Positions 1 to 61,750 of a stretch of 61,750 nt of DNA are shown piece by piece; the first letter of the stretch is position 1, and the number at the start of each line of letters is the position of its first letter. Position numbers and translations under genes: made by a program. Origin of the DNA: Acidocella sp. (GTDB lineage: Bacteria; Pseudomonadota; Alphaproteobacteria; Acetobacterales; Acetobacteraceae); the NCBI GenBank assembly GCA_026224875.1, contig JAMFRU010000002.1, positions 1-61,750 on the forward strand, written 5' to 3'. Below the pieces are notes generated by a model that saw only the letters and a list, made by a program, of their open reading frames with translations, did not search any database and was not told the origin of the DNA.

Positions 1-1287
1 AAACGCCATCCTCTCCAAAAACTTGAGCTTCAGTTCGAGCGACGGGCCTTTCCCATATTTGGGCTTGTAGGTTTTATGGCCCATCAGGCAGTCGATGAGG
101 CTGTCCGGCGCTTCGACCGCCACTAGCCGATCCCTAAAGCTGTGCCGCAATGAATAGACCGAATGGTCCGGCGTCGGGCGCAATCCATTCTCAGACATGA
201 ATTTATTCACGGTGGCGGACAGGGTACTCGCGTTGTCGTGATATTTTGTAAGCCCCTGTGGCCGAAGAGTTAGTGCCTTGAGCGCCACTCCCACCAGGGG
301 GATTTCACGCTCGGAATCCCCGGTTTTCAGTCGGCGTCCGTCAGCCTGAATGCGGATATGAGGGATCGCAGCGTTCAGAATAATCGTGTTCTCGCGCAGA
401 TTGATAACCTCGGAAGGTCGCAGGCCGGTTTCAATCATCACATAAAGGACAAAGCGAGCGTCTTCGTTCAAGCCAGCTAGCGCGCCGCCAAGGAAGTGGC
501 TTTGGATGAAGGCCGAGTCATAAGGCAGGCGCGATTTGTCCGTCTCGCCTCTGAGGTGAAGCCCCTTGAACAGGTCCGGCAAATTGAGCCGCCGCCGAAT
601 GCTCATATCCTTCAGCATCCGGCTGAGCTGCCCCAAATCCTTGTTCGCGGACTTGGCCGCAACCTCGCCTTTGACAACTCGCGCACGCCACCATTCGCTG
701 TAGTCGATGGCGTCCGAATGGGTGAGATCAGTGACAGGTTTATCGCCCACCACCTTGACGAATTGGGCAACCGACCGGATGCGGCCGTTGCGCCAGATGC
801 GTAGCTGGTCCGGGGACATGTCCCTCACCTCGTCCTTGGTGGCGGATTCGTACTCCTCGAACAACCGCGACAGGTTGAAGCTGGGACGTTGGGCCGTTCC
901 GAGCAGCGCTTCGCGGGCAGCGGGGTCATTCGTCAGCCCCTTGGCGACCAGGGCTTCAAGCCGCTCGAGCCGCTTTTCCTGTGGAAGGGCAAGCAGTTCG
1001 CCGGTCGGGACGTAGTCGTAGCCCAAGCTCCGGGCATTGCGCCTCGCCTGGTCGTAGCGGCTCACGCCCGCTTTCGAGCGTCCGTCCGCTAACTCCTTCC
1101 AAAAACACTCCAGTTCACTGTTGAGCCTGTCTGCCACGCGGGATGCGCGGCGGCCAACACGATCATCGGCGATCTTGATACGGGTCGAATGACGAATGAT
1201 GCCGCGCTTATCCAGCGCCGCGAATTCGGTTGGGACTCGACGAACGAAGTGCCAGGTGGACCCCCGGCGGGTGAGAAAATCGGGCAT
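1..1287 (-). CDS. Tyrosine-type site-specific recombinase (integrase), 3' end outside window
   Basis: The frame is open from an ATG at 1287 to the left edge (429 codons, no stop seen). The N-terminal part resembles the arm-binding and SAM-like domains of phage and island integrases. The C-terminal half has the catalytic set: an Arg in the segment ETGLRPSEV, the H-x-x-R box in SLRHSFRDRL, a following His in LMGH, and the nucleophile Tyr in KPKYGKG close to the window edge. Probably only a few residues are missing. It lies 148 bp downstream of tRNA-Gly on the same strand, the usual place for an integrase whose element is inserted in a tRNA 3' end. It would catalyse integration and excision of that element, the rest of which lies to the left. 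The ribosome binding site is weak, so the start is uncertain. Confidence 0.88.
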   Translation of the reverse strand, partial: MPDFLTRRGSTWHFVRRVPTEFAALDKRGIIRHSTRIKIADDRVGRRASRVADRLNSELECFWKELADGRSKAGVSRYDQARRNARSLGYDYVPTGELLALPQEKRLERLEALVAKGLTNDPAAREALLGTAQRPSFNLSRLFEEYESATKDEVRDMSPDQLRIWRNGRIRSVAQFVKVVGDKPVTDLTHSDAIDYSEWWRARVVKGEVAAKSANKDLGQLSRMLKDMSIRRRLNLPDLFKGLHLRGETDKSRLPYDSAFIQSHFLGGALAGLNEDARFVLYVMIETGLRPSEVINLRENTIILNAAIPHIRIQADGRRLKTGDSEREIPLVGVALKALTLRPQGLTKYHDNASTLSATVNKFMSENGLRPTPDHSVYSLRHSFRDRLVAVEAPDSLIDCLMGHKTYKPKYGKGPSLELKLKFLERMAF

Positions 1288-1411
1288 GACGGCGCAAACC
1301 TGTTGGACGAAATGTTAGACATTTTTCGCCTCAGGCACACCGCCAAACTCTTGTATTCTCTAGTAACCAATTGCTAAGAAAAGATAATTTCTCAGCTAGG
1401 CGGAGGGCTTC

Positions 1412-1445
1412 ACCCGCTCCCTAGAGAATTTTAACTGGAGCGGGT
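1412..1445. repeat. Inverted copy of the tRNA-Gly 3' acceptor end
   Basis: The 9-base arm ACCCGCTCC at 1412-1420 is the exact reverse complement of 1437-1445, which is the acceptor 3' end of tRNA-Gly (CCA excluded). The loop is 16 bases. It lies between the tRNA and the integrase, where an attachment site is expected. It could be a recombinase arm site or a structure formed in the pre-tRNA trailer. Confidence 0.6.
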
Positions 1446-1509
1446 AGCGAGAATCGAACTCGCGCGTCGAGCTTGGGAAGCTAGCAGGCTACCATTACAT
1501 CATACCCGC
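1436..1509 (-). tRNA. tRNA-Gly, anticodon CCC
   Basis: On the minus strand the 74-base gene begins GCGGGTA and ends TACCCGCTCCA, so the acceptor stem pairs over seven bases and CCA is encoded. The T arm carries GTTCGATTC. The anticodon loop is TTCCCAA between stem bases AGC and GCT, giving anticodon CCC, which reads the glycine codon GGG. It is the likely insertion site of the element whose integrase lies next to it; the 3' half of the gene would form the att core. Confidence 0.95.
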
Positions 1510-1601
1510 CCAGTGCGCCCGTCATAATGCGGGGAGCCTAAGCGCGCAAGCGCGCCATTCATAACATTGACCGCGCAAGCTTGCGGGGGTAGGCAAAAAA
1601 C

Positions 1602-1675
1602 ACCTCGTGATTTGTCCGGCTGGATTGCGGCGAGGCTGGTGCAAGCCAGGAGCAAAACAAACGCTAAAGAGGCTC
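1602..1675 (+). promoter_or_regulatory. SAM-II riboswitch upstream of metZ
   Basis: The leader has the SAM-II core in order: stem P1 CCTCG (1603-1607) pairing with CGAGG (1631-1635), the conserved TGATTTG loop segment followed by CCG and ATTGC, an A-rich segment, and the closing GCTAAAGAGG (1663-1672). An extra small hairpin, CTGG-TGCAAG-CCAG (1636-1649), is inserted before the A-rich part, as in long-loop SAM-II variants. The site is 57 bases upstream of the metZ ATG. SAM-II aptamers of alphaproteobacteria typically turn off methionine biosynthesis genes when S-adenosylmethionine is plentiful, usually by blocking translation. The motif was recognised by eye; no covariance score was computed. 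Confidence 0.85.
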
Positions 1676-1731
1676 ACGGCGCGATTGCGCCCTGCACCTC
1701 CCGTGGTTGGACCAGATATTGGAGAGCCACG

Positions 1732-2919
1732 ATGACCGATACCCCGCCGAAAACCCGCCTCGCTACAGACCTGGTTCATGCCGGGCGCATCCGCAGCAAT
1801 CTGGACGAGAATGCCGAGGCTTTGTTCCTGACCTCTGGGTTTACCTATGAGAGTGCCGAGCTGGCCGAGGCCGTGTTCGCCAACCAGATCCCGCATTACC
1901 AGTATTCGCGCTTCTCCAACCCCACGGTAACGATGCTGGAGCAACGCCTGGCGAAAATCGAGGGCGCGGAGGTGTGCCGCTGCACGGCAACCGGCATGGC
2001 AGCGGTGAGTGCGGCGGTGCTGTGCGGGCTTAAATCCGGCCAGCGCGTGGTCGCGGCCCGCGCCTTGTTCGGCTCCTGCCATTGGATTGTCAGCACACTA
2101 TTACCGCAATACGGGATTGAGGCCGTGTTCGTGGAGGGCAGCAACATGGACGAATGGCGCGCGGCGTTGAGCCAGCCCACCGCACTTGTGCTGATCGAAA
2201 CCCCCTCAAACCCGATGCTCGATATTGTGGATCTGCGCGAAGTGGCAGCCCTCACCCATGCCGCCGGCGGCATTGTGGTAATGGACAATGTGTTCGCCAC
2301 CCCGCTGCTGCAAAAGCCGCTGGAGCTGGGCGCGGATGTGGTGGTGTATTCCACGACCAAGCATATCGAGGGCCAGGGCCGCGTGCTGGGCGGCGCCGTG
2401 CTGGGCTCCAAGCAATGGATGGAAGAGGTTTTCCAGCCGTACTTTCGCAACACCGGCCCAGCCATGTCGCCGTTCAACGCCTGGGTGACGCTGAAGGGCC
2501 TGGAAACGCTGGTACTGCGGGTGAATGCGCAAAGCGCTTCGGCCGAGGCGATTGCCAACTTCCTGGAAACCCAACCAAAGGTGAAGCGCGCCCTCTATCC
2601 CACGCTGGCTTCCCACCCGCAGCGCGCGCTGGCCATGAGCCAGATGAGCGGCGGCGGAACTTTGGTGACGTTCGAGCTGGAAGGCGGCAAGGATGCCGCT
2701 TTCAAATTCATGAATGCGATGCGGATCATCACGATCTCCAACAACCTGGGCGATACCAAATCCCTGGCCACACATCCCGCCACCACCACGCATATGCGGA
2801 TTGGGGCGGAGGAGCGGGCGAAGCTTGGGATCAGCGATGGGGTGATCCGGCTGTCGGTCGGGCTCGAGGATGTGCAGGACCTGATCGAGGATATCACCCG
2901 GTCGCTCGCCGCGATTTAA
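1732..2919 (+). CDS. metZ: O-succinylhomoserine sulfhydrylase
   Basis: The 395-residue protein is a Cys/Met-metabolism PLP enzyme. It makes homocysteine from O-succinyl- or O-acetylhomoserine and sulfide in cytosolic methionine synthesis. The PLP lysine is Lys210 in YSTTKHIEGQGR; other family signatures are TATGMAAVSAA, ETPSNPMLD and the C-terminal TTTHMRIG. The length is as expected. The frame stays open 55 codons upstream to 1567, but that part overlaps the SAM-II riboswitch and looks non-coding. The ATG at 1732 follows a GGAGAG ribosome binding site and gives the normal N-terminus. The riboswitch implies SAM control. The stop codon overlaps the dinB stop on the other strand. Confidence 0.95.
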   Translation: MTDTPPKTRLATDLVHAGRIRSNLDENAEALFLTSGFTYESAELAEAVFANQIPHYQYSRFSNPTVTMLEQRLAKIEGAEVCRCTATGMAAVSAAVLCGLKSGQRVVAARALFGSCHWIVSTLLPQYGIEAVFVEGSNMDEWRAALSQPTALVLIETPSNPMLDIVDLREVAALTHAAGGIVVMDNVFATPLLQKPLELGADVVVYSTTKHIEGQGRVLGGAVLGSKQWMEEVFQPYFRNTGPAMSPFNAWVTLKGLETLVLRVNAQSASAEAIANFLETQPKVKRALYPTLASHPQRALAMSQMSGGGTLVTFELEGGKDAAFKFMNAMRIITISNNLGDTKSLATHPATTTHMRIGAEERAKLGISDGVIRLSVGLEDVQDLIEDITRSLAAI

Positions 2920-4157
2920 CCTCTGCCCCGCCGGATCGCGCCTTCACCGAAGCGGGCACGTAGATCATCGATGGCGGTCTGGCGGGCGCGGCGGCGCGGG
3001 GTGGTTGTGTCGGCGAGGTCGCCTTTGTCGGCTTGGCCCTCGTCCACCAGCGGGGCGGCGCCGATGCCGATCAGGCGGAAGGATGTGCCGTCGGCCTCGC
3101 GGGCCAGCAGCGCGCGGGCAGATTCGAAGATGGTTTCGGGCAATTGCGTGGGGTTGGCCAGGCGCTGGCTGCGGGTGCGGGTGACGAAACCGGCGGTTTT
3201 GAGTTTGAGCACCAGCCCGGCGGCGGCCAGATGCTCGGCTTTCAAACGGCGGCCAAGTTTTTCGCACAGATGCCAAAGCTCGGCTTCCAGCCTGGCCTGG
3301 CCGCGCAGGTCAGTCGTGAACGTTGTTTCGGCGCTGATGGATTTGCTCTCGCGCTCAGGGTTTACCGCGCGCGTGTCCTGGCCGCGAGCGCGGGCCACCA
3401 AAGCGGGGCCTTCGTCGCCGAGGCGCTGGGCGGCACGGTCGTCCAAGGCCGCAAGCTGGCCGATGGTGGTGATGCCCATGGCCTCCAGCCGTTTGGCCTG
3501 GGCTGGGCCGACGCCAGGAAGGATGCGCACGGGCTCCGAAGCAAGAACGGACGCGGCCTCTGTGCCGAAGACGAAAAACCCACGGGGCTTGCCGCGCTCG
3601 GCGGCGAGTTTGGCCAGCAGCCGGTTGGGGGCAAGGCCGATGGAGATGGTAATGCCCAATTCCGCCTCCACCCTCCGGGCCAGGCGGTTGAGCACGATGG
3701 CCGGCGGCGCATGGTGCAGGCTTTCGGTGCCGGACAGATCGAGCACCGCTTCATCCACCGATTGCATCTGCATCAGCGGCGTCAGCGCCTCCATCATGCC
3801 GCGTATCTGGCGCGAGGCGGCGGCGTATTTGCGCATGTCCGGCGGCACCACGATGGCCTGCGGGCAGAGCTGTTTGGCTTTGAACATCGGCATAGCCGAG
3901 CGCACACCGTAAATGCGCGCGATATAGCAGCAGGTGGAAACCACCCCGCGCACGCCACCACCAACAATAAGCGGCAGGTCGCGCCATTCAGGATGGTCGC
4001 GCTTTTCAATGGAGGCGTAGAAAGCATCGCAATCAATATGCGCGATGTTGAGCGAAAAAAGCTCCGGGTGTCGGACGATGCGTACGCTGCCGCAAGCAGG
4101 GCAGGATGGACCTTGGACTTCGGTGTCGCAGTCGCGACAGATGGCCTGGGTTTTCAC
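2916..4157 (-). CDS. dinB: DNA polymerase IV (Y family) with N-terminal zinc ribbon
   Basis: This is an error-prone translesion polymerase for lesion bypass. An N-terminal C-x2-C...C-x2-C zinc-ribbon-like segment (CRDCD, CPACGS) precedes the polymerase. The palm has the metal-binding Asp in AHIDCDAFYAS and the acidic pair in SVDEAVLDLSGT. These are followed by a helix-hairpin-helix thumb (LPGVGPAQAKRL) and a little-finger domain to the C-terminus. Zinc-ribbon DinB proteins occur in Rhodospirillales and relatives. The start is uncertain: GTG at 4157 puts the ribbon near the N-terminus as in homologues, whereas the ATG at 4178 lies inside a palindromic repeat and has no visible ribosome binding site. 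The gene ends tail to tail with metZ. Confidence 0.9.
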   Translation of the reverse strand: MKTQAICRDCDTEVQGPSCPACGSVRIVRHPELFSLNIAHIDCDAFYASIEKRDHPEWRDLPLIVGGGVRGVVSTCCYIARIYGVRSAMPMFKAKQLCPQAIVVPPDMRKYAAASRQIRGMMEALTPLMQMQSVDEAVLDLSGTESLHHAPPAIVLNRLARRVEAELGITISIGLAPNRLLAKLAAERGKPRGFFVFGTEAASVLASEPVRILPGVGPAQAKRLEAMGITTIGQLAALDDRAAQRLGDEGPALVARARGQDTRAVNPERESKSISAETTFTTDLRGQARLEAELWHLCEKLGRRLKAEHLAAAGLVLKLKTAGFVTRTRSQRLANPTQLPETIFESARALLAREADGTSFRLIGIGAAPLVDEGQADKGDLADTTTPRRRARQTAIDDLRARFGEGAIRRGRG

Positions 4158-4173
4158 GCCCGCACCGTTGGGC

Positions 4174-4252
4174 GTCATTGCGAGCGCAGCGTGGCAATCC
4201 ATCTTTCGTGCAGCGCCACGGAGATGGATTGCCACGCTGCGCTCGCAATGAC
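4174..4252. repeat. 31-bp perfect inverted repeat (REP/BIME-like)
   Basis: The arm at 4174-4204 (starting GTCATTGCGAGCG) is the exact reverse complement of 4222-4252, around a 17-base spacer. The sequence belongs to a type of dispersed palindrome common in Rhodospirillales intergenic DNA. A divergent solo arm is present at 16932-16964. It separates the dinB start from the end of the SDR gene and overlaps the possible upstream dinB start codon. Confidence 0.9.
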
Positions 4253-4257
4253 GGCTT

Positions 4258-5040
4258 TCATGTTACTGAATCATCTATTACGTATGCGGAGGTTAATCCG
4301 CCATCCACGGGGTAGGCCGCGCCTGTAATGAAGCTTGCTTCGTCGGAGGCTAGGAAGGCGACTACGTTGGCGATTTCTGATGGTTGGGCGAGGCGGCCCA
4401 TGGGCAGGTATTTGCGGCGTAGGAGCCAGGCTTCTTCGTCGGCCAGGAACGCCTGCACCAATGGGGTGGCGGTGGGGCCGGGGCAGATGGCGACGGCGCG
4501 GATTTTTTTGCGGGCGTACATGATGGCGAGTTCGCGCGTCATGGAGAGGACGCCGCCTTTGGCAGCGGTGTAGGCGATTTGCGGGAAGGCGGAGCCGACG
4601 AGTGCGACGATGGAGGCGTTGTTGATGATGACACCGCCGCCGGCGGCTTCGAGATACGGGATGCCGGCTTTGCAGCAGAGGAATACCGAGGTGAGGTTGG
4701 CGGCGATCGTGGTGTCCCAGACGGTGAGCGGGGTTTCCACCGGGCCGGCGTCGCCGCCCAGGCAGATGCCGGCGTTGTTGAAAATAACGTCGATGCCGCC
4801 GAAGGCTTTGGCGCCCTCGGCGAACATTGCTTCGCAGGCGGATTCGATGGTGAGATTGCCGATGACCGTCACGGCGCGGCCACCGGCGGCGCGGATGGCT
4901 TCGGCCGTGGCTTCGGCGGGAGCGGATTGGAGGTCCGCGCAGATGATGGCAGCACCCTCGGCGGCGCATTTTTCGGCCGTGGCGCGGCCGATGCCGCTGG
5001 CAGCACCGGTGATGAAAACGCGCTTGCCGGCTAGACGCAT
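4258..5040 (-). CDS. SDR-family NAD(P)-dependent oxidoreductase
   Basis: This is a classical short-chain dehydrogenase of 260 residues. It has the Rossmann motif TGAASGIG (residues 11-18), NNAG (88-91), and the catalytic Ser143, Tyr157 and Lys161 (YTAAK). The C-terminal end GAAYPVDGGLTSAY is typical of enzymes related to sugar-alcohol or 3-oxoacyl dehydrogenases; the substrate cannot be read from sequence. The ATG at 5040 has AGGAGA eight bases upstream and overlaps the last codons of the preceding TIM-barrel gene, so the two are translationally coupled. The longer frame, open to 5169, is overlap with that gene. Confidence 0.88.
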   Translation of the reverse strand: MRLAGKRVFITGAASGIGRATAEKCAAEGAAIICADLQSAPAEATAEAIRAAGGRAVTVIGNLTIESACEAMFAEGAKAFGGIDVIFNNAGICLGGDAGPVETPLTVWDTTIAANLTSVFLCCKAGIPYLEAAGGGVIINNASIVALVGSAFPQIAYTAAKGGVLSMTRELAIMYARKKIRAVAICPGPTATPLVQAFLADEEAWLLRRKYLPMGRLAQPSEIANVVAFLASDEASFITGAAYPVDGGLTSAYVIDDSVT

Positions 5041-5696
5041 GAGAGGATCTCCTGGAGCTGCGCCAATAGGCCGGGTTTGCCGGGGGCGAAAGTGCCGTCG
5101 AAGGCGGCGGAGCCGATGGTGAAAGCATCGGTGCCCGCGGCGCGCAAAGCGGCGATGCGGTCCGGGCAATCCACCCCGCCGGCGCAGATGAGTTTTGCGG
5201 GACCGCAGGCGGCGCGGGCGGCGGCGACTAACGCGAGAGGGTCGGTGTCCGTGGCGCGGTAGGCGAGCAGGTCCACCCCGGCGCAGCCCTGGGCGATGAA
5301 GCTTGCGGTGTCGGCGGCGATTTGCGCGGCGTCGCCACCTAGTTGCGTGGGATGGCCTACGGGGATGCCGGGGAATGGGTAGTATTTTACCCCCGTGCCT
5401 TTGAGGATAGCCAATGTTTCGGGGATTTTTGTGCCGCCGAGCAGATGATCAACACCGATGCTGGCTGCGATGCGGGCGGAGTTGAGGGCGGCTTCAGGCG
5501 AAGTGGCGACGACTTCGAGATAGCTTTGCGCGCCAAGGGTTTTTATTCCGGCGTTGAGGGTGCGCAGGGTCGGCTCGTCGGCGCCGATGTCCTTGAAACC
5601 GATGTGCTTCAGGCCCAGCGGGGCGATTTGCGCCAGTATGTCCAGGCAGTCTGGCACCGTGCGGTCTTGCCTGGTGAGCATGAAGATGAAATCCAT
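5031..5696 (-). CDS. Uncharacterised TIM-barrel protein (HisA/NanE-like fold)
   Basis: The 221-residue protein shows the alternating strand-helix pattern of a phosphate-binding TIM barrel. The strand ends are KHIGFKDIG, SYLEVVA, DHLLGGTKIP, YYPFPGIPVG, GVDLLAY, KLICAGGVD and AFTIGSAAF. The glycine-rich last two strands would form a phosphate site, as in HisA, HisF and ManNAc-6-P epimerase. No exact family is recognised. The ATG at 5696 is chosen because it clears the upstream acyltransferase stop (5710); an ATG at 5732 would overlap it. The coupling to the SDR suggests a joint role in small-molecule, perhaps sugar, metabolism, which is inference only. Confidence 0.75.
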   Translation of the reverse strand: MDFIFMLTRQDRTVPDCLDILAQIAPLGLKHIGFKDIGADEPTLRTLNAGIKTLGAQSYLEVVATSPEAALNSARIAASIGVDHLLGGTKIPETLAILKGTGVKYYPFPGIPVGHPTQLGGDAAQIAADTASFIAQGCAGVDLLAYRATDTDPLALVAAARAACGPAKLICAGGVDCPDRIAALRAAGTDAFTIGSAAFDGTFAPGKPGLLAQLQEILSCV

Positions 5697-5709
5697 GGTT
5701 GCATCATGC

Positions 5710-6762
5710 TCATTGCCGCATTGGCGGTGCAATGACCGGGAATGACAAATTTTTGGGGGCCGCCATGCAGGGGATTTCTATGCCGTGGTGCAAGCCGGCG
5801 GCGAGGGTGAGGGAGAGGGCGATGCTGGTGGGGAGGAAGAGGGTTGAGAAGAGAGCGGCGTCGCCATGGGCGATGGGGCCGATAAGCAAAGCCATGGCGC
5901 GCTGGACCGGCTCGTTGACCAGATAGAGCGGGTAGGAGACGGCGCCCAAATATTGCAATGAACGGTGTTCAAGGATTCCGCCCCAGGGTTTGGCCTGGGC
6001 CAGCATGATGCCGCCCCAGATAAGTGGGGGTAAGGCTTTTTCCGGGCCGGTGAGGAGGCCTATGGCGCAGGCGCCGAGGATGCAGGGGAGCAGGAATTTT
6101 CGCTCGCCGTGAAGCCTGGCTGCGCTGGCGAGGCCCAGGGCAAAATAGGGCGCGGCATCCGGGAAAAAGGCGCGGGAGAATTCTGCTCCATAGGGCAGCA
6201 TATGCCAGGCGGCGCCGATGGCGAGGATGATGAGAGCAAAACGGCCGAGATGGCGCGGGGCGGCGAGCCCAATGATGAGGTAGAATTGCCACTCGGTGGA
6301 AAGACTCCAGGCTGGGCCAAGAAGAGTGACATAGGCGTAGGGGAGGATCGCTTGCGGGATAACCCCGTGCAGCAGGGTGATGTGCGCGATGATATGCTGC
6401 CAGAGTGGCGCGGGGAGGGTAGCGGAGATGATGTCCCGGGCCTGGAGACCGGCCCAGGGTAGAGAACGCAGCGGGTCGCCGCACAGGCCGAGGGCGATGC
6501 TGGCGGCGAGGACGAGGAGGTAGACCGGGAAGAGGCGGCGGGCGCGGGCGATGATGAAGGGGCGGAAGCGGCCACCAAAACGTTGGAGCGAGAAGGCGAT
6601 GACAAGGCCGCTGAGGGCGAAGAAGAGGTCCACCCCGGCCTCGCCATGGCGGAAGAGGGATTGGATTAAGCGGGGCGCGGTGGTGAGGGGGAGCGCGTGG
6701 CCGAGCATGACGTAGACCGCCAATAGCCCGCGTATGCCATCCAGGCGTTTTAAGCGTCCCAT
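5710..6762 (-). CDS. Membrane acyltransferase 3 family protein
   Basis: The 350-residue protein begins with the family signature RLDGIRGLLAVYVMLGHA, including the conserved His of the acyltransferase-3 family. About ten hydrophobic segments follow. RHGEAGVDLFFALSGLVIAF is the second conserved block. Such proteins O-acetylate or O-acylate cell-surface polysaccharides and lipids at the inner membrane. The acceptor is unknown. It is followed closely by the TIM-barrel and SDR genes, but nothing shows that they work together. Confidence 0.88.
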   Translation of the reverse strand: MGRLKRLDGIRGLLAVYVMLGHALPLTTAPRLIQSLFRHGEAGVDLFFALSGLVIAFSLQRFGGRFRPFIIARARRLFPVYLLVLAASIALGLCGDPLRSLPWAGLQARDIISATLPAPLWQHIIAHITLLHGVIPQAILPYAYVTLLGPAWSLSTEWQFYLIIGLAAPRHLGRFALIILAIGAAWHMLPYGAEFSRAFFPDAAPYFALGLASAARLHGERKFLLPCILGACAIGLLTGPEKALPPLIWGGIMLAQAKPWGGILEHRSLQYLGAVSYPLYLVNEPVQRAMALLIGPIAHGDAALFSTLFLPTSIALSLTLAAGLHHGIEIPCMAAPKNLSFPVIAPPMRQ

Positions 6763-6840
6763 GATGACAACCTAAACGGGTGTTTTGAGGATGACTAGGG
6801 GCTGAGTTAAGGCTGTGCCCGAGACAGCCTGTCCGCAGGC

Positions 6841-7659
6841 TCACCCGCCGCCGTCAAGCAGAGCAGCGTGCAGCGCCTCGGTCTCTTCGTCGGCAGGAAA
6901 CATGCATTCGATGCGCAGTTCCTGAGCCGCAACGGTCTGCGGCGTGCCTACGGTCGTGATCATGGAGAAATAATTCAGCCGCCTGCCCTTATCGACGAAG
7001 CTGAGTGGAATAACCGGCGACGCGGCTTGCGCGTCCGCCGTCGCGGATGCGGGCTCGACATCGGGGAAGGCGAGCAGAGTTGCCAGTAATGCCTTGGTCC
7101 TGTCATCGACAATGCGCCCCACCGATTCACGGTGGACGCGCTGGATGAGACTTTCCGCGACGGCCGGGAAATCAGCAATAAAAGGACGTATCCCGGCCGG
7201 GTCGAACATCAGCTCCAGCATGTTGCGCGGACTCGGGCGCGCGGAGAGATCACAAAACCTGGCAAAGAAACGCGGTGCCGCCTGGTTGGTCATCAGCACA
7301 TTCCAGTAACGGTCCATGACCAGAGCCGGAAACGGCTCGTGCTGACGCAGCATGCGCTCCAGCGCACTGGTGATGGCACGCATTTCCGGAGCATCCCATG
7401 CACCATCGGGATAGATCGGCGCAAAGCCGCCAGCGAGCAGCAGCGTATTGCGGTCGCGCAACGGCACGTCGAGCGCCGTTGCGATATCGATCAGCATCTG
7501 CCGGCTTGGCACGCTGCGCCCGACTTCGATGAAGCTGATGTGGCGTTGCGACACGCCCGCATCGAGCGAAAGATCAAGCTGGCTTTTGCCACGCCGCGCA
7601 CGCCATTGGCGCAGAAGGGTGCCGGTTTGCGGCCTGTCCGCGGTTTTCTGCATCGCCAT
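6841..7659 (-). CDS. XRE-family regulator with MmyB-like sensor domain
   Basis: The 272-residue protein has an N-terminal helix-turn-helix (LRQWRARRGKSQLDLSLDAG, then VSQRHISFIEVGR, residues about 14-50). It is followed by the MmyB-type PAS-like ligand-binding domain (MDRYWNVLMTNQAAPRFF and further). MmyB relatives are predicted to bind hydrophobic ligands. The ATG at 7659 has a strong AGGAGG ribosome binding site; the upstream extension of the frame is shadow of the neighbouring gene. It starts 19 bases after the AhpD-like gene, so both are in one operon and the regulator probably controls that gene and itself. Confidence 0.88.
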   Translation of the reverse strand: MAMQKTADRPQTGTLLRQWRARRGKSQLDLSLDAGVSQRHISFIEVGRSVPSRQMLIDIATALDVPLRDRNTLLLAGGFAPIYPDGAWDAPEMRAITSALERMLRQHEPFPALVMDRYWNVLMTNQAAPRFFARFCDLSARPSPRNMLELMFDPAGIRPFIADFPAVAESLIQRVHRESVGRIVDDRTKALLATLLAFPDVEPASATADAQAASPVIPLSFVDKGRRLNYFSMITTVGTPQTVAAQELRIECMFPADEETEALHAALLDGGG

Positions 7660-7678
7660 TTGCCCTCCTGCGCGAGAA

Positions 7679-8230
7679 TTACATGGCCGCCCGCCAGGCA
7701 TGCTGCTGCAGAAAATCCTCGAGCGGCGGCTGGGTAATACTGCCGGTATAGTTGGTGATGGTCGAGGCCGCGATGACGGCGAGAATCTCCAGGCTCTGGG
7801 CCTGGGTGAAGCCGGCCGCAACGAACGCTTCCAAATCCTGCGCCGGGACATGACCGCGCGTCTCGATGAGCCTGCGCGCCAGATGCGACAGGGCTTTGAG
7901 ACGTGCATCCTCCGGCAGGTTGCGGGCGCGGATCGCATCGACATCGGCCTGCGTCAGCCCCTCGTTGAGGGCCAGCATGGTATGGAAGGCGACGGCCCAG
8001 TTGCTGGCGTTGGTGACGGCGTTGGTCAGCAACAGGGTTTGGATTTCAGCCTCGCTGAAGGTCCCGGAATGGACCTGCTGAAACAGGCCCTGGAAAGCCT
8101 TGAGCAATTCCGGGGAGTTCGCCATGGCGCCGGCGATGTTGGGGATCAGGCCGAATGTCTGCCGCAGCTGCGCCAGCACGGGCTGCGATGTTTCCGGCGC
8201 CGACTGCAATGTGTGAATGGGATAGGTCAT
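7679..8230 (-). CDS. Carboxymuconolactone decarboxylase (AhpD-like) family protein without CxxC
   Basis: The 183-residue helical protein fits the CMD/AhpD peroxidase-related fold (FGLIPNIAGAMANSPELLKAF at the N-terminus, then the core helix with TNAVTNASNWAVAFHTML). In redox-active AhpD-like members the core helix carries C-x-x-C ahead of the conserved His. Here the positions hold Ser-Asn-Trp-Ala and the His remains, so thiol chemistry is unlikely. The ATG at 8230 is preferred to the one at 8236 because GAGGA is seven bases ahead. The gene is followed by the XRE regulator in the same operon. Confidence 0.82.
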   Translation of the reverse strand: MTYPIHTLQSAPETSQPVLAQLRQTFGLIPNIAGAMANSPELLKAFQGLFQQVHSGTFSEAEIQTLLLTNAVTNASNWAVAFHTMLALNEGLTQADVDAIRARNLPEDARLKALSHLARRLIETRGHVPAQDLEAFVAAGFTQAQSLEILAVIAASTITNYTGSITQPPLEDFLQQHAWRAAM

Positions 8231-8344
8231 GATCATTCCTCACTGATGTGGACGGACAACCCGTCCAGACAGCGCGGAATAAAGGGGAAACGCCGGGGCC
8301 GGCCAACTACCTGAGAGGTAATGAACAATGCCCGCATGCCAGTT

Positions 8345-8430
8345 GTAAAAGTTTTTGGTCCGCGAAGCGCGCGCCATTGGTTCGAGCGCGCGGAACAGTG
8401 ATCCTTTTTCCAAAAAGCTGCTGCTTTTTC
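8345..8430. repeat. Dispersed intergenic repeat, copy A
   Basis: The stretch starts TAAAAGTTTTTGGTC, contains a GC-rich palindrome (GCGCGC...GAGCGCGC) and ends in a terminator-like hairpin with AAAAAGCTGCTGCTTTTT. Related copies lie at 22751-22796 and 59777-59862, and a weak reverse copy at 13155-13197. It fills the gap upstream of the AhpD-like gene's neighbour ppx, ending exactly at the ppx stop. Confidence 0.7.
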
Positions 8431-9945
8431 CTAGTGGAGTTCCGTCTCCGCCTCTAACCCCAGCATCTGCGCCAGCCGGTCCAACCGGCGCAACACGGCA
8501 TCCCCTGCAAACACGCCATTGGCTGCGGCCAAGCCCAGAACGAGACGGCCGTTGCCTAGTGTGAGATTGGTGCCCGCCAGGAGGTGGGGGGTACCGGCGG
8601 AGAGGGTGTAGGCGAGGCGCAGGCCGATGCCCAAGGTCTCGGCACGGCGGGTGGCGTGCATGTCCAGCAGCGTACGGGCCGGGGCGAGGAAGGGGGCTTC
8701 GGGGGAGGCTTCGTAGCGCAGGGCCGTGGTGAGGGCGAGGAAGGCGCGGGCGTGGTGGTCCAGCGCCATGCCGGCCTGGCGCAGTACGCGCTGGAAGGCC
8801 TGTTCGGCGCGGTATTCGGGGTGCTCGTGGCTGCCGATGTCCGAGAGCCAGCAGGCGGCTTGGCGCAGGCGGCGCTGGGCTGGGGTTTCGGTGGGGAAGA
8901 GGGGCGTGGTCCAGCCGACCAAAGCGGGTGGGAGATCGGCGTCACGGATTACGCCGCGTGTTAGATCGCGCGAGGCGGCGAGCAGCGGGTCTTCGGCGCG
9001 GATGGCGGGGGGGAGCAGGCGGGTGAACCAGCCCTCGCGCAGCCCGTTGGCGGAGAAGACGACGCGGGTGGCGCCGGTTGAGCGCAAAAGGCGGCGTAGG
9101 ATGATGGCGGCGTAGGGCAAATCCTCGATGCGGCGGCGGGGCACGCCGGGCATGCGCTCGATGAGCTTTCGCCCGGCCTCGGAGATAACGCCGGCGAGGT
9201 CGCGGGCTTCCTCGCGGCCGATGGTGTAATGGTGAACCATGTTCAAAGGGTAGCCGGTCTGGGCGATGTGGATGCGGGCGAGCGCACGGAAGGCGCCGCC
9301 GGAGACGTAGAGGTCCTTGCCCTGGGCTTCGGCGGCGAAGGGCACGGCGTCCAGCGCGTCGGTAACGATGGCGCGGGCACGGACGAGGTCTTCCCCCGCG
9401 CGCTCGGCCAGGCGGATAACGCCGATGGGCATTGTGGTGGAGGGGCCGATTTTACCGGCATCAAGCCGGACGAGTTCCAGCGAGCCGCCGCCGAGGTCGG
9501 CCAGAATGCCGTCCGCACCTGGGATGCCGCAGAGCACGCCATCGGCCGAAAGTTCCGCTTCCTGCGCGCCGGAGAGTACTTTTATGCGCATCTCGGGCAG
9601 GCGGGCGGTGAGGTGGGCGACGAATTCGGGGCCATTTTCGGCGTCGCGTACAGCCGAGGTGGCGAGGACATCGAACGGTGTGGCGCCCATGGCGCGGGCA
9701 ATGGCGGCGTAGCGGTGCAGCACGGTTTCGGCCTGGGCGGTGGCGGCATCGTCGAGCTTGCCGGTGGCGGTCATGCCTTTGGCGAGGCGGAGCACGGCTT
9801 TTTCGTTGAAAATCTGCAGCGGGTTGCGGTTTTCGCCCTCGTAGATGACGAGGCGGACGGAGTTGGAGCCGAGATCGACCACGGCGCGGCGGTGCGCCTG
9901 CGCTTGGGGCGGGGCTTGGGTGAGTGAAGGGCTAGTCTGGTCCAT
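8431..9945 (-). CDS. ppx: Exopolyphosphatase / guanosine pentaphosphate phosphohydrolase
   Basis: The 504-residue protein belongs to the ASKHA-fold Ppx/GppA family. The first nucleotide-binding motif is VVDLGSNSVRLVIYEG, the second is LADLGGGSLELVRL, and SAVRDAENGPEFV is also typical. A C-terminal helical HD-like domain is present (SDIGSHEHPEYR). It releases phosphate from polyphosphate, and related enzymes turn pppGpp into ppGpp. The length matches two-domain Ppx. The gene is followed directly by a dispersed repeat with a terminator-like end. Confidence 0.93.
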   Translation of the reverse strand: MDQTSPSLTQAPPQAQAHRRAVVDLGSNSVRLVIYEGENRNPLQIFNEKAVLRLAKGMTATGKLDDAATAQAETVLHRYAAIARAMGATPFDVLATSAVRDAENGPEFVAHLTARLPEMRIKVLSGAQEAELSADGVLCGIPGADGILADLGGGSLELVRLDAGKIGPSTTMPIGVIRLAERAGEDLVRARAIVTDALDAVPFAAEAQGKDLYVSGGAFRALARIHIAQTGYPLNMVHHYTIGREEARDLAGVISEAGRKLIERMPGVPRRRIEDLPYAAIILRRLLRSTGATRVVFSANGLREGWFTRLLPPAIRAEDPLLAASRDLTRGVIRDADLPPALVGWTTPLFPTETPAQRRLRQAACWLSDIGSHEHPEYRAEQAFQRVLRQAGMALDHHARAFLALTTALRYEASPEAPFLAPARTLLDMHATRRAETLGIGLRLAYTLSAGTPHLLAGTNLTLGNGRLVLGLAAANGVFAGDAVLRRLDRLAQMLGLEAETELH

Positions 9946-10002
9946 GGTTCACTGTTCCCCGGTTTCGAGCGGCGCATATAGCTAAAGTTTCGTGACGTCG
10001 TC

Positions 10003-10419
10003 TTAGCCCAGATCGAGGGCAAGAGTCAGGGCCGCGCCGCCGTTGGCATAATAGGTTTTCCGCAGGCCGGTTTGGGTGAAGTTTTGGGCGGCGTAGAGGG
10101 CGCGGGCGGGGGCGTTGTCTTCGGCGACTTCCAGGTGGATTTTTTGCACCCCCGCCGCGCGGGCGGTGGCGATGCCCTGGGCCAGGAGGGTGGTGGCGAT
10201 GCCCTGGCGGGGGGCTGTGGCGCCGATGGTAATGATCTCGGCTTCATCCAGGATTATGCGCAGGAGCAGGAAACCGCCGCGTTCGTCGAGGAAGCCGTGC
10301 ATGTTGGGCTGGGCCAGCATGGTGGCGAAAGAGGCTTCGTCCCAGGGCTCGTGCGGGAATGCCTGTGCGTGGAGCGCTGCGAAAACCCTTGCGTAAGCGG
10401 CCGCGTAGGCCGGGCTCAT
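10003..10419 (-). CDS. rimI: Ribosomal protein S18-alanine N-acetyltransferase
   Basis: The 138-residue GNAT acetyltransferase has the acetyl-CoA loop APRQGIATTLLAQGI. The RimI-type segment HLEVAEDNAPARALY and a following aromatic motif complete the family pattern. RimI acetylates the N-terminal Ala of ribosomal protein S18. The gene start overlaps the tsaB stop as ATGA, the usual tsaB-rimI arrangement, which supports the name. Confidence 0.92.
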   Translation of the reverse strand: MSPAYAAAYARVFAALHAQAFPHEPWDEASFATMLAQPNMHGFLDERGGFLLLRIILDEAEIITIGATAPRQGIATTLLAQGIATARAAGVQKIHLEVAEDNAPARALYAAQNFTQTGLRKTYYANGGAALTLALDLG

Positions 10420-11057
10420 AGCGGGGCGGGGCGCAGGCCGCCGGCGGGGAGCTTGGCTTCCGGCGGGTCGATATAGGCGGGTTGGGCCGGGTGCGGGGGG
10501 ATGCCGGCAGTCGCCTGGGCCTGGGCGGCGCGGGCGATCCAGGCGGGGTCTATGGCTTTGGCGTTGGTAAGCAGGACGTCCGCGCCACGGGCGGCCAAAA
10601 GGGCGGCGGTTTCGGCGGCGGCGGCGCCCGCCAGCGCTCTGGGGGCGCGGGTGAAGGGGATTTCGGCATCCGCGAAGGCTTCGGCGGTGCCGTCGCGGAG
10701 CAGAAAAATGCGGTTTTTACGCGCGCGGATGACGACCCACAAAGGGCGGTGGAGCTGCGGGAAGGCGGCGGCATAGGCGGCATCGGCCTGGATGCCCCAG
10801 AGCGGGATGCCGGCGGCGGCGGCGTAGCCTTGGGCGAGCGAAATGCTGGTGCGCAGGCCGGTAAAACTGCCGGGGCCGGTGCCGACCGCTATATTGGTGA
10901 TCGCGTACGCCTTGGCGGCTTCCTCTAGCAGGAGCGGCAGGGTTTCGATGAGGCCGGGGCGGGTGGGCGCAAAAACCTTGTGCAGTGTGGTGCCGTCATC
11001 TTCCAGCACCGCCAGGCCGGCGCGGTTGCCGGAGGCGTCCAGCGCCAGCCAGGTCAC
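10416..11057 (-). CDS. tsaB: tRNA threonylcarbamoyladenosine synthesis protein TsaB
   Basis: The 213-residue ASKHA-fold protein begins WLALDASGNRAGLAVLE and has the TsaB signature VGTGPGSFTGLRTSIS. TsaB pairs with TsaD and TsaE to make the t6A modification at position 37 of ANN-decoding tRNAs. The start is GTG at 11057 with GAGGAGC five bases upstream; the frame is open to 11273 but that part belongs to the neighbouring gene's shadow. It is coupled to rimI downstream. Confidence 0.93.
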   Translation of the reverse strand: MTWLALDASGNRAGLAVLEDDGTTLHKVFAPTRPGLIETLPLLLEEAAKAYAITNIAVGTGPGSFTGLRTSISLAQGYAAAAGIPLWGIQADAAYAAAFPQLHRPLWVVIRARKNRIFLLRDGTAEAFADAEIPFTRAPRALAGAAAAETAALLAARGADVLLTNAKAIDPAWIARAAQAQATAGIPPHPAQPAYIDPPEAKLPAGGLRPAPL

Positions 11058-11067
11058 GCGATGCTCC

Positions 11068-11667
11068 TCACGCGACCGTAACCGCCTGCTCGTAGGAAAG
11101 GCGCGGCAGGCGGGCGGGGAGTTCTTCATCCTTCGGGTAGCCGAGGTTGATGAGGAAATTCGATTTCCAACTGCTTTGCGAGAAGAAGGCGCGGTCGATC
11201 TTCTGCCGGTCGAAGCCGGACATGGGGCCGCAGGCGAGCCCCAAGGCCCGCGCCGCCAGGAGAAAATATCCACCTTGCAAAGTGGAGTTACGAAAACCGG
11301 TTTCCTCCATCAGGTCCGGATTGCCGGCGTACCAGCCTTTGAGGTCCACGCCCGGATGAAGCTCCGGCAGCTTGTTGTGGAAAAAGGGGTCGTAGGCCAC
11401 GACGATGGTGACCGGGGCGGCCATGGTTTTCTCGACATTGCCGTGGCTCAAGGCGGGGCGCAGCTTTGCCTTGGCCTCCTCCGACCGGACGACGAGGAAG
11501 CGGCCCGGCGAGCTGTTGCCTGATGTGGGGCCGAGTTTCACCATGTCGTAGAGTTTTTGCAGCGTCTCGTCGGTGACCGGCGTGCCGGCAAACGCCTCAT
11601 GCGTACGTGCGCTGTAAAACAGCGTGTTGAGCGCCGCTTCACCCAGTACCGCGTCATCCAGAACCAT
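11068..11667 (-). CDS. Nitroreductase-family protein, RutE/HadB-like malonic semialdehyde reductase
   Basis: The 199-residue FMN-dependent nitroreductase-fold protein has ARTHEAFAGTPVTDE and the FMN-binding KLGPTSGNSSPGRF. The C-terminal GPMSGFDRQKIDRAFF and NLGYPKDEELPAR match the RutE-type subfamily. RutE reduces malonic semialdehyde to 3-hydroxypropionate. No other rut genes lie nearby, so the substrate here is unproven. It ends ten bases before the tsaB GTG, and nfuA is 18 bases upstream, so a nfuA-nitroreductase-tsaB-rimI operon is likely. Confidence 0.88.
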   Translation of the reverse strand: MVLDDAVLGEAALNTLFYSARTHEAFAGTPVTDETLQKLYDMVKLGPTSGNSSPGRFLVVRSEEAKAKLRPALSHGNVEKTMAAPVTIVVAYDPFFHNKLPELHPGVDLKGWYAGNPDLMEETGFRNSTLQGGYFLLAARALGLACGPMSGFDRQKIDRAFFSQSSWKSNFLINLGYPKDEELPARLPRLSYEQAVTVA

Positions 11668-11685
11668 GTTGCTTCCCCGTCCTCT

Positions 11686-12240
11686 TCAGGCAGCCTGTGT
11701 AACCGAGGTGACCTCCGGAATATAGTGCTTCAGCATGGTCTCGATGCCATGCTTGAGCGTGGCGGTGGAGGAGGGGCAGCCGGCGCAGGAGCCCTGCATT
11801 TTCAAGGTGACGATACCATCACGGAAGCCGCGGAAGATGATGTCCCCGCCATCGCTGGCCACGGCGGGGCGAATCCGGGTGTCCAGCAACTCTTTGATCT
11901 GGTCGACGATTTCGGCATGATCGGGCGCAAAATCCTCGGCTTCGAGCACCACGTTTTCGCGCAAAATCGGGCGGTTCTCGACCAGATGCTCCATGATCAG
12001 GCCGAGCACCTGTGGTTTCAGCGCCTGCCATTCCACGGCGCCGGATTTGGTGATGGTGACAAAATCGCCGCCCAGGAACACGCGCTCCACACCTTCGAGG
12101 CCGAACAGGGACTCGGCCAGAGGCGAGATGAGTGCGGCGTCGGCATCGGCGAAGTCGGCGGTTTTATCGCCCAGAATGTCGCGGCCGGGCAGGAATTTCA
12201 GCGTCGCCGGGTTGGGTGTGCCCTCGGTTTCGATAAACAT
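11686..12240 (-). CDS. nfuA: NifU-like iron-sulfur scaffold protein
   Basis: The 184-residue protein has an Nfu N-terminal domain (MFIETEGTPNPATLKFLPG) and a C-terminal NifU domain. The C-x-x-C cluster ligand is in GSCAGCPSS, preceded by RPAVASDGGDI. It carries or delivers [4Fe-4S] clusters to target enzymes. The length is normal for the alphaproteobacterial/mitochondrial Nfu type. It is the first gene of the nfuA-to-rimI group on this strand. Confidence 0.93.
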   Translation of the reverse strand: MFIETEGTPNPATLKFLPGRDILGDKTADFADADAALISPLAESLFGLEGVERVFLGGDFVTITKSGAVEWQALKPQVLGLIMEHLVENRPILRENVVLEAEDFAPDHAEIVDQIKELLDTRIRPAVASDGGDIIFRGFRDGIVTLKMQGSCAGCPSSTATLKHGIETMLKHYIPEVTSVTQAA

Positions 12241-12385
12241 GTTTCTGCTCGTCCTTTTAAAGCGGACCGGTGCGGTCCTGATGGGGCTGTAGTTTGGCTC
12301 TTTTTATGGGTCTGGCAAGGGGTGCATGGCGGCAACGCGCGCATTGCAGCTTGGCAGCGGGCGGGTGCGGAGGCAGATTTACCCC

Positions 12386-13150
12386 ATGTTGCCAGTATTA
12401 TTCCTGAGCCATGGCTCGCCGATGACCGCCATTATGGACTCTCCCGCGCGGTGGTTTTTAGAGGGGTTGGGCGGCATGCTGCCGCGGCCAGAGGCGATTT
12501 TAATTGCCTCGGCGCATTGGGAGGCTGAGGCGCCCCGGGTTTCTGCGCCGGCGGTGAATGAGACGATCCACGATTTTTATGGATTTCCGGCGCCGCTGTA
12601 CGAGTTGAGCTACCCCGCGCCCCCTGCCCCGGCTTTGGCGGCGCGGGCGGCTGGGTTGCTGGGCGCGGCGGTGGATACCACGCGCGGGCTGGACCATGGC
12701 GCCTGGATGCCGCTGCTTTTGGGTTGGCCGGACGCGGATATTCCGGTGGCGCAGGTTTCCATTCAGACTACGTTGGGGACCAAGCATCATCTGGACTTGG
12801 GAGCAGCACTGGCGCCGTTGCGCGGCGAGGGTGTGCTGATTATCGGCAGCGGCAGTTTTACGCATGATTTGCGGCGGTTCCGGCGCGGGGCGGATATAGC
12901 GGCACCGGAGACCGCGGATGTGACCGCGTTTTCCGATTGGATGGATGAGAAGATTCTGGCCGGGGATTTGGACGCGCTGGCGGATTACCGCAGGCTCGCC
13001 CCGTATGCCGCTGAGGAGCACCCTACCGAGGAGCATCTGCTGCCGTTGCATGTGGCCTTGGGGGCGGCTGGCGGGGGTGCCAAAATTGAGCGGCTGCATT
13101 CGTCCGTCGAGTTTGGCTTTTTGCGGATGGATGCTTATCGATTCGGTTAA
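12386..13150 (+). CDS. ygiD: DODA-type extradiol ring-cleavage dioxygenase (YgiD-like)
   Basis: The 254-residue protein matches the LigB/DODA class III extradiol dioxygenases. It has FLSHGSPM at the start, SAHWEAE, and RGLDHGAWMPLLL, the His residues being iron ligands. GSGSFTHDLRRF is the fourth block. The E. coli relative opens DOPA in vitro; the natural substrate is not known. The ATG at 12386 gives the family N-terminus and follows GGAGG; the ORF upstream to 12326 is unlikely to be coding. It is divergent from nfuA. Confidence 0.88.
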   Translation: MLPVLFLSHGSPMTAIMDSPARWFLEGLGGMLPRPEAILIASAHWEAEAPRVSAPAVNETIHDFYGFPAPLYELSYPAPPAPALAARAAGLLGAAVDTTRGLDHGAWMPLLLGWPDADIPVAQVSIQTTLGTKHHLDLGAALAPLRGEGVLIIGSGSFTHDLRRFRRGADIAAPETADVTAFSDWMDEKILAGDLDALADYRRLAPYAAEEHPTEEHLLPLHVALGAAGGGAKIERLHSSVEFGFLRMDAYRFG

Positions 13151-13189
13151 GGCTAAGCAGCGCTTTTTGAAAAAAGTAACTATTTTTTC

Positions 13190-14680
13190 TTATACGGTGA
13201 GGGCGTGCAGGCGGTGATTGATGTTGGCCAGGGCTGCCTGGGCGTCTTTGTAGATTTCGAATAGTTTGCTGTAGAATTGTTGTGATTCCGGGTTTGGCGT
13301 GGTGACGTCCCGCAGCCGCACGCAGCGGGCCACGGCGTCCTCTGGGCTGGCAAAAATGCCGGTGCCGATGCCGGCCAGCAACGCAGCACCAAAGGAGGCG
13401 TCGGCGGCTTCCGTGCGCTCGATGGTAAGGCCGGTGACATCGGCGATGATCTGACGCCAGCAGGCGCTGCGGGCACCGCCGCCCATCAGGCGGATGGTGC
13501 CGAAACTCTGGCCCAGAGCGCGGGCGGCTTCCAGCAGGTCGCGGATGGAAAAGGCCAGGCCCTCGTACATCGCGCGGGCAAATTCCGATTTGCCGTGGCT
13601 GATGGTGAGGCCAATGAAATCGGCGCGCAGCAGTGGGTCCCAGTACGGTGCGCGCTCGCCTTGCAGATACGGGTGGAACAGCAGGCCGCGGGCGCCTGCC
13701 GGTGTGGCGGCGGCCAGCGCGTCCATGGCCGCGAAACCGCCTTCGGCGAACATGAGGTCACGCAGCCAGCGGTGGGCGGAGGCGCAGGAATTTGTGCCGG
13801 TGGCGGTGTAATAGAGGCCGGGCATGATGTGCGGGTAGCAGGAGATGGGCGGGTTAACTGACGGGCCCTGGGTGGCGAGATACAGCACCCCGGCGGTGGC
13901 GAGTTTTACACCGCCGATGCCGGGGGTGATGGCGCCGGCGCCGAAGAATTCCACCGTGGTGTCGTTGCTGCCGCAGATGACCGGTGTGCCTTCCGCGAGG
14001 CCGGTACGGGCGGCGGCCTCCGCCGTGACAATGCCCACGATGTGTTCGGGGGCGACGATGGGGGGCAGGATTGCCGGGTTGAGGCCGATGAGGGCGGCAA
14101 GTTCGGGGGACCAGGTTTTGGTCTCGTTATCGGCCAGCATGGCGCCGATGGCGTCGGAAAAATCCGTCTCCCAGCTGCCCGTGAGGCAGGCGCGCAGCCA
14201 GTCCTTGGCGAGGTAGAGGCGTTTTGCCCGGGCCATGACGGCGGGCTCGTGCTCCTGCAGCCAGGCGAGCATGGCGAGAGTCCAGGTGGGGTTGGCGCGG
14301 TTGAGGGCAGTGGCGATAATTTTTTCGCCCGAATTTTCGTGCAAGGCTGTGGCCTGGGTGGCGGCGCGCTGGTCGTTCCACATAATGGCGGGGCGCAGAA
14401 CTTTGCCCTCGGCATCGGTAAGCACGGGGATATGCGCCCCGGCGGAAATGCCAATGCCGGATATGGCGGTGGCGGGCAGGTTTGCGGCGGCAAGGGCGGC
14501 GGGGATGGCGGTGCAGAGAGCGGCAAACCATTCCGCCGGGTCCTGCTCGGACCAGCCGAAGCGGGGGATTTTGGTCGTTACCGGGTACGAGGCCTCGCCC
14601 ATGAGGTGGCCGGCATCGTTAATGATGGTGGCTTTGAGGCTTCCGGCGCCGAGGTCTAGGCCGAGGAGATATTTTTGCAA
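13190..14680 (-). CDS. xylB: Xylulokinase (FGGY family)
   Basis: The 496-residue carbohydrate kinase begins KYLLGLDLGAGSLKATII (phosphate-1 loop) and contains MWNDQRAATQA. CGSNDTTVEFFGAG carries the catalytic Asp, and LMGGGARSACWRQIIADV is the FGGY C-terminal signature. It would phosphorylate D-xylulose to feed the pentose phosphate pathway. The start is taken as TTG at 14680, seven bases after AGGGGA, because homologues start at this point; in-frame ATGs upstream (14719, 14728) run into the divergent oxygenase gene. No xylose isomerase is nearby, so another pentulose is possible. Confidence 0.88.
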   Translation of the reverse strand: MQKYLLGLDLGAGSLKATIINDAGHLMGEASYPVTTKIPRFGWSEQDPAEWFAALCTAIPAALAAANLPATAISGIGISAGAHIPVLTDAEGKVLRPAIMWNDQRAATQATALHENSGEKIIATALNRANPTWTLAMLAWLQEHEPAVMARAKRLYLAKDWLRACLTGSWETDFSDAIGAMLADNETKTWSPELAALIGLNPAILPPIVAPEHIVGIVTAEAAARTGLAEGTPVICGSNDTTVEFFGAGAITPGIGGVKLATAGVLYLATQGPSVNPPISCYPHIMPGLYYTATGTNSCASAHRWLRDLMFAEGGFAAMDALAAATPAGARGLLFHPYLQGERAPYWDPLLRADFIGLTISHGKSEFARAMYEGLAFSIRDLLEAARALGQSFGTIRLMGGGARSACWRQIIADVTGLTIERTEAADASFGAALLAGIGTGIFASPEDAVARCVRLRDVTTPNPESQQFYSKLFEIYKDAQAALANINHRLHALTV

Positions 14681-14726
14681 TGCTTTCCCCTGGTAAGGAT
14701 TTGAGGGGAAGGTTAGCATTTGCTCC

Positions 14727-15740
14727 ATGCTACATACAGAGCAACATATAGAGCTCGACCCTTCCCTGCGGGCGGCACGGCTGAGCGTGGCGGAAATCCC
14801 GGTCATCGACATCTCGCCGCTGTTTGGCGCGCCGGGCAAAGTGGCGATGGTGGACGCCATCGGCCGGGCCTGCCGGGAGATCGGGTTTTTTTATGCCGTG
14901 AACCATGGCGTGGCCGATGAGCAGGTTACCCGGGTTTATGCGGAGGCACGGCGGTTTTTTGACCTGCCGGTGGCGGAGAAGGAGAAGATTGCGATCGAGA
15001 AATCGGGCTGCCATCGCGGCTGGTTTCGGGTGGGGGGCGAGAATCTCGATCCGGCGCAGCAGGCGGAGGGGGATTTTAAAGAGGGTTTGAAAATCGGCCG
15101 GGATTTACCGCTGGGCCATGAGTGGGTGGCGGCGGGGCTGCCATTGCATGGGCCCAACCAATGGCCGGATCTGCCGGGCTGGCAGGCGGTGATGCAGGGT
15201 TATTACGACACAATGGTGGATCTGGGCCGGCGAGTGATCGGCGCGTTCGCACTGGCTTTGGAGCTGCCCGAGGATTTTTTCACCCCTTGGCTGGGGGTGA
15301 CGATGACGACGCTGGGCGTGCTGCATTACCCGCCACAGATGGGGCGGATAACGCAGGGGCGCATCGGCGCCGGGGCACACACGGATTATGGGTGTTTGAC
15401 GCTGCTGCATCAGGATGTTTCGGGTGGGTTGCAGGTGAAGCGGCGCGATGGGGTGTGGATTGATGCACCGCCGGTGCCGGGGAGTTTTGTGGTGAACATC
15501 GGCGATATGATGGAGCGCTGGACGAACGGGGTATTCTGCTCGACGCCGCATAGGGTGGTGAATGTTTCGGGTGGGGATCGGTATTCACTGCCATTTTTCT
15601 TTGATCCGGATTTTTATGCGCCCGTGGCTTGCTTGCCGACTTGTTTGGGGGTGAGGGAAGAGCCGAAGTTTAAGCCGACCACGGCGGGGCAGCATATGCT
15701 GGATATGATCGCGGCTAGTTTTGAGTATGTTGAGAAGTAG
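14727..15740 (+). CDS. Isopenicillin-N-synthase-like 2-oxoglutarate/Fe(II) oxygenase
   Basis: The 337-residue protein has the N-terminal DIOX_N domain (VIDISPLFGAPGK, FFYAVNHGV) and a double-stranded beta helix. Iron ligands are His218 and Asp220 in AHTDYG and His275 in TPHRVVN. The Arg of GDRYSLPFFF would bind 2-oxoglutarate. Bacterial relatives oxidise small molecules; the substrate is not predictable. It is transcribed divergently from xylB, with only about 46 bases between the start codons. Confidence 0.88.
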   Translation: MLHTEQHIELDPSLRAARLSVAEIPVIDISPLFGAPGKVAMVDAIGRACREIGFFYAVNHGVADEQVTRVYAEARRFFDLPVAEKEKIAIEKSGCHRGWFRVGGENLDPAQQAEGDFKEGLKIGRDLPLGHEWVAAGLPLHGPNQWPDLPGWQAVMQGYYDTMVDLGRRVIGAFALALELPEDFFTPWLGVTMTTLGVLHYPPQMGRITQGRIGAGAHTDYGCLTLLHQDVSGGLQVKRRDGVWIDAPPVPGSFVVNIGDMMERWTNGVFCSTPHRVVNVSGGDRYSLPFFFDPDFYAPVACLPTCLGVREEPKFKPTTAGQHMLDMIAASFEYVEK

Positions 15741-15784
15741 GGCGTTTGCTGACTCCCACCCCGGCCATCGTGAGGATTGTATTC

Positions 15785-16363
15785 GTGGAACAAGAGCTGA
15801 GTGACAATTGGAAAAATACCGATAGACAGTTACCCGAAATTCCAAAAACACGTGTTTTCGGGATTTTCTTTATACCAATCATCCTGGTTTCATTAGGTTT
15901 CTTAGGCTCTTGGTCGGATTTAATGCTTTTTCCTCTGTTCATTGGCGCGCCTTTATTTTTACTTTGGCAGATTGTATTGTTAATCCGCACAACACTTCCA
16001 CCGCGGCATCACGAATGGCGGCGACGTTGCATCGAAATTTTCACTGCATTTGTAACGGTCGTTTTAATTCTTGGAAGCCTTGTATCGTGGGGAGATGAGC
16101 TTCACTTCGCTCTTATGTATCCAGCCTATAGAATAGCCGTTGCGAAAGAACCGACCCGTTCAATAAGCTTTTCCTGGTCAGGCCAAGGAATGGTGGGTAG
16201 TTCAGAAACTGACCGTGCAGTGATATACGATCCAACGGATGACCTAAGTCATAAATTAGGTTCACAAAATTTAGTCGCTGATAAGCCGGATTCTGTGTTC
16301 GGCTATCGAACCACGAATCACCTCTACGGGCATTTTTACTTGGTGCAACTTCATTGGCCCTAA
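15785..16363 (+). CDS. Hypothetical membrane protein
   Basis: The 192-residue protein has a charged N-terminus and three hydrophobic segments (around VFGIFFIPIILVSLGFLG, LMLFPLFIGAPLFLLWQIVL and FTAFVTVVLILGSLV). A C-terminal soluble part of about 90 residues follows. No family is recognised. Base composition is visibly more AT-rich than its neighbours, which suggests recent acquisition. The start is uncertain: GTG at 15785 has GAGGATT upstream, while the frame is open to a TTG at 15746. A REP-like palindrome follows it. Confidence 0.6.
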   Translation: MEQELSDNWKNTDRQLPEIPKTRVFGIFFIPIILVSLGFLGSWSDLMLFPLFIGAPLFLLWQIVLLIRTTLPPRHHEWRRRCIEIFTAFVTVVLILGSLVSWGDELHFALMYPAYRIAVAKEPTRSISFSWSGQGMVGSSETDRAVIYDPTDDLSHKLGSQNLVADKPDSVFGYRTTNHLYGHFYLVQLHWP

Positions 16364-16383
16364 ATATCAAGCAGTAAGTAGAA

Positions 16384-16462
16384 TGGGTGGAGCGTAACGA
16401 AACCCATCAATAGCGGGGGGAGCAACAGTGTTGGGTTACGCTTCGCTCCACCCAACCTACGA
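16384..16462. repeat. Imperfect REP-like inverted repeat
   Basis: The arm starting TGGGTGGAGCGTAACG (16384) pairs with the arm ending CGCTTCGCTCCACCCA (about 16430-16454) with few mismatches. The spacer is about 25 bases. It resembles the widely dispersed GGGTGGAGCG palindromes of Proteobacteria. It lies between two convergent genes and may also act in transcript termination. Confidence 0.75.
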
Positions 16463-16463
16463 C

Positions 16464-16916
16464 CTACGCGCTCTCACAGACAAATATCGGAATGTCCCGC
16501 GTGGTGCGGGCGCGGTAATCGGCGTAAGGCGCGTAATGCGTATCGCAGATTGGCCAGAGGGCGGGTTTTTCCTGAAGCGTTGCCAGGCGGGCGTGCAGCT
16601 TCATGCGCTGGCCACGGTGCCGAACTTCAATGTCAGGATGCTTGAAAATATTGTTGTACCAGACCGGGTTTTTCGGGGCGCCGCCTTGTGATGCAACCAG
16701 CAGCACGCCACCATTATATGGTACGTACATCAATGGAATCGTGATTTGCCGCCCGGTTTTTGCGCCAGTCATTGTGACGAAGACAACATCATCGCCGCCA
16801 AGCGTGTTGAACAGGCGGCCGCCCGTGATGCGGCTCAAAAACACGTGCGACTTCGTGATGAATTTCAACACCCAGCGGGGTGGCATCTTCTCGGCTTTTT
16901 TGACTTGATCTGACAT
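16464..16916 (-). CDS. Nitroreductase/deazaflavin-dependent (DDN-type) oxidoreductase family protein
   Basis: The 150-residue protein fits the split-barrel DDN/F420H2-dependent reductase family: VVFVTMTGAKTGRQITIPLMYVPYNGGVLLVASQGGAPKNP broken into its two blocks gives the GAKTG loop and the following G-G-x-P-x-x-P-x-W motif. Family members in actinobacteria use F420; in organisms without F420 they may bind flavin or heme. The start could be 16919 or 16916, two adjacent ATGs; the second is better spaced from GGGAG. Confidence 0.8.
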   Translation of the reverse strand: MSDQVKKAEKMPPRWVLKFITKSHVFLSRITGGRLFNTLGGDDVVFVTMTGAKTGRQITIPLMYVPYNGGVLLVASQGGAPKNPVWYNNIFKHPDIEVRHRGQRMKLHARLATLQEKPALWPICDTHYAPYADYRARTTRDIPIFVCESA

Positions 16917-16931
16917 CATTCTGCTCCCTGT

Positions 16932-16964
16932 AGATGGATTGCTTCGCCGCGCTCGCAATGACGG
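16932..16964. repeat. Solo arm of the ATTGCGAGC palindromic repeat
   Basis: The sequence beginning AGATGGATTGC and ending GCTCGCAATGACGG matches one arm of the inverted repeat at 4174-4252 with a few changes in the centre. It lies between msrB and the DDN-type gene. Confidence 0.7.
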
Positions 16965-16965
16965 A

Positions 16966-17421
16966 TCAGGCGGGTTTGAAGGTTAGGGCATCGCCGTCGA
17001 TGCAGTAGCGCAACCCGGTGGGCTGGGGGCCGTCCGGAAACACATGGCCCAAATGGCTGCCGCAGCGGGCGCAATGGACCTCCGTCCTGTCCATGCCAAC
17101 GGAGGTGTCGTCGGAGGTGAGGACGGCTTTGGGGAGGGGGGCCCAGAAGCTGGGCCAGCCTTCGCCGGAATCGTATTTGGTTTTGGAGGAGAAGACGGGC
17201 AGAGCGCAGCCGGCGCAGTCATAAATGCCCGGGCGGGTTTCGTTGAGCAGAGGCGAGCTTTCCGGGGGTTCGGTGCCGGCCTGGCGCAGGATGTTATATT
17301 GGTCAGGGGTGAGGCGTTTGCGCCATTGCGCGTCGGTATAGGTGACCTCGTAGGCGAAGGCCCTGAAGGGCGCTGCAAGGGCGGTGGCAGCGGTGAGCAG
17401 GAGCAGGTGGCGGCGGTTCAT
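16966..17421 (-). CDS. msrB: Peptide-methionine (R)-S-oxide reductase with export signal
   Basis: The 151-residue protein has an N-terminal signal with twin arginines (MNRRHLLLLTAATALA, cleavage probably after FAYE or nearby). An MsrB domain follows. Four zinc cysteines are in DCAGC and CARCGSHLGHVF, and the catalytic Cys is in RYCIDG. It repairs methionine-R-sulfoxide in proteins, here outside the cytoplasm. The frame is open to 17595 but homology starts at the ATG at 17421. Confidence 0.93.
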   Translation of the reverse strand: MNRRHLLLLTAATALAAPFRAFAYEVTYTDAQWRKRLTPDQYNILRQAGTEPPESSPLLNETRPGIYDCAGCALPVFSSKTKYDSGEGWPSFWAPLPKAVLTSDDTSVGMDRTEVHCARCGSHLGHVFPDGPQPTGLRYCIDGDALTFKPA

Positions 17422-17627
17422 GGGCGCTGAATCCTTGGGCGAAAGGGCGCGTGGGGCGCCGGGCTGGGAGGGTTTTACCACAAACAGGGTGCAATGGGGG
17501 CATCGTTTCCATGCCCTGGCGTTGAGCGGGCATTGTGCTGGCGTTGCAGCTGGTAGGGCAGGTAAGCACGCCTGGTGCGTTGCGCGTCGGCGCATTCCCC
17601 CGTTTAAATGGGGAAGAGCCAGCAGGA

Positions 17628-17990
17628 GTGACAGGTTTGGGTACCAGGCATGAGGATGATCCGGCGCCGTATTTTGAGACGCATATTTTTGTGTGCGGCA
17701 ACCGGCGGCCCGATGGGCATAAAAGGGGATGCTGCGCCAGCAAAGGGAGCGAGAAGATCCGCGATTATATGAAGGCGCGGGTGAAGGAGCTGGGGATTAA
17801 AGGGGTGCGGGTGAACCAGTCCGGGTGCCTGGACCGGTGCGAGGAAGGCCCCTGTGCGGTGTTTTATACCGAGGGCGTTTGGTACAGGCTGGATTCGTTT
17901 GCGGCTGTGGATGAGGTTTTGCAGAAGCATGTGATCGAGGGCGGGCGGGTACCCGCGTTGATGCTTGCCGACGATGATGACGACGATTAG
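17628..17990 (+). CDS. Thioredoxin-like [2Fe-2S] ferredoxin domain protein
   Basis: The 120-residue protein has the thioredoxin-like ferredoxin pattern. A first Cys lies in HIFVCGNRRP, a Cys pair in GHKRGCC, and later Cys residues in SGCLDRCEEGPC, which would bind a [2Fe-2S] cluster. It ends with an acidic tail of six Asp. Small stand-alone forms are widespread and lack a defined function. GTG at 17628 is chosen, with GGAAGAG ten bases upstream; an ORF extending up to 17535 has no homology. A terminator follows at 18011. Confidence 0.85.
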   Translation: MTGLGTRHEDDPAPYFETHIFVCGNRRPDGHKRGCCASKGSEKIRDYMKARVKELGIKGVRVNQSGCLDRCEEGPCAVFYTEGVWYRLDSFAAVDEVLQKHVIEGGRVPALMLADDDDDD

Positions 17991-18010
17991 GTCGCGCCTT
18001 GCACTGGAAA

Positions 18011-18044
18011 ATCCGGGTGGCGCAAACGCACCACCCGGGTTTTT
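18011..18044. terminator. Bidirectional Rho-independent terminator
   Basis: CCGGGTGG (18013-18020) pairs with CCACCCGG (18031-18038) around a ten-base loop and is followed by a T run. The minus strand has the matching T run from AAAAT. It serves the convergent ferredoxin and permease genes. Confidence 0.85.
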
Positions 18045-18045
18045 G

Positions 18046-19464
18046 TCAGTACTCTTCGTCAGCCACGTAGGAGCCGATGCGTTGCACCAGATCCGGGTCG
18101 CGCTTGGCGAGGATGGCGCCGTAGATGAGCGAGACCACCAACAGCCCAAGCGACAGATACGGGTAGATGTTGAACGGGTAAGGCTGGCCGGGTTCGACGA
18201 GCCCGTATAGCGGGAACAGCATGAGGATCGTGCCCAGCACCGGGATGATGAGGTGCCAGAACACGTTGAACTCGCTGCGATGATGGCGAAGCATATAGAC
18301 GGGCAGCGCCAGGTTGGTGATCAGATAGGTGACGACGACGGGGATGGTGCCGAGCGTTCCGGTGTCGCCGAACAGGGTTACCGGGTCGATGGCATAGACC
18401 GTGCCGAACACCAGAACGATGAGCAGGGCGACGATGATATAGGCCCACATCGCGGCATGTGGCGTGCGGTGCTGCGGGTGGATTTTGCCGAAGAAAGCCG
18501 GCAGCAGGCCCTCGCGCGAGGAGTTGAACAATATGCGCGCCTGGGCGTTGGTGAGGCCGATGAGGGACGAGAAAATACTCGTGACGCCGGCCAGATAGGC
18601 GATGATGATGATGCCCGCGGCCGAGGCTTTAAAGGCGTCAACAAAGGGAATCGCGGAGGCGGAAATGTCTTTCAGATTGTTGTGAAAGGCCGTCTCCGTG
18701 GCGAAGGCGATGAACATGTAGAGAATGCCGATGGAGACCGTGCCGGTGATAAGGGCGCGCGGCACGTTGCGGCGGGGGTTTGTGGTCTCCTCAGCCAGCA
18801 TCGCCGAGTTTTCCCAGCCGATGAACAGATAGATGGCGAGCGGGAAGCCAAGGCCGATGCCCTTGAGCCCGTTCGGCACGCTGGAAAGCAAGAACGGTAC
18901 CATGGAGATGAAGTGGCGATTGACCACCAGCATGATGACCGCGCCGACCAGCAGCAATATCAGTTCGAAATAAAAGAAGATGGCCGCCCAGGTGGTGGAG
19001 AGGCTGATGCCGCGCGATACCAGCAGGCCGACAATGGCCGTAAAGATGACGCTGAGCAACTGCCAGGGCACATGGATGCCGAGGAATACCTGCAAGGTCT
19101 GCGCCGCCCAGCCGCCGGAGATGACGACGACCGACGAGGCCGCGATGCAATAGCCGGTAACGACGAACAGCGAGGCCGCCGCACCCGAGACCGGGCCGAA
19201 CGCCATGCCGATAAAGGTGACGAAGGAGCCGGCTGAGGGGCGGTATTTGGAGAACTGCGCCAGCGTGTTGGTGAGGAACAGAATCACCACCGTGGCGGCC
19301 AGAATGGTGAGCGGCGCGCCGACCCCGGCACCGGAGACGATGAGGCCAAAGCCGAAGAAGAAACTCATGGCCGGGGCGATGTTGGCCAGAGTGGAGGCGA
19401 TGATTTGGCTGAGACCGAGGCTGTCGCGCTTCAGGCGCTCCCCGCTCCTGGTTATGGTGCTCAT
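18046..19464 (-). CDS. APC-superfamily amino acid permease
   Basis: The 472-residue protein has 12 predicted hydrophobic segments. The first has the APC pattern SLGLSQIIASTLANIAPAMS, and LFVVTGYCIAASSVVVISGG and GWENSAMLAEETTNPRRNVP (the TM6-loop region) are typical. It is an inner membrane importer of an amino acid or amine. It lies just downstream of putA on the same strand order but 85 bases away, so a proline or related substrate is possible but unproven. Confidence 0.9.
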   Translation of the reverse strand: MSTITRSGERLKRDSLGLSQIIASTLANIAPAMSFFFGFGLIVSGAGVGAPLTILAATVVILFLTNTLAQFSKYRPSAGSFVTFIGMAFGPVSGAAASLFVVTGYCIAASSVVVISGGWAAQTLQVFLGIHVPWQLLSVIFTAIVGLLVSRGISLSTTWAAIFFYFELILLLVGAVIMLVVNRHFISMVPFLLSSVPNGLKGIGLGFPLAIYLFIGWENSAMLAEETTNPRRNVPRALITGTVSIGILYMFIAFATETAFHNNLKDISASAIPFVDAFKASAAGIIIIAYLAGVTSIFSSLIGLTNAQARILFNSSREGLLPAFFGKIHPQHRTPHAAMWAYIIVALLIVLVFGTVYAIDPVTLFGDTGTLGTIPVVVTYLITNLALPVYMLRHHRSEFNVFWHLIIPVLGTILMLFPLYGLVEPGQPYPFNIYPYLSLGLLVVSLIYGAILAKRDPDLVQRIGSYVADEEY

Positions 19465-19549
19465 GGTGTTTCCCTACTTGTTATAAGGTATTCCGCCGAC
19501 GTTGCGGCGCGTAAAAGCTCCGCCTTTTGGGGCGATCCGTCAACTGGTG

Positions 19550-22500
19550 TTAAATTTCGGTTACAAGCGCTGCATTACCGCCGGCCGCGGCTGTGTTGGT
19601 GCTTATGACGCGCTCATGCACCAGCCAGGCAGGATTGTAGACGGCACCCGCGGCGATGGCGGCGGTGGAGAGGGCGTGGACCGGGATTATGGGGCCAGGC
19701 CGGGCCGCGAGGCTGGTGGTGAGGTGCAGGATGTCTGCCGCGCCGCCTTCCACCAGGGCCGCCGAGAATTTGGCGGCGGGGTTGAAGACGGAATGGGCGT
19801 TGGCCGCGCGTATGGCGTCCTGCTGGGCGGCGCGGCCTGCGGCGGTTTTGGCGGAACAGTATATGCGGCGGGGGTGGAGCTCGTAGATATTGCGCTCGCC
19901 GGCGGGACCGGGGAGTTCGCCCTGGGCGGGCCAGCAGGCCGGGCCATGGGCGAGCAGGCGGTGGGGGTAGAGCGGGCCGCCGGCTTTGGGGCCGGTGCCG
20001 GAGAGGGATGCGCCGCCGAAGGGCTGGGAGCCGACCACGGCGCCGACCATGTTGCGGTTGATGTAGATATTGCCCGCGTTGATGCTGCCAGCAAGGCGAT
20101 TTGCGCGGGATTCGATGCGGCTGTGGATACCGAAGGTAAGGCCGTAGCCAAGCGCGTTGATGCGGGCAAGCAGGCGCGGCAGAGCGGCACGGCGGTAAGT
20201 GAGCACATGCAGGACCGGGCCGAATACTTCTTCGCGCAAAAGAGAGAGATCGGGGATTTCGATGATGGTGGGCGGGATGAAGTTTTCACCTGCCGGGGCG
20301 GCGGGCTGGGTGATGCGGCAGCCGGCGGTGCGCAGGGCTTCGATGTGGGATTGGATTTTTTCGGCGGCGGCGGTGCTGATGAGCGGGCCGATGTCCGTGG
20401 CGAGTTCGGCTGGGTTGCCCGTGCGAAGTTCGGTGAGTGCGGCGCGCAGGCGGGGCAGAATGAGAGGGGTTAATTCCCGTTGCAGGCAGAGGACGCGCAA
20501 GGAGGAGCAGCGCTGGCCGGCGGAGTCGAAGGCGGAATAAAGCACGTCCGCGATAAGTTGTTCGGGTAGAGCCGAGGCATCGGCGATCATGGCGTTCTGG
20601 CCGCCGGTTTCAGCAATGAACGGCACGGGCATACCGCCGGGATTGACGCGGCGGCTGAGGGTTTGCTGGATGGATTTGGCGGCTTTGAGGCCGCCGGTGA
20701 AGGCGACGCCGTATGTGCGGGAATCGGCGATAAGGGCGGCACCTATGGCGCCGTTGCCCTGGATGAGATGAAGTGCCGCGCGGGGGATGCCGGCATTATG
20801 CAGCAGGCTAACGATGTAGGCGGCTATGCCCGGGGTTTCCTCGGCGGGTTTGGCGAGCACGGCGTTGCCGGCGGCGAGTGCGCCCATGATCTGGCCTACG
20901 AAAATGGCGCAAGGGAAATTCCATGGGCTGATGCAGATGACGGTGCCCAGCGGAATATGGGTTTCCGCGGCCCAGGTTTTTATGAGGTTGGCGTAGTAGC
21001 GGCAGTAATCTACGGCTTCACGGATTTCGGCCAGCGCGGCGGGGATGGTTTTGCCCCCTTCCCTCACCAGAAAATTCAGCAGCGGGAGGCGGTTTTGCTC
21101 CAGTGCCGCGGCGGCGTGGTGCAGCATGGCGTGGCGCATGGCCGGCGGTGGCGGTTTGTAGCCGGCGGCGGCGAGGAAGGCTGTCTCCATGGTGGCTGGC
21201 GTGGCCTGGGTGATTTCGGGCCAAACGGGATCATGGATGGTGAGGCTGGCGATTATGGGTTCGCCGGTGAGGTCCAGACCGATGGAATTTTCGCGGGAGG
21301 GGAATAGTTGTGCCGGGAGAGGAATGGAGGGATGCGGGGCGCCGCGTGTTGCGAGCGCTGCTTCCACGGGGTCTTGCAAAAGATCGTCGATGGGGACGGC
21401 GTGGTTGTGCAACTGGTTGATGAAGGAGGCGTTGGCGCCGTTTTCCAGCAGGCGGCGGGAGAGATAGGCGAGCAGCCGGGGATGCGGGCCGACGGGAGCG
21501 TAGATACGGCAGGGTTTTTCGGTGTACTTATGGACTTGCGCGTATAAATCCTCGCCCATGCCGTGCAGGCATTGGAATTCGTAATCGGCGGTGGCGCTCA
21601 TTTCGTGAATAGCGGCGATGGTGAGGGCGTTATGCGTGGCGAATTGCGGGAAAATATCCGCGCCGGCATCGATGAGTTTTTTGGCGCAGGCGAGGTAGGA
21701 GATGTCCGTATGGATTTTGCGGGTGAAGACAGGGTAGTCGGATACGCCGTCGATTTGTGCCTGCTTTATTTCGGAATCCCAGTACGCACCTTTGACGAGG
21801 CGGAGCATGAGGCGATGGTTGGTGCGGCGGGCGAGGGTGATGCAGAAATCGAGCACGGCGGGGGCACGTTTTTGGTAGGCCTGCACGGCGAAGCCAAGGC
21901 CGTGCCAGGCGCCAAGTGTTTCGTCTTCGCAGAGGGCTTGCAGCAGGTCGAGCGAGAGGTCGAGCCGGGCGGCTTCTTCGGCGTCTATGGTGAGGCTGAT
22001 GTTGCGGGATTTGGCGAGGCGGGCGAGCGTGGCGAGACGGGGGAGCAATTCGGTAAGCACGCGGTCGCGCTGGGCGCGGCAATAGCGCGGATGGATGGCC
22101 GAGAGTTTAATGGATACACCGGCGTTTTCGTACAAGCTGCGGTCGGCGCGCGCCGCGTTTATGGCGGTCTCGTAGGCTGCGTAATAATCATCCGCATCGG
22201 CGGCGGTGAGGGCTGCTTCGCCCAGCATGTCGTAGGAGTAGCGGAAGCCTTGCGCCTCCAAAAGTGCTGCGCGGGCGAGCGCCTGGGGCATGGTTTCGCC
22301 CAAGACAAATTCGCCCGCGAGGCGGCCGATTTCGCGCTGCGCGGCGCGGCGCACGATGGGGGCTGCGAGCGGCCAGGCGGGGCTGGCGGCGAAGCGTGCG
22401 GCGAGGCGGAGGTCGTGGGTCTGCCAGTGGCGGTGGGCGAGCTTGTCACGCAGGAGGTCGTTTCGGGTGGCGGCATCGGGGATGCGGAGCAGAGCTTCGG

Positions 22501-22720
22501 CCAGGCCCATGAGCGCCTGACCTTCCGGGCTTGCGAGCGGGTGGGCGGCGAGCATGGTGGCCAGGGTGCCTGGCGGGCGGGCACGCAGTGCGGTAACGAG
22601 GGTGGCGGCTAGGGTGCGGGCGGCGGGCGGTAAAGTGGCGGCGGGCAGCAATGCCGCCACGCATTCCGGCTCGGGCAGGCGGCAGGCTGCCATAATGGCG
22701 CGGCGCAGCTCATCACTCAT
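19550..22720 (-). CDS. putA: Bifunctional proline dehydrogenase / L-glutamate gamma-semialdehyde dehydrogenase
   Basis: The 1056-residue enzyme oxidises proline to glutamate through P5C. Residues about 1-480 hold the helical arm and the FAD-binding proline dehydrogenase barrel (GVSIKLSAIHPRY, LMLRLVKGAYWDSEIKQAQ, FATHNALT). Residues about 510-980 hold the aldehyde dehydrogenase with CISPWNFPCAIF and the catalytic Cys in SAGQRCSSLR. There is no N-terminal ribbon-helix-helix domain, unlike E. coli PutA (1320 residues), so it should not repress its own gene. The C-terminal domain is also short. Transcription ends before the APC permease. Confidence 0.95.
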   Translation of the reverse strand: MSDELRRAIMAACRLPEPECVAALLPAATLPPAARTLAATLVTALRARPPGTLATMLAAHPLASPEGQALMGLAEALLRIPDAATRNDLLRDKLAHRHWQTHDLRLAARFAASPAWPLAAPIVRRAAQREIGRLAGEFVLGETMPQALARAALLEAQGFRYSYDMLGEAALTAADADDYYAAYETAINAARADRSLYENAGVSIKLSAIHPRYCRAQRDRVLTELLPRLATLARLAKSRNISLTIDAEEAARLDLSLDLLQALCEDETLGAWHGLGFAVQAYQKRAPAVLDFCITLARRTNHRLMLRLVKGAYWDSEIKQAQIDGVSDYPVFTRKIHTDISYLACAKKLIDAGADIFPQFATHNALTIAAIHEMSATADYEFQCLHGMGEDLYAQVHKYTEKPCRIYAPVGPHPRLLAYLSRRLLENGANASFINQLHNHAVPIDDLLQDPVEAALATRGAPHPSIPLPAQLFPSRENSIGLDLTGEPIIASLTIHDPVWPEITQATPATMETAFLAAAGYKPPPPAMRHAMLHHAAAALEQNRLPLLNFLVREGGKTIPAALAEIREAVDYCRYYANLIKTWAAETHIPLGTVICISPWNFPCAIFVGQIMGALAAGNAVLAKPAEETPGIAAYIVSLLHNAGIPRAALHLIQGNGAIGAALIADSRTYGVAFTGGLKAAKSIQQTLSRRVNPGGMPVPFIAETGGQNAMIADASALPEQLIADVLYSAFDSAGQRCSSLRVLCLQRELTPLILPRLRAALTELRTGNPAELATDIGPLISTAAAEKIQSHIEALRTAGCRITQPAAPAGENFIPPTIIEIPDLSLLREEVFGPVLHVLTYRRAALPRLLARINALGYGLTFGIHSRIESRANRLAGSINAGNIYINRNMVGAVVGSQPFGGASLSGTGPKAGGPLYPHRLLAHGPACWPAQGELPGPAGERNIYELHPRRIYCSAKTAAGRAAQQDAIRAANAHSVFNPAAKFSAALVEGGAADILHLTTSLAARPGPIIPVHALSTAAIAAGAVYNPAWLVHERVISTNTAAAGGNAALVTEI

Positions 22721-22750
22721 GAGTCCAAGGTGGTAGCACGCCCGCGGTAA

Positions 22751-22796
22751 TAAAAGTTTTTGGTGCAGCTTTTTTCAAAAAGCTGCTGCTTTTCCT
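22751..22796. repeat. Dispersed intergenic repeat, copy B (hairpin)
   Basis: TAAAAGTTTTTGG is followed by a near-perfect hairpin, GCAGCTTTTTT-C-AAAAAGCTGC (22765-22786), then a T-rich tail. It corresponds to the ends of copies A and C with the central GC-rich part missing. Confidence 0.65.
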
Positions 22797-22816
22797 TGTC
22801 TCAAGTACAGAGGTTC

Positions 22817-22887
22817 CCGCTTTCGCGGGAATGACGGGTTTCGCGGGAATGACGGGTTTCGCGCAAATGACGACTTTCGCGGAATGA
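22817..22887. repeat. 18-bp tandem repeat, four units
   Basis: Four tandem units of the type CGGGTTTCGCGGGAATGA start at 22817, 22835, 22853 and 22871, the last one base short. The second and third differ at few positions. Each unit contains the palindrome TTCCCGC...GCGGGAA in degenerate form. It lies between putA and flgN, at the border of the flagellar cluster. Confidence 0.8.
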
Positions 22888-22910
22888 CAGCGGGAATAAC
22901 GGCGGGGCGG

Positions 22911-23384
22911 CTAGGCCTCCGCGATCAGCCGCCCGCTTTCCTGCACCCCCAGAGCCTGCAGCGATTTGAGCGCGGCATTGAGCCCCCGGTTGAGCTGCTG
23001 TGCCCGCCGGTTGGCGCTGACGGATTTTTTTGCAAAGCGCGTGAGGGCGATGCGCAAAGCTTCAGCGAGGCCGGCTGCGTCATCTTCCTCGATTTTGCGC
23101 AGTTGCGCGGCGGCGGCGGTAAGGTTGCAGGCCCCGAGCCTTCCCATGGTTTCGGCGATTTCGGCAAAAGAAGGTGCCGCGGCTTTGAGTGCCGCTTCAA
23201 TGCCAGCGGCGGCGTCTGAAATATCGTTAGGCTTGCCGGTCAGCATCAGCGTGTCGAGATAATGCAGTTTGCGGCTGATATCTTCGACAAGTTCCAAGCC
23301 ATGCCGGAGCACGTCAGTTACAGGAGGGATATCCAAGGCCGGGGGGGCGGAGTCTAGATTACGAAATTGCCCGGCTATGTTCAT
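22911..23384 (-). CDS. flgN: FlgN-like flagellar export chaperone (putative)
   Basis: The 157-residue all-helical protein has no strong motif. It follows flgM with a 4-base ATGA overlap, the place of flgN in many flagellar clusters. It has a leucine-rich long helix at the N-terminus (VLRHGLELVEDISRKLHYLD) compatible with a FlgN-type coiled-coil chaperone for hook-associated proteins FlgK and FlgL. The assignment rests mainly on order and helical content. It is the last gene of the minus-strand flagellar arm. Confidence 0.55.
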   Translation of the reverse strand: MNIAGQFRNLDSAPPALDIPPVTDVLRHGLELVEDISRKLHYLDTLMLTGKPNDISDAAAGIEAALKAAAPSFAEIAETMGRLGACNLTAAAAQLRKIEEDDAAGLAEALRIALTRFAKKSVSANRRAQQLNRGLNAALKSLQALGVQESGRLIAEA

Positions 23385-23686
23385 GATTTCGTTTCTTTCA
23401 ACACGGTGGCGATGGCCTGGGCGAGATCTTCGGGCGAGACGTTGTAACTGCCGGCGGCGAGCTGGCCGCGGATATTGGCGACGGCGGCCTGGTCTATGCC
23501 GGATGATTTTTGCGCGGCGTTGAGCAATTGCGCGCCGGATTGGGCGGCCTCGCTCAGCGTTACGGAATCGGTCTGCGGTGTTGCTTCAGCTTGCGGCGCC
23601 GCTTGCGCGGCGGATGCCAAGCTGGCTTGGCCCGTGGCCGTATCGGGCACCGCTGTCTGGCGGAACGGCGGGATGGTATTACTCAT
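23381..23686 (-). CDS. flgM: Anti-sigma-28 factor FlgM
   Basis: The 101-residue protein has a disordered Ala/Gln/Thr-rich first half and the FlgM helix region DQAAVANIRGQLAAGSYNV followed by SPEDLAQAIATVLKE. FlgM binds the flagellar sigma factor until the hook is complete and is then exported. Its partner would be the sigma factor at 37015-37599. The start overlaps the fliS stop. Confidence 0.82.
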   Translation of the reverse strand: MSNTIPPFRQTAVPDTATGQASLASAAQAAPQAEATPQTDSVTLSEAAQSGAQLLNAAQKSSGIDQAAVANIRGQLAAGSYNVSPEDLAQAIATVLKETKS

Positions 23687-24114
23687 GCGGCTAACACGCT
23701 TTCAGATGGTTTTATCATGTCACGGTCGAGGATTGCCAAAGCTGCCTCGAAATCCTGCAGGGCATCCGGGCTATTTTCTGTATTGGCGCGCAAAAGAGTG
23801 AAACGCAAGGCGCCGTAAATGGTCATGAGGGCAGGGCCGAGCGTGGTTCCCGGGGATGTATCGAGTATGCCGCTCATTACGGTGAGCAGCTCATCGGCAC
23901 GGGCGATCATGGTGGCTTTAACGGCCAGGTCGTTATCGTCGATGGCGAGGCGGGCGCGGCGGCCGTATTGGCGCAGGCCGCGCCAGCCCTGGCGCAGCCA
24001 GGCGAGATCGGCCGCGCCATCGAACATCGTTGAACGATAGATGCCGATCAAATCGGTTGTTTTTTCGAAGGCGTTTTCTTTTTCAAAGCTGTTCGCTTTT
24101 TCAGAGCCACTCAT
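23683..24114 (-). CDS. fliS: Flagellin export chaperone FliS
   Basis: The 143-residue helical protein has the FliS pattern. The central helix AVKATMIARADELLTVMSGILD is followed by LGPALMTIYGALRFTLLRANT and a final amphipathic helix. FliS binds the C-terminus of flagellin in the cytoplasm and prevents premature polymerisation. It follows fliD by 34 bases and overlaps flgM. Most alphaproteobacteria use FlaF/FlbT for flagellin handling, so FliS here is notable. Confidence 0.82.
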   Translation of the reverse strand: MSGSEKANSFEKENAFEKTTDLIGIYRSTMFDGAADLAWLRQGWRGLRQYGRRARLAIDDNDLAVKATMIARADELLTVMSGILDTSPGTTLGPALMTIYGALRFTLLRANTENSPDALQDFEAALAILDRDMIKPSESVLAA

Positions 24115-24148
24115 CTGCGCGTCCTAACCATTTGCCTTACGATGTTAC

Positions 24149-25540
24149 TTACGATGAGCTGGAGCCGCTGCCGAGGAAAACGCCCAGATAGGTCTGGGTG
24201 ATCGAGGCGTTGCTCGCATTGCTCTCCGCGATTGTATACTGCTGCTGCAGCAGTTTAAGCTGCGCGGCGTTTTGTTTTTCGATCTGCACCACTTGAGCGT
24301 CGATCGAGGTGATCAGCCCGTTAATCGAGGTGGTGGTAGCGGAGATGAAGCCGGTGGATTTGGTGCTGACCACACCACTTGCCGAGCCGCTGGAAGTGCC
24401 GAGCGCGCCGTTGGTTATGCCGGTGAGCGAGGTGTAGAGATCGCTCACCAGATTCTGCACGGCGGTGGGGTTCTTGGCATATTCGGCGGCGAAGCTGGTG
24501 CTGTTGAAGGAAATCGTGCCCGAGCTGTTGACGGAGAGCCCGACCGCACCTGCCGAAACACCGCTGGCGACGAGCTGGCTGATCGAGGTGAGCAGCTCGT
24601 TTTTAAGCTCGGTGGCGGAGAAATTGCCCAGAAGCGGGCCGGCGCTGCCGCCGCTGCTGGTGCCCGTGGCCGTGGTGGTGGGGGCGGTGAATTTGGTCTC
24701 CTTGGTAATGGCGGCGACCGCGGCGTTGAGCGTGGTGGCGACCGCCTGCACCGAACTGGAGAGGTTGGTGGGCGAGGAGGAGACCGAGACCACCGCCGAG
24801 CCGGCGCCGGCAAGTGCTATGGTAACGCCGGTAATGGCACTGCCCAAAGTGTTCGTGCTGCTGGTAATCGGCACACCGTTCATGGTGAGGGTGGCATCGA
24901 CCGCCGATTGCGCCAAGGTCTCGCCGACATGCGCGGAGCCGCTGCTGTAGTCGAACTGCGCCAGCGCGCCGGTGCCGGAAACGGAGAAGGCAGCCGAGCT
25001 GCCGGTGCTGCTGCTCTGCAATACCAGACGCGCACCGGTCTTGCTACCGATAACGCTGGCCTGTACGCCGCCGGCCTGTTTGTTGATGGCGGCGGCAACA
25101 CCGTTGAGCGTCAGGCTGCCCGAACCGATGGCGATTGTTTCAGTTTTACCACCCGTACTGAAAACCAGCGAGCCTGTGCCGCCGGTGAGCGTGGCAGCAC
25201 CGGAGCCGAGCAGGCTGGAATAAATTTCCTGCGATTTGGCCAGCGAAATACTGGTGAGATTATAGGTGCCGGTGGCGGCCAAATTGCTGGCCGTGGCGGT
25301 CGCCGTGTTACTGTTCGAGGTGGAGATGTTGCGGCTGCTGATGGTGGCCACGTCTTTGATGTTGGAGAGCGCCTGCGCCAGCGTGGAGACCGAGCCGCTG
25401 ATCACCCCCCAGGCGGAGATTTGCGCCTGTTCCGTGGTGACCTGATTTTGCAGCTCCGTAACGGGCGCCTGCAGGCGCGTCTCCACGGTGGTGATCTCCG
25501 AGGCTATTTGCGACGAACCAAGTGCGCTGACGCTGGACAT
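24149..25540 (-). CDS. fliD: Flagellar filament cap protein FliD
   Basis: The 463-residue protein has coiled-coil ends and a Ser/Thr/Gly-rich centre. The N-terminal FliD domain (residues about 10-105) contains SSRNISTSNSNTATATAS; the C-terminal domain contains the NLVSDLYTSLTGITNGA region and SIDAQVVQIEKQNAAQLKLL. FliD forms the cap at the tip of the filament under which flagellin adds. It lies after a terminator that follows fliC, so it needs its own promoter or read-through. Confidence 0.9.
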   Translation of the reverse strand: MSSVSALGSSQIASEITTVETRLQAPVTELQNQVTTEQAQISAWGVISGSVSTLAQALSNIKDVATISSRNISTSNSNTATATASNLAATGTYNLTSISLAKSQEIYSSLLGSGAATLTGGTGSLVFSTGGKTETIAIGSGSLTLNGVAAAINKQAGGVQASVIGSKTGARLVLQSSSTGSSAAFSVSGTGALAQFDYSSGSAHVGETLAQSAVDATLTMNGVPITSSTNTLGSAITGVTIALAGAGSAVVSVSSSPTNLSSSVQAVATTLNAAVAAITKETKFTAPTTTATGTSSGGSAGPLLGNFSATELKNELLTSISQLVASGVSAGAVGLSVNSSGTISFNSTSFAAEYAKNPTAVQNLVSDLYTSLTGITNGALGTSSGSASGVVSTKSTGFISATTTSINGLITSIDAQVVQIEKQNAAQLKLLQQQYTIAESNASNASITQTYLGVFLGSGSSSS

Positions 25541-25558
25541 GATATCTCTGCCTTAGGT

Positions 25559-25592
25559 GAAAAAACCCAGGCCGGGGCTGCCCCCGGCCTGG
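25559..25592 (-). terminator. Rho-independent terminator after flagellin gene
   Basis: On the minus strand CCAGGCCGGGG pairs with CCCCGGCCTGG around a 4-base loop and is followed by GTTTTTTC. It sits nine bases past the fliC stop and would end most flagellin transcripts before fliD. Confidence 0.9.
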
Positions 25593-25601
25593 CCGAGAGG
25601 C

Positions 25602-27119
25602 TTACGGCAGCAGCGAGAGGAAGCTCTGCTGCAACTGGGTCGAGGATTTGAGCGCGGCAACGCCGGACTGTGCCTGGATCTGGGCCTCGGTGAGCTGATT
25701 GCTGACCGCGGGGATGTTGGCATCCTGCACCACGCCAAGAGCCGTTGTGAGGTTCTGGGTGGTGGCGTTGAGGTTGTTGATGTTCGCCGTGAGCGCCTGC
25801 TGCACGGCGCCGAGCTGGCCACCCTGGTTGTTGAGGGCGCCGAGTGCGTATTTAACCACGTTGATAGCCGTATTGGCGCCGGAGGTGGTGGCAACGTTGA
25901 TGGAGGATAGTGACGTAAGGGTGGACTTGATGGACAGACCAACGTTGGCGGCATTGCCAACGGTGAAGCCGCCCGAGGATTGGAACTGCACCTGGCCCTG
26001 GATAACCGCCGAGGCCGTGCCCGCACCGGATTTGATGGTGCTGGCCGTGGTGCCGACCGTTTTGAGCGAGCCGGAACTCGTGCCGGTGATGTTGATGTTA
26101 TAACCAGCGGTCTGCGTCAGCGTGATCTGGCCGGGGGTGTTGGTCAGAGACGCGACGATACCGCTGGTGGAGGACTGGCCATTGATCTGGCTGACAACCT
26201 GCCCCGCGGAAGAGGCGGTGACCGTTTGCTTGGTACCAATGCCCGAGCCGTTGGTGCCGCCCGAGCCCTTGCCGGCCTGGAGGGAGAAGGAATAGCCGGC
26301 ACCAGCGCCTGCCGTGCCCAAAGCCAGCGTAATGCTGGTGGTGGCCTGCGCCTGTACGCCGGTGGTGCCGGACACGCTGTTGATGGCCGTGGCCAGCGTG
26401 GCCGCGGATTCCTGCGCCTTGGCAATGGCAACCTTGGACTGCCCGCCGGTCTGGCCGGTGATGGCGAGCGAGCTCGTGGTAACGAACTTGCCGGCGCCAC
26501 CGGAAGCGACCTTGGCGGCGGAAGCAGCCAGGGTAAGTGCCGCGGAAGTGGCTTTAACGTTGGTGCCGTACACCGTGGTGCCCGAAACCGTGGAAGCGTT
26601 AAGGCCGATGGCCGAGGCGGTGAGATTGCTGATGGAGAGGCCGAGCGTCTGGCCCTCATTGGCGCCGACCTGGAACTGCACGCCGGAGAAGCTGCCGTTC
26701 AGCAGGTTGATGTTGTTGAACTGCGTCTGGTTGGCGATGGTGGAAACCTGGCTGGTCAACTGGCCAACGAGGTTCTGCAGCGATTGCGATTCCGCGGGCG
26801 TTTGCGTGCCGTTGGCGGCCTGCACGGCGATGGAGTTGAGCTGCTGCACGATGCCGATCTGCTGGGTGATGGCGCCCTGCGCGGTCTGCAGCAGCGACAC
26901 GCCCTGGTTGGCGTTGGAAATCGCCTGGGTGATGCCGTTCAGCTGCGAGGTGAAGCCCTGGGCGGTGATATAGCCGGCCGGGTTGTTGGAGGGCGAGTTG
27001 ATCGACAGACCACTGGAAAGCTGGGCTTCCAGATTGTTGTTCATCGTCGAGGTGTTGGAGATGGCGTTGAGCGCCTGAAGCGCTCCGCTATTGGTGAGAA
27101 TGGAACCGACGGCCGACAT
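25602..27119 (-). CDS. fliC: Flagellin
   Basis: The 505-residue protein has conserved coiled-coil ends. The N-terminal D0/D1 contains NNNLEAQLSSGLSINSPSNN and GITQAISNANQGVSLLQTAQ, and the C-terminal D1/D0 contains ALGVVQDANIPAVSNQLTEA and QSFLSLLP. The centre (about 180-400) is Ser/Thr/Gly/Ala-rich, has no Cys, and is a typical target for O-glycosylation. It is the only flagellin gene in the window. AAGGAG precedes the ATG; it is a single transcription unit with a strong terminator. Confidence 0.95.
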   Translation of the reverse strand: MSAVGSILTNSGALQALNAISNTSTMNNNLEAQLSSGLSINSPSNNPAGYITAQGFTSQLNGITQAISNANQGVSLLQTAQGAITQQIGIVQQLNSIAVQAANGTQTPAESQSLQNLVGQLTSQVSTIANQTQFNNINLLNGSFSGVQFQVGANEGQTLGLSISNLTASAIGLNASTVSGTTVYGTNVKATSAALTLAASAAKVASGGAGKFVTTSSLAITGQTGGQSKVAIAKAQESAATLATAINSVSGTTGVQAQATTSITLALGTAGAGAGYSFSLQAGKGSGGTNGSGIGTKQTVTASSAGQVVSQINGQSSTSGIVASLTNTPGQITLTQTAGYNINITGTSSGSLKTVGTTASTIKSGAGTASAVIQGQVQFQSSGGFTVGNAANVGLSIKSTLTSLSSINVATTSGANTAINVVKYALGALNNQGGQLGAVQQALTANINNLNATTQNLTTALGVVQDANIPAVSNQLTEAQIQAQSGVAALKSSTQLQQSFLSLLP

Positions 27120-27296
27120 ATGAAACTCCTTGGCTTTTAGGACTGAGGCTTTAGAACTTGAGTGTTACGGCGGGGGACATGACGTCTCGTTCAAGACGGG
27201 GTTTGTGTGATTGCCGTACCCCTCAATTCGCGTGGGCTTCAGGAAGTTTGACTCGAATTCCAACTTTAATTTGGGAAAGTGGTGAATCAGCTTTCA
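27120..27296. promoter_or_regulatory. Flagellin upstream region
   Basis: The 177-base gap between flgA and fliC must hold the fliC promoter (minus strand). It contains an inverted repeat CGTCT-tgaacg-AGACG (27183-27198) about 65-80 bases before the fliC ATG, and AAGGAG at the ribosome binding site. No clear sigma-28 -35/-10 pair with the enteric consensus was found. Confidence 0.45.
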
Positions 27297-27971
27297 TCAT
27301 TGCAGCACCAGCTGAACACCGCTGGCCGTCACCTCGGCTGAAAAACGGCGGCCGGTACTGGGGTTGGTAAGGAGAATCGTATCGCCGATGCGCCCCGTCT
27401 GCTCGGCGGTGGCATCCATGGACAATTCCACCCCGCCGCTGACAACGCTGACCATGACCGTCTGGCCGGCTTTGACCATGACCGGGGCCTGAACTGAATC
27501 CGCCGTGAGCGGCATGCCCGTGGCGAGCGAGATGTCCGGCACGGCGCCGATGATCTGGGTGGGATCAAAATATACCTGGCGCCCGGCGAAGCGCTGCACC
27601 GGCAGAGGAGCGAGTTTGAGGTCATCGGCGGTGAGCGGCTGGCCGGCGGTGAGTGGGCGGGCGGCAACAACCACGTTCTCACTCTGCGCCACGGTGATGG
27701 AGACGTAGAGGGTCCAGCCAGGGCTGGGGCAATGCACGGCGGCCTGCTCGTAAGGGGCATTGCCGCTGATGCTGACGCCAAGCGAAGCGGTGCATTGCTG
27801 CATATAGGTGGCGCCGGTGACCGGGCCGAGGCTGACGCTGGCCCCGGAGGGCGCCAGCGCCAGTGCCGCCCGCCGCACCGCATTGGTAACGTCATCCGTG
27901 CTCTGCGCCGCCAGGGCAAAACCTGGTAAAACGGAGAGTAGGAGCACGGATAGGGTGCGGCGCAGCTTCAT
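27297..27971 (-). CDS. flgA: Flagellar P-ring assembly chaperone FlgA
   Basis: The 224-residue protein has a Sec signal (MKLRRTLSVLLLSVLPGFALA) and a C-terminal SAF domain: VVAARPLTAGQPLTADDLKL, then the segment AGRQVYFDPTQIIG and VKAGQTVMVSVVSGGV. FlgA helps FlgI form the P ring in the periplasm. The ATG overlaps the stop of the sulfotransferase-glycosyltransferase gene (ATGA). A long frame to 28787 is a shadow of that gene. Confidence 0.9.
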   Translation of the reverse strand: MKLRRTLSVLLLSVLPGFALAAQSTDDVTNAVRRAALALAPSGASVSLGPVTGATYMQQCTASLGVSISGNAPYEQAAVHCPSPGWTLYVSITVAQSENVVVAARPLTAGQPLTADDLKLAPLPVQRFAGRQVYFDPTQIIGAVPDISLATGMPLTADSVQAPVMVKAGQTVMVSVVSGGVELSMDATAEQTGRIGDTILLTNPSTGRRFSAEVTASGVQLVLQ

Positions 27972-30900
27972 TCCGCAGCCGTCCTCAAGGATGCACTGCC
28001 AGCGGCGGGAACAAACGGCAGCCAGGGCGGGGGGGCGGATTCCAGCCCGGGCAAAGCCAGCACGGCGGCGCGGGCGGCACGGCCGTGTTCCAGCGTGATC
28101 TTCAAATCCGCGATGGCGGCTTTCAGCGCTTCGGTCCAGGCCACAGCGCGGCTGGGCAGGGTTAGGGCGCCAAGGCCGGGGGGCGTGTCCAGCCGGTCGT
28201 CGGTGAGGATGTGGCAACCGGCGGCGGCGGCGAGGAGGGTGGGGTAATGGTCGGCATGGGTTACGGTGGCGGCCGGGCGGACCATAATCTGCGGCCCGAG
28301 TTCGGCCATGGCCTGGGCCCAGGCGAATTCCGACTCCTGCGGGGCGATGCGGGCCACCGCCCCGGCATAACTCGCCCCCTTGCGCTCGACGACAATCCAG
28401 GAGGCGCAGTCCAGCGTGTCGTTGATGAGATCGACCAGCCAAAGCGGGGCGATGCCCTCGTCGAACCACAGCACGCGCGGCTTGGTGTTGAGGCCGGTGC
28501 CGAAGGTAAGCTCCTGCCAGATGCGCGGCGAGAGAGACGGACGCCACAAAGCAATGGGCTGGCCGGGTGTACCGAGCCGGCGCAGTTGCGTGACCAGGCT
28601 GGGCGAGGTGGCGAACACCTGGGCCGCTCCGGCCAGCGCCGGGACCGCCTCCTGCTCCGGTACGGCGGAGTATATGGCAGTATAAACCGGGCTGTGCGGG
28701 TGCGGTGCCAACAAGGGATTGATGCGGACCCAGCCGGCGGCGGCGCGGCGGCCGAGATCGGCCGCTCCGGGTAGCTCCGGCGCCCAATCGGCCTCGGCCA
28801 TGCCGGCGCGGCGCAAGGCGCGGGCGGCGTTGAGCACGGCGGCACCTGCCACCGGATCTCCGCTGACCAGCAGGCTGTTTTTATCAGCCGGCACGGCGCG
28901 GATCAGCCCGGTGCGGGATTCGGTGGTCAGCAGATCGCCATGCAGCGACAGGCTGGGGTGGTGGTAGGGGTCGGCCCAGGGCAGGGATTTTGCCGCCGCC
29001 GTGCCGGTGCGGAAATGGCTGGCGCCATCGAGCTGCACCGCCTCGGGCGAGGCGATGAAGGAGACATCCGGCGTCCAGACCAGCCGTGCTCCCGTCCCGC
29101 GAAGCTGGGCGCAAAGGTCGATCCATAGTGCATCGCCGGCCAAAGCAGGGAACTGGCAGGATTGCAGTGCCGTGGTGCGGACGAGCAGCCCAGGCGGGGC
29201 AATGGCGCTGGCCTCCTGATCGACCAGCAGCCACCCGCCGGGGCCGGGATCATCGGGCGTATGCCCGGCACCGAGCCGCGTATCGGCGCCGATAACGATG
29301 GGGCCATGCACCGAGGCCTGGCGGGCATCGCTGCCGGTGGGAACCAGAGTGCGGGCGCCGGCCATAACCACACCGGGGTCGGCCAGCCGGGTGCGTAAAG
29401 CCTGCGCCCAGTTGGGAGCGGTGGGCTGGGCGCGGATGTCGATGATGCAAATGAACGGCGTTTCGGCCAAAGCCACGGCCTTGGCCAGTGCCGCCGACGG
29501 GGTGAGCCCCGGCGTGGGCAATACCGCCAGTACCTTGCCCTCAAGCTCGCTGGTCTGCTGGGTGACGGTGGTGAGGTAGGTTTGCATCGGCACGCTCAGC
29601 GCCGTGCCTACCAGAATGATCGGGCCGCTGAGCGCACCGGCGCTGAGCAAATTGGTGAGCCAGCCGTCGAGGGAGGGAATATCGCCGCCGTCGCACAACA
29701 GGATCGTGCTGGTGCCGGGGTCCGAAGTGAGGCGCAGGTGGTGGAACAGCCCGGGATGCTGGCGGCCCTGAACCTCTGCGGGGATGCCGGCGCGCGCCAG
29801 ATGCGCTTTGAGCGAGGCCGCCGCGCGGGCGCAGAAAACATCGGTTTTAATGTCATCGCGCTGGCTTTTCGCGCTGCGGGTGAACAACGCCTCCGGCAAG
29901 CGGGTGATGTTGGCACCCGTCTCCGCAAGCCGCAGCTGGAAGTCATATTCCTCGGCCCCGGCGCTGTTGGGCGCGAAACCGCCGAGCCGTAGCACCTCGG
30001 CACCGCGGTACCACACCCAATCGCCGATATAGGCCGATTGGCGCAGCCGGGTAATATCCCAGCCCGGCTTGTGCCGTACCCAGTTGCCGCCGGCGCGCGG
30101 CACGATCTCGTCGCAATAGACCATCGCCGCATCGTCCGCTTTGGCGGCGAGGGCAAAGCGCAGGCAGGCATCGGGGGAAACAATGTCCCCCGCATTGATA
30201 ATGGCGACGTAATCGGCGGCGCTGGCCTCCACATTCAGCTCGGCGCAGGCGATGCGCGTGGCAGCCTCGGGCTCGGCCGCCACGGCAATGGTGATGACCC
30301 CCTCGATATTGACCTCATCGGCGGCGATGATGCGGATGGCGGCGGGTTTGAACCATTGCGCGTTGAGGGATTCCAGCGTGTCGTTAACCGCCGCGGCACG
30401 GCCGCGCGGGGCGACGATGACGACCGAGACACTGGGCAAAACCCCTGCCGCTGCCTGCAAACTGGCGAGGCGGGTGCGCGCCCCTTCGTCCACGCGCTCC
30501 GGCGGGCGCATGGCGGCGGTGGTGTTGGTGGCAGGTGCGGCGTTGGTGGCGAGCGAACCGCCAAGGGCGGGAATCACGCGGCCACGGCTGGCGCCGATCT
30601 CGGTGAGAAAGCCGACCAGATCCGCGGTTTCGGCGGCGAAATTATCCCATAGACTCGGGGCGAACTGGCGCGCGCAGATCGCCTCCCAGGTGCTCTGTAC
30701 GAGTGCTGCCAGGGGACGGCAGAGATCGGTCTGGCCCACAGGCTCGGCGCGGTTGAGCTGGGTGGTGAGATAGGTGGCGGCATCGGCAAGAGCTTCGGCA
30801 CCACCGAGATCGAGCTTGAGTTCCGTGCCGAGCCGGGCGAGCTGGGTGGCAGGTGCGGTGAGCAACTCCTGATAGGTGAGCCAGGCGCGCGGCAGATGCC

Positions 30901-31408
30901 GGGCCTGGGCCTCGGCTGTGGTGACGTAACTCATCCACAGCAGCAGCGCGTGGGCGCGGGTAAGGCCGTTTTTCAAAGATTGGCTAGCGGCAGCAGTCCA
31001 CGGATCGCGGAAAATATGCACGACATGCGGTCTGTGCCCGGCCTGGCGCGCGGCGCGCTCGTACAGCGGCAGCGTACGGCACAGATGCGGATGTTTGAGG
31101 CCCCAGATTTTATCCTCATGGGTGAAGCGGCGGCGCATGATATCGTCGAGTTTGGTCAGCATATTGGAGAGATCGGCGCGCTCGGCCCAGCCCGTGGGCA
31201 GGCCGCGCACATCGGTCCAGTCAACGCCCAGCCGGGTGAAGAGTTCGACATCGAATTCGATCAGCTCGGGGATTTCATAGAAGCCGAGCGGGTTGTGCTC
31301 GTTCGGATCGGCCTCGTTATAGAATTTGACACCCGCGCGGGCGAGCGCGCCCGACAAAGCGGAGGTACCGCTGCGGTAATAGCCAACAATAAAAATCGCT
31401 TGCCCCAT
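27968..31408 (-). CDS. Sulfotransferase-glycosyltransferase fusion protein, candidate flagellin modification enzyme
   Basis: The 1146-residue protein has a sulfotransferase-like N-terminus (about 1-300) with the PAPS 5'-phosphosulfate loop GYYRSGTSAL (9-18), KHPH (105-108) and HIFRDPW (131-137). A GT2-like GT-A domain follows (about 320-520) with SVVIVAPRGR, IINAGD and AGAEEYDFQLRLAE. A second GT-A-like block (about 570-800) contains FICIIDIRAQ. A C-terminal Rossmann-like part (about 870-1140) looks like group-1 glycosyltransferases. No signal or membrane segment is seen. It lies between flgL and flgA, overlapping flgA by 4 bases. Flagellin glycosylation is the natural guess; sulfation would be new. 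Exact domain edges are estimates. Confidence 0.8.
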   Translation of the reverse strand: MGQAIFIVGYYRSGTSALSGALARAGVKFYNEADPNEHNPLGFYEIPELIEFDVELFTRLGVDWTDVRGLPTGWAERADLSNMLTKLDDIMRRRFTHEDKIWGLKHPHLCRTLPLYERAARQAGHRPHVVHIFRDPWTAAASQSLKNGLTRAHALLLWMSYVTTAEAQARHLPRAWLTYQELLTAPATQLARLGTELKLDLGGAEALADAATYLTTQLNRAEPVGQTDLCRPLAALVQSTWEAICARQFAPSLWDNFAAETADLVGFLTEIGASRGRVIPALGGSLATNAAPATNTTAAMRPPERVDEGARTRLASLQAAAGVLPSVSVVIVAPRGRAAAVNDTLESLNAQWFKPAAIRIIAADEVNIEGVITIAVAAEPEAATRIACAELNVEASAADYVAIINAGDIVSPDACLRFALAAKADDAAMVYCDEIVPRAGGNWVRHKPGWDITRLRQSAYIGDWVWYRGAEVLRLGGFAPNSAGAEEYDFQLRLAETGANITRLPEALFTRSAKSQRDDIKTDVFCARAAASLKAHLARAGIPAEVQGRQHPGLFHHLRLTSDPGTSTILLCDGGDIPSLDGWLTNLLSAGALSGPIILVGTALSVPMQTYLTTVTQQTSELEGKVLAVLPTPGLTPSAALAKAVALAETPFICIIDIRAQPTAPNWAQALRTRLADPGVVMAGARTLVPTGSDARQASVHGPIVIGADTRLGAGHTPDDPGPGGWLLVDQEASAIAPPGLLVRTTALQSCQFPALAGDALWIDLCAQLRGTGARLVWTPDVSFIASPEAVQLDGASHFRTGTAAAKSLPWADPYHHPSLSLHGDLLTTESRTGLIRAVPADKNSLLVSGDPVAGAAVLNAARALRRAGMAEADWAPELPGAADLGRRAAAGWVRINPLLAPHPHSPVYTAIYSAVPEQEAVPALAGAAQVFATSPSLVTQLRRLGTPGQPIALWRPSLSPRIWQELTFGTGLNTKPRVLWFDEGIAPLWLVDLINDTLDCASWIVVERKGASYAGAVARIAPQESEFAWAQAMAELGPQIMVRPAATVTHADHYPTLLAAAAGCHILTDDRLDTPPGLGALTLPSRAVAWTEALKAAIADLKITLEHGRAARAAVLALPGLESAPPPWLPFVPAAGSASLRTAAE

Positions 31409-31447
31409 GGCGCTTCTCCTTAAAGATAGTTGAACAGACCGAGATTT

Positions 31448-32656
31448 TTAAAGATAATTGAACAGGCTGAGGTTCTGCACGGTGCCGAAGGTTTTCATCG
31501 CGGCCTGCAAGGCTGTCATTGTCTGGTCCAGTGCCGCGATGGCGACCGGCGTGTTAACGGCTGTGGCGTTATCCACGTTGGTCTGCGCCTCGGTGGATTG
31601 GTTGGTATTGCCGGTGCCGGTGGCGCTGATGGCCTCCAGCGTAACGCCGTTCTGCGCCTGCGCCGTGGTGACGGTCTGCTGATACTGGGCGATGCCGGCC
31701 AGATCCTGGTTGAGCACCTGATTGGTCTGCGCCACCTGCGCCGGAGTGCTGCCGGCACTGGCCAAAGCGGAGGCGATGGATTTGAGCAAAGTGAAGGCCG
31801 ATTGCGTGCGGGCCGGGGCGATGGTGAAACTATCACCGCTCGCGGGCGTGCCGGTGATGTTGTAATCTACACCTGCGAGCTGCACGCTGGTGCCCGAGCT
31901 GCCGGCGGTGGTGAGCGTGCCGGTGGCGAGGGTGGAGCCCCCTTGCGTCGCGGTGTAGCTGTTGCCGGTGCCGAAGGTGATGGTGATGGGCGCATTGCCC
32001 TGCTGGAATGTGTTGGCGGCGCTGGCATTGACCGTGCCCTCGGGGATGACCTGGCCCGTGCCGGTATTCGCGGCGGTGGCACTCACTACACCTACGCCAT
32101 CGCCCTGCAAAGCCGAGACGAAGACCGTGCCGCTGGCGATGGTGCTGGCGGTCGAGGCCTCGCCGATATTGGCCTGGGAGGCGCCACCGTCGCCGAAATA
32201 AACAATGTTGCCGGAAGCATCCGCCTGGAACGGTGCCACGGCACCCCGCGAGCCGCCGAATAAATAAGTGCCGTTGGGCGCGGTGGTGTTGCCGAGGGCG
32301 AGCAACTGCTGTGCTGCCGATGTCACCTGGCCGGCGAGCGCATTCATGTTCTGGCTGTTGGTGGTGCCGTTGAGCGCCTGTTCGACAATGCCCTGCACAT
32401 TGTTAAGCAAAGAGGTCATCGAGCTATAGGCGTTATTGGCCGTGCCGAGCTGCACCTGGATGGAGGCCTGGGTAGTGTCGTCATTGGCGAGCCGCGCGAC
32501 CTGGTCGGTGCCGAGCGCCCCCGTCTCATAGGCAGCGGGATTCTGGTCCGGCGTCTGCACGGTAAGCCCGGTGGATATCTGCTGTTGCAGCACGTTAATT
32601 TGCGCTTCCTGCGCCGCCAGCGAAGAGGTGAAATTGGAGTAAAAAGATAAATCCAT
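31448..32656 (-). CDS. flgL: Flagellar hook-filament junction protein FlgL
   Basis: The 402-residue protein begins SFYSNFTSSLAAQEAQINVL, with the flagellin-like N-terminal coil (QQQISTGLTVQTPDQNPAAY), and ends with a matching C-terminal coil (ALDQTMTALQAAMKTFGTVQNLSLF). The middle is Ser/Thr/Gly-rich. FlgL forms the second junction ring between hook and filament. The ATG at 32656 has a perfect TTAAGGAG upstream; the frame open to 33058 is a shadow of fliJ. FlgK is in the other arm. Confidence 0.9.
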   Translation of the reverse strand: MDLSFYSNFTSSLAAQEAQINVLQQQISTGLTVQTPDQNPAAYETGALGTDQVARLANDDTTQASIQVQLGTANNAYSSMTSLLNNVQGIVEQALNGTTNSQNMNALAGQVTSAAQQLLALGNTTAPNGTYLFGGSRGAVAPFQADASGNIVYFGDGGASQANIGEASTASTIASGTVFVSALQGDGVGVVSATAANTGTGQVIPEGTVNASAANTFQQGNAPITITFGTGNSYTATQGGSTLATGTLTTAGSSGTSVQLAGVDYNITGTPASGDSFTIAPARTQSAFTLLKSIASALASAGSTPAQVAQTNQVLNQDLAGIAQYQQTVTTAQAQNGVTLEAISATGTGNTNQSTEAQTNVDNATAVNTPVAIAALDQTMTALQAAMKTFGTVQNLSLFNYL

Positions 32657-32699
32657 GGTGGTGCTCCTTAACGGGGCTGGGTGAGAGAGGAGGTGCTGT

Positions 32700-33122
32700 T
32701 CATGCGCGGCGCCCGCTGAATTTATGGGGCCGGTCGCGGTCGGCTTTTTGTTCGGATTCGGTATCGGCCTTGGCCGCGGCGGCACGTAATTGCGCCGCCA
32801 GTTTGCGGCGGTGGGATTTGAGCTGGACGAGGGCTTCCGTGGCATCGTGCAACTGCGCCGCGGCCGTGGCTTCGGCGGCTTCGATCTGTACCGCGGCGTT
32901 CTGCGCGCCGGTCGCGAACTGGCTGGCACGGCGGGCCAAGGCCGCGGCGATCGGCGTGCCATCCTGCCAGCTGGCCGCGAGGCGGTCTCGGTAGGACTTA
33001 AGCACCTGCCGCTGCTGCTGGTTTTGCGCGAGCGTGCTGGCGTGCCTGCGCACTTCATCCTGCGCCTGCACCTCGCGCGCGGCGGCCAGCATATCGAGCC
33101 GGGCGATGGTACGGGTTTTCAT
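32700..33122 (-). CDS. fliJ: Flagellar export protein FliJ (putative)
   Basis: The 140-residue protein is a charged, Ala/Gln-rich coiled coil throughout, with the FliJ-like pattern of basic N-terminus (RLDMLAAAREVQAQDEVRRH) and long helices. It overlaps the fliI stop by 4 bases, the usual fliI-fliJ order. FliJ links the ATPase FliI to FlhA and acts as an escort for export substrates. The weak sequence conservation of the family leaves the call to context and coil content. Confidence 0.75.
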   Translation of the reverse strand: MKTRTIARLDMLAAAREVQAQDEVRRHASTLAQNQQQRQVLKSYRDRLAASWQDGTPIAAALARRASQFATGAQNAAVQIEAAEATAAAQLHDATEALVQLKSHRRKLAAQLRAAAAKADTESEQKADRDRPHKFSGRRA

Positions 33123-34474
33123 GGCGTGCTCTCCACGCGGGTATCGCTCAACAGCTCGGCCAGAGCGGCGGCGCTGTCGGCGATGCCCACGGCCTCATGC
33201 ACATCCTGGCGCAGCAGCGCCTCCATGGCAGGCGCGCGGCGCAAAGCCTCGTCGAGCAGTTTATCGCGGCCTGGGGCGTAAACACCGAGATCGATGATGT
33301 CCTGTTTTTCGGCGCGGCGGGACCATAAGGCGCGGAACCGCGCGGCATGTTGGAGATGGGCCGGGGGCACCAATATCGGCATCGGGCGGGAGAGCGAGGC
33401 GGTGATGTCGATGGGCGGGTAGATGGCGGCTTCTGTCAGCGCCCGGGAGAGCACGATATGGCCGTCGAGCACCGAGCGGGCGGTGTCGGCCACCGGGTCG
33501 CCAACATGGTCGTCGCCTTCGACCAGCACGGTGTAGATGGCGGTGATGGAGCCTTGCGCGGCATCGGCATTGCCGGCACGTTCGACATAGGCGGCAAGTG
33601 CCCCGAACACGGAGGGCGGGTAGCCTTTGGTGGCGGGCGGCTCGCCGGCGGCCAGCCCAATCTCGCGCAACCCCATGGCGAGGCGGGTGAGAGAATCTAT
33701 CACCAGCAGCACATGCTTGCCCTGAGCACGGAAAAACTCGGCAACGGCGGCGGCGCGGTAGGCGCCATGCACGCGGCCCAACGCCGTATCATCGGCGGGG
33801 GAGGCAATAACCACGCTGCGCGGGCGGGCGGGGCCGATATGGTCCTCGATGAATTCGCGGATTTCCCTGCCGCGCTCGCCGATCATGCCGACCACCACGA
33901 CATCCGCCTGGGCGTGCCGGCAGATCATGCCGAGTAACGTGGTTTTGCCGACGCCGGAGCCGGCGAACAAGCCGACGCGCATGCCGCGCCCCAAAGTGGC
34001 CAGCGCGTTTATGGCACGGATGCCGCTATCGAACGGGCGTTCGATACGTTCTCGAGACATAGGGTTGATGGGCACGCCCATCAACGGCCAGGGGTGAGAA
34101 ACATCCGGCGGCGGCATGGCATCTAGCGGCTGGCCGCGCGCGTCCAGCACGCGGCCGAGCAGCGCATTGCCCATCAGCGGTGCCGGGGCCCGGCTTTCGA
34201 CATGGATGCGCGCGCCACGGGTAACACCGCGCGTGCCCTGCTCGGGCATGACCAGCAATGTGCCGGCCTCGAAACCAACGACTTCGGCGGGCAGTGCCGC
34301 GCCGTGTTCCATCTCGATGAGGCAGCGCGCGCCGACGGGCGCGCGAATGCCCGAGGCGTGCAGCACCTCGCCATTGGAACGCACGATGCGGCCGAAGCGG
34401 CGCACCGGGTCCGTGGCCAGAGCCGCCTGCACGCGTTCTGTCGCCAACGCGCGTATTTGGTCCGTGGAGATCAT
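33119..34474 (-). CDS. fliI: Flagellum-specific ATPase FliI
   Basis: The 451-residue ATPase has Walker A GLFAGSGVGKTTLL and Walker B HVLLVIDSLTRLA. The fold is that of the F1-type beta subunit, including PPSVFGALAAYVERAGN. It powers the type III export of flagellar proteins with FliH and FliJ. It overlaps fliH and fliJ by 4 bases each. Confidence 0.95.
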   Translation of the reverse strand: MISTDQIRALATERVQAALATDPVRRFGRIVRSNGEVLHASGIRAPVGARCLIEMEHGAALPAEVVGFEAGTLLVMPEQGTRGVTRGARIHVESRAPAPLMGNALLGRVLDARGQPLDAMPPPDVSHPWPLMGVPINPMSRERIERPFDSGIRAINALATLGRGMRVGLFAGSGVGKTTLLGMICRHAQADVVVVGMIGERGREIREFIEDHIGPARPRSVVIASPADDTALGRVHGAYRAAAVAEFFRAQGKHVLLVIDSLTRLAMGLREIGLAAGEPPATKGYPPSVFGALAAYVERAGNADAAQGSITAIYTVLVEGDDHVGDPVADTARSVLDGHIVLSRALTEAAIYPPIDITASLSRPMPILVPPAHLQHAARFRALWSRRAEKQDIIDLGVYAPGRDKLLDEALRRAPAMEALLRQDVHEAVGIADSAAALAELLSDTRVESTP

Positions 34475-35112
34475 GTGCCGTCCTTCAAACCAAGCGCGGT
34501 GCGGATGGTTTCAAGACGGCCATGCATCGTGGCATCCCATTCGATCTTGTCGACCGGATCGCCATCCGGCGTGATGATTTCCACACATGCGCCGCCGGGG
34601 GCGATTTTATCATCGGCGACAAGCTGCGCGGCCTCGGGCGCGATGCGGCCTTCGAGCTGCAGCTGGTCCGCCGGGTTGAGGCGCAGGCGCAAAACCTGCC
34701 GCGCACCGCGCTCGGCAGCGGCTTCATCCAGCAGTTTGGTGACAAGGCCAAGCAGGCCGCCGGCGCCGTTCTCAACGCCGAGGCTGATGTGGCTGGCGAG
34801 CAGAAAGGCAAGCTCGACGGAAAGCTCGGCGAGATCGCGCTCCTTCTGCGCCAGCGGAGCGATGAGCTGTCCAGCCGCCTCCTGCAAGGCGGTGATGGCG
34901 GTTTCCAGCACGGCGGCGCGGGGTGCCATCAAGGCCCGGCTATCGGCATCGCCGGTGGCATGGCCTTCAGCCTCGGCGGCCGCGCGCAGTTTACCCACCT
35001 CCTGGCGCACACGGCGCGCGATTTCGGCCTCGCGCGCGGCAGCTTCGGCGGCATCCAGTGACAGCACATTCTGCACGAAGGCTTTATTGCGTGAGATGGT
35101 AACGAAACTCAT
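34471..35112 (-). CDS. fliH: Flagellar assembly protein FliH
   Basis: The 213-residue protein has a helical N-terminal half rich in Ala/Glu/Arg and a C-terminal domain homologous to F/V-type peripheral stalk subunits (LRLNPADQLQLEGRIAPE, then GGACVEIITPDGDPVDKIEW). FliH regulates FliI and holds it to the C ring. It overlaps fliI and the upstream small gene by 4 bases each. Confidence 0.87.
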   Translation of the reverse strand: MSFVTISRNKAFVQNVLSLDAAEAAAREAEIARRVRQEVGKLRAAAEAEGHATGDADSRALMAPRAAVLETAITALQEAAGQLIAPLAQKERDLAELSVELAFLLASHISLGVENGAGGLLGLVTKLLDEAAAERGARQVLRLRLNPADQLQLEGRIAPEAAQLVADDKIAPGGACVEIITPDGDPVDKIEWDATMHGRLETIRTALGLKDGT

Positions 35113-35363
35113 GGTTCGGCACCGTCACGCTGCATGGTTTTCATGGCGCGGCCGAAGATGGTGCCTGCCATGCCAAGCACCGGCGTGAACAGCGCCAGAG
35201 CGGCACGGGTGAGGAGTGCCACGGTGCAGGCGCTGCATATCCACACACCGACGCTGGCGGGGGTGAAAATTCCCGGCTCATTGGCTGCCGCCCAGCCGGT
35301 CATCGCGGCCAGAGTGAGCATAAAGGGACTGAGAAGGGCTTTGCGCTTTACTGATTTTGCCAT
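35109..35363 (-). CDS. Small membrane protein of unknown function in the flagellar operon
   Basis: The 84-residue protein has a basic N-terminus (MAKSVKRKALLSPF) and two or three hydrophobic segments (LTLAAMTGWAAA, VGVWICSACTVALLTRAALALF and TPVLGMAGTIFG). No family is recognised. It overlaps fliH by 4 bases and starts nine bases after motB, so it is translated with them; a role at the export gate or stator is possible but unproven. Confidence 0.6.
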   Translation of the reverse strand: MAKSVKRKALLSPFMLTLAAMTGWAAANEPGIFTPASVGVWICSACTVALLTRAALALFTPVLGMAGTIFGRAMKTMQRDGAEP

Positions 35364-35371
35364 AATATTTC

Positions 35372-36214
35372 CTATTGCGCCCCCGTAACCGCCGGAGCAG
35401 GGGCATGCACGACAATGACGACGCGCCGGTTCTGGGCGCGGCCGGGATCTGTGGTGTTATCGGCAAGCGCTGCGAATTCGCCAAAGCCCTCCGCCGCGAG
35501 CTGGTTGCCGGGCACGCCGTTATCGGTGAGCAATTGCACCACCGTGACGGAGCGTTCGGCGGAGAGCGACCAGTTGGAAGGGAATTGCGCCGTGGCGATG
35601 GGCTGGTTGTCGGTATAGCCCTGCACCACGATGGAAAAGTCCGGTGCCAGTTGTTGCAGCCCGGTAGCCACCTGCTTGAGCAGCACCACCGCCTCGGGTT
35701 TCAGCTGCGCCTCGCCTGAGGGAAACAGTACCGAGGCATCGAGCTGGATGGTAAGCGTGAGCGGGGCGTTGGTGATGGCGACCTGGTGCTTGTCGATCAA
35801 CGGCTGGAACAACGATATGAGCTTCATTTGCAGATCCTGCAGCGCCTGCATGGATTTCTGCACCTGATGCACCACATCCTGCGGCAGTTTAGAGCCGGGC
35901 GCCTCCACTGGCCTGGAGATAGGCGAAGGCTGGTGCTGCAATATTCCTTTGGAGCCGGTCGGCTTGGGCGTTATTATCGCCGGCGGCGTGCCGTGAAAGG
36001 CTTTGATGAAGGCCAGAGCGATGGCATCCTCCTTATGGTGGTTGCGCGTGGAAGAGGCATAAAGCACGACGAATGTGGCCAGCAGCAGGGTCAGCAAATC
36101 CGCATAGGAAATGACCCAGCGCTCATGATTGACATGGCTTTCCGCCTCCGCCTTTTTTTTGCGGCCCAGCGGACTGGAATGCGATGAGTTGCGAGATGAG
36201 TTGCGCGAGGACAT
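35372..36214 (-). CDS. motB: Flagellar motor stator protein MotB
   Basis: The 280-residue protein has one N-terminal membrane helix with the ion-carrying Asp in WVISYADLLTLLLATFVVLY and a C-terminal OmpA-like peptidoglycan-binding domain (VVQGYTDNQPIATAQ, NWSLSAERSVTVVQLL). A Lys/Ser/Arg-rich head precedes it. It anchors the stator and, with MotA, conducts ions through the inner membrane. It lies four bases after motA. Confidence 0.93.
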   Translation of the reverse strand: MSSRNSSRNSSHSSPLGRKKKAEAESHVNHERWVISYADLLTLLLATFVVLYASSTRNHHKEDAIALAFIKAFHGTPPAIITPKPTGSKGILQHQPSPISRPVEAPGSKLPQDVVHQVQKSMQALQDLQMKLISLFQPLIDKHQVAITNAPLTLTIQLDASVLFPSGEAQLKPEAVVLLKQVATGLQQLAPDFSIVVQGYTDNQPIATAQFPSNWSLSAERSVTVVQLLTDNGVPGNQLAAEGFGEFAALADNTTDPGRAQNRRVVIVVHAPAPAVTGAQ

Positions 36215-36217
36215 GTC

Positions 36218-37018
36218 CTACTCCGCCGGCTGGGCCGCACCAGCGGGCTCATCCGCGGCACTGGGCTTGGGTTTTGATTTTTTGTCCTCGATAAAACTTT
36301 GAAGATTCTGCCTGATGACAATGCCGGGCTTGCCTTCCGCCAGCAGCATGAAGCCCTGGATGACGACATGGCGCTCGCGCTCCAGCTCTTTCGCCAGATG
36401 TTTGAAACGCGCGCCAAGCGGAAGTGCAATGAGATTGGCGAAACCGACGCCGTAGATGGTAGCAACGAAAGCGGTGGCGATGCCCTGGCCCAGCTCCTCG
36501 GGATGGTCGAGCCGCATCATCACATGGATCAACCCGAGCACCGCGCCCATCACGCCGATGGTGGGGGAATAGCCGCCCAGAGCCTCCCACACCTCGGCCG
36601 GGGCCATCTGTGTGCGCCCGGTCTGTTCCGCCATAATCTCGAGAATGACCGCGAAATCCTCCGGCGAGGTATTATCCACGATCATCTGCAGGCCCTGTTT
36701 CTGAAACGGGTCCGAAACCTCTGGGATGACATTTTCCAGCGCCAGCGTGCCCTGGCTGCGCGCGAGCGTTGACCATTCCGCCACCTGCTCGATGAACTGC
36801 TGCAGATCGACCTTCGGCGGCTTGGCCAGCCAGCCAAGACCTTTCACAGCCGTAACGATTGGCACGAGGCCGAAATGCACCAATGCGGCGGAGAAGGCAC
36901 CGCACATCACGATGATGACGGCGGTGAGGCTGTACAAAGCGGAAAGCGGATCTGAATCCGAGAGTGCGCCGAGAACCACGCAGAGTATACCGAGGATCAG
37001 TCCAAGCAGGCTGCTCAT
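36218..37018 (-). CDS. motA: Flagellar motor stator protein MotA
   Basis: The 266-residue protein has four membrane segments and the MotA pattern YSPTIGVMGAVLGLIHVM with the conserved Pro of TM3, the cytoplasmic loop LARSQGTLALENVIPEV, and EELGQGIATAFVATIYGVGF. Its C-terminal tail is charged (KPKPSAADEPAGAAQPAE). It forms the ion channel with MotB. The 4-base overlap with the sigma gene shows one operon. Confidence 0.93.
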   Translation of the reverse strand: MSSLLGLILGILCVVLGALSDSDPLSALYSLTAVIIVMCGAFSAALVHFGLVPIVTAVKGLGWLAKPPKVDLQQFIEQVAEWSTLARSQGTLALENVIPEVSDPFQKQGLQMIVDNTSPEDFAVILEIMAEQTGRTQMAPAEVWEALGGYSPTIGVMGAVLGLIHVMMRLDHPEELGQGIATAFVATIYGVGFANLIALPLGARFKHLAKELERERHVVIQGFMLLAEGKPGIVIRQNLQSFIEDKKSKPKPSAADEPAGAAQPAE

Positions 37019-37599
37019 AGCACCGGGTTTCCTTTATGGGCAGCGTTGATGGTGATAGCGAGACTCTCCAGCGCACGCTTGCGCAAACGTGAGGCGTAGC
37101 CTTCCGAGACATCGAGGATCGCCGCGATCTCGCGGTTGTTCATATCGTCGTAAAAATGCATGGCGAGAATCTGGAACTCCAGCCGCGGCAGGGTTTTGAG
37201 TGCGGCGGTCAGCATGTCGCGGTTATCGGCGCTGGTAAGCAGGCTGAGCGGGTCCTGCGGCGAGGTGCCGGCCGCAACCGCGGCATGTTCCACATCCTCC
37301 AGCTCAAACATAATCTGGCCGCGCCGGCTCGCCCCTTCGCGGCGTAACCCGTCGATCATGGCACCGCGGATGCGCCGGCTGGCGAAGGCCTGAAAACTGA
37401 CGCCATGCGAGGTATCGAATCTTTGCATCGATTCCAGCATGCCGATGGCACCCCATTGCAGCAATTCATCAAGCTCCGCCCAGGGCATTCTCGATCTCAG
37501 CAGCAGCGCCATACGCTTGATCCAGCCACCATAAAGTGCCGTGATCGACGCTGTGCCGAGTTGATCGGAGCCGGCGCCAAGCGGGCGGATCTCAGCCAT
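37015..37599 (-). CDS. fliA: Flagellar sigma factor (sigma-28/FliA-WhiG type), short form
   Basis: The 194-residue protein has sigma region 2 at about 20-90 (DELLQWGAIGMLESMQRFD, FASRRIRGAMIDGLRRE) and region 4 at about 128-182 (TLPRLEFQILAMHFYDDM, then NNREIAAILDVSEGYASRL). Only about 40 residues lie between them, so the region 3 helices found in E. coli FliA (239 residues) appear to be missing. It should direct RNA polymerase to late flagellar promoters and be held by FlgM. The gene overlaps motA and flhA. Confidence 0.85.
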   Translation of the reverse strand: MAEIRPLGAGSDQLGTASITALYGGWIKRMALLLRSRMPWAELDELLQWGAIGMLESMQRFDTSHGVSFQAFASRRIRGAMIDGLRREGASRRGQIMFELEDVEHAAVAAGTSPQDPLSLLTSADNRDMLTAALKTLPRLEFQILAMHFYDDMNNREIAAILDVSEGYASRLRKRALESLAITINAAHKGNPVL

Positions 37600-39685
37600 T
37601 CACCACTCCCGGCTCAGCACTTTGCACCACCTGCAGCGGCATCGTGTCGGGGATTTCCTCCAACGCCACCACGGGGATAAGCCCGGCCGCCGCCCTCGCC
37701 ACCGCACGGCGCAAAGCGGCGGGCACGACCAGCACGGGCTTCAGGCCGCGCGCGCGCATGGATTTGGCAGCCTGCTCCGCCGCCTGGCGCAGATGCTGCG
37801 CGGTCTCCGCCTCGACCTCGGCGCCGATGGCATTGTCCTTGGAAGTGCGCAAGGATTTACCGATCAGCTCCTCCAGTTTGGAGGGGAGTACGGCAACGCG
37901 GAACGCAGGATCAGCACCGGTAATCTGGCTGACGATGAAACGCCCAAGACGCAGACGCACGGCCGCAAGAAGTTTGTCTGGGTCCTTGGCACCACCGTCG
38001 CCCGCTTCCACCAACGCCTCGGCAATGCGCTCGAAATCGCGGATCGGCACTTCCTCGGCCAGCAGCCCCTGCAGCACCTGGCGCACCATGCCCACGGAGA
38101 GGGTGTTGCGTAAATCTTCAGCCAAGCGCGGCGTGGTTTCTGCAAGGCGGGTGAGCAGGCCTTCGACCTGCGGCCGCCCCAACAACTCAGCACCGTGCCG
38201 TTTGAGGATTTCGGCAAAATGCGTGGCCATGGCGGAAGGCGCGTCCACCACCGTATAGCCAAGCTCTTCCGCAATCGGAATGGAACCCTGCGGCACCCAG
38301 ACCGCCGCCTGGCCAAAAGCGGGGTCTTTAACCGGGCGGCCGATGCTGAGTTTTTCCACCACCATCGGGCCCTCGATGGCGAGCCATTGGCCGGGCCAGG
38401 CCTCGCCCCCGCCGATAGCCGCACCGCGCAAAGTGAAGCGGTAGCCATGCGCCGGCAAATCCGAGGAATCGCGCACATGCACGGCTGGCACCAGAAACCC
38501 CATGGCGCGGCCGTAGCGCTGGCGCACGGCGGTAAGGCGGTTGAGCAGCCGCCCCTCGCCCTGGCCAACCAGCGGAGCGAGGCCAAAGCCAATGTTCATG
38601 CCCAGGGGATCGACGCCGGTAACATCCACCAGCGAATCGCTTTTTACCTCTGCCGGGGCGGGCAAAGCCTTGGCGGCGGCCTCCGGCGAGGCGGCAATTT
38701 TCGCGGCGCGGTCCAGCCGCCAGGCGGCGGTGCCAAGTGCGGTGGCCAGCAGCAGAAACGGTATATGCGCCATTTGCGGCACCAGCCCGATGGCCCCGGT
38801 AATGGCCGCGGCAATGGCTAACGCTTGCGGGTATTTGGCAAGCTGCGACCTGATCTGCTCGCCGATATCCTCGCCGGTGGCAACACGCGTAACCACAAGC
38901 CCAGCCGCGACCGAGATGGTAAGCGAGGGGATCTGTGCGGCCAGCCCATCGCCCACCGTAAGCAGCGTATAGGTGCGCGCGGCATCGGCCAGCGGCAGCC
39001 CGTATTGCAGCGTGCCAATGATGAGCCCGCCCAGCATGTTAACGACCAAGATGATCATGGCGGCCACGACATCGCCGCGCACGAATTTGGAGGCGCCGTC
39101 CATGGCGCCGAAAAAATCCGCCTCGCGGCGCAGATTATCGCGCCTGCGCTCAGCGGCAGCTGGGGAGAGCAGCCCGGCGTTGATCTCAGCATCGATTGCC
39201 ATCTGCCGCCCGGGCAGAGAATCCAGCATGAAGCGGGCGGAAACCTCGGCGACGCGGCTCGCGCCTTTGGTGACGACAGTGAAATTGATGATGATGAGAA
39301 TGAGAAAGATGATGCCGCCAACAACATAATTACCGCCGACCGCAAACTGGCCGAAGGACTCGATGACATGCCCGGCCGCACCAGGCCCAGTATAGCCGTT
39401 AAGCAGAATCGCGCGGGCGGTGGCAACGTTGAGCGCCAGACGCATCAGCGTGGTGGCCAGCAGCACCGAGGGAAAGGAGGAAAATTCCGACGGCGAGGGG
39501 ATGTAGAGCGAGGCGCCAAGAATGACCAGCCCCGCCGAAATATTCAGCGCGAACAGAAACGAAATTGCCGCCGGGGGCAGTGGCACCACCAGCATGACCA
39601 GCACCAGCAGAATGACAATGGGGCCGGAGAGCTGAGTGAAGCTGAGCGCGCCCGGGGGACGCGGCAGCGTAAGCGCATTAGCCAT
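37592..39685 (-). CDS. flhA: Flagellar export gate protein FlhA
   Basis: The 697-residue protein has an N-terminal half of about eight membrane segments with the FHIPEP-like region (VTKGASRVAEVSARFMLDSL, then MAIDAEINAGLLSPA). The cytoplasmic C-terminal half binds chaperones and FliHIJ. Start ATG at 39685 has GGAG upstream and overlaps the fliQ stop; the ORF continues to 39706. It is a main export-gate component with FlhB and FliPQR. Confidence 0.95.
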   Translation of the reverse strand: MANALTLPRPPGALSFTQLSGPIVILLVLVMLVVPLPPAAISFLFALNISAGLVILGASLYIPSPSEFSSFPSVLLATTLMRLALNVATARAILLNGYTGPGAAGHVIESFGQFAVGGNYVVGGIIFLILIIINFTVVTKGASRVAEVSARFMLDSLPGRQMAIDAEINAGLLSPAAAERRRDNLRREADFFGAMDGASKFVRGDVVAAMIILVVNMLGGLIIGTLQYGLPLADAARTYTLLTVGDGLAAQIPSLTISVAAGLVVTRVATGEDIGEQIRSQLAKYPQALAIAAAITGAIGLVPQMAHIPFLLLATALGTAAWRLDRAAKIAASPEAAAKALPAPAEVKSDSLVDVTGVDPLGMNIGFGLAPLVGQGEGRLLNRLTAVRQRYGRAMGFLVPAVHVRDSSDLPAHGYRFTLRGAAIGGGEAWPGQWLAIEGPMVVEKLSIGRPVKDPAFGQAAVWVPQGSIPIAEELGYTVVDAPSAMATHFAEILKRHGAELLGRPQVEGLLTRLAETTPRLAEDLRNTLSVGMVRQVLQGLLAEEVPIRDFERIAEALVEAGDGGAKDPDKLLAAVRLRLGRFIVSQITGADPAFRVAVLPSKLEELIGKSLRTSKDNAIGAEVEAETAQHLRQAAEQAAKSMRARGLKPVLVVPAALRRAVARAAAGLIPVVALEEIPDTMPLQVVQSAEPGVVNG

Positions 39686-39941
39686 GCAGAAACTCCGGAA
39701 TCGCAATGATCAAACGGGTCGCGTAATCCTCAACACCGCTCAGCATGAAATTGCCGGCGACGATTGTTAGCAGAGCAAGGCCGCCCAGCTTGAGCACGAA
39801 GGGAATGGAGGCCTCACGCACCTGCGTCGCGGTTTGCAGAATGCCAACTCCCAAACCAATAACGAGCATGGCCAGCAGGACGGGGCCGGCGAACTGCGCA
39901 AAGGCGAGCCAGGCGCCGGTGCTGATGCTGGTGGCGCTCAT
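39678..39941 (-). CDS. fliQ: Flagellar export gate protein FliQ, copy 1
   Basis: The 87-residue protein has two membrane segments and the FliQ core GLGVGILQTATQVREASIPF. FliQ is part of the FliPQR export pore. It overlaps fliMN and flhA. A second FliQ-like gene lies at 57611-57886 in the fliOPQR order; this copy matches the enteric FliQ core (ISILQAATQINEMTLSFIPK) more closely. Confidence 0.9.
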   Translation of the reverse strand: MSATSISTGAWLAFAQFAGPVLLAMLVIGLGVGILQTATQVREASIPFVLKLGGLALLTIVAGNFMLSGVEDYATRLIIAIPEFLHG

Positions 39942-41197
39942 CCCACACCGCCGCTTTCCGCATCCGCATCCTCGGCCAGAGCGGTGACACGCACACCGTA
40001 ACGGTCGTTGGACACCGCCACGACCTCGCCATAGGCGAGCTTTTGCCCATTGGCGAAAATCGCCAGCGGTTCACCCACCATCTGGTCCAGCGACACGATC
40101 TGGCCATGCCGCAGCGCGCGTAGATCTTTCACCGTGATCTGTGTGCGGCCGAGCTCGACGGTGAGCGCCACCTGCACCCGGTCCAGCACATTGCGCGCGG
40201 TAATGGCAGGCCCCCCGCGCGGCTGCGCCTGGATGCGTTCGAGTTCAACCCGCTCCGGTTCGGCCAGTTTTTCACTGGCACTGGTGCGTTCTTTTTGTTC
40301 AACCATATCCGTATCTCCTTCCGGTACCGATTTAACGCGGCAGCAGACATGCCCTTCCGCCTGCCCATATTCGGCACGAAATAAATCGACGTCGCCGGAA
40401 ACCGCGATGGCATCGGGCGACAATGTGAATGGTAAAATATCGCCCGGCCGCAAAGTTTCGAAAATGCCAAGCGGCACGATGGCGCGGGCAAGTTCAAAGC
40501 GTATGTCGACCGGTGTGGTTTCGGTCAACGTCTCGATCGCGGTGGTCCAGCCGGCATCCGCACCGCGGCCACCGAGCAGGCCGGATTGGTTTGCAACCTT
40601 GATCTCCAGGGGCTCGAACCCGGCGTAAGGCGCAATAAGTTTAATCGTGCCTGAGCCAAGCGAGGTTTCAAAAATCCCGGTAACGGCAATCATCCAATCC
40701 TGGCCGTCGGCCACAGCCAGCATGCCGGTGGCGTTTTCATAAGCAATCGGCTTCGGGTCGAGCTGCACCAGCGGTGCCAATATCTCCGCGATCGTCTCCA
40801 GCGAAAGATCGATCATCTGCTTGCCGACGCGGGTTTCCAGTGCCGAGAGCTCGTAACGCTCAAACGGATGGGATGAGTTGGCGCCGCACATGGCATCGAC
40901 CACGGCACCGATGAGATCGCCGTCAATGGCTAGCAGCATGCGGCCCCGTAACGGTGCCAGCTCGCATATGCCGGCGAGCATGACCTCGGGCAAAGCCGAC
41001 ATGGCGGATTCATGGCTAATGACATTGTTGATGCAGGACAGCAGCTGCACCGAATGGCGCATGCGCTGGAACAAAGTGAAAGCGATCTGGCGCATGAAGC
41101 GGTCGGACAGGTTTTCCATGAGCAGCGAGCGCAGGAGCGGTGCCCGCATGGAGTCGAGCAGATCGATGATTTCGACATCGCCGTGTTCTTCAAGCAT
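39938..41197 (-). CDS. fliM: Flagellar switch protein FliM-FliN fusion
   Basis: The 419-residue protein combines a FliM middle domain (about 35-195), a first SpoA domain (about 215-290; PVDIRFELARAIVPLGIFE), a charged linker (about 291-335) and a second SpoA domain of FliN type (about 340-410; VQVALTVELGRTQITVKDLR). No separate fliM or fliN gene is in the cluster. The N-terminus (DVEIIDLLDSM) only loosely resembles the FliM CheY-binding peptide. An internal ribosome binding site with ATG at 40306 could yield free FliN. The C ring needs several FliN per FliM, so two products would make sense. The start overlaps fliK by 8 bases. Confidence 0.88.
   Translation of the reverse strand: MLEEHGDVEIIDLLDSMRAPLLRSLLMENLSDRFMRQIAFTLFQRMRHSVQLLSCINNVISHESAMSALPEVMLAGICELAPLRGRMLLAIDGDLIGAVVDAMCGANSSHPFERYELSALETRVGKQMIDLSLETIAEILAPLVQLDPKPIAYENATGMLAVADGQDWMIAVTGIFETSLGSGTIKLIAPYAGFEPLEIKVANQSGLLGGRGADAGWTTAIETLTETTPVDIRFELARAIVPLGIFETLRPGDILPFTLSPDAIAVSGDVDLFRAEYGQAEGHVCCRVKSVPEGDTDMVEQKERTSASEKLAEPERVELERIQAQPRGGPAITARNVLDRVQVALTVELGRTQITVKDLRALRHGQIVSLDQMVGEPLAIFANGQKLAYGEVVAVSNDRYGVRVTALAEDADAESGGVG
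40304..40320 (-). promoter_or_regulatory. fliN: Internal Shine-Dalgarno and ATG for a separate FliN
   Basis: On the minus strand AAGGAG (40315-40320) is followed by eight bases and ATG (40306-40304), the best spacing for E. coli-type initiation. The ATG is codon 298 of fliMN and in frame. Initiation there gives a 122-residue protein ending at 39938, with the length and domain of FliN. This resembles internal starts in sctQ/spaO. Confidence 0.75.
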
Positions 41198-42638
41198 AGG
41201 CGCTCACCCCGCCGGGGCCAAACGTATCTGCATCAAAACTAATTATTTGTGGCGTGGCGGTCTGGGAGGCCGGCGGCTGGTAGCCCCCCTGCCCCGCGTT
41301 CTGGTTGAACTGCCCGCCGACCTGCGCCTGGCCCAAAGTAATACCCGATTGCGCCAGTGCCGCGCCAAGCCCGCTGAGGTTATTCTGCAGGGCCGTACTG
41401 GCATCCTGGGTGGAGGGGATAAACAGCACGTTGACCTGCCCGTTTTGCGCCAGCCCAACATGCACTGAGAGTGTGCCAAGGCCTGGCGGGTCCAGCCGCA
41501 GCACCGCACCACTTTGCCCGGCCTGGTGCATGGCCGTGACCGCTGCGGCGAGACCGGCGGTGCTGGGCTGGATAACCGGCAAAGCACCGCTTGCCGCAAC
41601 GGCCGCGGGTTGCGCCGTGGCGGTGGTCTGGGTGAGTGTAGAAGTGGTAACGGGAAGCGCGCCGATGGTTGGCTTGTCGGAATTCTCGTCCGTCTTATCC
41701 GCCGGTGTAACGGGGAGAGCGGGTGCATCGTCCGGGCTGATGGTGGTAAGCGCGATCTTGTTGCTACTGGCGGCGTTCACGCTGGCCATAGCCGTCGCCA
41801 CCACACGGGTTGTTGTGGATTTATCAGTATTTGTTGCGGTAACGGATTGTGGTGCGACGGTGTTCGGCATGGCATTGCTAAGCGGGGCAGTACCGGGCGT
41901 GGCGATAGCCGCAGCCGATGTAGTTGCAGCGGCAAGTAGTGTGCCGCCGGAGCCGGTTTGGGGCAGCGTGGCAGCATGCGCCGTGCTGGCTGGCTTGCTC
42001 GCAGGCGTGATGTTGCTTTGGCCGGCGGGCGGGGTTGCTGACGCAGTGATGTCTGGCAGGGCCGCAACTGTTGGCGTGCCCATGGCCGGCATGGCGGGTG
42101 TTGCGGCGGTTACTGTTCCGGCATCTATCTTGCCGGTTGCGATTTTACTTGCATCTGTCTGGCTAGATTCAATTTTGCCCGCATCTGTTTTTCCGGCATC
42201 CGTTTTGCTTGTGCCCGGCGTGGTGTTGGGCTGGCTCGGATCCGCCACTGAGGCAACAACCGGTTGCACCACAGCTCCCACCGCCTGCTTTGCAGTATCT
42301 TTGGTATGCTGCGGCACCTGTGCCGTGGTGGCGCCGGCCTGCAAAGCGGCAGGTTTTTTGCTGTGTTGAGACAATGTTTTTTCCGTGGCGGAAAACACTG
42401 GCTGTGCCGCCGCGGCGAGCTTGGCCGCGGTATCCGGCACTGCCGTTTTATCGCCGGATTTCGCCGGGGGTTTTGGATCTTCCGGGCGCGCCGCCGACGC
42501 CACATCCGTGGCCTCACCCGTGGCCTGAGAAACCGCATCCTGCCAGCTAGCCGCATCAGGCATTGCCGTCGCGGAGGTGCTTGTCACGGAGGTGCTTGTT
42601 ACGGAAGTTGCAGTTGTCGCGATGATCGTCTGCATCAT
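41190..42638 (-). CDS. fliK: Flagellar hook-length control protein FliK
   Basis: The 482-residue protein is Ala/Thr/Pro/Gln-rich and low-complexity for its first 350 residues, including degenerate repeats of the type K-T/I-D-A-G near residues 145-175. The C-terminal domain has the FliK core VLRLDPPGLGTLSVHVGLAQ. FliK measures hook length and switches FlhB specificity. It overlaps fliG and fliMN. Confidence 0.88.
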   Translation of the reverse strand: MMQTIIATTATSVTSTSVTSTSATAMPDAASWQDAVSQATGEATDVASAARPEDPKPPAKSGDKTAVPDTAAKLAAAAQPVFSATEKTLSQHSKKPAALQAGATTAQVPQHTKDTAKQAVGAVVQPVVASVADPSQPNTTPGTSKTDAGKTDAGKIESSQTDASKIATGKIDAGTVTAATPAMPAMGTPTVAALPDITASATPPAGQSNITPASKPASTAHAATLPQTGSGGTLLAAATTSAAAIATPGTAPLSNAMPNTVAPQSVTATNTDKSTTTRVVATAMASVNAASSNKIALTTISPDDAPALPVTPADKTDENSDKPTIGALPVTTSTLTQTTATAQPAAVAASGALPVIQPSTAGLAAAVTAMHQAGQSGAVLRLDPPGLGTLSVHVGLAQNGQVNVLFIPSTQDASTALQNNLSGLGAALAQSGITLGQAQVGGQFNQNAGQGGYQPPASQTATPQIISFDADTFGPGGVSAYA

Positions 42639-43657
42639 ACCATCTCCTCTGTCGCGCTGATGGTAATTCGCCCTTCGCCCGCGAGGCGCAAAGCCACTTC
42701 AACAATATCACTCTGCGCCGAGAGTGCATCCGCCCGGCGAATGGGCGGGCCGGAGCGCAGCTCCTCCTTGAGAATTTCCACTTGGCGCGCAGAGAGATTC
42801 TGGAAGAACCGGGCGCGCAGGGTTTCATCCACCAGGCGCAAAGCCGGGGCCAGTTTTTCGCTCTGCACTTCGCGCAGCAATATCTGCATCGAACGGTCGG
42901 TAAGCTTACCTAGATCGATGAAGGTAAACAGGTTCTCGCGGATTTTCTCAGCGGTTATGGCGTCGCGTATGTCGATGGAACTCAGCACCATATCAGACAT
43001 CGCCGAAGGAAAATGGTTTAATATATCCGCCGTCTGTTTGGCGCCGCCAAGGTTGGTGACACGCCTGCCGACACTGCCCGACGCGCTCATCAACTCCTCC
43101 AGCATGTCGCGCAATTCTATGACGACATTCGGCGATACGACATCGAGCGTGGAGAAACGGTACAGCGCCTCAGCCGCCAACGGCTCCGGCAGAAAGGTGA
43201 GGAGATTGGCACCCATTTCATGCGGAATATGTGCCAGCAGCAGCGCAATGGTCTGCGGCCGCTCATTGGAAACCTGCATCGCCAAAGTGCGCGCATCCGC
43301 ATTCGCCGGCAGATGAAATGCGGAGCGCCGCTCGGTCCGGCTCAGCCGCTCCAATATTTCGCGCGCCTGCGTCTCGCCCAATGCCGAGACCAGCACGCGG
43401 TTGAGGAATTTCATGCCGTCGCCGCCAACGCCGGTAATGCCGAGCTCGCCCGCGAAGGTGAGCATGATATCCTCGCGCACATCCGGGGGCACCGCCTTCA
43501 GCGTCGTCATGGCAATCGAGATGCGGTTCACCGCGGCTTCGTCCATCTCGCGCAGCACGGCGGCAGCGGTACCCTCGCCCAGTTCACGCAGCACCATCGC
43601 CGCGCGCTCCGGCCCGCTCATGCCGGGGCCGGAAAGTTGTTTCTGTGCCTCACTCAT
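42635..43657 (-). CDS. fliG: Flagellar motor switch protein FliG
   Basis: The 340-residue protein has FliG N (GPERAAMVLRELGEGTAAAV), middle (ERPQTIALLLAHIPHE) and C domains with the torque helix region DLGKLTDRSMQILLREVQSE. It forms the rotor contact with MotA and binds FliF. It overlaps fliF and fliK. Confidence 0.95.
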   Translation of the reverse strand: MSEAQKQLSGPGMSGPERAAMVLRELGEGTAAAVLREMDEAAVNRISIAMTTLKAVPPDVREDIMLTFAGELGITGVGGDGMKFLNRVLVSALGETQAREILERLSRTERRSAFHLPANADARTLAMQVSNERPQTIALLLAHIPHEMGANLLTFLPEPLAAEALYRFSTLDVVSPNVVIELRDMLEELMSASGSVGRRVTNLGGAKQTADILNHFPSAMSDMVLSSIDIRDAITAEKIRENLFTFIDLGKLTDRSMQILLREVQSEKLAPALRLVDETLRARFFQNLSARQVEILKEELRSGPPIRRADALSAQSDIVEVALRLAGEGRITISATEEMV

Positions 43658-45161
43658 TATCTTCCGCCCAATTCTGCAACAGGCGCGCCACGCCTGGAAT
43701 GTTATCAGCCGCCTGCTCGCGCAGATCGGAGAAGTCGCGTGGGGGCAGCACCACCGGCAGCGCGCGCGGCTGCACCGGCAGGTAGGCCTGGATATTCAGC
43801 GCCGCGAGCCGCTTGCCCGCCGGCACGGCAAAGCCGAACAGCAAGGCGGCCGCTGCCATCATCTCCAGCACCGCCTGCGCCAGAGGCGGCACCGCGGCAA
43901 TGAACGGGGCGGCGGCCAGCTGGCTCGGCGGCGCCTGGAACAAGGCCGCCAACACGTTGACGCTGACGTTAGGATAGGCGAACGCGCCTGAAATGGCGGC
44001 TTTGACCTGATCCAGCGTGACCGAGCCGGTGAGGGAGGCTTTGTTCAACACCACCGAAACCGCAACGGATTTGACAGCCCAATCCGGATTGATGATATCC
44101 GCATCACTTTCATCGATCGCATAGGTCTGATCAGTGTTCGAGCTGCTCTGCTTCGGCAGTGCCGGCTTGCTGTTTTTGCCGCCACCGGCATCACCCGTGC
44201 CGGCAGGCTGGCTGGGCGTGGCCGTGGTGGCCGATGGCGGCTCGTTGGACAACGCACCGGGAATGCCCATCGCCAGCGAGCTGCCGTCCATCTGCATCGA
44301 TTGCGACAAAACCTGGTGCGAAACCAGATGCCCGGGCCCGTAAGTGATCTGATGGATATGTTCCTGCGTGAAATCGAGATTTGCGGAAACATCAGTCTGG
44401 AAATTCCCAGCACCCACCAGCGGGATCAGCAAGGCGGCGACACGTGCCGCAGCATCCGCCTCAATCTGCGCCGTGGTTTGCAACTGCGTGCCGGCATTGG
44501 TAGCATCGCCTGCCGGGAACACGGTGACGCCGGCGGTGGTTTCCACCGTCACCTCGCCAGCGGCCAGCCCCGGCACCGCGCCGGCGACGAGATTGGCAAT
44601 GGCCTCCCCCTGGCTCTGTGCCGCCGCCTGATCCGCCTCGATGACGACCGAAGCAGCCGGCTTGGGTTGGTCGGCGAGAAAGGGCGTGTCCTGCGGCAAA
44701 GCCAGAAATACCTGCGCGCTATGGATGCCGCTCATGCTTTGGATGGATTGCTGCAGCGATAATTGCAGCGCCTGCTGCGCCATCGTCGATTGCGCCAGAT
44801 CCGAGGCGGTCATCGGTGCATTTTCCAGCTGGGACCAGGCGGTTTGCACATCGGAGCCCGGCACCTGCAGCTGGCCCAGCTGCAGCCGCGCCTGGGCCAG
44901 CTGCGGCGCCGGCACCATGATGATATTGCCCGCCGCCTGCAGCTGGTAAGGAATGCCAAGCTTCTGCAATTGCGCGATCACCTTGCCGCCATCAGCCGGC
45001 GCCAGGCCCTCATTGAGCACCACATAGGGTGGGCCCGCCAGCTCCAACCAGAGAACGACGCCAAGCGAGGCCAGAATGGCAACACCGACTGCCCAGAACA
45101 GCTTTGGCAGCGCCGCCAGATTTTGCACCACACGGGCCAGGATTTGACGCCAGTCAGCCAT
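43650..45161 (-). CDS. fliF: Flagellar MS-ring protein FliF
   Basis: The 503-residue protein has two membrane segments (about 20-45 and 420-445), ring-building motifs in between (YVVLNEGLAPADGGKVIAQL, and GSDVQTAWSQLENAPMTASD), and a C-terminal FliG-binding tail (DLREQAADNIPGVARLLQNW). It is shorter than enteric FliF (about 550). It forms the base in the inner membrane. It is followed by fliG, and fliE lies two bases upstream. Confidence 0.95.
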   Translation of the reverse strand: MADWRQILARVVQNLAALPKLFWAVGVAILASLGVVLWLELAGPPYVVLNEGLAPADGGKVIAQLQKLGIPYQLQAAGNIIMVPAPQLAQARLQLGQLQVPGSDVQTAWSQLENAPMTASDLAQSTMAQQALQLSLQQSIQSMSGIHSAQVFLALPQDTPFLADQPKPAASVVIEADQAAAQSQGEAIANLVAGAVPGLAAGEVTVETTAGVTVFPAGDATNAGTQLQTTAQIEADAAARVAALLIPLVGAGNFQTDVSANLDFTQEHIHQITYGPGHLVSHQVLSQSMQMDGSSLAMGIPGALSNEPPSATTATPSQPAGTGDAGGGKNSKPALPKQSSSNTDQTYAIDESDADIINPDWAVKSVAVSVVLNKASLTGSVTLDQVKAAISGAFAYPNVSVNVLAALFQAPPSQLAAAPFIAAVPPLAQAVLEMMAAAALLFGFAVPAGKRLAALNIQAYLPVQPRALPVVLPPRDFSDLREQAADNIPGVARLLQNWAEDNE

Positions 45162-45163
45162 GA

Positions 45164-45478
45164 TCAGAACTGCATGTTCATGACGGATTGATAGGCCGAG
45201 ACCAGCTCGTTACGCACACCCACGGTCGCGTTCCAGGAAACCGCGGCGCGGTCGTTGGCGACCAGTGCCTTGGCCAAGGTGGCGCCCGGCACGCCAGCGG
45301 TAAAACCGGCTTCCGCCGCGGTGGCGTGGCTTTGCGCGGTGCTCACGCTTTGCAGCGCCTGGTTCAGCGTATCCATAAACCCAGGCTGGGCGGTTTGCTG
45401 CGCGGACGATGTTGCGAATGTAGAACCAGAAAGCCCGGAGAGATCGCTCAGTGCTGGTATCGAGACAGCATTTACCAT
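45164..45478 (-). CDS. fliE: Flagellar hook-basal body protein FliE
   Basis: The 104-residue protein has the FliE C-terminal helix NATVGVRNELVSAYQSVMNM and FMDTLNQALQSVSTAQSHAT. FliE joins the MS ring and the rod. It is the first gene of the minus-strand arm. The ATG at 45478 follows GGGGAG at a rather long spacing; the frame goes on to 45496. Confidence 0.88.
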   Translation of the reverse strand: MVNAVSIPALSDLSGLSGSTFATSSAQQTAQPGFMDTLNQALQSVSTAQSHATAAEAGFTAGVPGATLAKALVANDRAAVSWNATVGVRNELVSAYQSVMNMQF

Positions 45479-45950
45479 GACAAGCCTGCTCCCCACATCG
45501 CCGTTAACTGCACAGCTGGCAACCTCAGAACCCCGTATTGTATCTTCATTTTCTTCAGAAAATTTCTATTCATGTAGCATTCACCTCTTAACGAAACTCT
45601 AATCCTCTTCAGCATCGCATGACGCCGGCAGCGTAAAGCCGGGGTGGATGCCATGCATGAGATGGAGATAAAGGACGCGGGCTAATGGTTTCTTAAAAAC
45701 GCACCCGCCGGTGTACATTGTTAATCGAAACCGCTTAAAATCCTGTGGATATTTTATCCGGGCGTACCGCTGGAGGGCGCAGCACCCTCTATAGAGAAGG
45801 GACGGCACGGCGCGGGGGGCCTTAAACAAAATCTACCCGGGAGTTTTTATAAGAGACGGCATCAGCGAGGCCGTCTTAACCGCGCTTCAACACTTTCCGG
45901 GCACGATGGGTCATCCCCGCGCAAAATCAGCCGAATGGAGCCCTTTATCG
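45479..45950. promoter_or_regulatory. Divergent control region between fliE and cheY
   Basis: The 472-base gap separates the two flagellar arms, so it should hold promoters both ways. GC content is lower than in the genes. It contains the hairpins GAGGG-cgcagca-CCCTC (45773-45789) and GACGGC-atcagcgag-GCCGTC (45856-45876). The second is followed by TTAA. No clear sigma-28 or sigma-54 box was found. Confidence 0.5.
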
Positions 45951-46322
45951 ATGCCAACAATTCTTGTCCTCGACGACTCAGCCACAATGGTGATGAGCCT
46001 GTCGCATATACTCAAGGGCGCCGGATACGACGTCGAAACCGGCATGAACGGAAGGGAAGGCATCACCAAGCTGACCGACGGCATCAAGCCCGCGGTTATC
46101 CTGACCGATCTCAACATGCCCGAGCTCGACGGTATCGGCTTTATCAAGGAGGCGCGCAAAATCGCCTCCACGCGTTTCACGCCGATCATCGTGCTCACCA
46201 CGGAATCCGGCGGGCGCAAGCGCGATGAAGCGCGGGCGGCCGGCGCCTCGGGCTGGCTGACCAAGCCGGCGGAGCCGAACCAGCTGCTGTCCGTCGTCAA
46301 ACAACTCTGCCCCACACGCTGA
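45951..46322 (+). CDS. cheY: Response regulator CheY
   Basis: The 123-residue single receiver domain has the acidic pair Asp8/Asp9, phosphoacceptor Asp53 in LTDLNMP, Thr83/84 in VLTTES and Lys105 in WLTKP. Phospho-CheY binds the flagellar switch. It is the first gene of the plus arm. The ATG at 45951 has GGAG ten bases upstream. No CheA is in the window, so the kinase is elsewhere. Confidence 0.9.
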   Translation: MPTILVLDDSATMVMSLSHILKGAGYDVETGMNGREGITKLTDGIKPAVILTDLNMPELDGIGFIKEARKIASTRFTPIIVLTTESGGRKRDEARAAGASGWLTKPAEPNQLLSVVKQLCPTR

Positions 46323-46333
46323 GGAATCCCACC

Positions 46334-46804
46334 ATGGGTGAAACAGCCGAAGCCAATGAACGGATTGTCTGCGCCATTCTGGCCGAACAAGTCGCAGCAC
46401 TGCGCGAGCGTATGGACTCAACCGCGACCTTTGAACTGCTCTGGCGCACCTCCGCTCTGCTCTCCTGGTTGTCAGGCCTGCTCGGCGATGTGTCCGCGCA
46501 ATCCGCCCATGCTGCCTCTGTCAACGCCAGCCATCCCAACCCTGTGCTGGAGCGCGAGCGGGAGGAGGCGATTACCGAGATCGCGGAAATCCGGCGTGCG
46601 TTGGACGATCTGGCATTTCTCCAGGCTCAGCGCCATGATTTTGCCAAGCAGATCGCCGATTGCGTGGTCATCGCGTTGGAACGCATGGCCGTGGCGGAAA
46701 TGCCCGCGGGCACGAGCTTCTCCTCGGCCGATCTCGCGGCTTTATATGTCAGTGCCGACCAGCGTAAATTGCATGACGATGTGATCCACCGCCTCGGGCT
46801 CTAA
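46334..46804 (+). CDS. CheZ-like CheY phosphatase (putative)
   Basis: The 156-residue helical protein starts 11 bases after cheY. Its long helix contains LAFLQAQRHDFAKQIADCVV with Asp102 and Gln106 in the D-x3-Q spacing of the CheZ catalytic motif (in E. coli QDFQDLTGQ). Its C-terminus, KLHDDVIHRLGL, resembles the CheY-binding tail of CheZ (QVDDLLDSLGF). The middle, about residues 60-80, is likely flexible. E. coli CheZ is 214 residues, so this is shorter. The assignment is by eye and needs a profile search; no standard family was otherwise recognised. Confidence 0.6.
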   Translation: MGETAEANERIVCAILAEQVAALRERMDSTATFELLWRTSALLSWLSGLLGDVSAQSAHAASVNASHPNPVLEREREEAITEIAEIRRALDDLAFLQAQRHDFAKQIADCVVIALERMAVAEMPAGTSFSSADLAALYVSADQRKLHDDVIHRLGL

Positions 46805-47186
46805 AATTTCCAACTGAATTGCGCTTACCAACCCAGGCCACAGAAATGTGCGTCCTGGTGGTTGCGCGTGGGCGCCGGCTTGCTGCTTTTATGCGCCGCA
46901 GGTGGGATGCTCTATGCACTTCCAGAGCACAGTATTCGAAGCTGTGCTAAAATATTTTCCAAAAAAACATCACTAACAGTTCGTAAAGATCATTCTGAAA
47001 CCGCAGGGTTTTAAGCGGGTTAGTGGGATATACATCAGAAAACACTTTGGTGAGCAGGAAAACTTCTCCCGGGGGGCGCGTTTTATTCACGTCTTCATTT
47101 ACGGGTTTTTAAGAACGGTGCCTTAGACAGAAAATGCAAGACGCTGGTGACCTTGAAGGTTACCCGTTCTGGAGAAGGTTCGATCC
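46805..47186. promoter_or_regulatory. flgB upstream region with a sigma-54-like element
   Basis: The 382-base gap before flgB contains GTGGGCGCCGGCTTGCT (46868-46884), with GG and GC ten bases apart as in sigma-54 -24/-12 boxes. This is a weak match (consensus TGGCAC-N5-TTGC). The remainder is AT-rich with no gene that can be supported. A promoter for the flgB operon is expected here. Confidence 0.4.
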
Positions 47187-47561
47187 ATGCAGCTCGGTTT
47201 CATCGATTTTTATGGCGGCGTGCTCAATGCAAGGCAAGAGAGCGCCAATCTCATCGCCAATAATATCGCGAATGCGGACACGCCCGGTTACAAGGCGGTC
47301 GATGTGTCTTTCGATGCAGCCCTCTCGGCGCAGCTCGGCGATACGGATGGCGCCGGCACCAGCTCCACCGCGCCAGCTGCTACAGCACCACAATACCGGA
47401 CAGATGGTGTGGTTGCCCTCAACGGCAATGATGTGTCGCTGGACACAGAGCGCGTGAACGCCGCCGCCAATGCCGAGGCGATGCAGTCGGCGACGGTGTT
47501 TCTACATCAATCGACGGCAGATTTGGTAACCGCGTTGCGGCCCAACCCGGCCGGCATTTAA
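47187..47561 (+). CDS. flgB: Flagellar proximal rod protein FlgB
   Basis: The 124-residue protein has the rod-family N-terminal motif RQESANLIANNIANADTPGY and a C-terminal coil ANAEAMQSATVFLHQSTADL. FlgB builds the proximal rod with FlgC and FlgF. It is the first of the flgBCDEFGHIJK genes. Confidence 0.93.
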   Translation: MQLGFIDFYGGVLNARQESANLIANNIANADTPGYKAVDVSFDAALSAQLGDTDGAGTSSTAPAATAPQYRTDGVVALNGNDVSLDTERVNAAANAEAMQSATVFLHQSTADLVTALRPNPAGI

Positions 47562-47573
47562 CGGAGGCAGAAT

Positions 47574-48038
47574 ATGAGCAGCTCCGATATTTTTTCCATC
47601 GCCGGCAGCGCGCTGAATGCGCAGGACATGCGCATGGCGGCGATTGCCGCCAACCTGGCCAATGTCGATTCCGTAACCAAGCCTGGCGAAGCACCCTACC
47701 GCGCGCAGGAGTTGGTGTTTCAGGCAGCCCAGCTGGCGAACGGCAATTATGGCGACGGCACAAATGCGCCAGACTCCGGGATGCCAGATTCCGGGATGCC
47801 CGACCCTGGCGTGCAGGTAATGGGTACGGTGCAGAGCAACGCAGAGCCGACCCGCAGCTACAACCCGGGCAGTCCTTACGCAGATGCCGATGGTTACGTC
47901 ACTGGTTCGAACGTCAACCAGGTGGATGAGATGGTCAATATGATCGACAGCTCCAACGCCTATTCGGCTTCCGTTGCTATGATGCAACAGGCAAGCCGAC
48001 TCGACCAACAGATGATCTCCAGCTTTCAGGTGACATGA
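47574..48038 (+). CDS. flgC: Flagellar proximal rod protein FlgC
   Basis: The 154-residue protein has the rod N-terminus IAGSALNAQDMRMAAIAANL and ANVDS, and the C-terminal FlgC motif NQVDEMVNMIDSSNAYSASV. Between these, residues 60-85 hold a short repeat of DSGMP. It is 12 bases after flgB and overlaps flgD. Confidence 0.93.
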   Translation: MSSSDIFSIAGSALNAQDMRMAAIAANLANVDSVTKPGEAPYRAQELVFQAAQLANGNYGDGTNAPDSGMPDSGMPDPGVQVMGTVQSNAEPTRSYNPGSPYADADGYVTGSNVNQVDEMVNMIDSSNAYSASVAMMQQASRLDQQMISSFQVT

Positions 48039-48739
48039 TGACAAGTCTTGCCGTTCCCAGCAGTTCCGCCGCCGCCGCAAGTGCAGCTTCGGTTGCCGCC
48101 TCCACCACAGCCCCCACATCCTCCAGTTCGGGTTCCGGTTCCGCATCCAGCCTGACCCAGGCCGATTTTCTGCAGCTGCTAACAGCACAGTTGAAATATC
48201 AATCGCCCACCAACCCGGCCGACCCGACTCAGATGGCCTCCGAATTCGCAGCCATCTCCACGGTTGAAGGCATCAACGGGCTGAACACAAAGCTCAGTGC
48301 GCTCTCCACCAGCACCGGCGCGTCGCAGATGGCGCAGGCTTCGGCGTTGGTTGGCAAGCAGGTAGCGGTAAACGGCGACTCACTGCTGGCCGGCAGTTCC
48401 GGCACAGCGGAAGGCGCCTTCAACCTGGCTGGCGGTACCGCCAGCACGGCGGTCACGATCATCAATCCGGATGGGAGCATTGCCGATACGCTCAACCTCG
48501 GCGCGCTCTCCGCCGGGCAGCAGAGTTTCAGTTGGAATGGCGGCGTCGCCGGAACGAATTACACGTACAGCGTAACGGCCGCGGATAGTAGCAATGCTGT
48601 CGTCAGCGTTACGCCTTACAGCGTCTATACCGTGCAGGGCGTCAATGTGTCGGGCGGCACGCCCACGCTCAATGTCGCCGGTACCTCTGCCACATTGCCT
48701 GTTTCATCTGTTCAAACTGTACTTGGAGCACCCTCATGA
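48035..48739 (+). CDS. flgD: Flagellar hook assembly scaffold protein FlgD
   Basis: The 234-residue protein starts with a Ser/Ala/Thr-rich segment, then the FlgD motif LTQADFLQLLTAQLKYQSPT and DPTQMASEFAAISTVEGIN. A beta-rich C-terminal domain follows (NPDGSIADTLNLGALSAGQQ). FlgD caps the growing hook. The start overlaps flgC; ATG at 48038 is an alternative start. Confidence 0.9.
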   Translation: MMTSLAVPSSSAAAASAASVAASTTAPTSSSSGSGSASSLTQADFLQLLTAQLKYQSPTNPADPTQMASEFAAISTVEGINGLNTKLSALSTSTGASQMAQASALVGKQVAVNGDSLLAGSSGTAEGAFNLAGGTASTAVTIINPDGSIADTLNLGALSAGQQSFSWNGGVAGTNYTYSVTAADSSNAVVSVTPYSVYTVQGVNVSGGTPTLNVAGTSATLPVSSVQTVLGAPS

Positions 48740-49962
48740 CTCTTCAAACCGCACTGTCCGGCCTGCTGGGCGCGCAAACCGGTCTCAACACCGTGTCGAA
48801 CGACCTTGCGAATGCCAGCACCACGGCATTCAAAAGCCAGACCGCCTTGTTTGAGGATCTCTACCCGGCCGATGCGACGAATGTCCCGGGCATCGGTACG
48901 GCGACCGAGGGGATTTCCTCGGATCTGACGCAAGGCAATTTTCTTGCCACCGGCAATCCGCTCGATGCCGCGGTTCAGGGTAACGGTTATTTTCTCGTCA
49001 GCGATAACGGCACGCAGCAGTACACGCGAGACGGCGCATTTCAACTGAGCTCCGCCGGGACATTGGAAACCCTCAACGGCTCGCCGGTGCTTGGCTACCC
49101 GACCACCGCCAGCGGTGCCACGGGCGGGAATCTCGGGCAGATCAGCATCAATACCGGTGCGGTGCCGGCAAACGCGTCATCGAAACTCGGCGTGACGCTG
49201 GATTTGAATTCCGGCGATCCGCAGATCCCTTCGACCACAACGTTTTCCGCGAGCGATCCTTCGACCTATGACGAAACGACCTCTGTGGTAACTTATGATT
49301 CGCTGGGCAATGCCAACCGCGTTCAACTATATCTGGTGCAGAACCAGCCGGCCACAACGGGTGCCACACCAACCTGGTCAGTATATGGGCAGCCGCAGAA
49401 TGTGTCCGGTGTAGCAACGGGATCACCAGCACTGCTGACCACGCTTACGTTCAACACTAACGGCGCACTTACCGCTGGTGGCACGGCGAGTTTACCCGTC
49501 AACTGGGGGAATGGTGCGGCGAATTCCAATATCGCGTTTAATTTTGCCGGCACCACTTTATCGGCACAGAATTTTTCTCTATCCGGGCTTACCAATGACG
49601 GTGTCCCGCCCGGCACTTACAGCGGCACCAGCATCGATAGTTCGGGATCAGTCGTTTCGACTTATTCAAATGGCGAAACGATAAGTGCCGGCACTTTGGC
49701 GCTGGCGAATTTCATCAATCCGGAGGGACTGACGCCGGTGACAGGCAACCTCTACACCGCCTCCAACTCTTCGGGCCAGGCGGTGGTGAGTACGCCAGGT
49801 ACCGGACTCGCCGGCACGCTGAGCGGCGGCAATCTCGAATCCTCAAATGCCTCGACCTCCTCGCTGCTGGTGTCGCTGATCCAATATCAGCAGGCCTATG
49901 AGGCCAACACCACCGTCATCCAGACGGAGCAGCAGGACATAACCCGGCTGACGCAGGTATAA
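48736..49962 (+). CDS. flgE: Flagellar hook protein FlgE
   Basis: The 408-residue protein has the FlgE N-terminus LQTALSGLLGAQTGLNTVSN and DLANASTTAFKSQ, the hook motif GNPLDAAVQGNGYFLVSDNG, and a C-terminal coil SLIQYQQAYEANTTVIQTEQ. It polymerises into the hook. It overlaps flgD by 4 bases. Confidence 0.95.
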   Translation: MTLQTALSGLLGAQTGLNTVSNDLANASTTAFKSQTALFEDLYPADATNVPGIGTATEGISSDLTQGNFLATGNPLDAAVQGNGYFLVSDNGTQQYTRDGAFQLSSAGTLETLNGSPVLGYPTTASGATGGNLGQISINTGAVPANASSKLGVTLDLNSGDPQIPSTTTFSASDPSTYDETTSVVTYDSLGNANRVQLYLVQNQPATTGATPTWSVYGQPQNVSGVATGSPALLTTLTFNTNGALTAGGTASLPVNWGNGAANSNIAFNFAGTTLSAQNFSLSGLTNDGVPPGTYSGTSIDSSGSVVSTYSNGETISAGTLALANFINPEGLTPVTGNLYTASNSSGQAVVSTPGTGLAGTLSGGNLESSNASTSSLLVSLIQYQQAYEANTTVIQTEQQDITRLTQV

Positions 49963-49965
49963 CCG

Positions 49966-50709
49966 GTGCAAACAGATTCTCTCTTCACCGGCATGGCCGG
50001 GTTGCAGGCGATTACGGCAAGGATGCAGGCCGTGGCAAGCAATCTGGCCAATGCGCAAACCCCTGGATATGCCGCGGTGCAGGCTCTGACATCGCCGGAT
50101 TTTTACCAGGGCAGCAATGCCCCGGCTGGGGCCGATGCGGCGGCGTTGAATGCCGGGCCGGATCTGACCCAAGGGGCGCCGAACCATACCGGCGACCCCA
50201 TGAATGTGGCGCTGAGCGGCGATGCCTGGCTACAGGTGCAGACGGCAAACGGCAGTGCGCTGACACGCGATGGTTCTCTGTCGATTTCCAATGCCGGGAT
50301 GCTGACAGATTCGGCCGGTAACCCGATTATCGGCGTAACCGGCCAGCCGATCAGCCTGCCGCAATTGTCCCAACTGCAAATTGGGTCGGATGGCACGGTT
50401 TCAGGTGTGGCCGCGGCCAATCCTGGCGGGCCGGTGCAGAACTATGGGCAGATCGCGCTCATCGCCACACCCACCGGCACGCTCACCCCGCTCTCCGGCA
50501 CGCTATACGCGCCGCCGGATGGGGCGACACTGGATGCATCCACGACCGGCGCGCTGCAGCAGGGGTATCTCAACGGCAGCAATGCCGACCCGACGCAGAG
50601 CATGATCGAAATGATCGACGATAGCCGGTCATACCAGCTGCAAACAGATATGATGAAAAGCCAAGGCACATCGTCGGACGATTTGAATGCGCTGGTAGCG
50701 CAGGGCTAG
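49966..50709 (+). CDS. flgF: Flagellar proximal rod protein FlgF
   Basis: The 247-residue protein has the rod motif ITARMQAVASNLANAQTPGY, the segment NVALSGDAWLQVQTANGSAL, and a C-terminal coil (QSMIEMIDDSRSYQLQTDMM). It starts at GTG at 49966, three bases after the flgE stop, which gives the family N-terminus. Confidence 0.88.
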   Translation: MQTDSLFTGMAGLQAITARMQAVASNLANAQTPGYAAVQALTSPDFYQGSNAPAGADAAALNAGPDLTQGAPNHTGDPMNVALSGDAWLQVQTANGSALTRDGSLSISNAGMLTDSAGNPIIGVTGQPISLPQLSQLQIGSDGTVSGVAAANPGGPVQNYGQIALIATPTGTLTPLSGTLYAPPDGATLDASTTGALQQGYLNGSNADPTQSMIEMIDDSRSYQLQTDMMKSQGTSSDDLNALVAQG

Positions 50710-50763
50710 CACCAAAATTATGAAGCCGCGTGACAAACGAGCGCACAACTACGGAGCAACAAA

Positions 50764-51558
50764 ATGAATTTGGCACTTGATACGATTGCGACCGGGTTGG
50801 CGGCGAGCCAGACGATGATGGACACGATTGCGGATAATCTCTCCAACGTGAACACCACGGCGTTCAAATCGGAAACACCGGAATTCCAGACGTTGCTGTA
50901 TCAGGATGGCATTCAGCCGGGTGCGAATTCCACCGGGCAGACGGTGTATCCCTCTGGACTGGAGCTGGGCACAGGGGTGAAGGTGGCGTCCATCAAGGAT
51001 ACGCTGACCCAAGGGACGCTGACCAGCACTGGCAATCCGTATGATCTCGCGATAAACGGCAACGGCTATTTCCAGGTTCTGTTGCCCTCCGGCCAAACGG
51101 TTTACACGCGGGACGGCGCACTGCAGCCCAACTCTTCGGGGCAGCTCGTCACCTCATCGGGCTATCAGGTATTGCCAAACATTACGGTTCCGTCGAACGC
51201 CACCTCGGTGACGATCGGCACCGATGGTACTGTGTCTGTCACATTACCGGGCTCGGCGACCGCAACACAGGTAGGGCAGATCCAGCTGGCGAGTTTTGTC
51301 AATCCGGAAGGCCTGCAGCCGCTGGGTGGAAATCTCTATGCCGCGACCACCTCCTCCGGCACGGCGGTGGCCGGGGCGCCGCAGAGCAACGGGCTGGGCT
51401 CGGTCAATCAGAGTTATCTCGAAGCCTCAAATGTGGATGTTGTGCAGGCGATGGTGAATATGATTTCCGCCGAGCGTGCCTATCAACTTAGTACGCAGGC
51501 GGCGAGCGCGATCGACAACCAGCTGAACTATCTGGCCCAGGCCGCCGCCGGCGCATGA
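50764..51558 (+). CDS. flgG: Flagellar distal rod protein FlgG
   Basis: The 264-residue protein has TIADNLSNVNTTAFKSETPE, the FlgG block GNPYDLAINGNGYFQVLLPS, and NMISAERAYQLSTQAASAID. It forms the distal rod. AACTACGGAGCA gives its ribosome binding site. It overlaps flgH by 4 bases. Confidence 0.95.
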   Translation: MNLALDTIATGLAASQTMMDTIADNLSNVNTTAFKSETPEFQTLLYQDGIQPGANSTGQTVYPSGLELGTGVKVASIKDTLTQGTLTSTGNPYDLAINGNGYFQVLLPSGQTVYTRDGALQPNSSGQLVTSSGYQVLPNITVPSNATSVTIGTDGTVSVTLPGSATATQVGQIQLASFVNPEGLQPLGGNLYAATTSSGTAVAGAPQSNGLGSVNQSYLEASNVDVVQAMVNMISAERAYQLSTQAASAIDNQLNYLAQAAAGA

Positions 51559-52235
51559 GGGGTTTTTCCATCCTCGCTGCGCTGCTGCTGGCCGGTTGCG
51601 CCACCAAGGCACCCGGGCCGCCGGCCTTGGTGCAGGCCTCGGCATTTCCGGTGGACGTGCAACCGCCGGTGCAGTCGGATAACGGCTCGGTGTTTCTGGC
51701 CTCATCCTCCGGCTCGCTGTACGAGCCGCGGCGGGACTGGCGGGTGGGCGATCTGGTAACGATCAATATCGTGACCAGCAGCGCTGCCAATAATACCGAT
51801 AATGCGGCACTCAAACGCACCGGCTCGATCAGTAATTCAATGACCAGCTTCATGGGCGTGCCAATGAGTTTTGGACATATCAATGGCGGCAGCCTGGCGC
51901 CCGAAATTGCCGCGACCTCCGACCAGGAATATGCCGGCACGGGCTCCGCGCTGGCCGCCAGCAATATCTCCGGCCAGGTTGAGGCGGTGATAACAAAGGT
52001 GGACCCCAACGGCACTTTGGCATTGGCAGGGCGCACGAATGTGAACATCAACGGCAATGTCGTTTCCATTGTGGTGACAGGCTACGCCACACCGGATGAT
52101 ATCGCGGCAAATACCACGATCAGCTCCAACCAGGTGGCCGATATGAATGTGCAATATGTCGGCGATGGCCCGGTGGAGGACGCGCATCAGGTGCCCTGGC
52201 TACAGCAGATTCTCAGCAAGGTATCACCGTTTTGA
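51555..52235 (+). CDS. flgH: Flagellar L-ring lipoprotein FlgH
   Basis: The 226-residue protein has a lipoprotein signal (MRGFSILAALLLAGCATK, lipobox LLAGC) and the FlgH core EPRRDWRVGDLVTINIVTSS, with ISGQVEAVITKVDPNGTLAL. It forms the ring in the outer membrane. It overlaps flgG and flgI. Confidence 0.93.
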   Translation: MRGFSILAALLLAGCATKAPGPPALVQASAFPVDVQPPVQSDNGSVFLASSSGSLYEPRRDWRVGDLVTINIVTSSAANNTDNAALKRTGSISNSMTSFMGVPMSFGHINGGSLAPEIAATSDQEYAGTGSALAASNISGQVEAVITKVDPNGTLALAGRTNVNINGNVVSIVVTGYATPDDIAANTTISSNQVADMNVQYVGDGPVEDAHQVPWLQQILSKVSPF

Positions 52236-53332
52236 AAAAATATCTCGCCTTGGTTTTATGCGGCGTTTTGGCAGCCCCTCGTGCAGCACAGGCTGATTCC
52301 ACCACCATCAGCCAGCTGGTGAGCGTGGCGGGCGCACCGACCAATCAGCTATACGGCTATGGCCTGGTGGTCGGCCTGCCGGGCACGGGGGACCAGACGA
52401 CGCAGGTACCGTATACGCAACAATCCATCCTCAACATGCTGCGCAACATGGGCATTGCTTTGCCCAACGTGACCACGATGCAGCCCGATGACGTTGCTTC
52501 GGTAATGGTAACCGCCGAGGTGCCGGCTTTCGCCCATTCCGGGCAACATGCGGATGTCACGGTTTCGGCCGTGGGCAATGCCGCCTCGCTCGCGGGCGGT
52601 GTGCTGCTGCCAACACCGTTGCGAGGCGGCAATGGAACCATCTACGCCCAGGCACAGGGCCCGCTGCTGGTGAGCGGCTTTGCGACCAGCGCCGGCGGCA
52701 ACAGCACCAGCGTGAATGTACCCACCGTGGGCACGCTCCCGGGCGGGGCGATATTGGCGACAACGATTCCGGCGGTGTTCAGCATCAATGGCGGCTCGGC
52801 TTTGCTGCTCAACACGCCGAGCTATCAAACCGCACAACAGATTACCGATGTGATCAACGCGGCCTATGGCGGCAATACCGCCAGCGCCGTCTCGCCCGGC
52901 GAGGTGGATATAACCGCGAACGGGCAGGACCCAATGCGGTTCATGTCCGGCGTACTTGGCCTGCCCATTACCCCGCCGCAGCAGGCGCCCACCATCATCG
53001 TGGATGCGCAGAGCGGCACGATTGTGATGAATGCCGGGGTCACGCTCGGGCCCGCCGTGGTCAGCCATGGCGATCTAACCGTGAACATCCAAACACAAAA
53101 TCAGGTGAGCCAGCCTGGACCGTTCAGCAATGGCCAGACCGTCGGCGTGCAGAATTCGGTGGTGAGCGCCAAGCAGGGCAAGTCCCAGGTAATTGCCTTG
53201 CCGAAAGCAGCAACCTTGCAGGATGTGGCGGCAGCGCTGAATGCGGTGGGGGCGACACCGTCCGATCTCATCGCCATCATCCAGGCGCTGAAGCAGGCCG
53301 GTGCCATCAACGGCACTATCAAGGTGATATGA
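52232..53332 (+). CDS. flgI: Flagellar P-ring protein FlgI
   Basis: The 366-residue protein has a signal peptide (LKKYLALVLCGVLAAPRAAQ) and the FlgI motif LYGYGLVVGLPGTGDQTTQV. Further on come MQPDDVASVMVTAEVPAFAH and the C-terminal IALPKAATLQDVAAALNAVG. It starts with TTG at 52232 overlapping the flgH stop. It forms the periplasmic P ring and depends on FlgA. Confidence 0.95.
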   Translation: MKKYLALVLCGVLAAPRAAQADSTTISQLVSVAGAPTNQLYGYGLVVGLPGTGDQTTQVPYTQQSILNMLRNMGIALPNVTTMQPDDVASVMVTAEVPAFAHSGQHADVTVSAVGNAASLAGGVLLPTPLRGGNGTIYAQAQGPLLVSGFATSAGGNSTSVNVPTVGTLPGGAILATTIPAVFSINGGSALLLNTPSYQTAQQITDVINAAYGGNTASAVSPGEVDITANGQDPMRFMSGVLGLPITPPQQAPTIIVDAQSGTIVMNAGVTLGPAVVSHGDLTVNIQTQNQVSQPGPFSNGQTVGVQNSVVSAKQGKSQVIALPKAATLQDVAAALNAVGATPSDLIAIIQALKQAGAINGTIKVI

Positions 53333-54243
53333 TGATGCCCCTCTCTGCACAACTGACAGCGCGAAACACGCCCTCGCTAAACACAACTGCGCAAAATACA
53401 CCCACGGCAAAGCCTGGCGTGGCAGCCACGGTGCAGCATATGACTGGCATGCTGTGGTACCAGATGCTGAGTGCGATGAACGCCAATGGGCTGAGCCCGG
53501 ATACGCTCGGCACCGGCGGCGATAATTTCCAGAGCATGTTTTTATGGAACGTGGCGCAGAATGATTTCGGCAAATACGACACCGGGCTGACCGCCGCCGC
53601 TACGCGCCAGATTGGCGGGGGTGCAGCGTCTGATACGGCGGCAACCGAGGCCGTGCCACCGGAAATTGTTACACCTTTGGCGCAGATTTTGCCCAGCGCC
53701 GAACCCGTGCAAATGCAGGCAATAGACGCAGTACCGGCAATAGCGGCCTCCGGCGATCTGATCTCCCAGGCCAAATCTTTTGCTAAAACGATATGGCCGC
53801 AGATTACCCAGGCGGCTCAAACATTGGGTGTGCCAGCCGTGGCTGTTCTCGCGCAAACCGCGCTGGAAACCGGCTGGGGTGCCTCGGCGCCGGGCAATAA
53901 TCTGTTCGGCGTTAAAGCCGCGGATGGGCAGGCCGGCAGCAACCGCGCCACGCATGAAATGGTGGATGGCGTGCTGACGCCGCAAAGCGCCAGCTTCCGC
54001 GATTATAGCAGCGCGGCGGATGCGGTGAATGATTATATCGGCTTGATCCAATCCGGCTTCCAGAGTGCTGCCGGCCAGGCGACCGTGGCCGGGTTTGCCC
54101 AGGCGCTGCAGGCCGGCGGCTACGCAACAGACCAGAGCTATGCAGCAAAAATCGTGAATATCGCCCAATCTCCGCTCATGGCGCAGGTCCTGCAAGCCAT
54201 TGGCGCCTCCCCCACGCAGGCCAGCACAATAGGTGGACAATGA
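53329..54243 (+). CDS. flgJ: Flagellar rod-cap/peptidoglycan hydrolase FlgJ
   Basis: The 304-residue protein has an N-terminal rod-binding domain (MTGMLWYQMLSAMNANGLSP) and a C-terminal glucosaminidase domain starting about residue 145 (TLGVPAVAVLAQTALETGWG, NNLFGVKA). Glu in ALETGWG is the likely catalytic residue. It opens the cell wall for the rod. Many alphaproteobacterial FlgJ proteins lack the hydrolase domain. It overlaps flgI and flgK by 4 bases. Confidence 0.9.
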   Translation: MMMPLSAQLTARNTPSLNTTAQNTPTAKPGVAATVQHMTGMLWYQMLSAMNANGLSPDTLGTGGDNFQSMFLWNVAQNDFGKYDTGLTAAATRQIGGGAASDTAATEAVPPEIVTPLAQILPSAEPVQMQAIDAVPAIAASGDLISQAKSFAKTIWPQITQAAQTLGVPAVAVLAQTALETGWGASAPGNNLFGVKAADGQAGSNRATHEMVDGVLTPQSASFRDYSSAADAVNDYIGLIQSGFQSAAGQATVAGFAQALQAGGYATDQSYAAKIVNIAQSPLMAQVLQAIGASPTQASTIGGQ

Positions 54244-56165
54244 GCGGCATTACCAACGCCATCAATACGGCTCTTTCGGGCCTGCAACTTTTCGAGGCCG
54301 GGATTTCGACGGTTTCCAACAACCTCGCCAATGCCGGCACGAGCGGCTATGCGGAGGAGAGCGTGAATGCCCAGACCGCAACCGGCACGCCGGGCCAGCC
54401 CGGGGCCGGGGTGGAGGCTGCAACCATCACCCGCGCCGCCTCCGGCTTTGCCGCGGCGCAACTGCGCAATGCCAATGCCGCCAATGCCGCCGCCACGGCG
54501 CAGTCCACCGCACTCACCAGCATCTCGAATGCGCTGACGAATAACGGCAACATTCAAACCTCCATGAACCAGTTCTTCCAGGACATCAGCACGCTGGCGG
54601 CCAACCCCACCAGTGCCGCGCAACGCCAGACCGTGCTGGCCGATGCACAGACCGTGACAAGCTCGTTCCAGAGCGCTGCCAGCGTTATCAACGACACCAT
54701 TACCGGTGCCAGCACAACGCTGACGCAAAGCGTGAGCTCAGCGAATAACCTGCTCAATCAGCTTGCCGCGATCAATAAAAGCCTGGTGGCATCTCCCAAC
54801 CAGCCGAGCCTGCTGGACCAGCAACAAGCGGCGCTGAATTCACTGTCGAGTCTGCTCCCCGTAAGCGTGCTACCGCAGCCCAATGGCTCGGTGATCGTAA
54901 CAACTGGTGGCACCGTGCTGCTGGACCAGAGCGGGACGCAGGCCCTGGCCGCCACCAGCACCAATCCGCCGGCGGTAACGGCTGGCAATAATGCCACGCC
55001 GGTGCCCGCCAGCAGCGCCGACGGCGCGGTGGGCGGGGCCATCAGCACCATCGAATCCGGCAATGCGGCTTTGCAAAGTCTCGGTGCCCTGGCTACAGTT
55101 TTTGCAGCCCAGGTGAATACGGCCCAGGCCGAGGGGCTAACCCCGAGCGCGACCCCAGGCCAGGCTTTGTTCTCCGTGCCGGCACCAACCGCCACCGCCG
55201 CCAGCACCAATACCGGCGGTGCCACCATTACCGCGCAAATCGCCAATGCCGCGGCTTTACCCATCGATGGCGGGCCGTTTACGCTGAGCTACAATGGCAC
55301 GGCCTGGAGTGCGCAGGACCAAGCCAGCGGGCTGAGTTATGCCGTGTCCGGCACACCGCCCAGTTTTGCCGGTGTTTCCTTTGCGGTAACCGGGACAGCG
55401 GCGGCAGGCGACAGCTTCACCGTGAACCCCGCCCCCAACGCCGCCACCGGCCTTATCGTTTCGGCGGTGAACACCAACGATATAGCGGCATCCGACCCTT
55501 ATGTCGGTACGCCGGGCACGCTGCAGAGCAATGGCGCCATCTCCGACACGAATGCCGGCACCATCAGCACCGGCACCGATGTGGTGACCGGCACGCCGGC
55601 CTCCGGTGCCGCGATCATTCCCGCCAGCTATTACGGGCAAGATCTGCAACTTAATTTTACCTCGGCAACCAATTATACCGTATCCACCACTGCCGCCCCC
55701 GGCACGGCGATTGCCAGCGGTACGCTGGGGGGTAATGGCGGCAATGTGGCAATTGCCTATCCGGCGGGCGCGGCCTCCGGGCAATACTGGCAACTGCCGG
55801 TCAGCGGCACGCCGGCTGTGGGTGATGTGCTCACGCTTACCTCCGGCGGCTCCTCCAGCGGCAGCAACGCCCAGCGCATGGCGACATTATGGACCACGCC
55901 CAGCACCACCACTGCCGGCACGCTGGAGCAGGCGGTAATCGGGCTTTCCACGGGCCTCGGCGCCAACGCGCAGGCAGCACAGCAGCTGGCCACCGCCACC
56001 ACGGGCCAAGTAACCACCACCACCGCGAACCTGCAAACCGTGGCCGGGGTGGATACCGACCAGCAGGCGGTGATTTTAACCAATTACAGCCAGGCCTATC
56101 AGGCGGCCGCGCAGGCCATCTCCTCCGCGCACACCATGTTCGAATCCCTGCTTTCAGCTGTCTGA
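54240..56165 (+). CDS. flgK: Flagellar hook-filament junction protein FlgK
   Basis: The 641-residue protein has the rod-type N-terminus LQLFEAGISTVSNNLANAGT and SGYAEESV, long Ala/Ser-rich coils, a large Thr/Gly/Ala-rich middle region (about 330-560) and the C-terminal coil ILTNYSQAYQAAAQAISSAH. It connects hook and filament with FlgL. It overlaps flgJ. Confidence 0.93.
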   Translation: MSGITNAINTALSGLQLFEAGISTVSNNLANAGTSGYAEESVNAQTATGTPGQPGAGVEAATITRAASGFAAAQLRNANAANAAATAQSTALTSISNALTNNGNIQTSMNQFFQDISTLAANPTSAAQRQTVLADAQTVTSSFQSAASVINDTITGASTTLTQSVSSANNLLNQLAAINKSLVASPNQPSLLDQQQAALNSLSSLLPVSVLPQPNGSVIVTTGGTVLLDQSGTQALAATSTNPPAVTAGNNATPVPASSADGAVGGAISTIESGNAALQSLGALATVFAAQVNTAQAEGLTPSATPGQALFSVPAPTATAASTNTGGATITAQIANAAALPIDGGPFTLSYNGTAWSAQDQASGLSYAVSGTPPSFAGVSFAVTGTAAAGDSFTVNPAPNAATGLIVSAVNTNDIAASDPYVGTPGTLQSNGAISDTNAGTISTGTDVVTGTPASGAAIIPASYYGQDLQLNFTSATNYTVSTTAAPGTAIASGTLGGNGGNVAIAYPAGAASGQYWQLPVSGTPAVGDVLTLTSGGSSSGSNAQRMATLWTTPSTTTAGTLEQAVIGLSTGLGANAQAAQQLATATTGQVTTTTANLQTVAGVDTDQQAVILTNYSQAYQAAAQAISSAHTMFESLLSAV

Positions 56166-56188
56166 TTTAAACCATCTAAGGCATAATC

Positions 56189-56644
56189 ATGAAAAAAATC
56201 ATTCTGATTGCCGTCACCGCCGTTGTTTTGCTGGGCGGCGGCATTGGCGGCGTGTTCGCCTATCTCTCCCTGCACCATCCCAAGCAGGCAGCCAAAACAC
56301 TGCCCAAGCCGATCTATTTCGCGCAGCTGGGCGACATCGTGGTCACCGTGCCGGCGGATACGAGTGATCCGACCTCGACCTATGTGCAGATCACCCTGCA
56401 GTTTTCCAGTTTCGATACGAATGCATTAACGAGTTTCGACAATCTCCAGCCGATCATCAAATCTCAGGTGATTGCGCTGCTGATGGAAAAGTCGGCGAAA
56501 GAGTTGATGGACCCGGCAACGCATGATGCGCTGTCCAAATCATGCCTCACCATCGCCAATCAGGTACTGAACAAGGCGGCCAATTACACCCCGCCCAACC
56601 CGTTCACCGCGGCCTATATCACCAATCTCGTCGAGCAGAATTAG
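56189..56644 (+). CDS. fliL: Flagellar basal body-associated protein FliL
   Basis: The 151-residue protein has one N-terminal membrane helix (IILIAVTAVVLLGGGIGGVF) and a periplasmic FliL domain (YVQITLQFSSFDTNALTSF, QPIIKSQVIALLMEKSAKEL). FliL supports the stator. The next gene starts on its stop. Confidence 0.9.
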   Translation: MKKIILIAVTAVVLLGGGIGGVFAYLSLHHPKQAAKTLPKPIYFAQLGDIVVTVPADTSDPTSTYVQITLQFSSFDTNALTSFDNLQPIIKSQVIALLMEKSAKELMDPATHDALSKSCLTIANQVLNKAANYTPPNPFTAAYITNLVEQN

Positions 56645-56928
56645 TGGATACCACCGGTCTGCCGCAGGCGGGATCAACAATCGCTTCGCTGCTCGCGATA
56701 TTTTTACTCCTCGGCGGGGCGGCGTTTTTGCTGCGGCGGTTTCGCGCCAATCTGCCGGGGGCGGTGAAATCTCAAGGCAGTATCAGCATCGTTGCGATCC
56801 GGGTACTCGGCGGCCAGCATTCTCTCGTGGTGGCGGAGGTGGAGGGGATAAAATTTCTCATCGGCATCAGCCGCAATGGGATGACCCCGATTGGCAAACT
56901 AAACGACGGGGAGGCTGAACGCCAATGA
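56644..56928 (+). CDS. fliO: Flagellar biosynthesis protein FliO
   Basis: The 94-residue protein has one membrane helix (TIASLLAIFLLLGGAAFLLR) and a short FliO-type cytoplasmic part (SIVAIRVLGGQHSLVVAEVE). GTG at 56644 overlaps the fliL stop by one base. FliO helps FliP assemble. It overlaps fliP by 4 bases. Confidence 0.85.
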   Translation: MDTTGLPQAGSTIASLLAIFLLLGGAAFLLRRFRANLPGAVKSQGSISIVAIRVLGGQHSLVVAEVEGIKFLIGISRNGMTPIGKLNDGEAERQ

Positions 56929-57611
56929 CTGACCCTACCCTCACTCTAGTAAAAACACTCGCCAGCAATGGCGGTGCCAACTACTCGGTCGATGTGCAGA
57001 GCCTGCTGGTCGTCACTGCCCTCGCGTTCCTGCCGGGGTTGCTGCTGCTGATGACCTCGTTCACCCGCATCATCATCGTGCTCTCGGTGCTGCGCCAGGC
57101 TTTGGGACTGCAGACCACACCGCCAAACATGGTGCTGGCGGCACTGGCTTTGGCGCTCACCATGTTCGTAATGCGCGATGTGGTAAACCAGGAGCAGGAC
57201 AAGGCGCTCAACCCATATTTGGCCGGCCAGATCAATTTTTCGCAGGCCATTACAGCGGCCGTGCCGCCAGAACAAAATTTCATGCTGGCGCAAACGCGTA
57301 AAGCGCCACTGCATCTGTTCGTGGATTTAAGCGGCGGGCATTATGCCACGCCCAAAGACGTACCGCTGACCGTACTGGTGCCGGCCTTCGCCACGTCCGA
57401 GTTGGAAACCGCGTTCCAAATCTCGTTTCTCATCTACATCCCCTTCGTGCTGATCGATCTCGCGGTGGCCTCCATACTGATGTCGCTCGGCATGATCATG
57501 GTCTCGCCCACACTCATTTCTCTACCGTTAAAACTGCTGGTGTTTGTCTCCATCCATGGCTGGGTGCTGGTGCTGGGCACGCTTGCGAATAGTTTCGTAG
57601 CCAGCAGCTGA
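56925..57611 (+). CDS. fliP: Flagellar export gate protein FliP
   Basis: The 228-residue protein has FliP blocks LLLLMTSFTRIIIVLSVLRQ, VPAFATSELETAFQISFLIY and ASILMSLGMIMVSPTLISLP, with four membrane segments. It is a pore component. There is no clear long cleaved signal. Its stop is shared with the fliQ start. Confidence 0.95.
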   Translation: MTDPTLTLVKTLASNGGANYSVDVQSLLVVTALAFLPGLLLLMTSFTRIIIVLSVLRQALGLQTTPPNMVLAALALALTMFVMRDVVNQEQDKALNPYLAGQINFSQAITAAVPPEQNFMLAQTRKAPLHLFVDLSGGHYATPKDVPLTVLVPAFATSELETAFQISFLIYIPFVLIDLAVASILMSLGMIMVSPTLISLPLKLLVFVSIHGWVLVLGTLANSFVASS

Positions 57612-57886
57612 TGCCGCTTTATATCACACTGCTGCATATCGTGTTTTCCACCGAGCTCGCCGTGCTCACCCCCATCATCGCGTTGCTGCTGGCGGTGGGG
57701 TTCGTTACCTCCTTCATCCAGGCCGCGTTGCAGATCGAGGATGCAACCTTCGCACTGCTGCCGAAAACCATCGCCATGGTCTTCATCGCTTTGGCCGGCG
57801 GGTTTGGCATGCTCGCGGGGTTCGAGCGGCTGGCCTGCGCCTTCATCATCCACGCGCCCGCACTACTGCAGCAATCATGGTACTAA
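57611..57886 (+). CDS. fliQ: Flagellar export gate protein FliQ, copy 2
   Basis: The 91-residue protein has two hydrophobic segments with the FliQ pattern TSFIQAALQIEDATFALLPK. It sits in the fliOPQR order and overlaps fliP and fliR. It differs from copy 1 (39678-39941) at most positions. The C-terminus is longer (HAPALLQQSWY). Which copy fills the pore, or both, is unknown. Confidence 0.88.
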   Translation: MPLYITLLHIVFSTELAVLTPIIALLLAVGFVTSFIQAALQIEDATFALLPKTIAMVFIALAGGFGMLAGFERLACAFIIHAPALLQQSWY

Positions 57887-58644
57887 GCGAAGCAAATGTG
57901 ATGCTCTGGCTTGGCCATTTCCTCTGGCCGTTTCTGCGCATCACCGGCCTGTTTCTCACTGCACCTCTATACAGCTCGCCACTCATCCCCGGCATGGTGA
58001 AGTCGCTGATGGCGGCGGGCTTTGCTGCCTGCCTCGCATTATGGCTGCCCAACCTGCCGCCCTTCCCGGCCGACGCGCCCGCCGCCATTTTTGCCGCCAT
58101 GACGCAGATTGCCTACGGCGCGCTGCTCGGCATCACCATGCAAATCGTCGTGGCCGCCATTTCCAGCGCCGGCGAGATTGCGGGGCTGGCGATGGGCCTC
58201 TCTTTCGCCGAGCTGCAATTCCGCCAATCGGCCGGCGCCACACCGGTGCTGTACGACATCATGGTTTGGGCCGGGCTGCTCGGCTTCATGGCGGCGGGCG
58301 GGCCGATATGGATGTTTGCGGCACTGGCACATTCCTTCGCGCATGGCATCACCGTGGCACCGCTCAGCTCCTGGGTGGCGCTGAGCATGCTCGGCGGCAC
58401 ATTGTTCAGCACCGCCGTGGCACTCGCTCTGCCGGTGCTGGCGGTATCACTCGCGGTAAACGTTACGGTCGGCCTGGCCACCGTGTTTGCACCCAGCCTC
58501 AACCTGCTCAGCATCGGCTTTCCGCTGCTCATTCTGGCCGGGCTATGGGTGATGCTGGCGAGCCTGCCGGCGGTCGGCCCCGCCGCCGCGCATCTCACCG
58601 ATATCTGCATGCGAACACTGACCGTGATGCTTCCGCATGAGTGA
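57877..58644 (+). CDS. fliR: Flagellar export gate protein FliR
   Basis: The 255-residue protein has six hydrophobic segments and the FliR block FLRITGLFLTAPLYSSPLIP, with EIAGLAMGLSFAELQFRQSA. It is one copy per pore. Its start overlaps fliQ by ten bases. Confidence 0.93.
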   Translation: MVLSEANVMLWLGHFLWPFLRITGLFLTAPLYSSPLIPGMVKSLMAAGFAACLALWLPNLPPFPADAPAAIFAAMTQIAYGALLGITMQIVVAAISSAGEIAGLAMGLSFAELQFRQSAGATPVLYDIMVWAGLLGFMAAGGPIWMFAALAHSFAHGITVAPLSSWVALSMLGGTLFSTAVALALPVLAVSLAVNVTVGLATVFAPSLNLLSIGFPLLILAGLWVMLASLPAVGPAAAHLTDICMRTLTVMLPHE

Positions 58645-58650
58645 GCCAGC

Positions 58651-59763
58651 ATGAGTGAATCATCAGGCGACAAAAAACATGACCCGACCGAACGCCGCCT
58701 GCGCGAGGCAGCAAACCGCGGCGATGTAGGGCGCTCCACCGAACTGCCCAAAGCCGCCGTGGTGGTGGCAACAACCTTGTTTACGCTCAGCTCGGCGGCC
58801 GCCATCGGCGCGCAACTGCTGGGCGAATTTGCCGCCATGCTGGCCAATGCCGGCACCACCACAACCGCGGCCGCAGGCGGCTGGGGGATGACGGTCATGC
58901 TTACGTTGTTTCCCTTGCTGGCCCTGGTCGCCGCCATCTCACTCTGCTCCACCCTCGTCACCGGCGGGTTTGTGTTCTCATTCTCCCTGCTCAAATTCGA
59001 TTTCTCGAAGATCATGCCGCAAACCGGGCTGGGGCAGCTGTTCTCCAAAACGGGATTTAGCGAAACCGGCAAGGCCCTGGCGAAGTTCGTGGCCATCGGC
59101 GGCGTGGGCACCGTGGCCATCTGGACCAGGCAGTCCGATTTCGCCGCCCTGGCCACTTTGCCCTATCCCAGTTTCGGCCCCGTCATCGCGCTCACATTGC
59201 AAATCGTCACCGCCATATGCCTGGTACTGGTGGCCCTGGCGGGCCTCGATGCCGGGCTGCAATACTGGCTGCACCGGCAAAAACTGCGCATGTCCGATGC
59301 CGAAATCCGCGAAGAGATGAAGGATTCGGGCGGCAACCCGCATGTAAAGTCGCGCCAGCGCATGCTCGCCCGCAAAATGGCCCGGGCCCGGCAGATGACC
59401 AAAATCGCCGAAGCCTCCGTCATCGTCACCAACCCCACGCATTATGCCTGCGCCATCCGCTACCGCCGCGGCGCGGACAGGGCGCCGATGCTGCTGGCCA
59501 AAGGCGTGGGAATGCTCGCCGAGGAGATTATCGCCAAGGGCCGAGGCTTGGGCATACCCATCGTCGAGGCGCCGCCTTTGGCCCGCGCCGTATACCGGCA
59601 TGTGGAGCCCGGCGAGCATGTACCCGTGGCCCTATACCGCGCCTGCGCCGAAGTGCTGGCCTATGTGTGGAAGATGCAACGCTGGCGCAGCCAAGGCGGG
59701 GCCAGACCGAAGCCGCCGCCGGTGCAACAGGGAGAGATCGAGGTTTCTAAGTGGGGCGTTTGA
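58651..59763 (+). CDS. flhB: Flagellar export switch protein FlhB
   Basis: The 370-residue protein has four membrane segments and the C-terminal autocleavage site NPTH in SVIVTNPTHYACAIRYRRGA. Substrate switching from hook to filament depends on this cleavage. The charged opening DKKHDPTERRLREAANRGDV is typical. It is the last gene of the plus arm. Confidence 0.95.
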   Translation: MSESSGDKKHDPTERRLREAANRGDVGRSTELPKAAVVVATTLFTLSSAAAIGAQLLGEFAAMLANAGTTTTAAAGGWGMTVMLTLFPLLALVAAISLCSTLVTGGFVFSFSLLKFDFSKIMPQTGLGQLFSKTGFSETGKALAKFVAIGGVGTVAIWTRQSDFAALATLPYPSFGPVIALTLQIVTAICLVLVALAGLDAGLQYWLHRQKLRMSDAEIREEMKDSGGNPHVKSRQRMLARKMARARQMTKIAEASVIVTNPTHYACAIRYRRGADRAPMLLAKGVGMLAEEIIAKGRGLGIPIVEAPPLARAVYRHVEPGEHVPVALYRACAEVLAYVWKMQRWRSQGGARPKPPPVQQGEIEVSKWGV

Positions 59764-59776
59764 CCGTGGCCCAAAG

Positions 59777-59862
59777 TAGTGAAGTTTTTTTGGGTCTGCG
59801 AAACGCGCGCCACTGGTTCGAGCGCGTTGAGCAGTACTTGTTCACAAAAAGATACTGCTTAA
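59777..59862. repeat. Dispersed intergenic repeat, copy C
   Basis: The element starts GTGAAGTTTTTTTGGGTC and runs GCGAAACGCGCGCCACTGGT then TCGAGCGCGTTGAGCAGTAC, ending AAAAAGATACTGCTT. It matches copy A (8345-8430) nearly base for base over 80 bases with scattered changes. It lies between the flhB stop and the ankyrin gene stop. Confidence 0.7.
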
Positions 59863-59863
59863 C

Positions 59864-60469
59864 CTAGTTCTTAGGCCCAAACCCCAAAAACCCAGCCTCG
59901 GGGTTCGGCGTCCCGTTCCCCGCTGCCGGCGCCACACGCGGCGCAGGTGCCGGCGGCGGATGATAAGCCGCCACCTTATTGTTACTGCCAGTGCCGTTTG
60001 GCCCGTTCAGCGTCCAGGGCGCGCCCATCGGCTCCGGGCCGCCGCCTTGGGCTGCAAGCTCATTGCGGGTTTGCAGGAGCAAAAAGGTAATGCTGGTACG
60101 GTTGAGCGCGATGGCGAGGTCGAGCGGCGTTTCGCCGAACTGGTTCTGCCCGTTCAAATCCGCGCCATGCCCCAGCGCGTTTTGCGCCGCCACATCATCA
60201 CCCTTGGTAATGGCGGCGAAAAGCGCTGTTGTAGGGTCGCCCACAACCGGTTTTTGAATCACGGGGCCTGTTGCCACGGGGGGAATGCCGCCGGCACCCG
60301 GCAAAGCGGGGGGCGCTATATCCGGTGTGCGCGCCTGCGGCTGGGGTGATGGGCCGCCGCCGGCGCCACCCATACCACCGCCCATGCCGCTACCCGACAT
60401 TTGGGCCATGGCTGGCAGAGCAGCGATACTGAAGGCAAGACCCAGCGCCAGGGTACGGAAATATGTCAT
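59864..60469 (-). CDS. Secreted ankyrin-repeat protein
   Basis: The 201-residue protein has a signal peptide (FRTLALGLAFSIAALPAMAQ), a Gly/Met/Pro-rich segment, and one or two ankyrin-type helices (ALFAAITKGDDVAAQNALGH, GADLNGQNQFGETPLDLAIA). A Pro/Gly-rich tail follows. It is likely periplasmic. The role is unknown. The ATG at 60469 has GAGAGG upstream; the frame to 60604 is shadow. Confidence 0.75.
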   Translation of the reverse strand: MTYFRTLALGLAFSIAALPAMAQMSGSGMGGGMGGAGGGPSPQPQARTPDIAPPALPGAGGIPPVATGPVIQKPVVGDPTTALFAAITKGDDVAAQNALGHGADLNGQNQFGETPLDLAIALNRTSITFLLLQTRNELAAQGGGPEPMGAPWTLNGPNGTGSNNKVAAYHPPPAPAPRVAPAAGNGTPNPEAGFLGFGPKN

Positions 60470-60527
60470 GCCAGCCTCTCTAGCCCAAGCCAGAAAGTCC
60501 GTCCATTCGCGCCGCCGTAATCTTGGA

Positions 60528-61106
60528 TTACTTCTTCTTCGCCAGCTCCTGCTGCAACCGCTCCACCTCGGCACGCAGCGCCGCGATCTCTTCCTTGTAC
60601 TCAACCGGGGGCTCCGCCACCAACGGCTCGGACTTCATCTCGGCCGGGTAGAAGGGCGTGAACAGGGTCATCGCCCGTTCCATCATCGCCAAGTTCTTGC
60701 GCCCGACCTCTTCCATGCCCGGCGGCAGAAACGGCCCCAGGGTTTTGGTCACGGTCTCGCGCACGGTTTCCTGCTGCTTGGCGAAATTGGCCATCGCCTG
60801 CTCAAGATATTTCGGCACCATATTGGGCACGTTGCTGCCGTACACGCCGATGAGCTGGCGCAGGAAATTGGTCGGCAGCAAGGCATTGCCCTTGCCTTCC
60901 TCCTCCACGATGATCTGCGTCAGCACCGTACGGGTGATATCATCCCCGGTTTTGGCGTCGTACACGATAAAATCGCGGTCCTTGCGCACCATCTCGGCCA
61001 GGTTTTCGAGGGTGATGTAGCTTGAGCTCTCGGTATTATAAAGCCGCCGGTTCGCGTATTTTTTCACGATCACAGGTTGATTCGAGGTGTCTCCCGTTGC
61101 TTTCAT
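60528..61106 (-). CDS. phaR: Polyhydroxyalkanoate synthesis repressor PhaR
   Basis: The 192-residue protein has the PHB/PHA accumulation regulator DNA-binding domain (IVKKYANRRLYNTESSSYIT) and the following LTQIIVEEEGKGNALLPTNF. A coiled-coil end (EIAALRAEVERLQQELAKKK) follows. It represses phasin and PHA genes until granules appear. The downstream plus-strand genes at 61280 and beyond fit PHA metabolism. Confidence 0.93.
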   Translation of the reverse strand: MKATGDTSNQPVIVKKYANRRLYNTESSSYITLENLAEMVRKDRDFIVYDAKTGDDITRTVLTQIIVEEEGKGNALLPTNFLRQLIGVYGSNVPNMVPKYLEQAMANFAKQQETVRETVTKTLGPFLPPGMEEVGRKNLAMMERAMTLFTPFYPAEMKSEPLVAEPPVEYKEEIAALRAEVERLQQELAKKK

Positions 61107-61279
61107 GAACTTGAGCTTCCAATCCGGTTGACTGCTATTAGGACGTTGCCCACGTATAAAAACACGAATTTTGTGCGTTGCACAGTATCATGACTGGCCT
61201 ATCCTTATGGCGGCCGCGCACAGATCGCGCTAACTGGCTCAAGCGGAACGGCAGCGGGCGAGCAGGAACCGGATGCAAC

Positions 61280-61660
61280 ATGGACGACAAACTGGCCAAG
61301 GACCTCGTTTCCATGTGGCAAAGCGAACTTACCGCCATGGCCGCGGACCGGGAATTACGCGAAACCTGGACCGCCACCATGGTGCTTTGGGCGCAGGCGG
61401 CCAGTGCGGCCGCGGCGATGCTCCCGCATGAGCCCTCGCTTGAGCCTGGGCTTGAGCCCGCCGCGCCCGGAAGCGCCGGCGCCGCTCAGCCGCCGCGGGC
61501 CCCGGCCGTTGCTGCTCCACCTCAGCCTGGCGTGGCTGAACTCGAGCACCTCAACCACCGCATCGCTGAACTGGAACAGCGGCTGGCCGAATTTATGGCT
61601 GCAAAGCCTGGATACCCTGAGCCAGGCGCAGGATCCGGAAAAACTTTGGGCAACGCTTGA
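61280..61660 (+). CDS. Small coiled-coil protein upstream of a PhaC-like gene
   Basis: The 126-residue protein starts MDDKLAKDLVSMWQSELTAM (ATG at 61280) and has a helical head, an Ala/Pro linker and a heptad-rich helix (ELEHLNHRIAELEQRLAEFM). It looks like a phasin or synthase-associated protein, but no family is firmly recognised. Its 3' part overlaps the next gene's frame by up to 233 bases. It is divergent from phaR. Confidence 0.6.
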   Translation: MDDKLAKDLVSMWQSELTAMAADRELRETWTATMVLWAQAASAAAAMLPHEPSLEPGLEPAAPGSAGAAQPPRAPAVAAPPQPGVAELEHLNHRIAELEQRLAEFMAAKPGYPEPGAGSGKTLGNA

Positions 61661-61750
61661 GGAAACGCTGCGGGCCGACCGCGCGCTGATCGCCGGCATC
61701 GCCGCCTACCGGGCCGACCCCTATGTGCGCGAGATGCGCGACCCGCCGGT
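61428..61750 (+). CDS. N-terminus of PhaC-like alpha/beta hydrolase (partial)
   Basis: The frame +1 to the previous gene is open to the right edge (107 codons). It contains RGPRPLLLHLSLAWLNSSTS and, near the edge, RADRALIAGIAAYRADPYVR followed by EMRDPPV. This is the pattern of the alpha/beta-hydrolase (PhaC-related) proteins of Acetobacteraceae. The catalytic part is outside. The ATG at 61428 is the first in frame; a later start such as TTG is possible, so the overlap with the previous gene may be smaller. Confidence 0.6.
   Translation, partial: MSPRLSLGLSPPRPEAPAPLSRRGPRPLLLHLSLAWLNSSTSTTASLNWNSGWPNLWLQSLDTLSQAQDPEKLWATLEETLRADRALIAGIAAYRADPYVREMRDPP

Follow-up and report, generated by a model that had tools for sequence, protein, structure and literature searches.

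A naturally fused fliM-fliN gene with a conserved internal start in Acidocella flagellar clusters

Two-product genes and the Acidocella locus

The injectisome protein SctQ is produced in a long form carrying SpoA1 and SpoA2 and, through an internal start, in a C-terminal form carrying SpoA2 only (PMC13059759), and it has been equated with a FliM-FliN fusion together with free FliN (PMC4832279). In flagella, the FliM:FliN ratio is 1:3 in T. maritima (PMC4832279), and the Salmonella C-ring model comprises 34 FliM and 102 FliN (PMC11087270). Alternative initiation has been hinted at in fliY of Thermotoga maritima and reported within fliN of E. coli (PMC4832279). These two cases resemble the gene described below in that a FliN-like product from the internal start of a flagellar gene has been suggested, but they are not FliM-FliN fusions, as far as that source says. 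Extra FliN could complement a Salmonella fliM-fliN fusion mutant (Kihara 1996, as cited in PMC4832279), which by analogy suggests a need for free FliN. This mutant and the fusions 4yxb and 4yxc share the fusion order of the Acidocella gene; they are a laboratory mutant and laboratory constructs, whereas the Acidocella gene is natural and carries a conserved internal start. No report of a natural flagellar FliM-FliN fusion was found in the open-licence PMC literature, among the matches listed.

Acidocella is an acid-loving bacterium. The stretch of DNA analysed here (61,750 nucleotides, hereafter the window) contains a single open frame on the minus strand (39938..41197), encoding 419 amino acids, in which fliM and fliN are fused. 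As the original prediction had it, the frame runs from a FliM middle domain (residues 27-198, 40604..41119; Pfam PF02154, 2.5e-16) through a FliM-type C-terminal domain, SpoA1 (40325..40522; PF01052, 40.7 bits), and a linker (residues 292-332, 40202..40324) to the FliN domain, SpoA2 (39977..40186; PF01052, 75.3 bits), all on the minus strand. The two FliMN_C matches inside this frame are the only ones in the assembly (145 contigs, 95% complete), which bears out the claim that the cluster holds no other fliM or fliN; the same scan found no second fliN elsewhere in this genome.

The gene order, all on the minus strand, is fliF (43650..45161; TIGR00206, above cut-off), fliG (42635..43657; FliG_N, FliG_M and FliG_C), fliK (41190..42638; PF02120), the fusion gene, whose start is overlapped by fliK over 8 bases, fliQ (39678..39941; PF01313) and flhA (37592..39706; PF00771, 7e-220), followed by a sigma factor, motA, motB, fliH and fliI. 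By our reading of the ORFs, hook-type genes occupy the other flank of the cluster. The possibility that the gene encodes an injectisome SctQ was considered, as it would share the architecture of a long and a short product and the SctQ model TIGR02551 gives a match (69.6 bits, best over residues 294-407), albeit below its cut-off of 100.8. The FliM model TIGR01397 scored higher (132.1 bits, itself below its cut-off of 219.6), the window flhA reached 708 bits with the FlhA model versus 513 with that of SctV (both below cut-offs), and the neighbours are those of a flagellum (fliF, fliG, fliK, fliQ, motA, motB and hook-type genes) and not of an injectisome cluster. The probability of an SctQ identity is therefore negligible, and the gene neighbourhood rules it out.

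The FliM assignment is in line with the order of a FliM middle domain followed by FliMN_C, and with the fold comparisons. The best PDB sequence match of our profile was the engineered Salmonella FliM(SpoA)::FliN fusion 4yxb (5e-31), followed by FliM and FliN of the Salmonella C ring. In the AlphaFold2 model (mean pLDDT 73.9, with a modest pTM of 0.50) the FliM middle domain, SpoA1 and SpoA2 were folded, and Foldseek placed C-ring FliM chains at ranks 1-7 and 4yxb/4yxc at ranks 8-10, the middle domain matching FliM middle domains. Since the pTM was only 0.50, the pairing of SpoA1 with SpoA2 was taken from 4yxb. Residues 292-332 had low confidence (pLDDT below 50) and aligned variably, and they are probably disordered. 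Thus, the gene resembles canonical flagellar fliM and fliN in its domains, cluster, closest folds and closest sequences; it differs from them in being fused in one frame, in scoring below the NCBIfam FliM and FliN cut-offs and in missing a match to FliM residues 1-33, as the profile alignment begins at residue 34 of Salmonella FliM (window residues 1-26, about 41197..41120, minus strand). The loop at residues 105-107 (about 40885..40877, minus strand) reads GAN, and its Salmonella counterpart GGDG; GGXG is a FliG contact. Switching and FliG contacts may differ from those of Salmonella. CheY binds residues 1-16 of FliM (PMC11087270), and the first 17 residues of the fusion, predicted to be disordered, keep a D-L-L pattern that is possibly a derived CheY-binding motif.

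The internal start and its conservation across the genus

Within the linker, AAGGAG (40320..40315, minus strand) lies 8 bases 5' of an in-frame ATG (from 40306), which opens an internal ORF of 122 codons (39938..40306) for a putative free FliN; both elements had been named in the original prediction and were read on the minus strand. This part alone holds FliMN_C only (Pfam, 6e-21). It scores 77.5 bits with the FliN model TIGR02480, below the cut-off of 84.05, as does a lone FliN from a relative (L038, 74.1 bits). The predicted masses are 45.3 kDa for the full-length protein and 13.2 kDa for the product of the internal ATG. As the internal start falls inside the low-confidence stretch, the short product would be a complete FliN. 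For a chance baseline, 237 in-frame internal ATGs were taken from 32 window ORFs, hand-picked from a mechanical ORF list; 6-base Shine-Dalgarno (SD) matches at proper spacing preceded three of them, ATG 40306 included, and in one genome alone the internal SD and ATG are only suggestive of more than chance. With an assumed anti-SD, pairing was estimated at -12.4 kcal/mol for the internal and -11.5 kcal/mol for the main start. Because the main start is also estimated to pair well, the product ratio is not readable from the sequence.

The same SD and ATG would serve equally well on a transcript from an internal promoter or on a processed mRNA, and free FliN might then arise mainly from such a transcript. 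A scan of 39900..41300 on either strand, covering sigma-70 type promoters only, found none versus a shuffled mean of 0.6, which speaks weakly against an internal promoter; we regard this route as the main source of free FliN as very unlikely and prefer initiation at two starts on one mRNA.

Of 37 further genomes of the genus, 30 carry the fusion, intact in 29 and cut by contig ends in one (G025). Among the remaining seven, six gave no fusion match and G028 carried separate fliM and fliN in another gene set. Two of the six have related genes: in G019, a frame of 334 residues contains one SpoA and there is a distant FlhA, and a close relative of the window flhA (88%) lies at the end of a G029 contig; the other four showed no SpoA and no FlhA of this kind. 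The separate fliN and fliM of G028 (L040, L041) belong to a different flagellar gene set, a hint at flagella exchange within the genus. Two fused copies each are present in G004 (L026 and L036) and G037 (L022 and L035). L035 and L036, the second copies, are each part of a full flagellar cluster and form the deepest branches among the fused genes in the FliM tree, with weak support.

The alignment comprised 32 full-length fused genes, the window gene included; the cut gene pieces of G025 (L033, L034) were left out of the counts, and two genes of the genus g94 (L086, L089) lay outside the set. The frame was open across the junction in the window gene and in all 31 others, with a linker of variable length. 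Gene order was checked at 24 loci, largely from the same genomes as the fusion count: fusion-fliQ-flhA was seen at 23 and the whole fliF-fliG-fliK-fusion-fliQ-flhA order at 19, the rest being cut by contig or stretch ends. As alternative origins of the long frame, the original prediction had offered a fliM stop lost only recently or an erroneous base. Two genomes of a related genus do have a stop directly before the fliN ATG, and the predicted GGT TGA in another frame after the ATG is present, recurring after the aligned ATG only in L018, L019 and G025. However, an open fusion in 30 of 37 other genomes, including those of named isolates of A. aromatica, A. aquatica, A. aminolytica and A. facilis, leaves this explanation virtually no probability; the independent orthologues rule it out.

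An ATG aligned with window codon 298 was present in 27 of the 32 genes, inside the variable linker. An SD of at least 5 bases at proper spacing preceded 24 of these 27 ATGs versus 1 of 345 other in-frame ATGs in the same genes; 20 of the 27 had at least 6 bases, and three (L013, L027, L035) had only a 4-base SD. The cut gene L033 also has the ATG and AAGGAG, spaced as in the window. Because the elements are conserved across relatives, the internal start is considered to stand beyond chance. In a shuffle test, which ignored relatedness, the seven upstream codons were redrawn from each gene's own synonymous codons in 5000 trials; an SD of at least 5 bases arose in a mean of 8.8 and a maximum of 17 of the 27 genes, versus 24 observed. 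In a subset of 11 genes below 80% identity, which corrects only partly for relatedness, 9 such sites were observed versus a shuffle maximum of 8, and for at least 6 bases 5 were observed versus 1.9 on average in the shuffles (P 0.008). A glycine codon lies under the SD (window residue 294); it was GGA in all 24 genes (of the 27) that have this glycine, whereas in 23 other conserved glycine columns GGA occurred in at most 4 of up to 27 genes. We read the fixed GGA and the conserved SD as selection acting on the DNA and not on the protein. In 25 of the 27 genes the internal SD was estimated to pair more strongly with an assumed anti-SD than that of the main start; the medians were -9.5 and -5.9 kcal/mol, respectively.

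The fusion might in principle build the C ring alone, the internal ATG and SD being unused relics of a once separate fliN. A relic start would be expected at first if in-frame neighbours fused, and engineered Salmonella fusions retained flagellin secretion and some swarming (PMC4443714). Nevertheless, the SD and ATG persist down to about 50% identity in a linker that otherwise changes freely, and GGA is fixed against codon usage; these data, and the distribution of separate fliN genes described below, render the relic explanation highly improbable. A start in use, which would yield free FliN, fits the conservation better.

Fused genes without the internal start

Five of the 32 fused genes lacked the aligned ATG: those of G006, G010, G017 and G031, and L036, the second flagellar-cluster copy of G004. 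In L036, ATGATGATG with AAGGA occurs about 10 codons downstream. In L032 (G006), a purine-rich stretch is kept at the aligned place (estimated pairing -11.5 kcal/mol) with no ATG, and a GTG follows too closely. The fused genes of G006, G010, G017 and G031 adjoin a CheY-like gene; by our reading of the flanking sequence available, cheA comes next in the three with enough flank, cheW is present in two and cheR with cheB in one. In G006, G010 and G017 a lone fliN (119-129 residues) lies between fliK and fliQ, the place of the fusion elsewhere. Consistently, two of five genomes of the genus g94 have a fused gene beside chemotaxis-type genes (by reading) and a lone fliN in the flagellar cluster; the linker codons scanned in these two fused genes (L086, L089) contained no start in frame that was preceded by an SD of 5 bases or more. 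Thus, six chemotaxis-side fused genes have no SD-preceded internal ATG, and five of the six genomes (G006, G010, G017, G130 and G254) carry a lone fliN at the ancestral place. In the sixth, G031, no lone fliN was seen, and the assembly also lacks the whole flhA region. A PF01052 scan found no lone fliN in the window genome or in any of nine dual-start genomes examined. Loss of the internal start and gain of a lone fliN were reciprocal, and the fact that five of the six genomes without the start have a separate fliN argues further against relics. Judged by gene content, this other lineage has split the roles between a fused gene without an internal start beside chemotaxis genes and a lone fliN in the old place. 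The gap between fliK and the lone fliN is about 55-75 bases (L037, 3868..3930; L038, 4310..4383; L039, 4444..4498), and the SD sites of the lone fliN starts are mostly weak.

In the FliM tree, the six chemotaxis-side copies grouped as a single clade (94), which was nested among dual-start genes with that of G004 as its neighbour (93); as one clade, they count as one event and not five. The lone FliN fell into two groups in the FliN tree, those of g94 with L036 (92) and the others with G004 (54). This leaves the order of the split unsettled, and FliM may have been lost on more than one occasion from the flagellar-cluster side. The deep nodes are weak (32-51 in the FliN tree, 48-56 in the FliM tree), leaving early events unsettled.

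The constraint on SpoA2 was compared between the two kinds of fused genes. Among 28 flagellar-cluster genes (the 27 with the aligned ATG and L036), mean SpoA2 conservation exceeded that of FliM in all seven identity bins (66% at 46% FliM identity, 84% at 75%). Among the six chemotaxis-side genes, the fused SpoA2 was less conserved than FliM in all 15 pairs (60 vs 80 and 74 vs 89% identity; 31-46 vs 54-59% between the two genera). Between G006 and G010, identities were 80% for FliM, 60% for the fused SpoA2 and 90% for the lone FliN; lone FliN identity was 82-90% within G006, G010 and G017, 78% in g94 and 56-60% between them. This pattern is as expected if SpoA2 of the dual-start genes doubles as free FliN. 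As the orthologues conserve both the fusion (30 of 37 genomes) and the internal SD (24 of 27 versus 1 of 345), and the split lineage, a natural control, agrees, the two-product reading of the original prediction is supported: with the fusion and its conserved second start, free FliN is very probably also made.

Origin, proposed assembly and neighbouring genes

In two of five genomes of the genus g99, fliM and fliN are separate genes that share a frame, the fliN ATG being immediately preceded by TAA or TAG, and the gene order is the same. An old loss of the fliM stop is thus the likely origin of the fusion; losing a single stop codon could have joined the two genes and left a fliN start in place. 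In G965, from another alphaproteobacterial family, separate fliM and fliN overlap slightly in different frames, and G992 resembles G965 by tblastn. A search of the family with profile A1 (E <= 1e-30) matched 8 of 249 genomes, namely five of the same genus (window included), two of g94, both fused, and one of g99 with a stop between fliM and fliN; within these genera, A1 matched two of five genomes each in g94 and g99. In the class, no match beyond that of the window was found in 385 genomes at E <= 1e-30, a threshold that could miss divergent fusions. In the phylum, 185 of 398 genomes matched at E <= 1e-14 and, besides that of the window, no run of FliM into SpoA2 without a stop was seen among the matches listed (to about E 2e-17).

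We consider it highly likely that one mRNA with two translation starts supplies the flagellar C ring with both the FliM-FliN fusion and free FliN. From the sequences we infer the production of both proteins, the ratio between them and the way they assemble, as follows. Start 1 (41197, overlapping the end of fliK) would yield the 45-kDa fusion, in which SpoA1 and SpoA2 would pair within one chain, and start 2 (ATG 40306, with its own AAGGAG) a free 13-kDa FliN made of a flexible N-terminal arm and SpoA2. A homodimer of two free FliN would then attach to each fusion, so that a ring unit would hold one FliM SpoA and three FliN SpoA, as in other flagella. Since one fusion and two free FliN amount to one FliM and three FliN, the usual 1:3 content is probably kept, and the changed stoichiometry that had been predicted need not follow.

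The predicted parallel to SctQ/SpaO is apt as a working analogy. Like the SctQ family (YscQ, SpaO, Spa33, SsaQ, HrcQ), the Acidocella gene would give two products, and it has a conserved in-frame internal start with an SD between SpoA1 and SpoA2. Unlike SctQ, it has a FliM middle domain and lies in a fliF-fliG-fliK-fliQ-flhA cluster, and it should build a rotating ring. The fusion probably arose separately from SctQ, from neighbouring fliM and fliN, and would be convergent. On balance, we favour the broader view that these flagella arrived at the SctQ solution independently, a pair of starts on one mRNA fixing the subunit ratio in a rotating C ring at one fusion to two free FliN, and that the relatives keep the whole series: separate genes, genes one stop apart, the dual-start fusion, and a re-split lineage whose fused subunit lies beside chemotaxis genes with its SpoA2 freed from the double constraint. 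Cultured Acidocella species carry the gene, among them the strains A. aromatica DSM 27026 (L052) and A. aminolytica DSM 11237 (L061), making the SctQ-type idea testable in a rotating motor. At stake are whether the ring requires, for each FliM, one covalently joined and two free FliN, by what means translation would set this ratio, and how a gene with two products originates and is later split.

Several other genes of the window were recorded. Beside fliF and divergent from it lie a single-domain, CheY-like response regulator (45906..46322, plus strand) and an unknown protein of 156 amino acids (46334..46804, plus strand); the split-lineage fused gene (L043-L045) adjoins a response regulator similar to the former. 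An 84-residue protein without a Pfam match, membrane-like by eye, is encoded between motB and fliH (35109..35363, minus strand), and a small ORF after motB at L088 (12304..12576) has a similar place. In the mechanical ORF at 31448..33058 (minus strand), the flagellin N domain does not begin until residue 140; roughly the first 130 residues look low in complexity and may reflect the frame of another gene or a wrong start.
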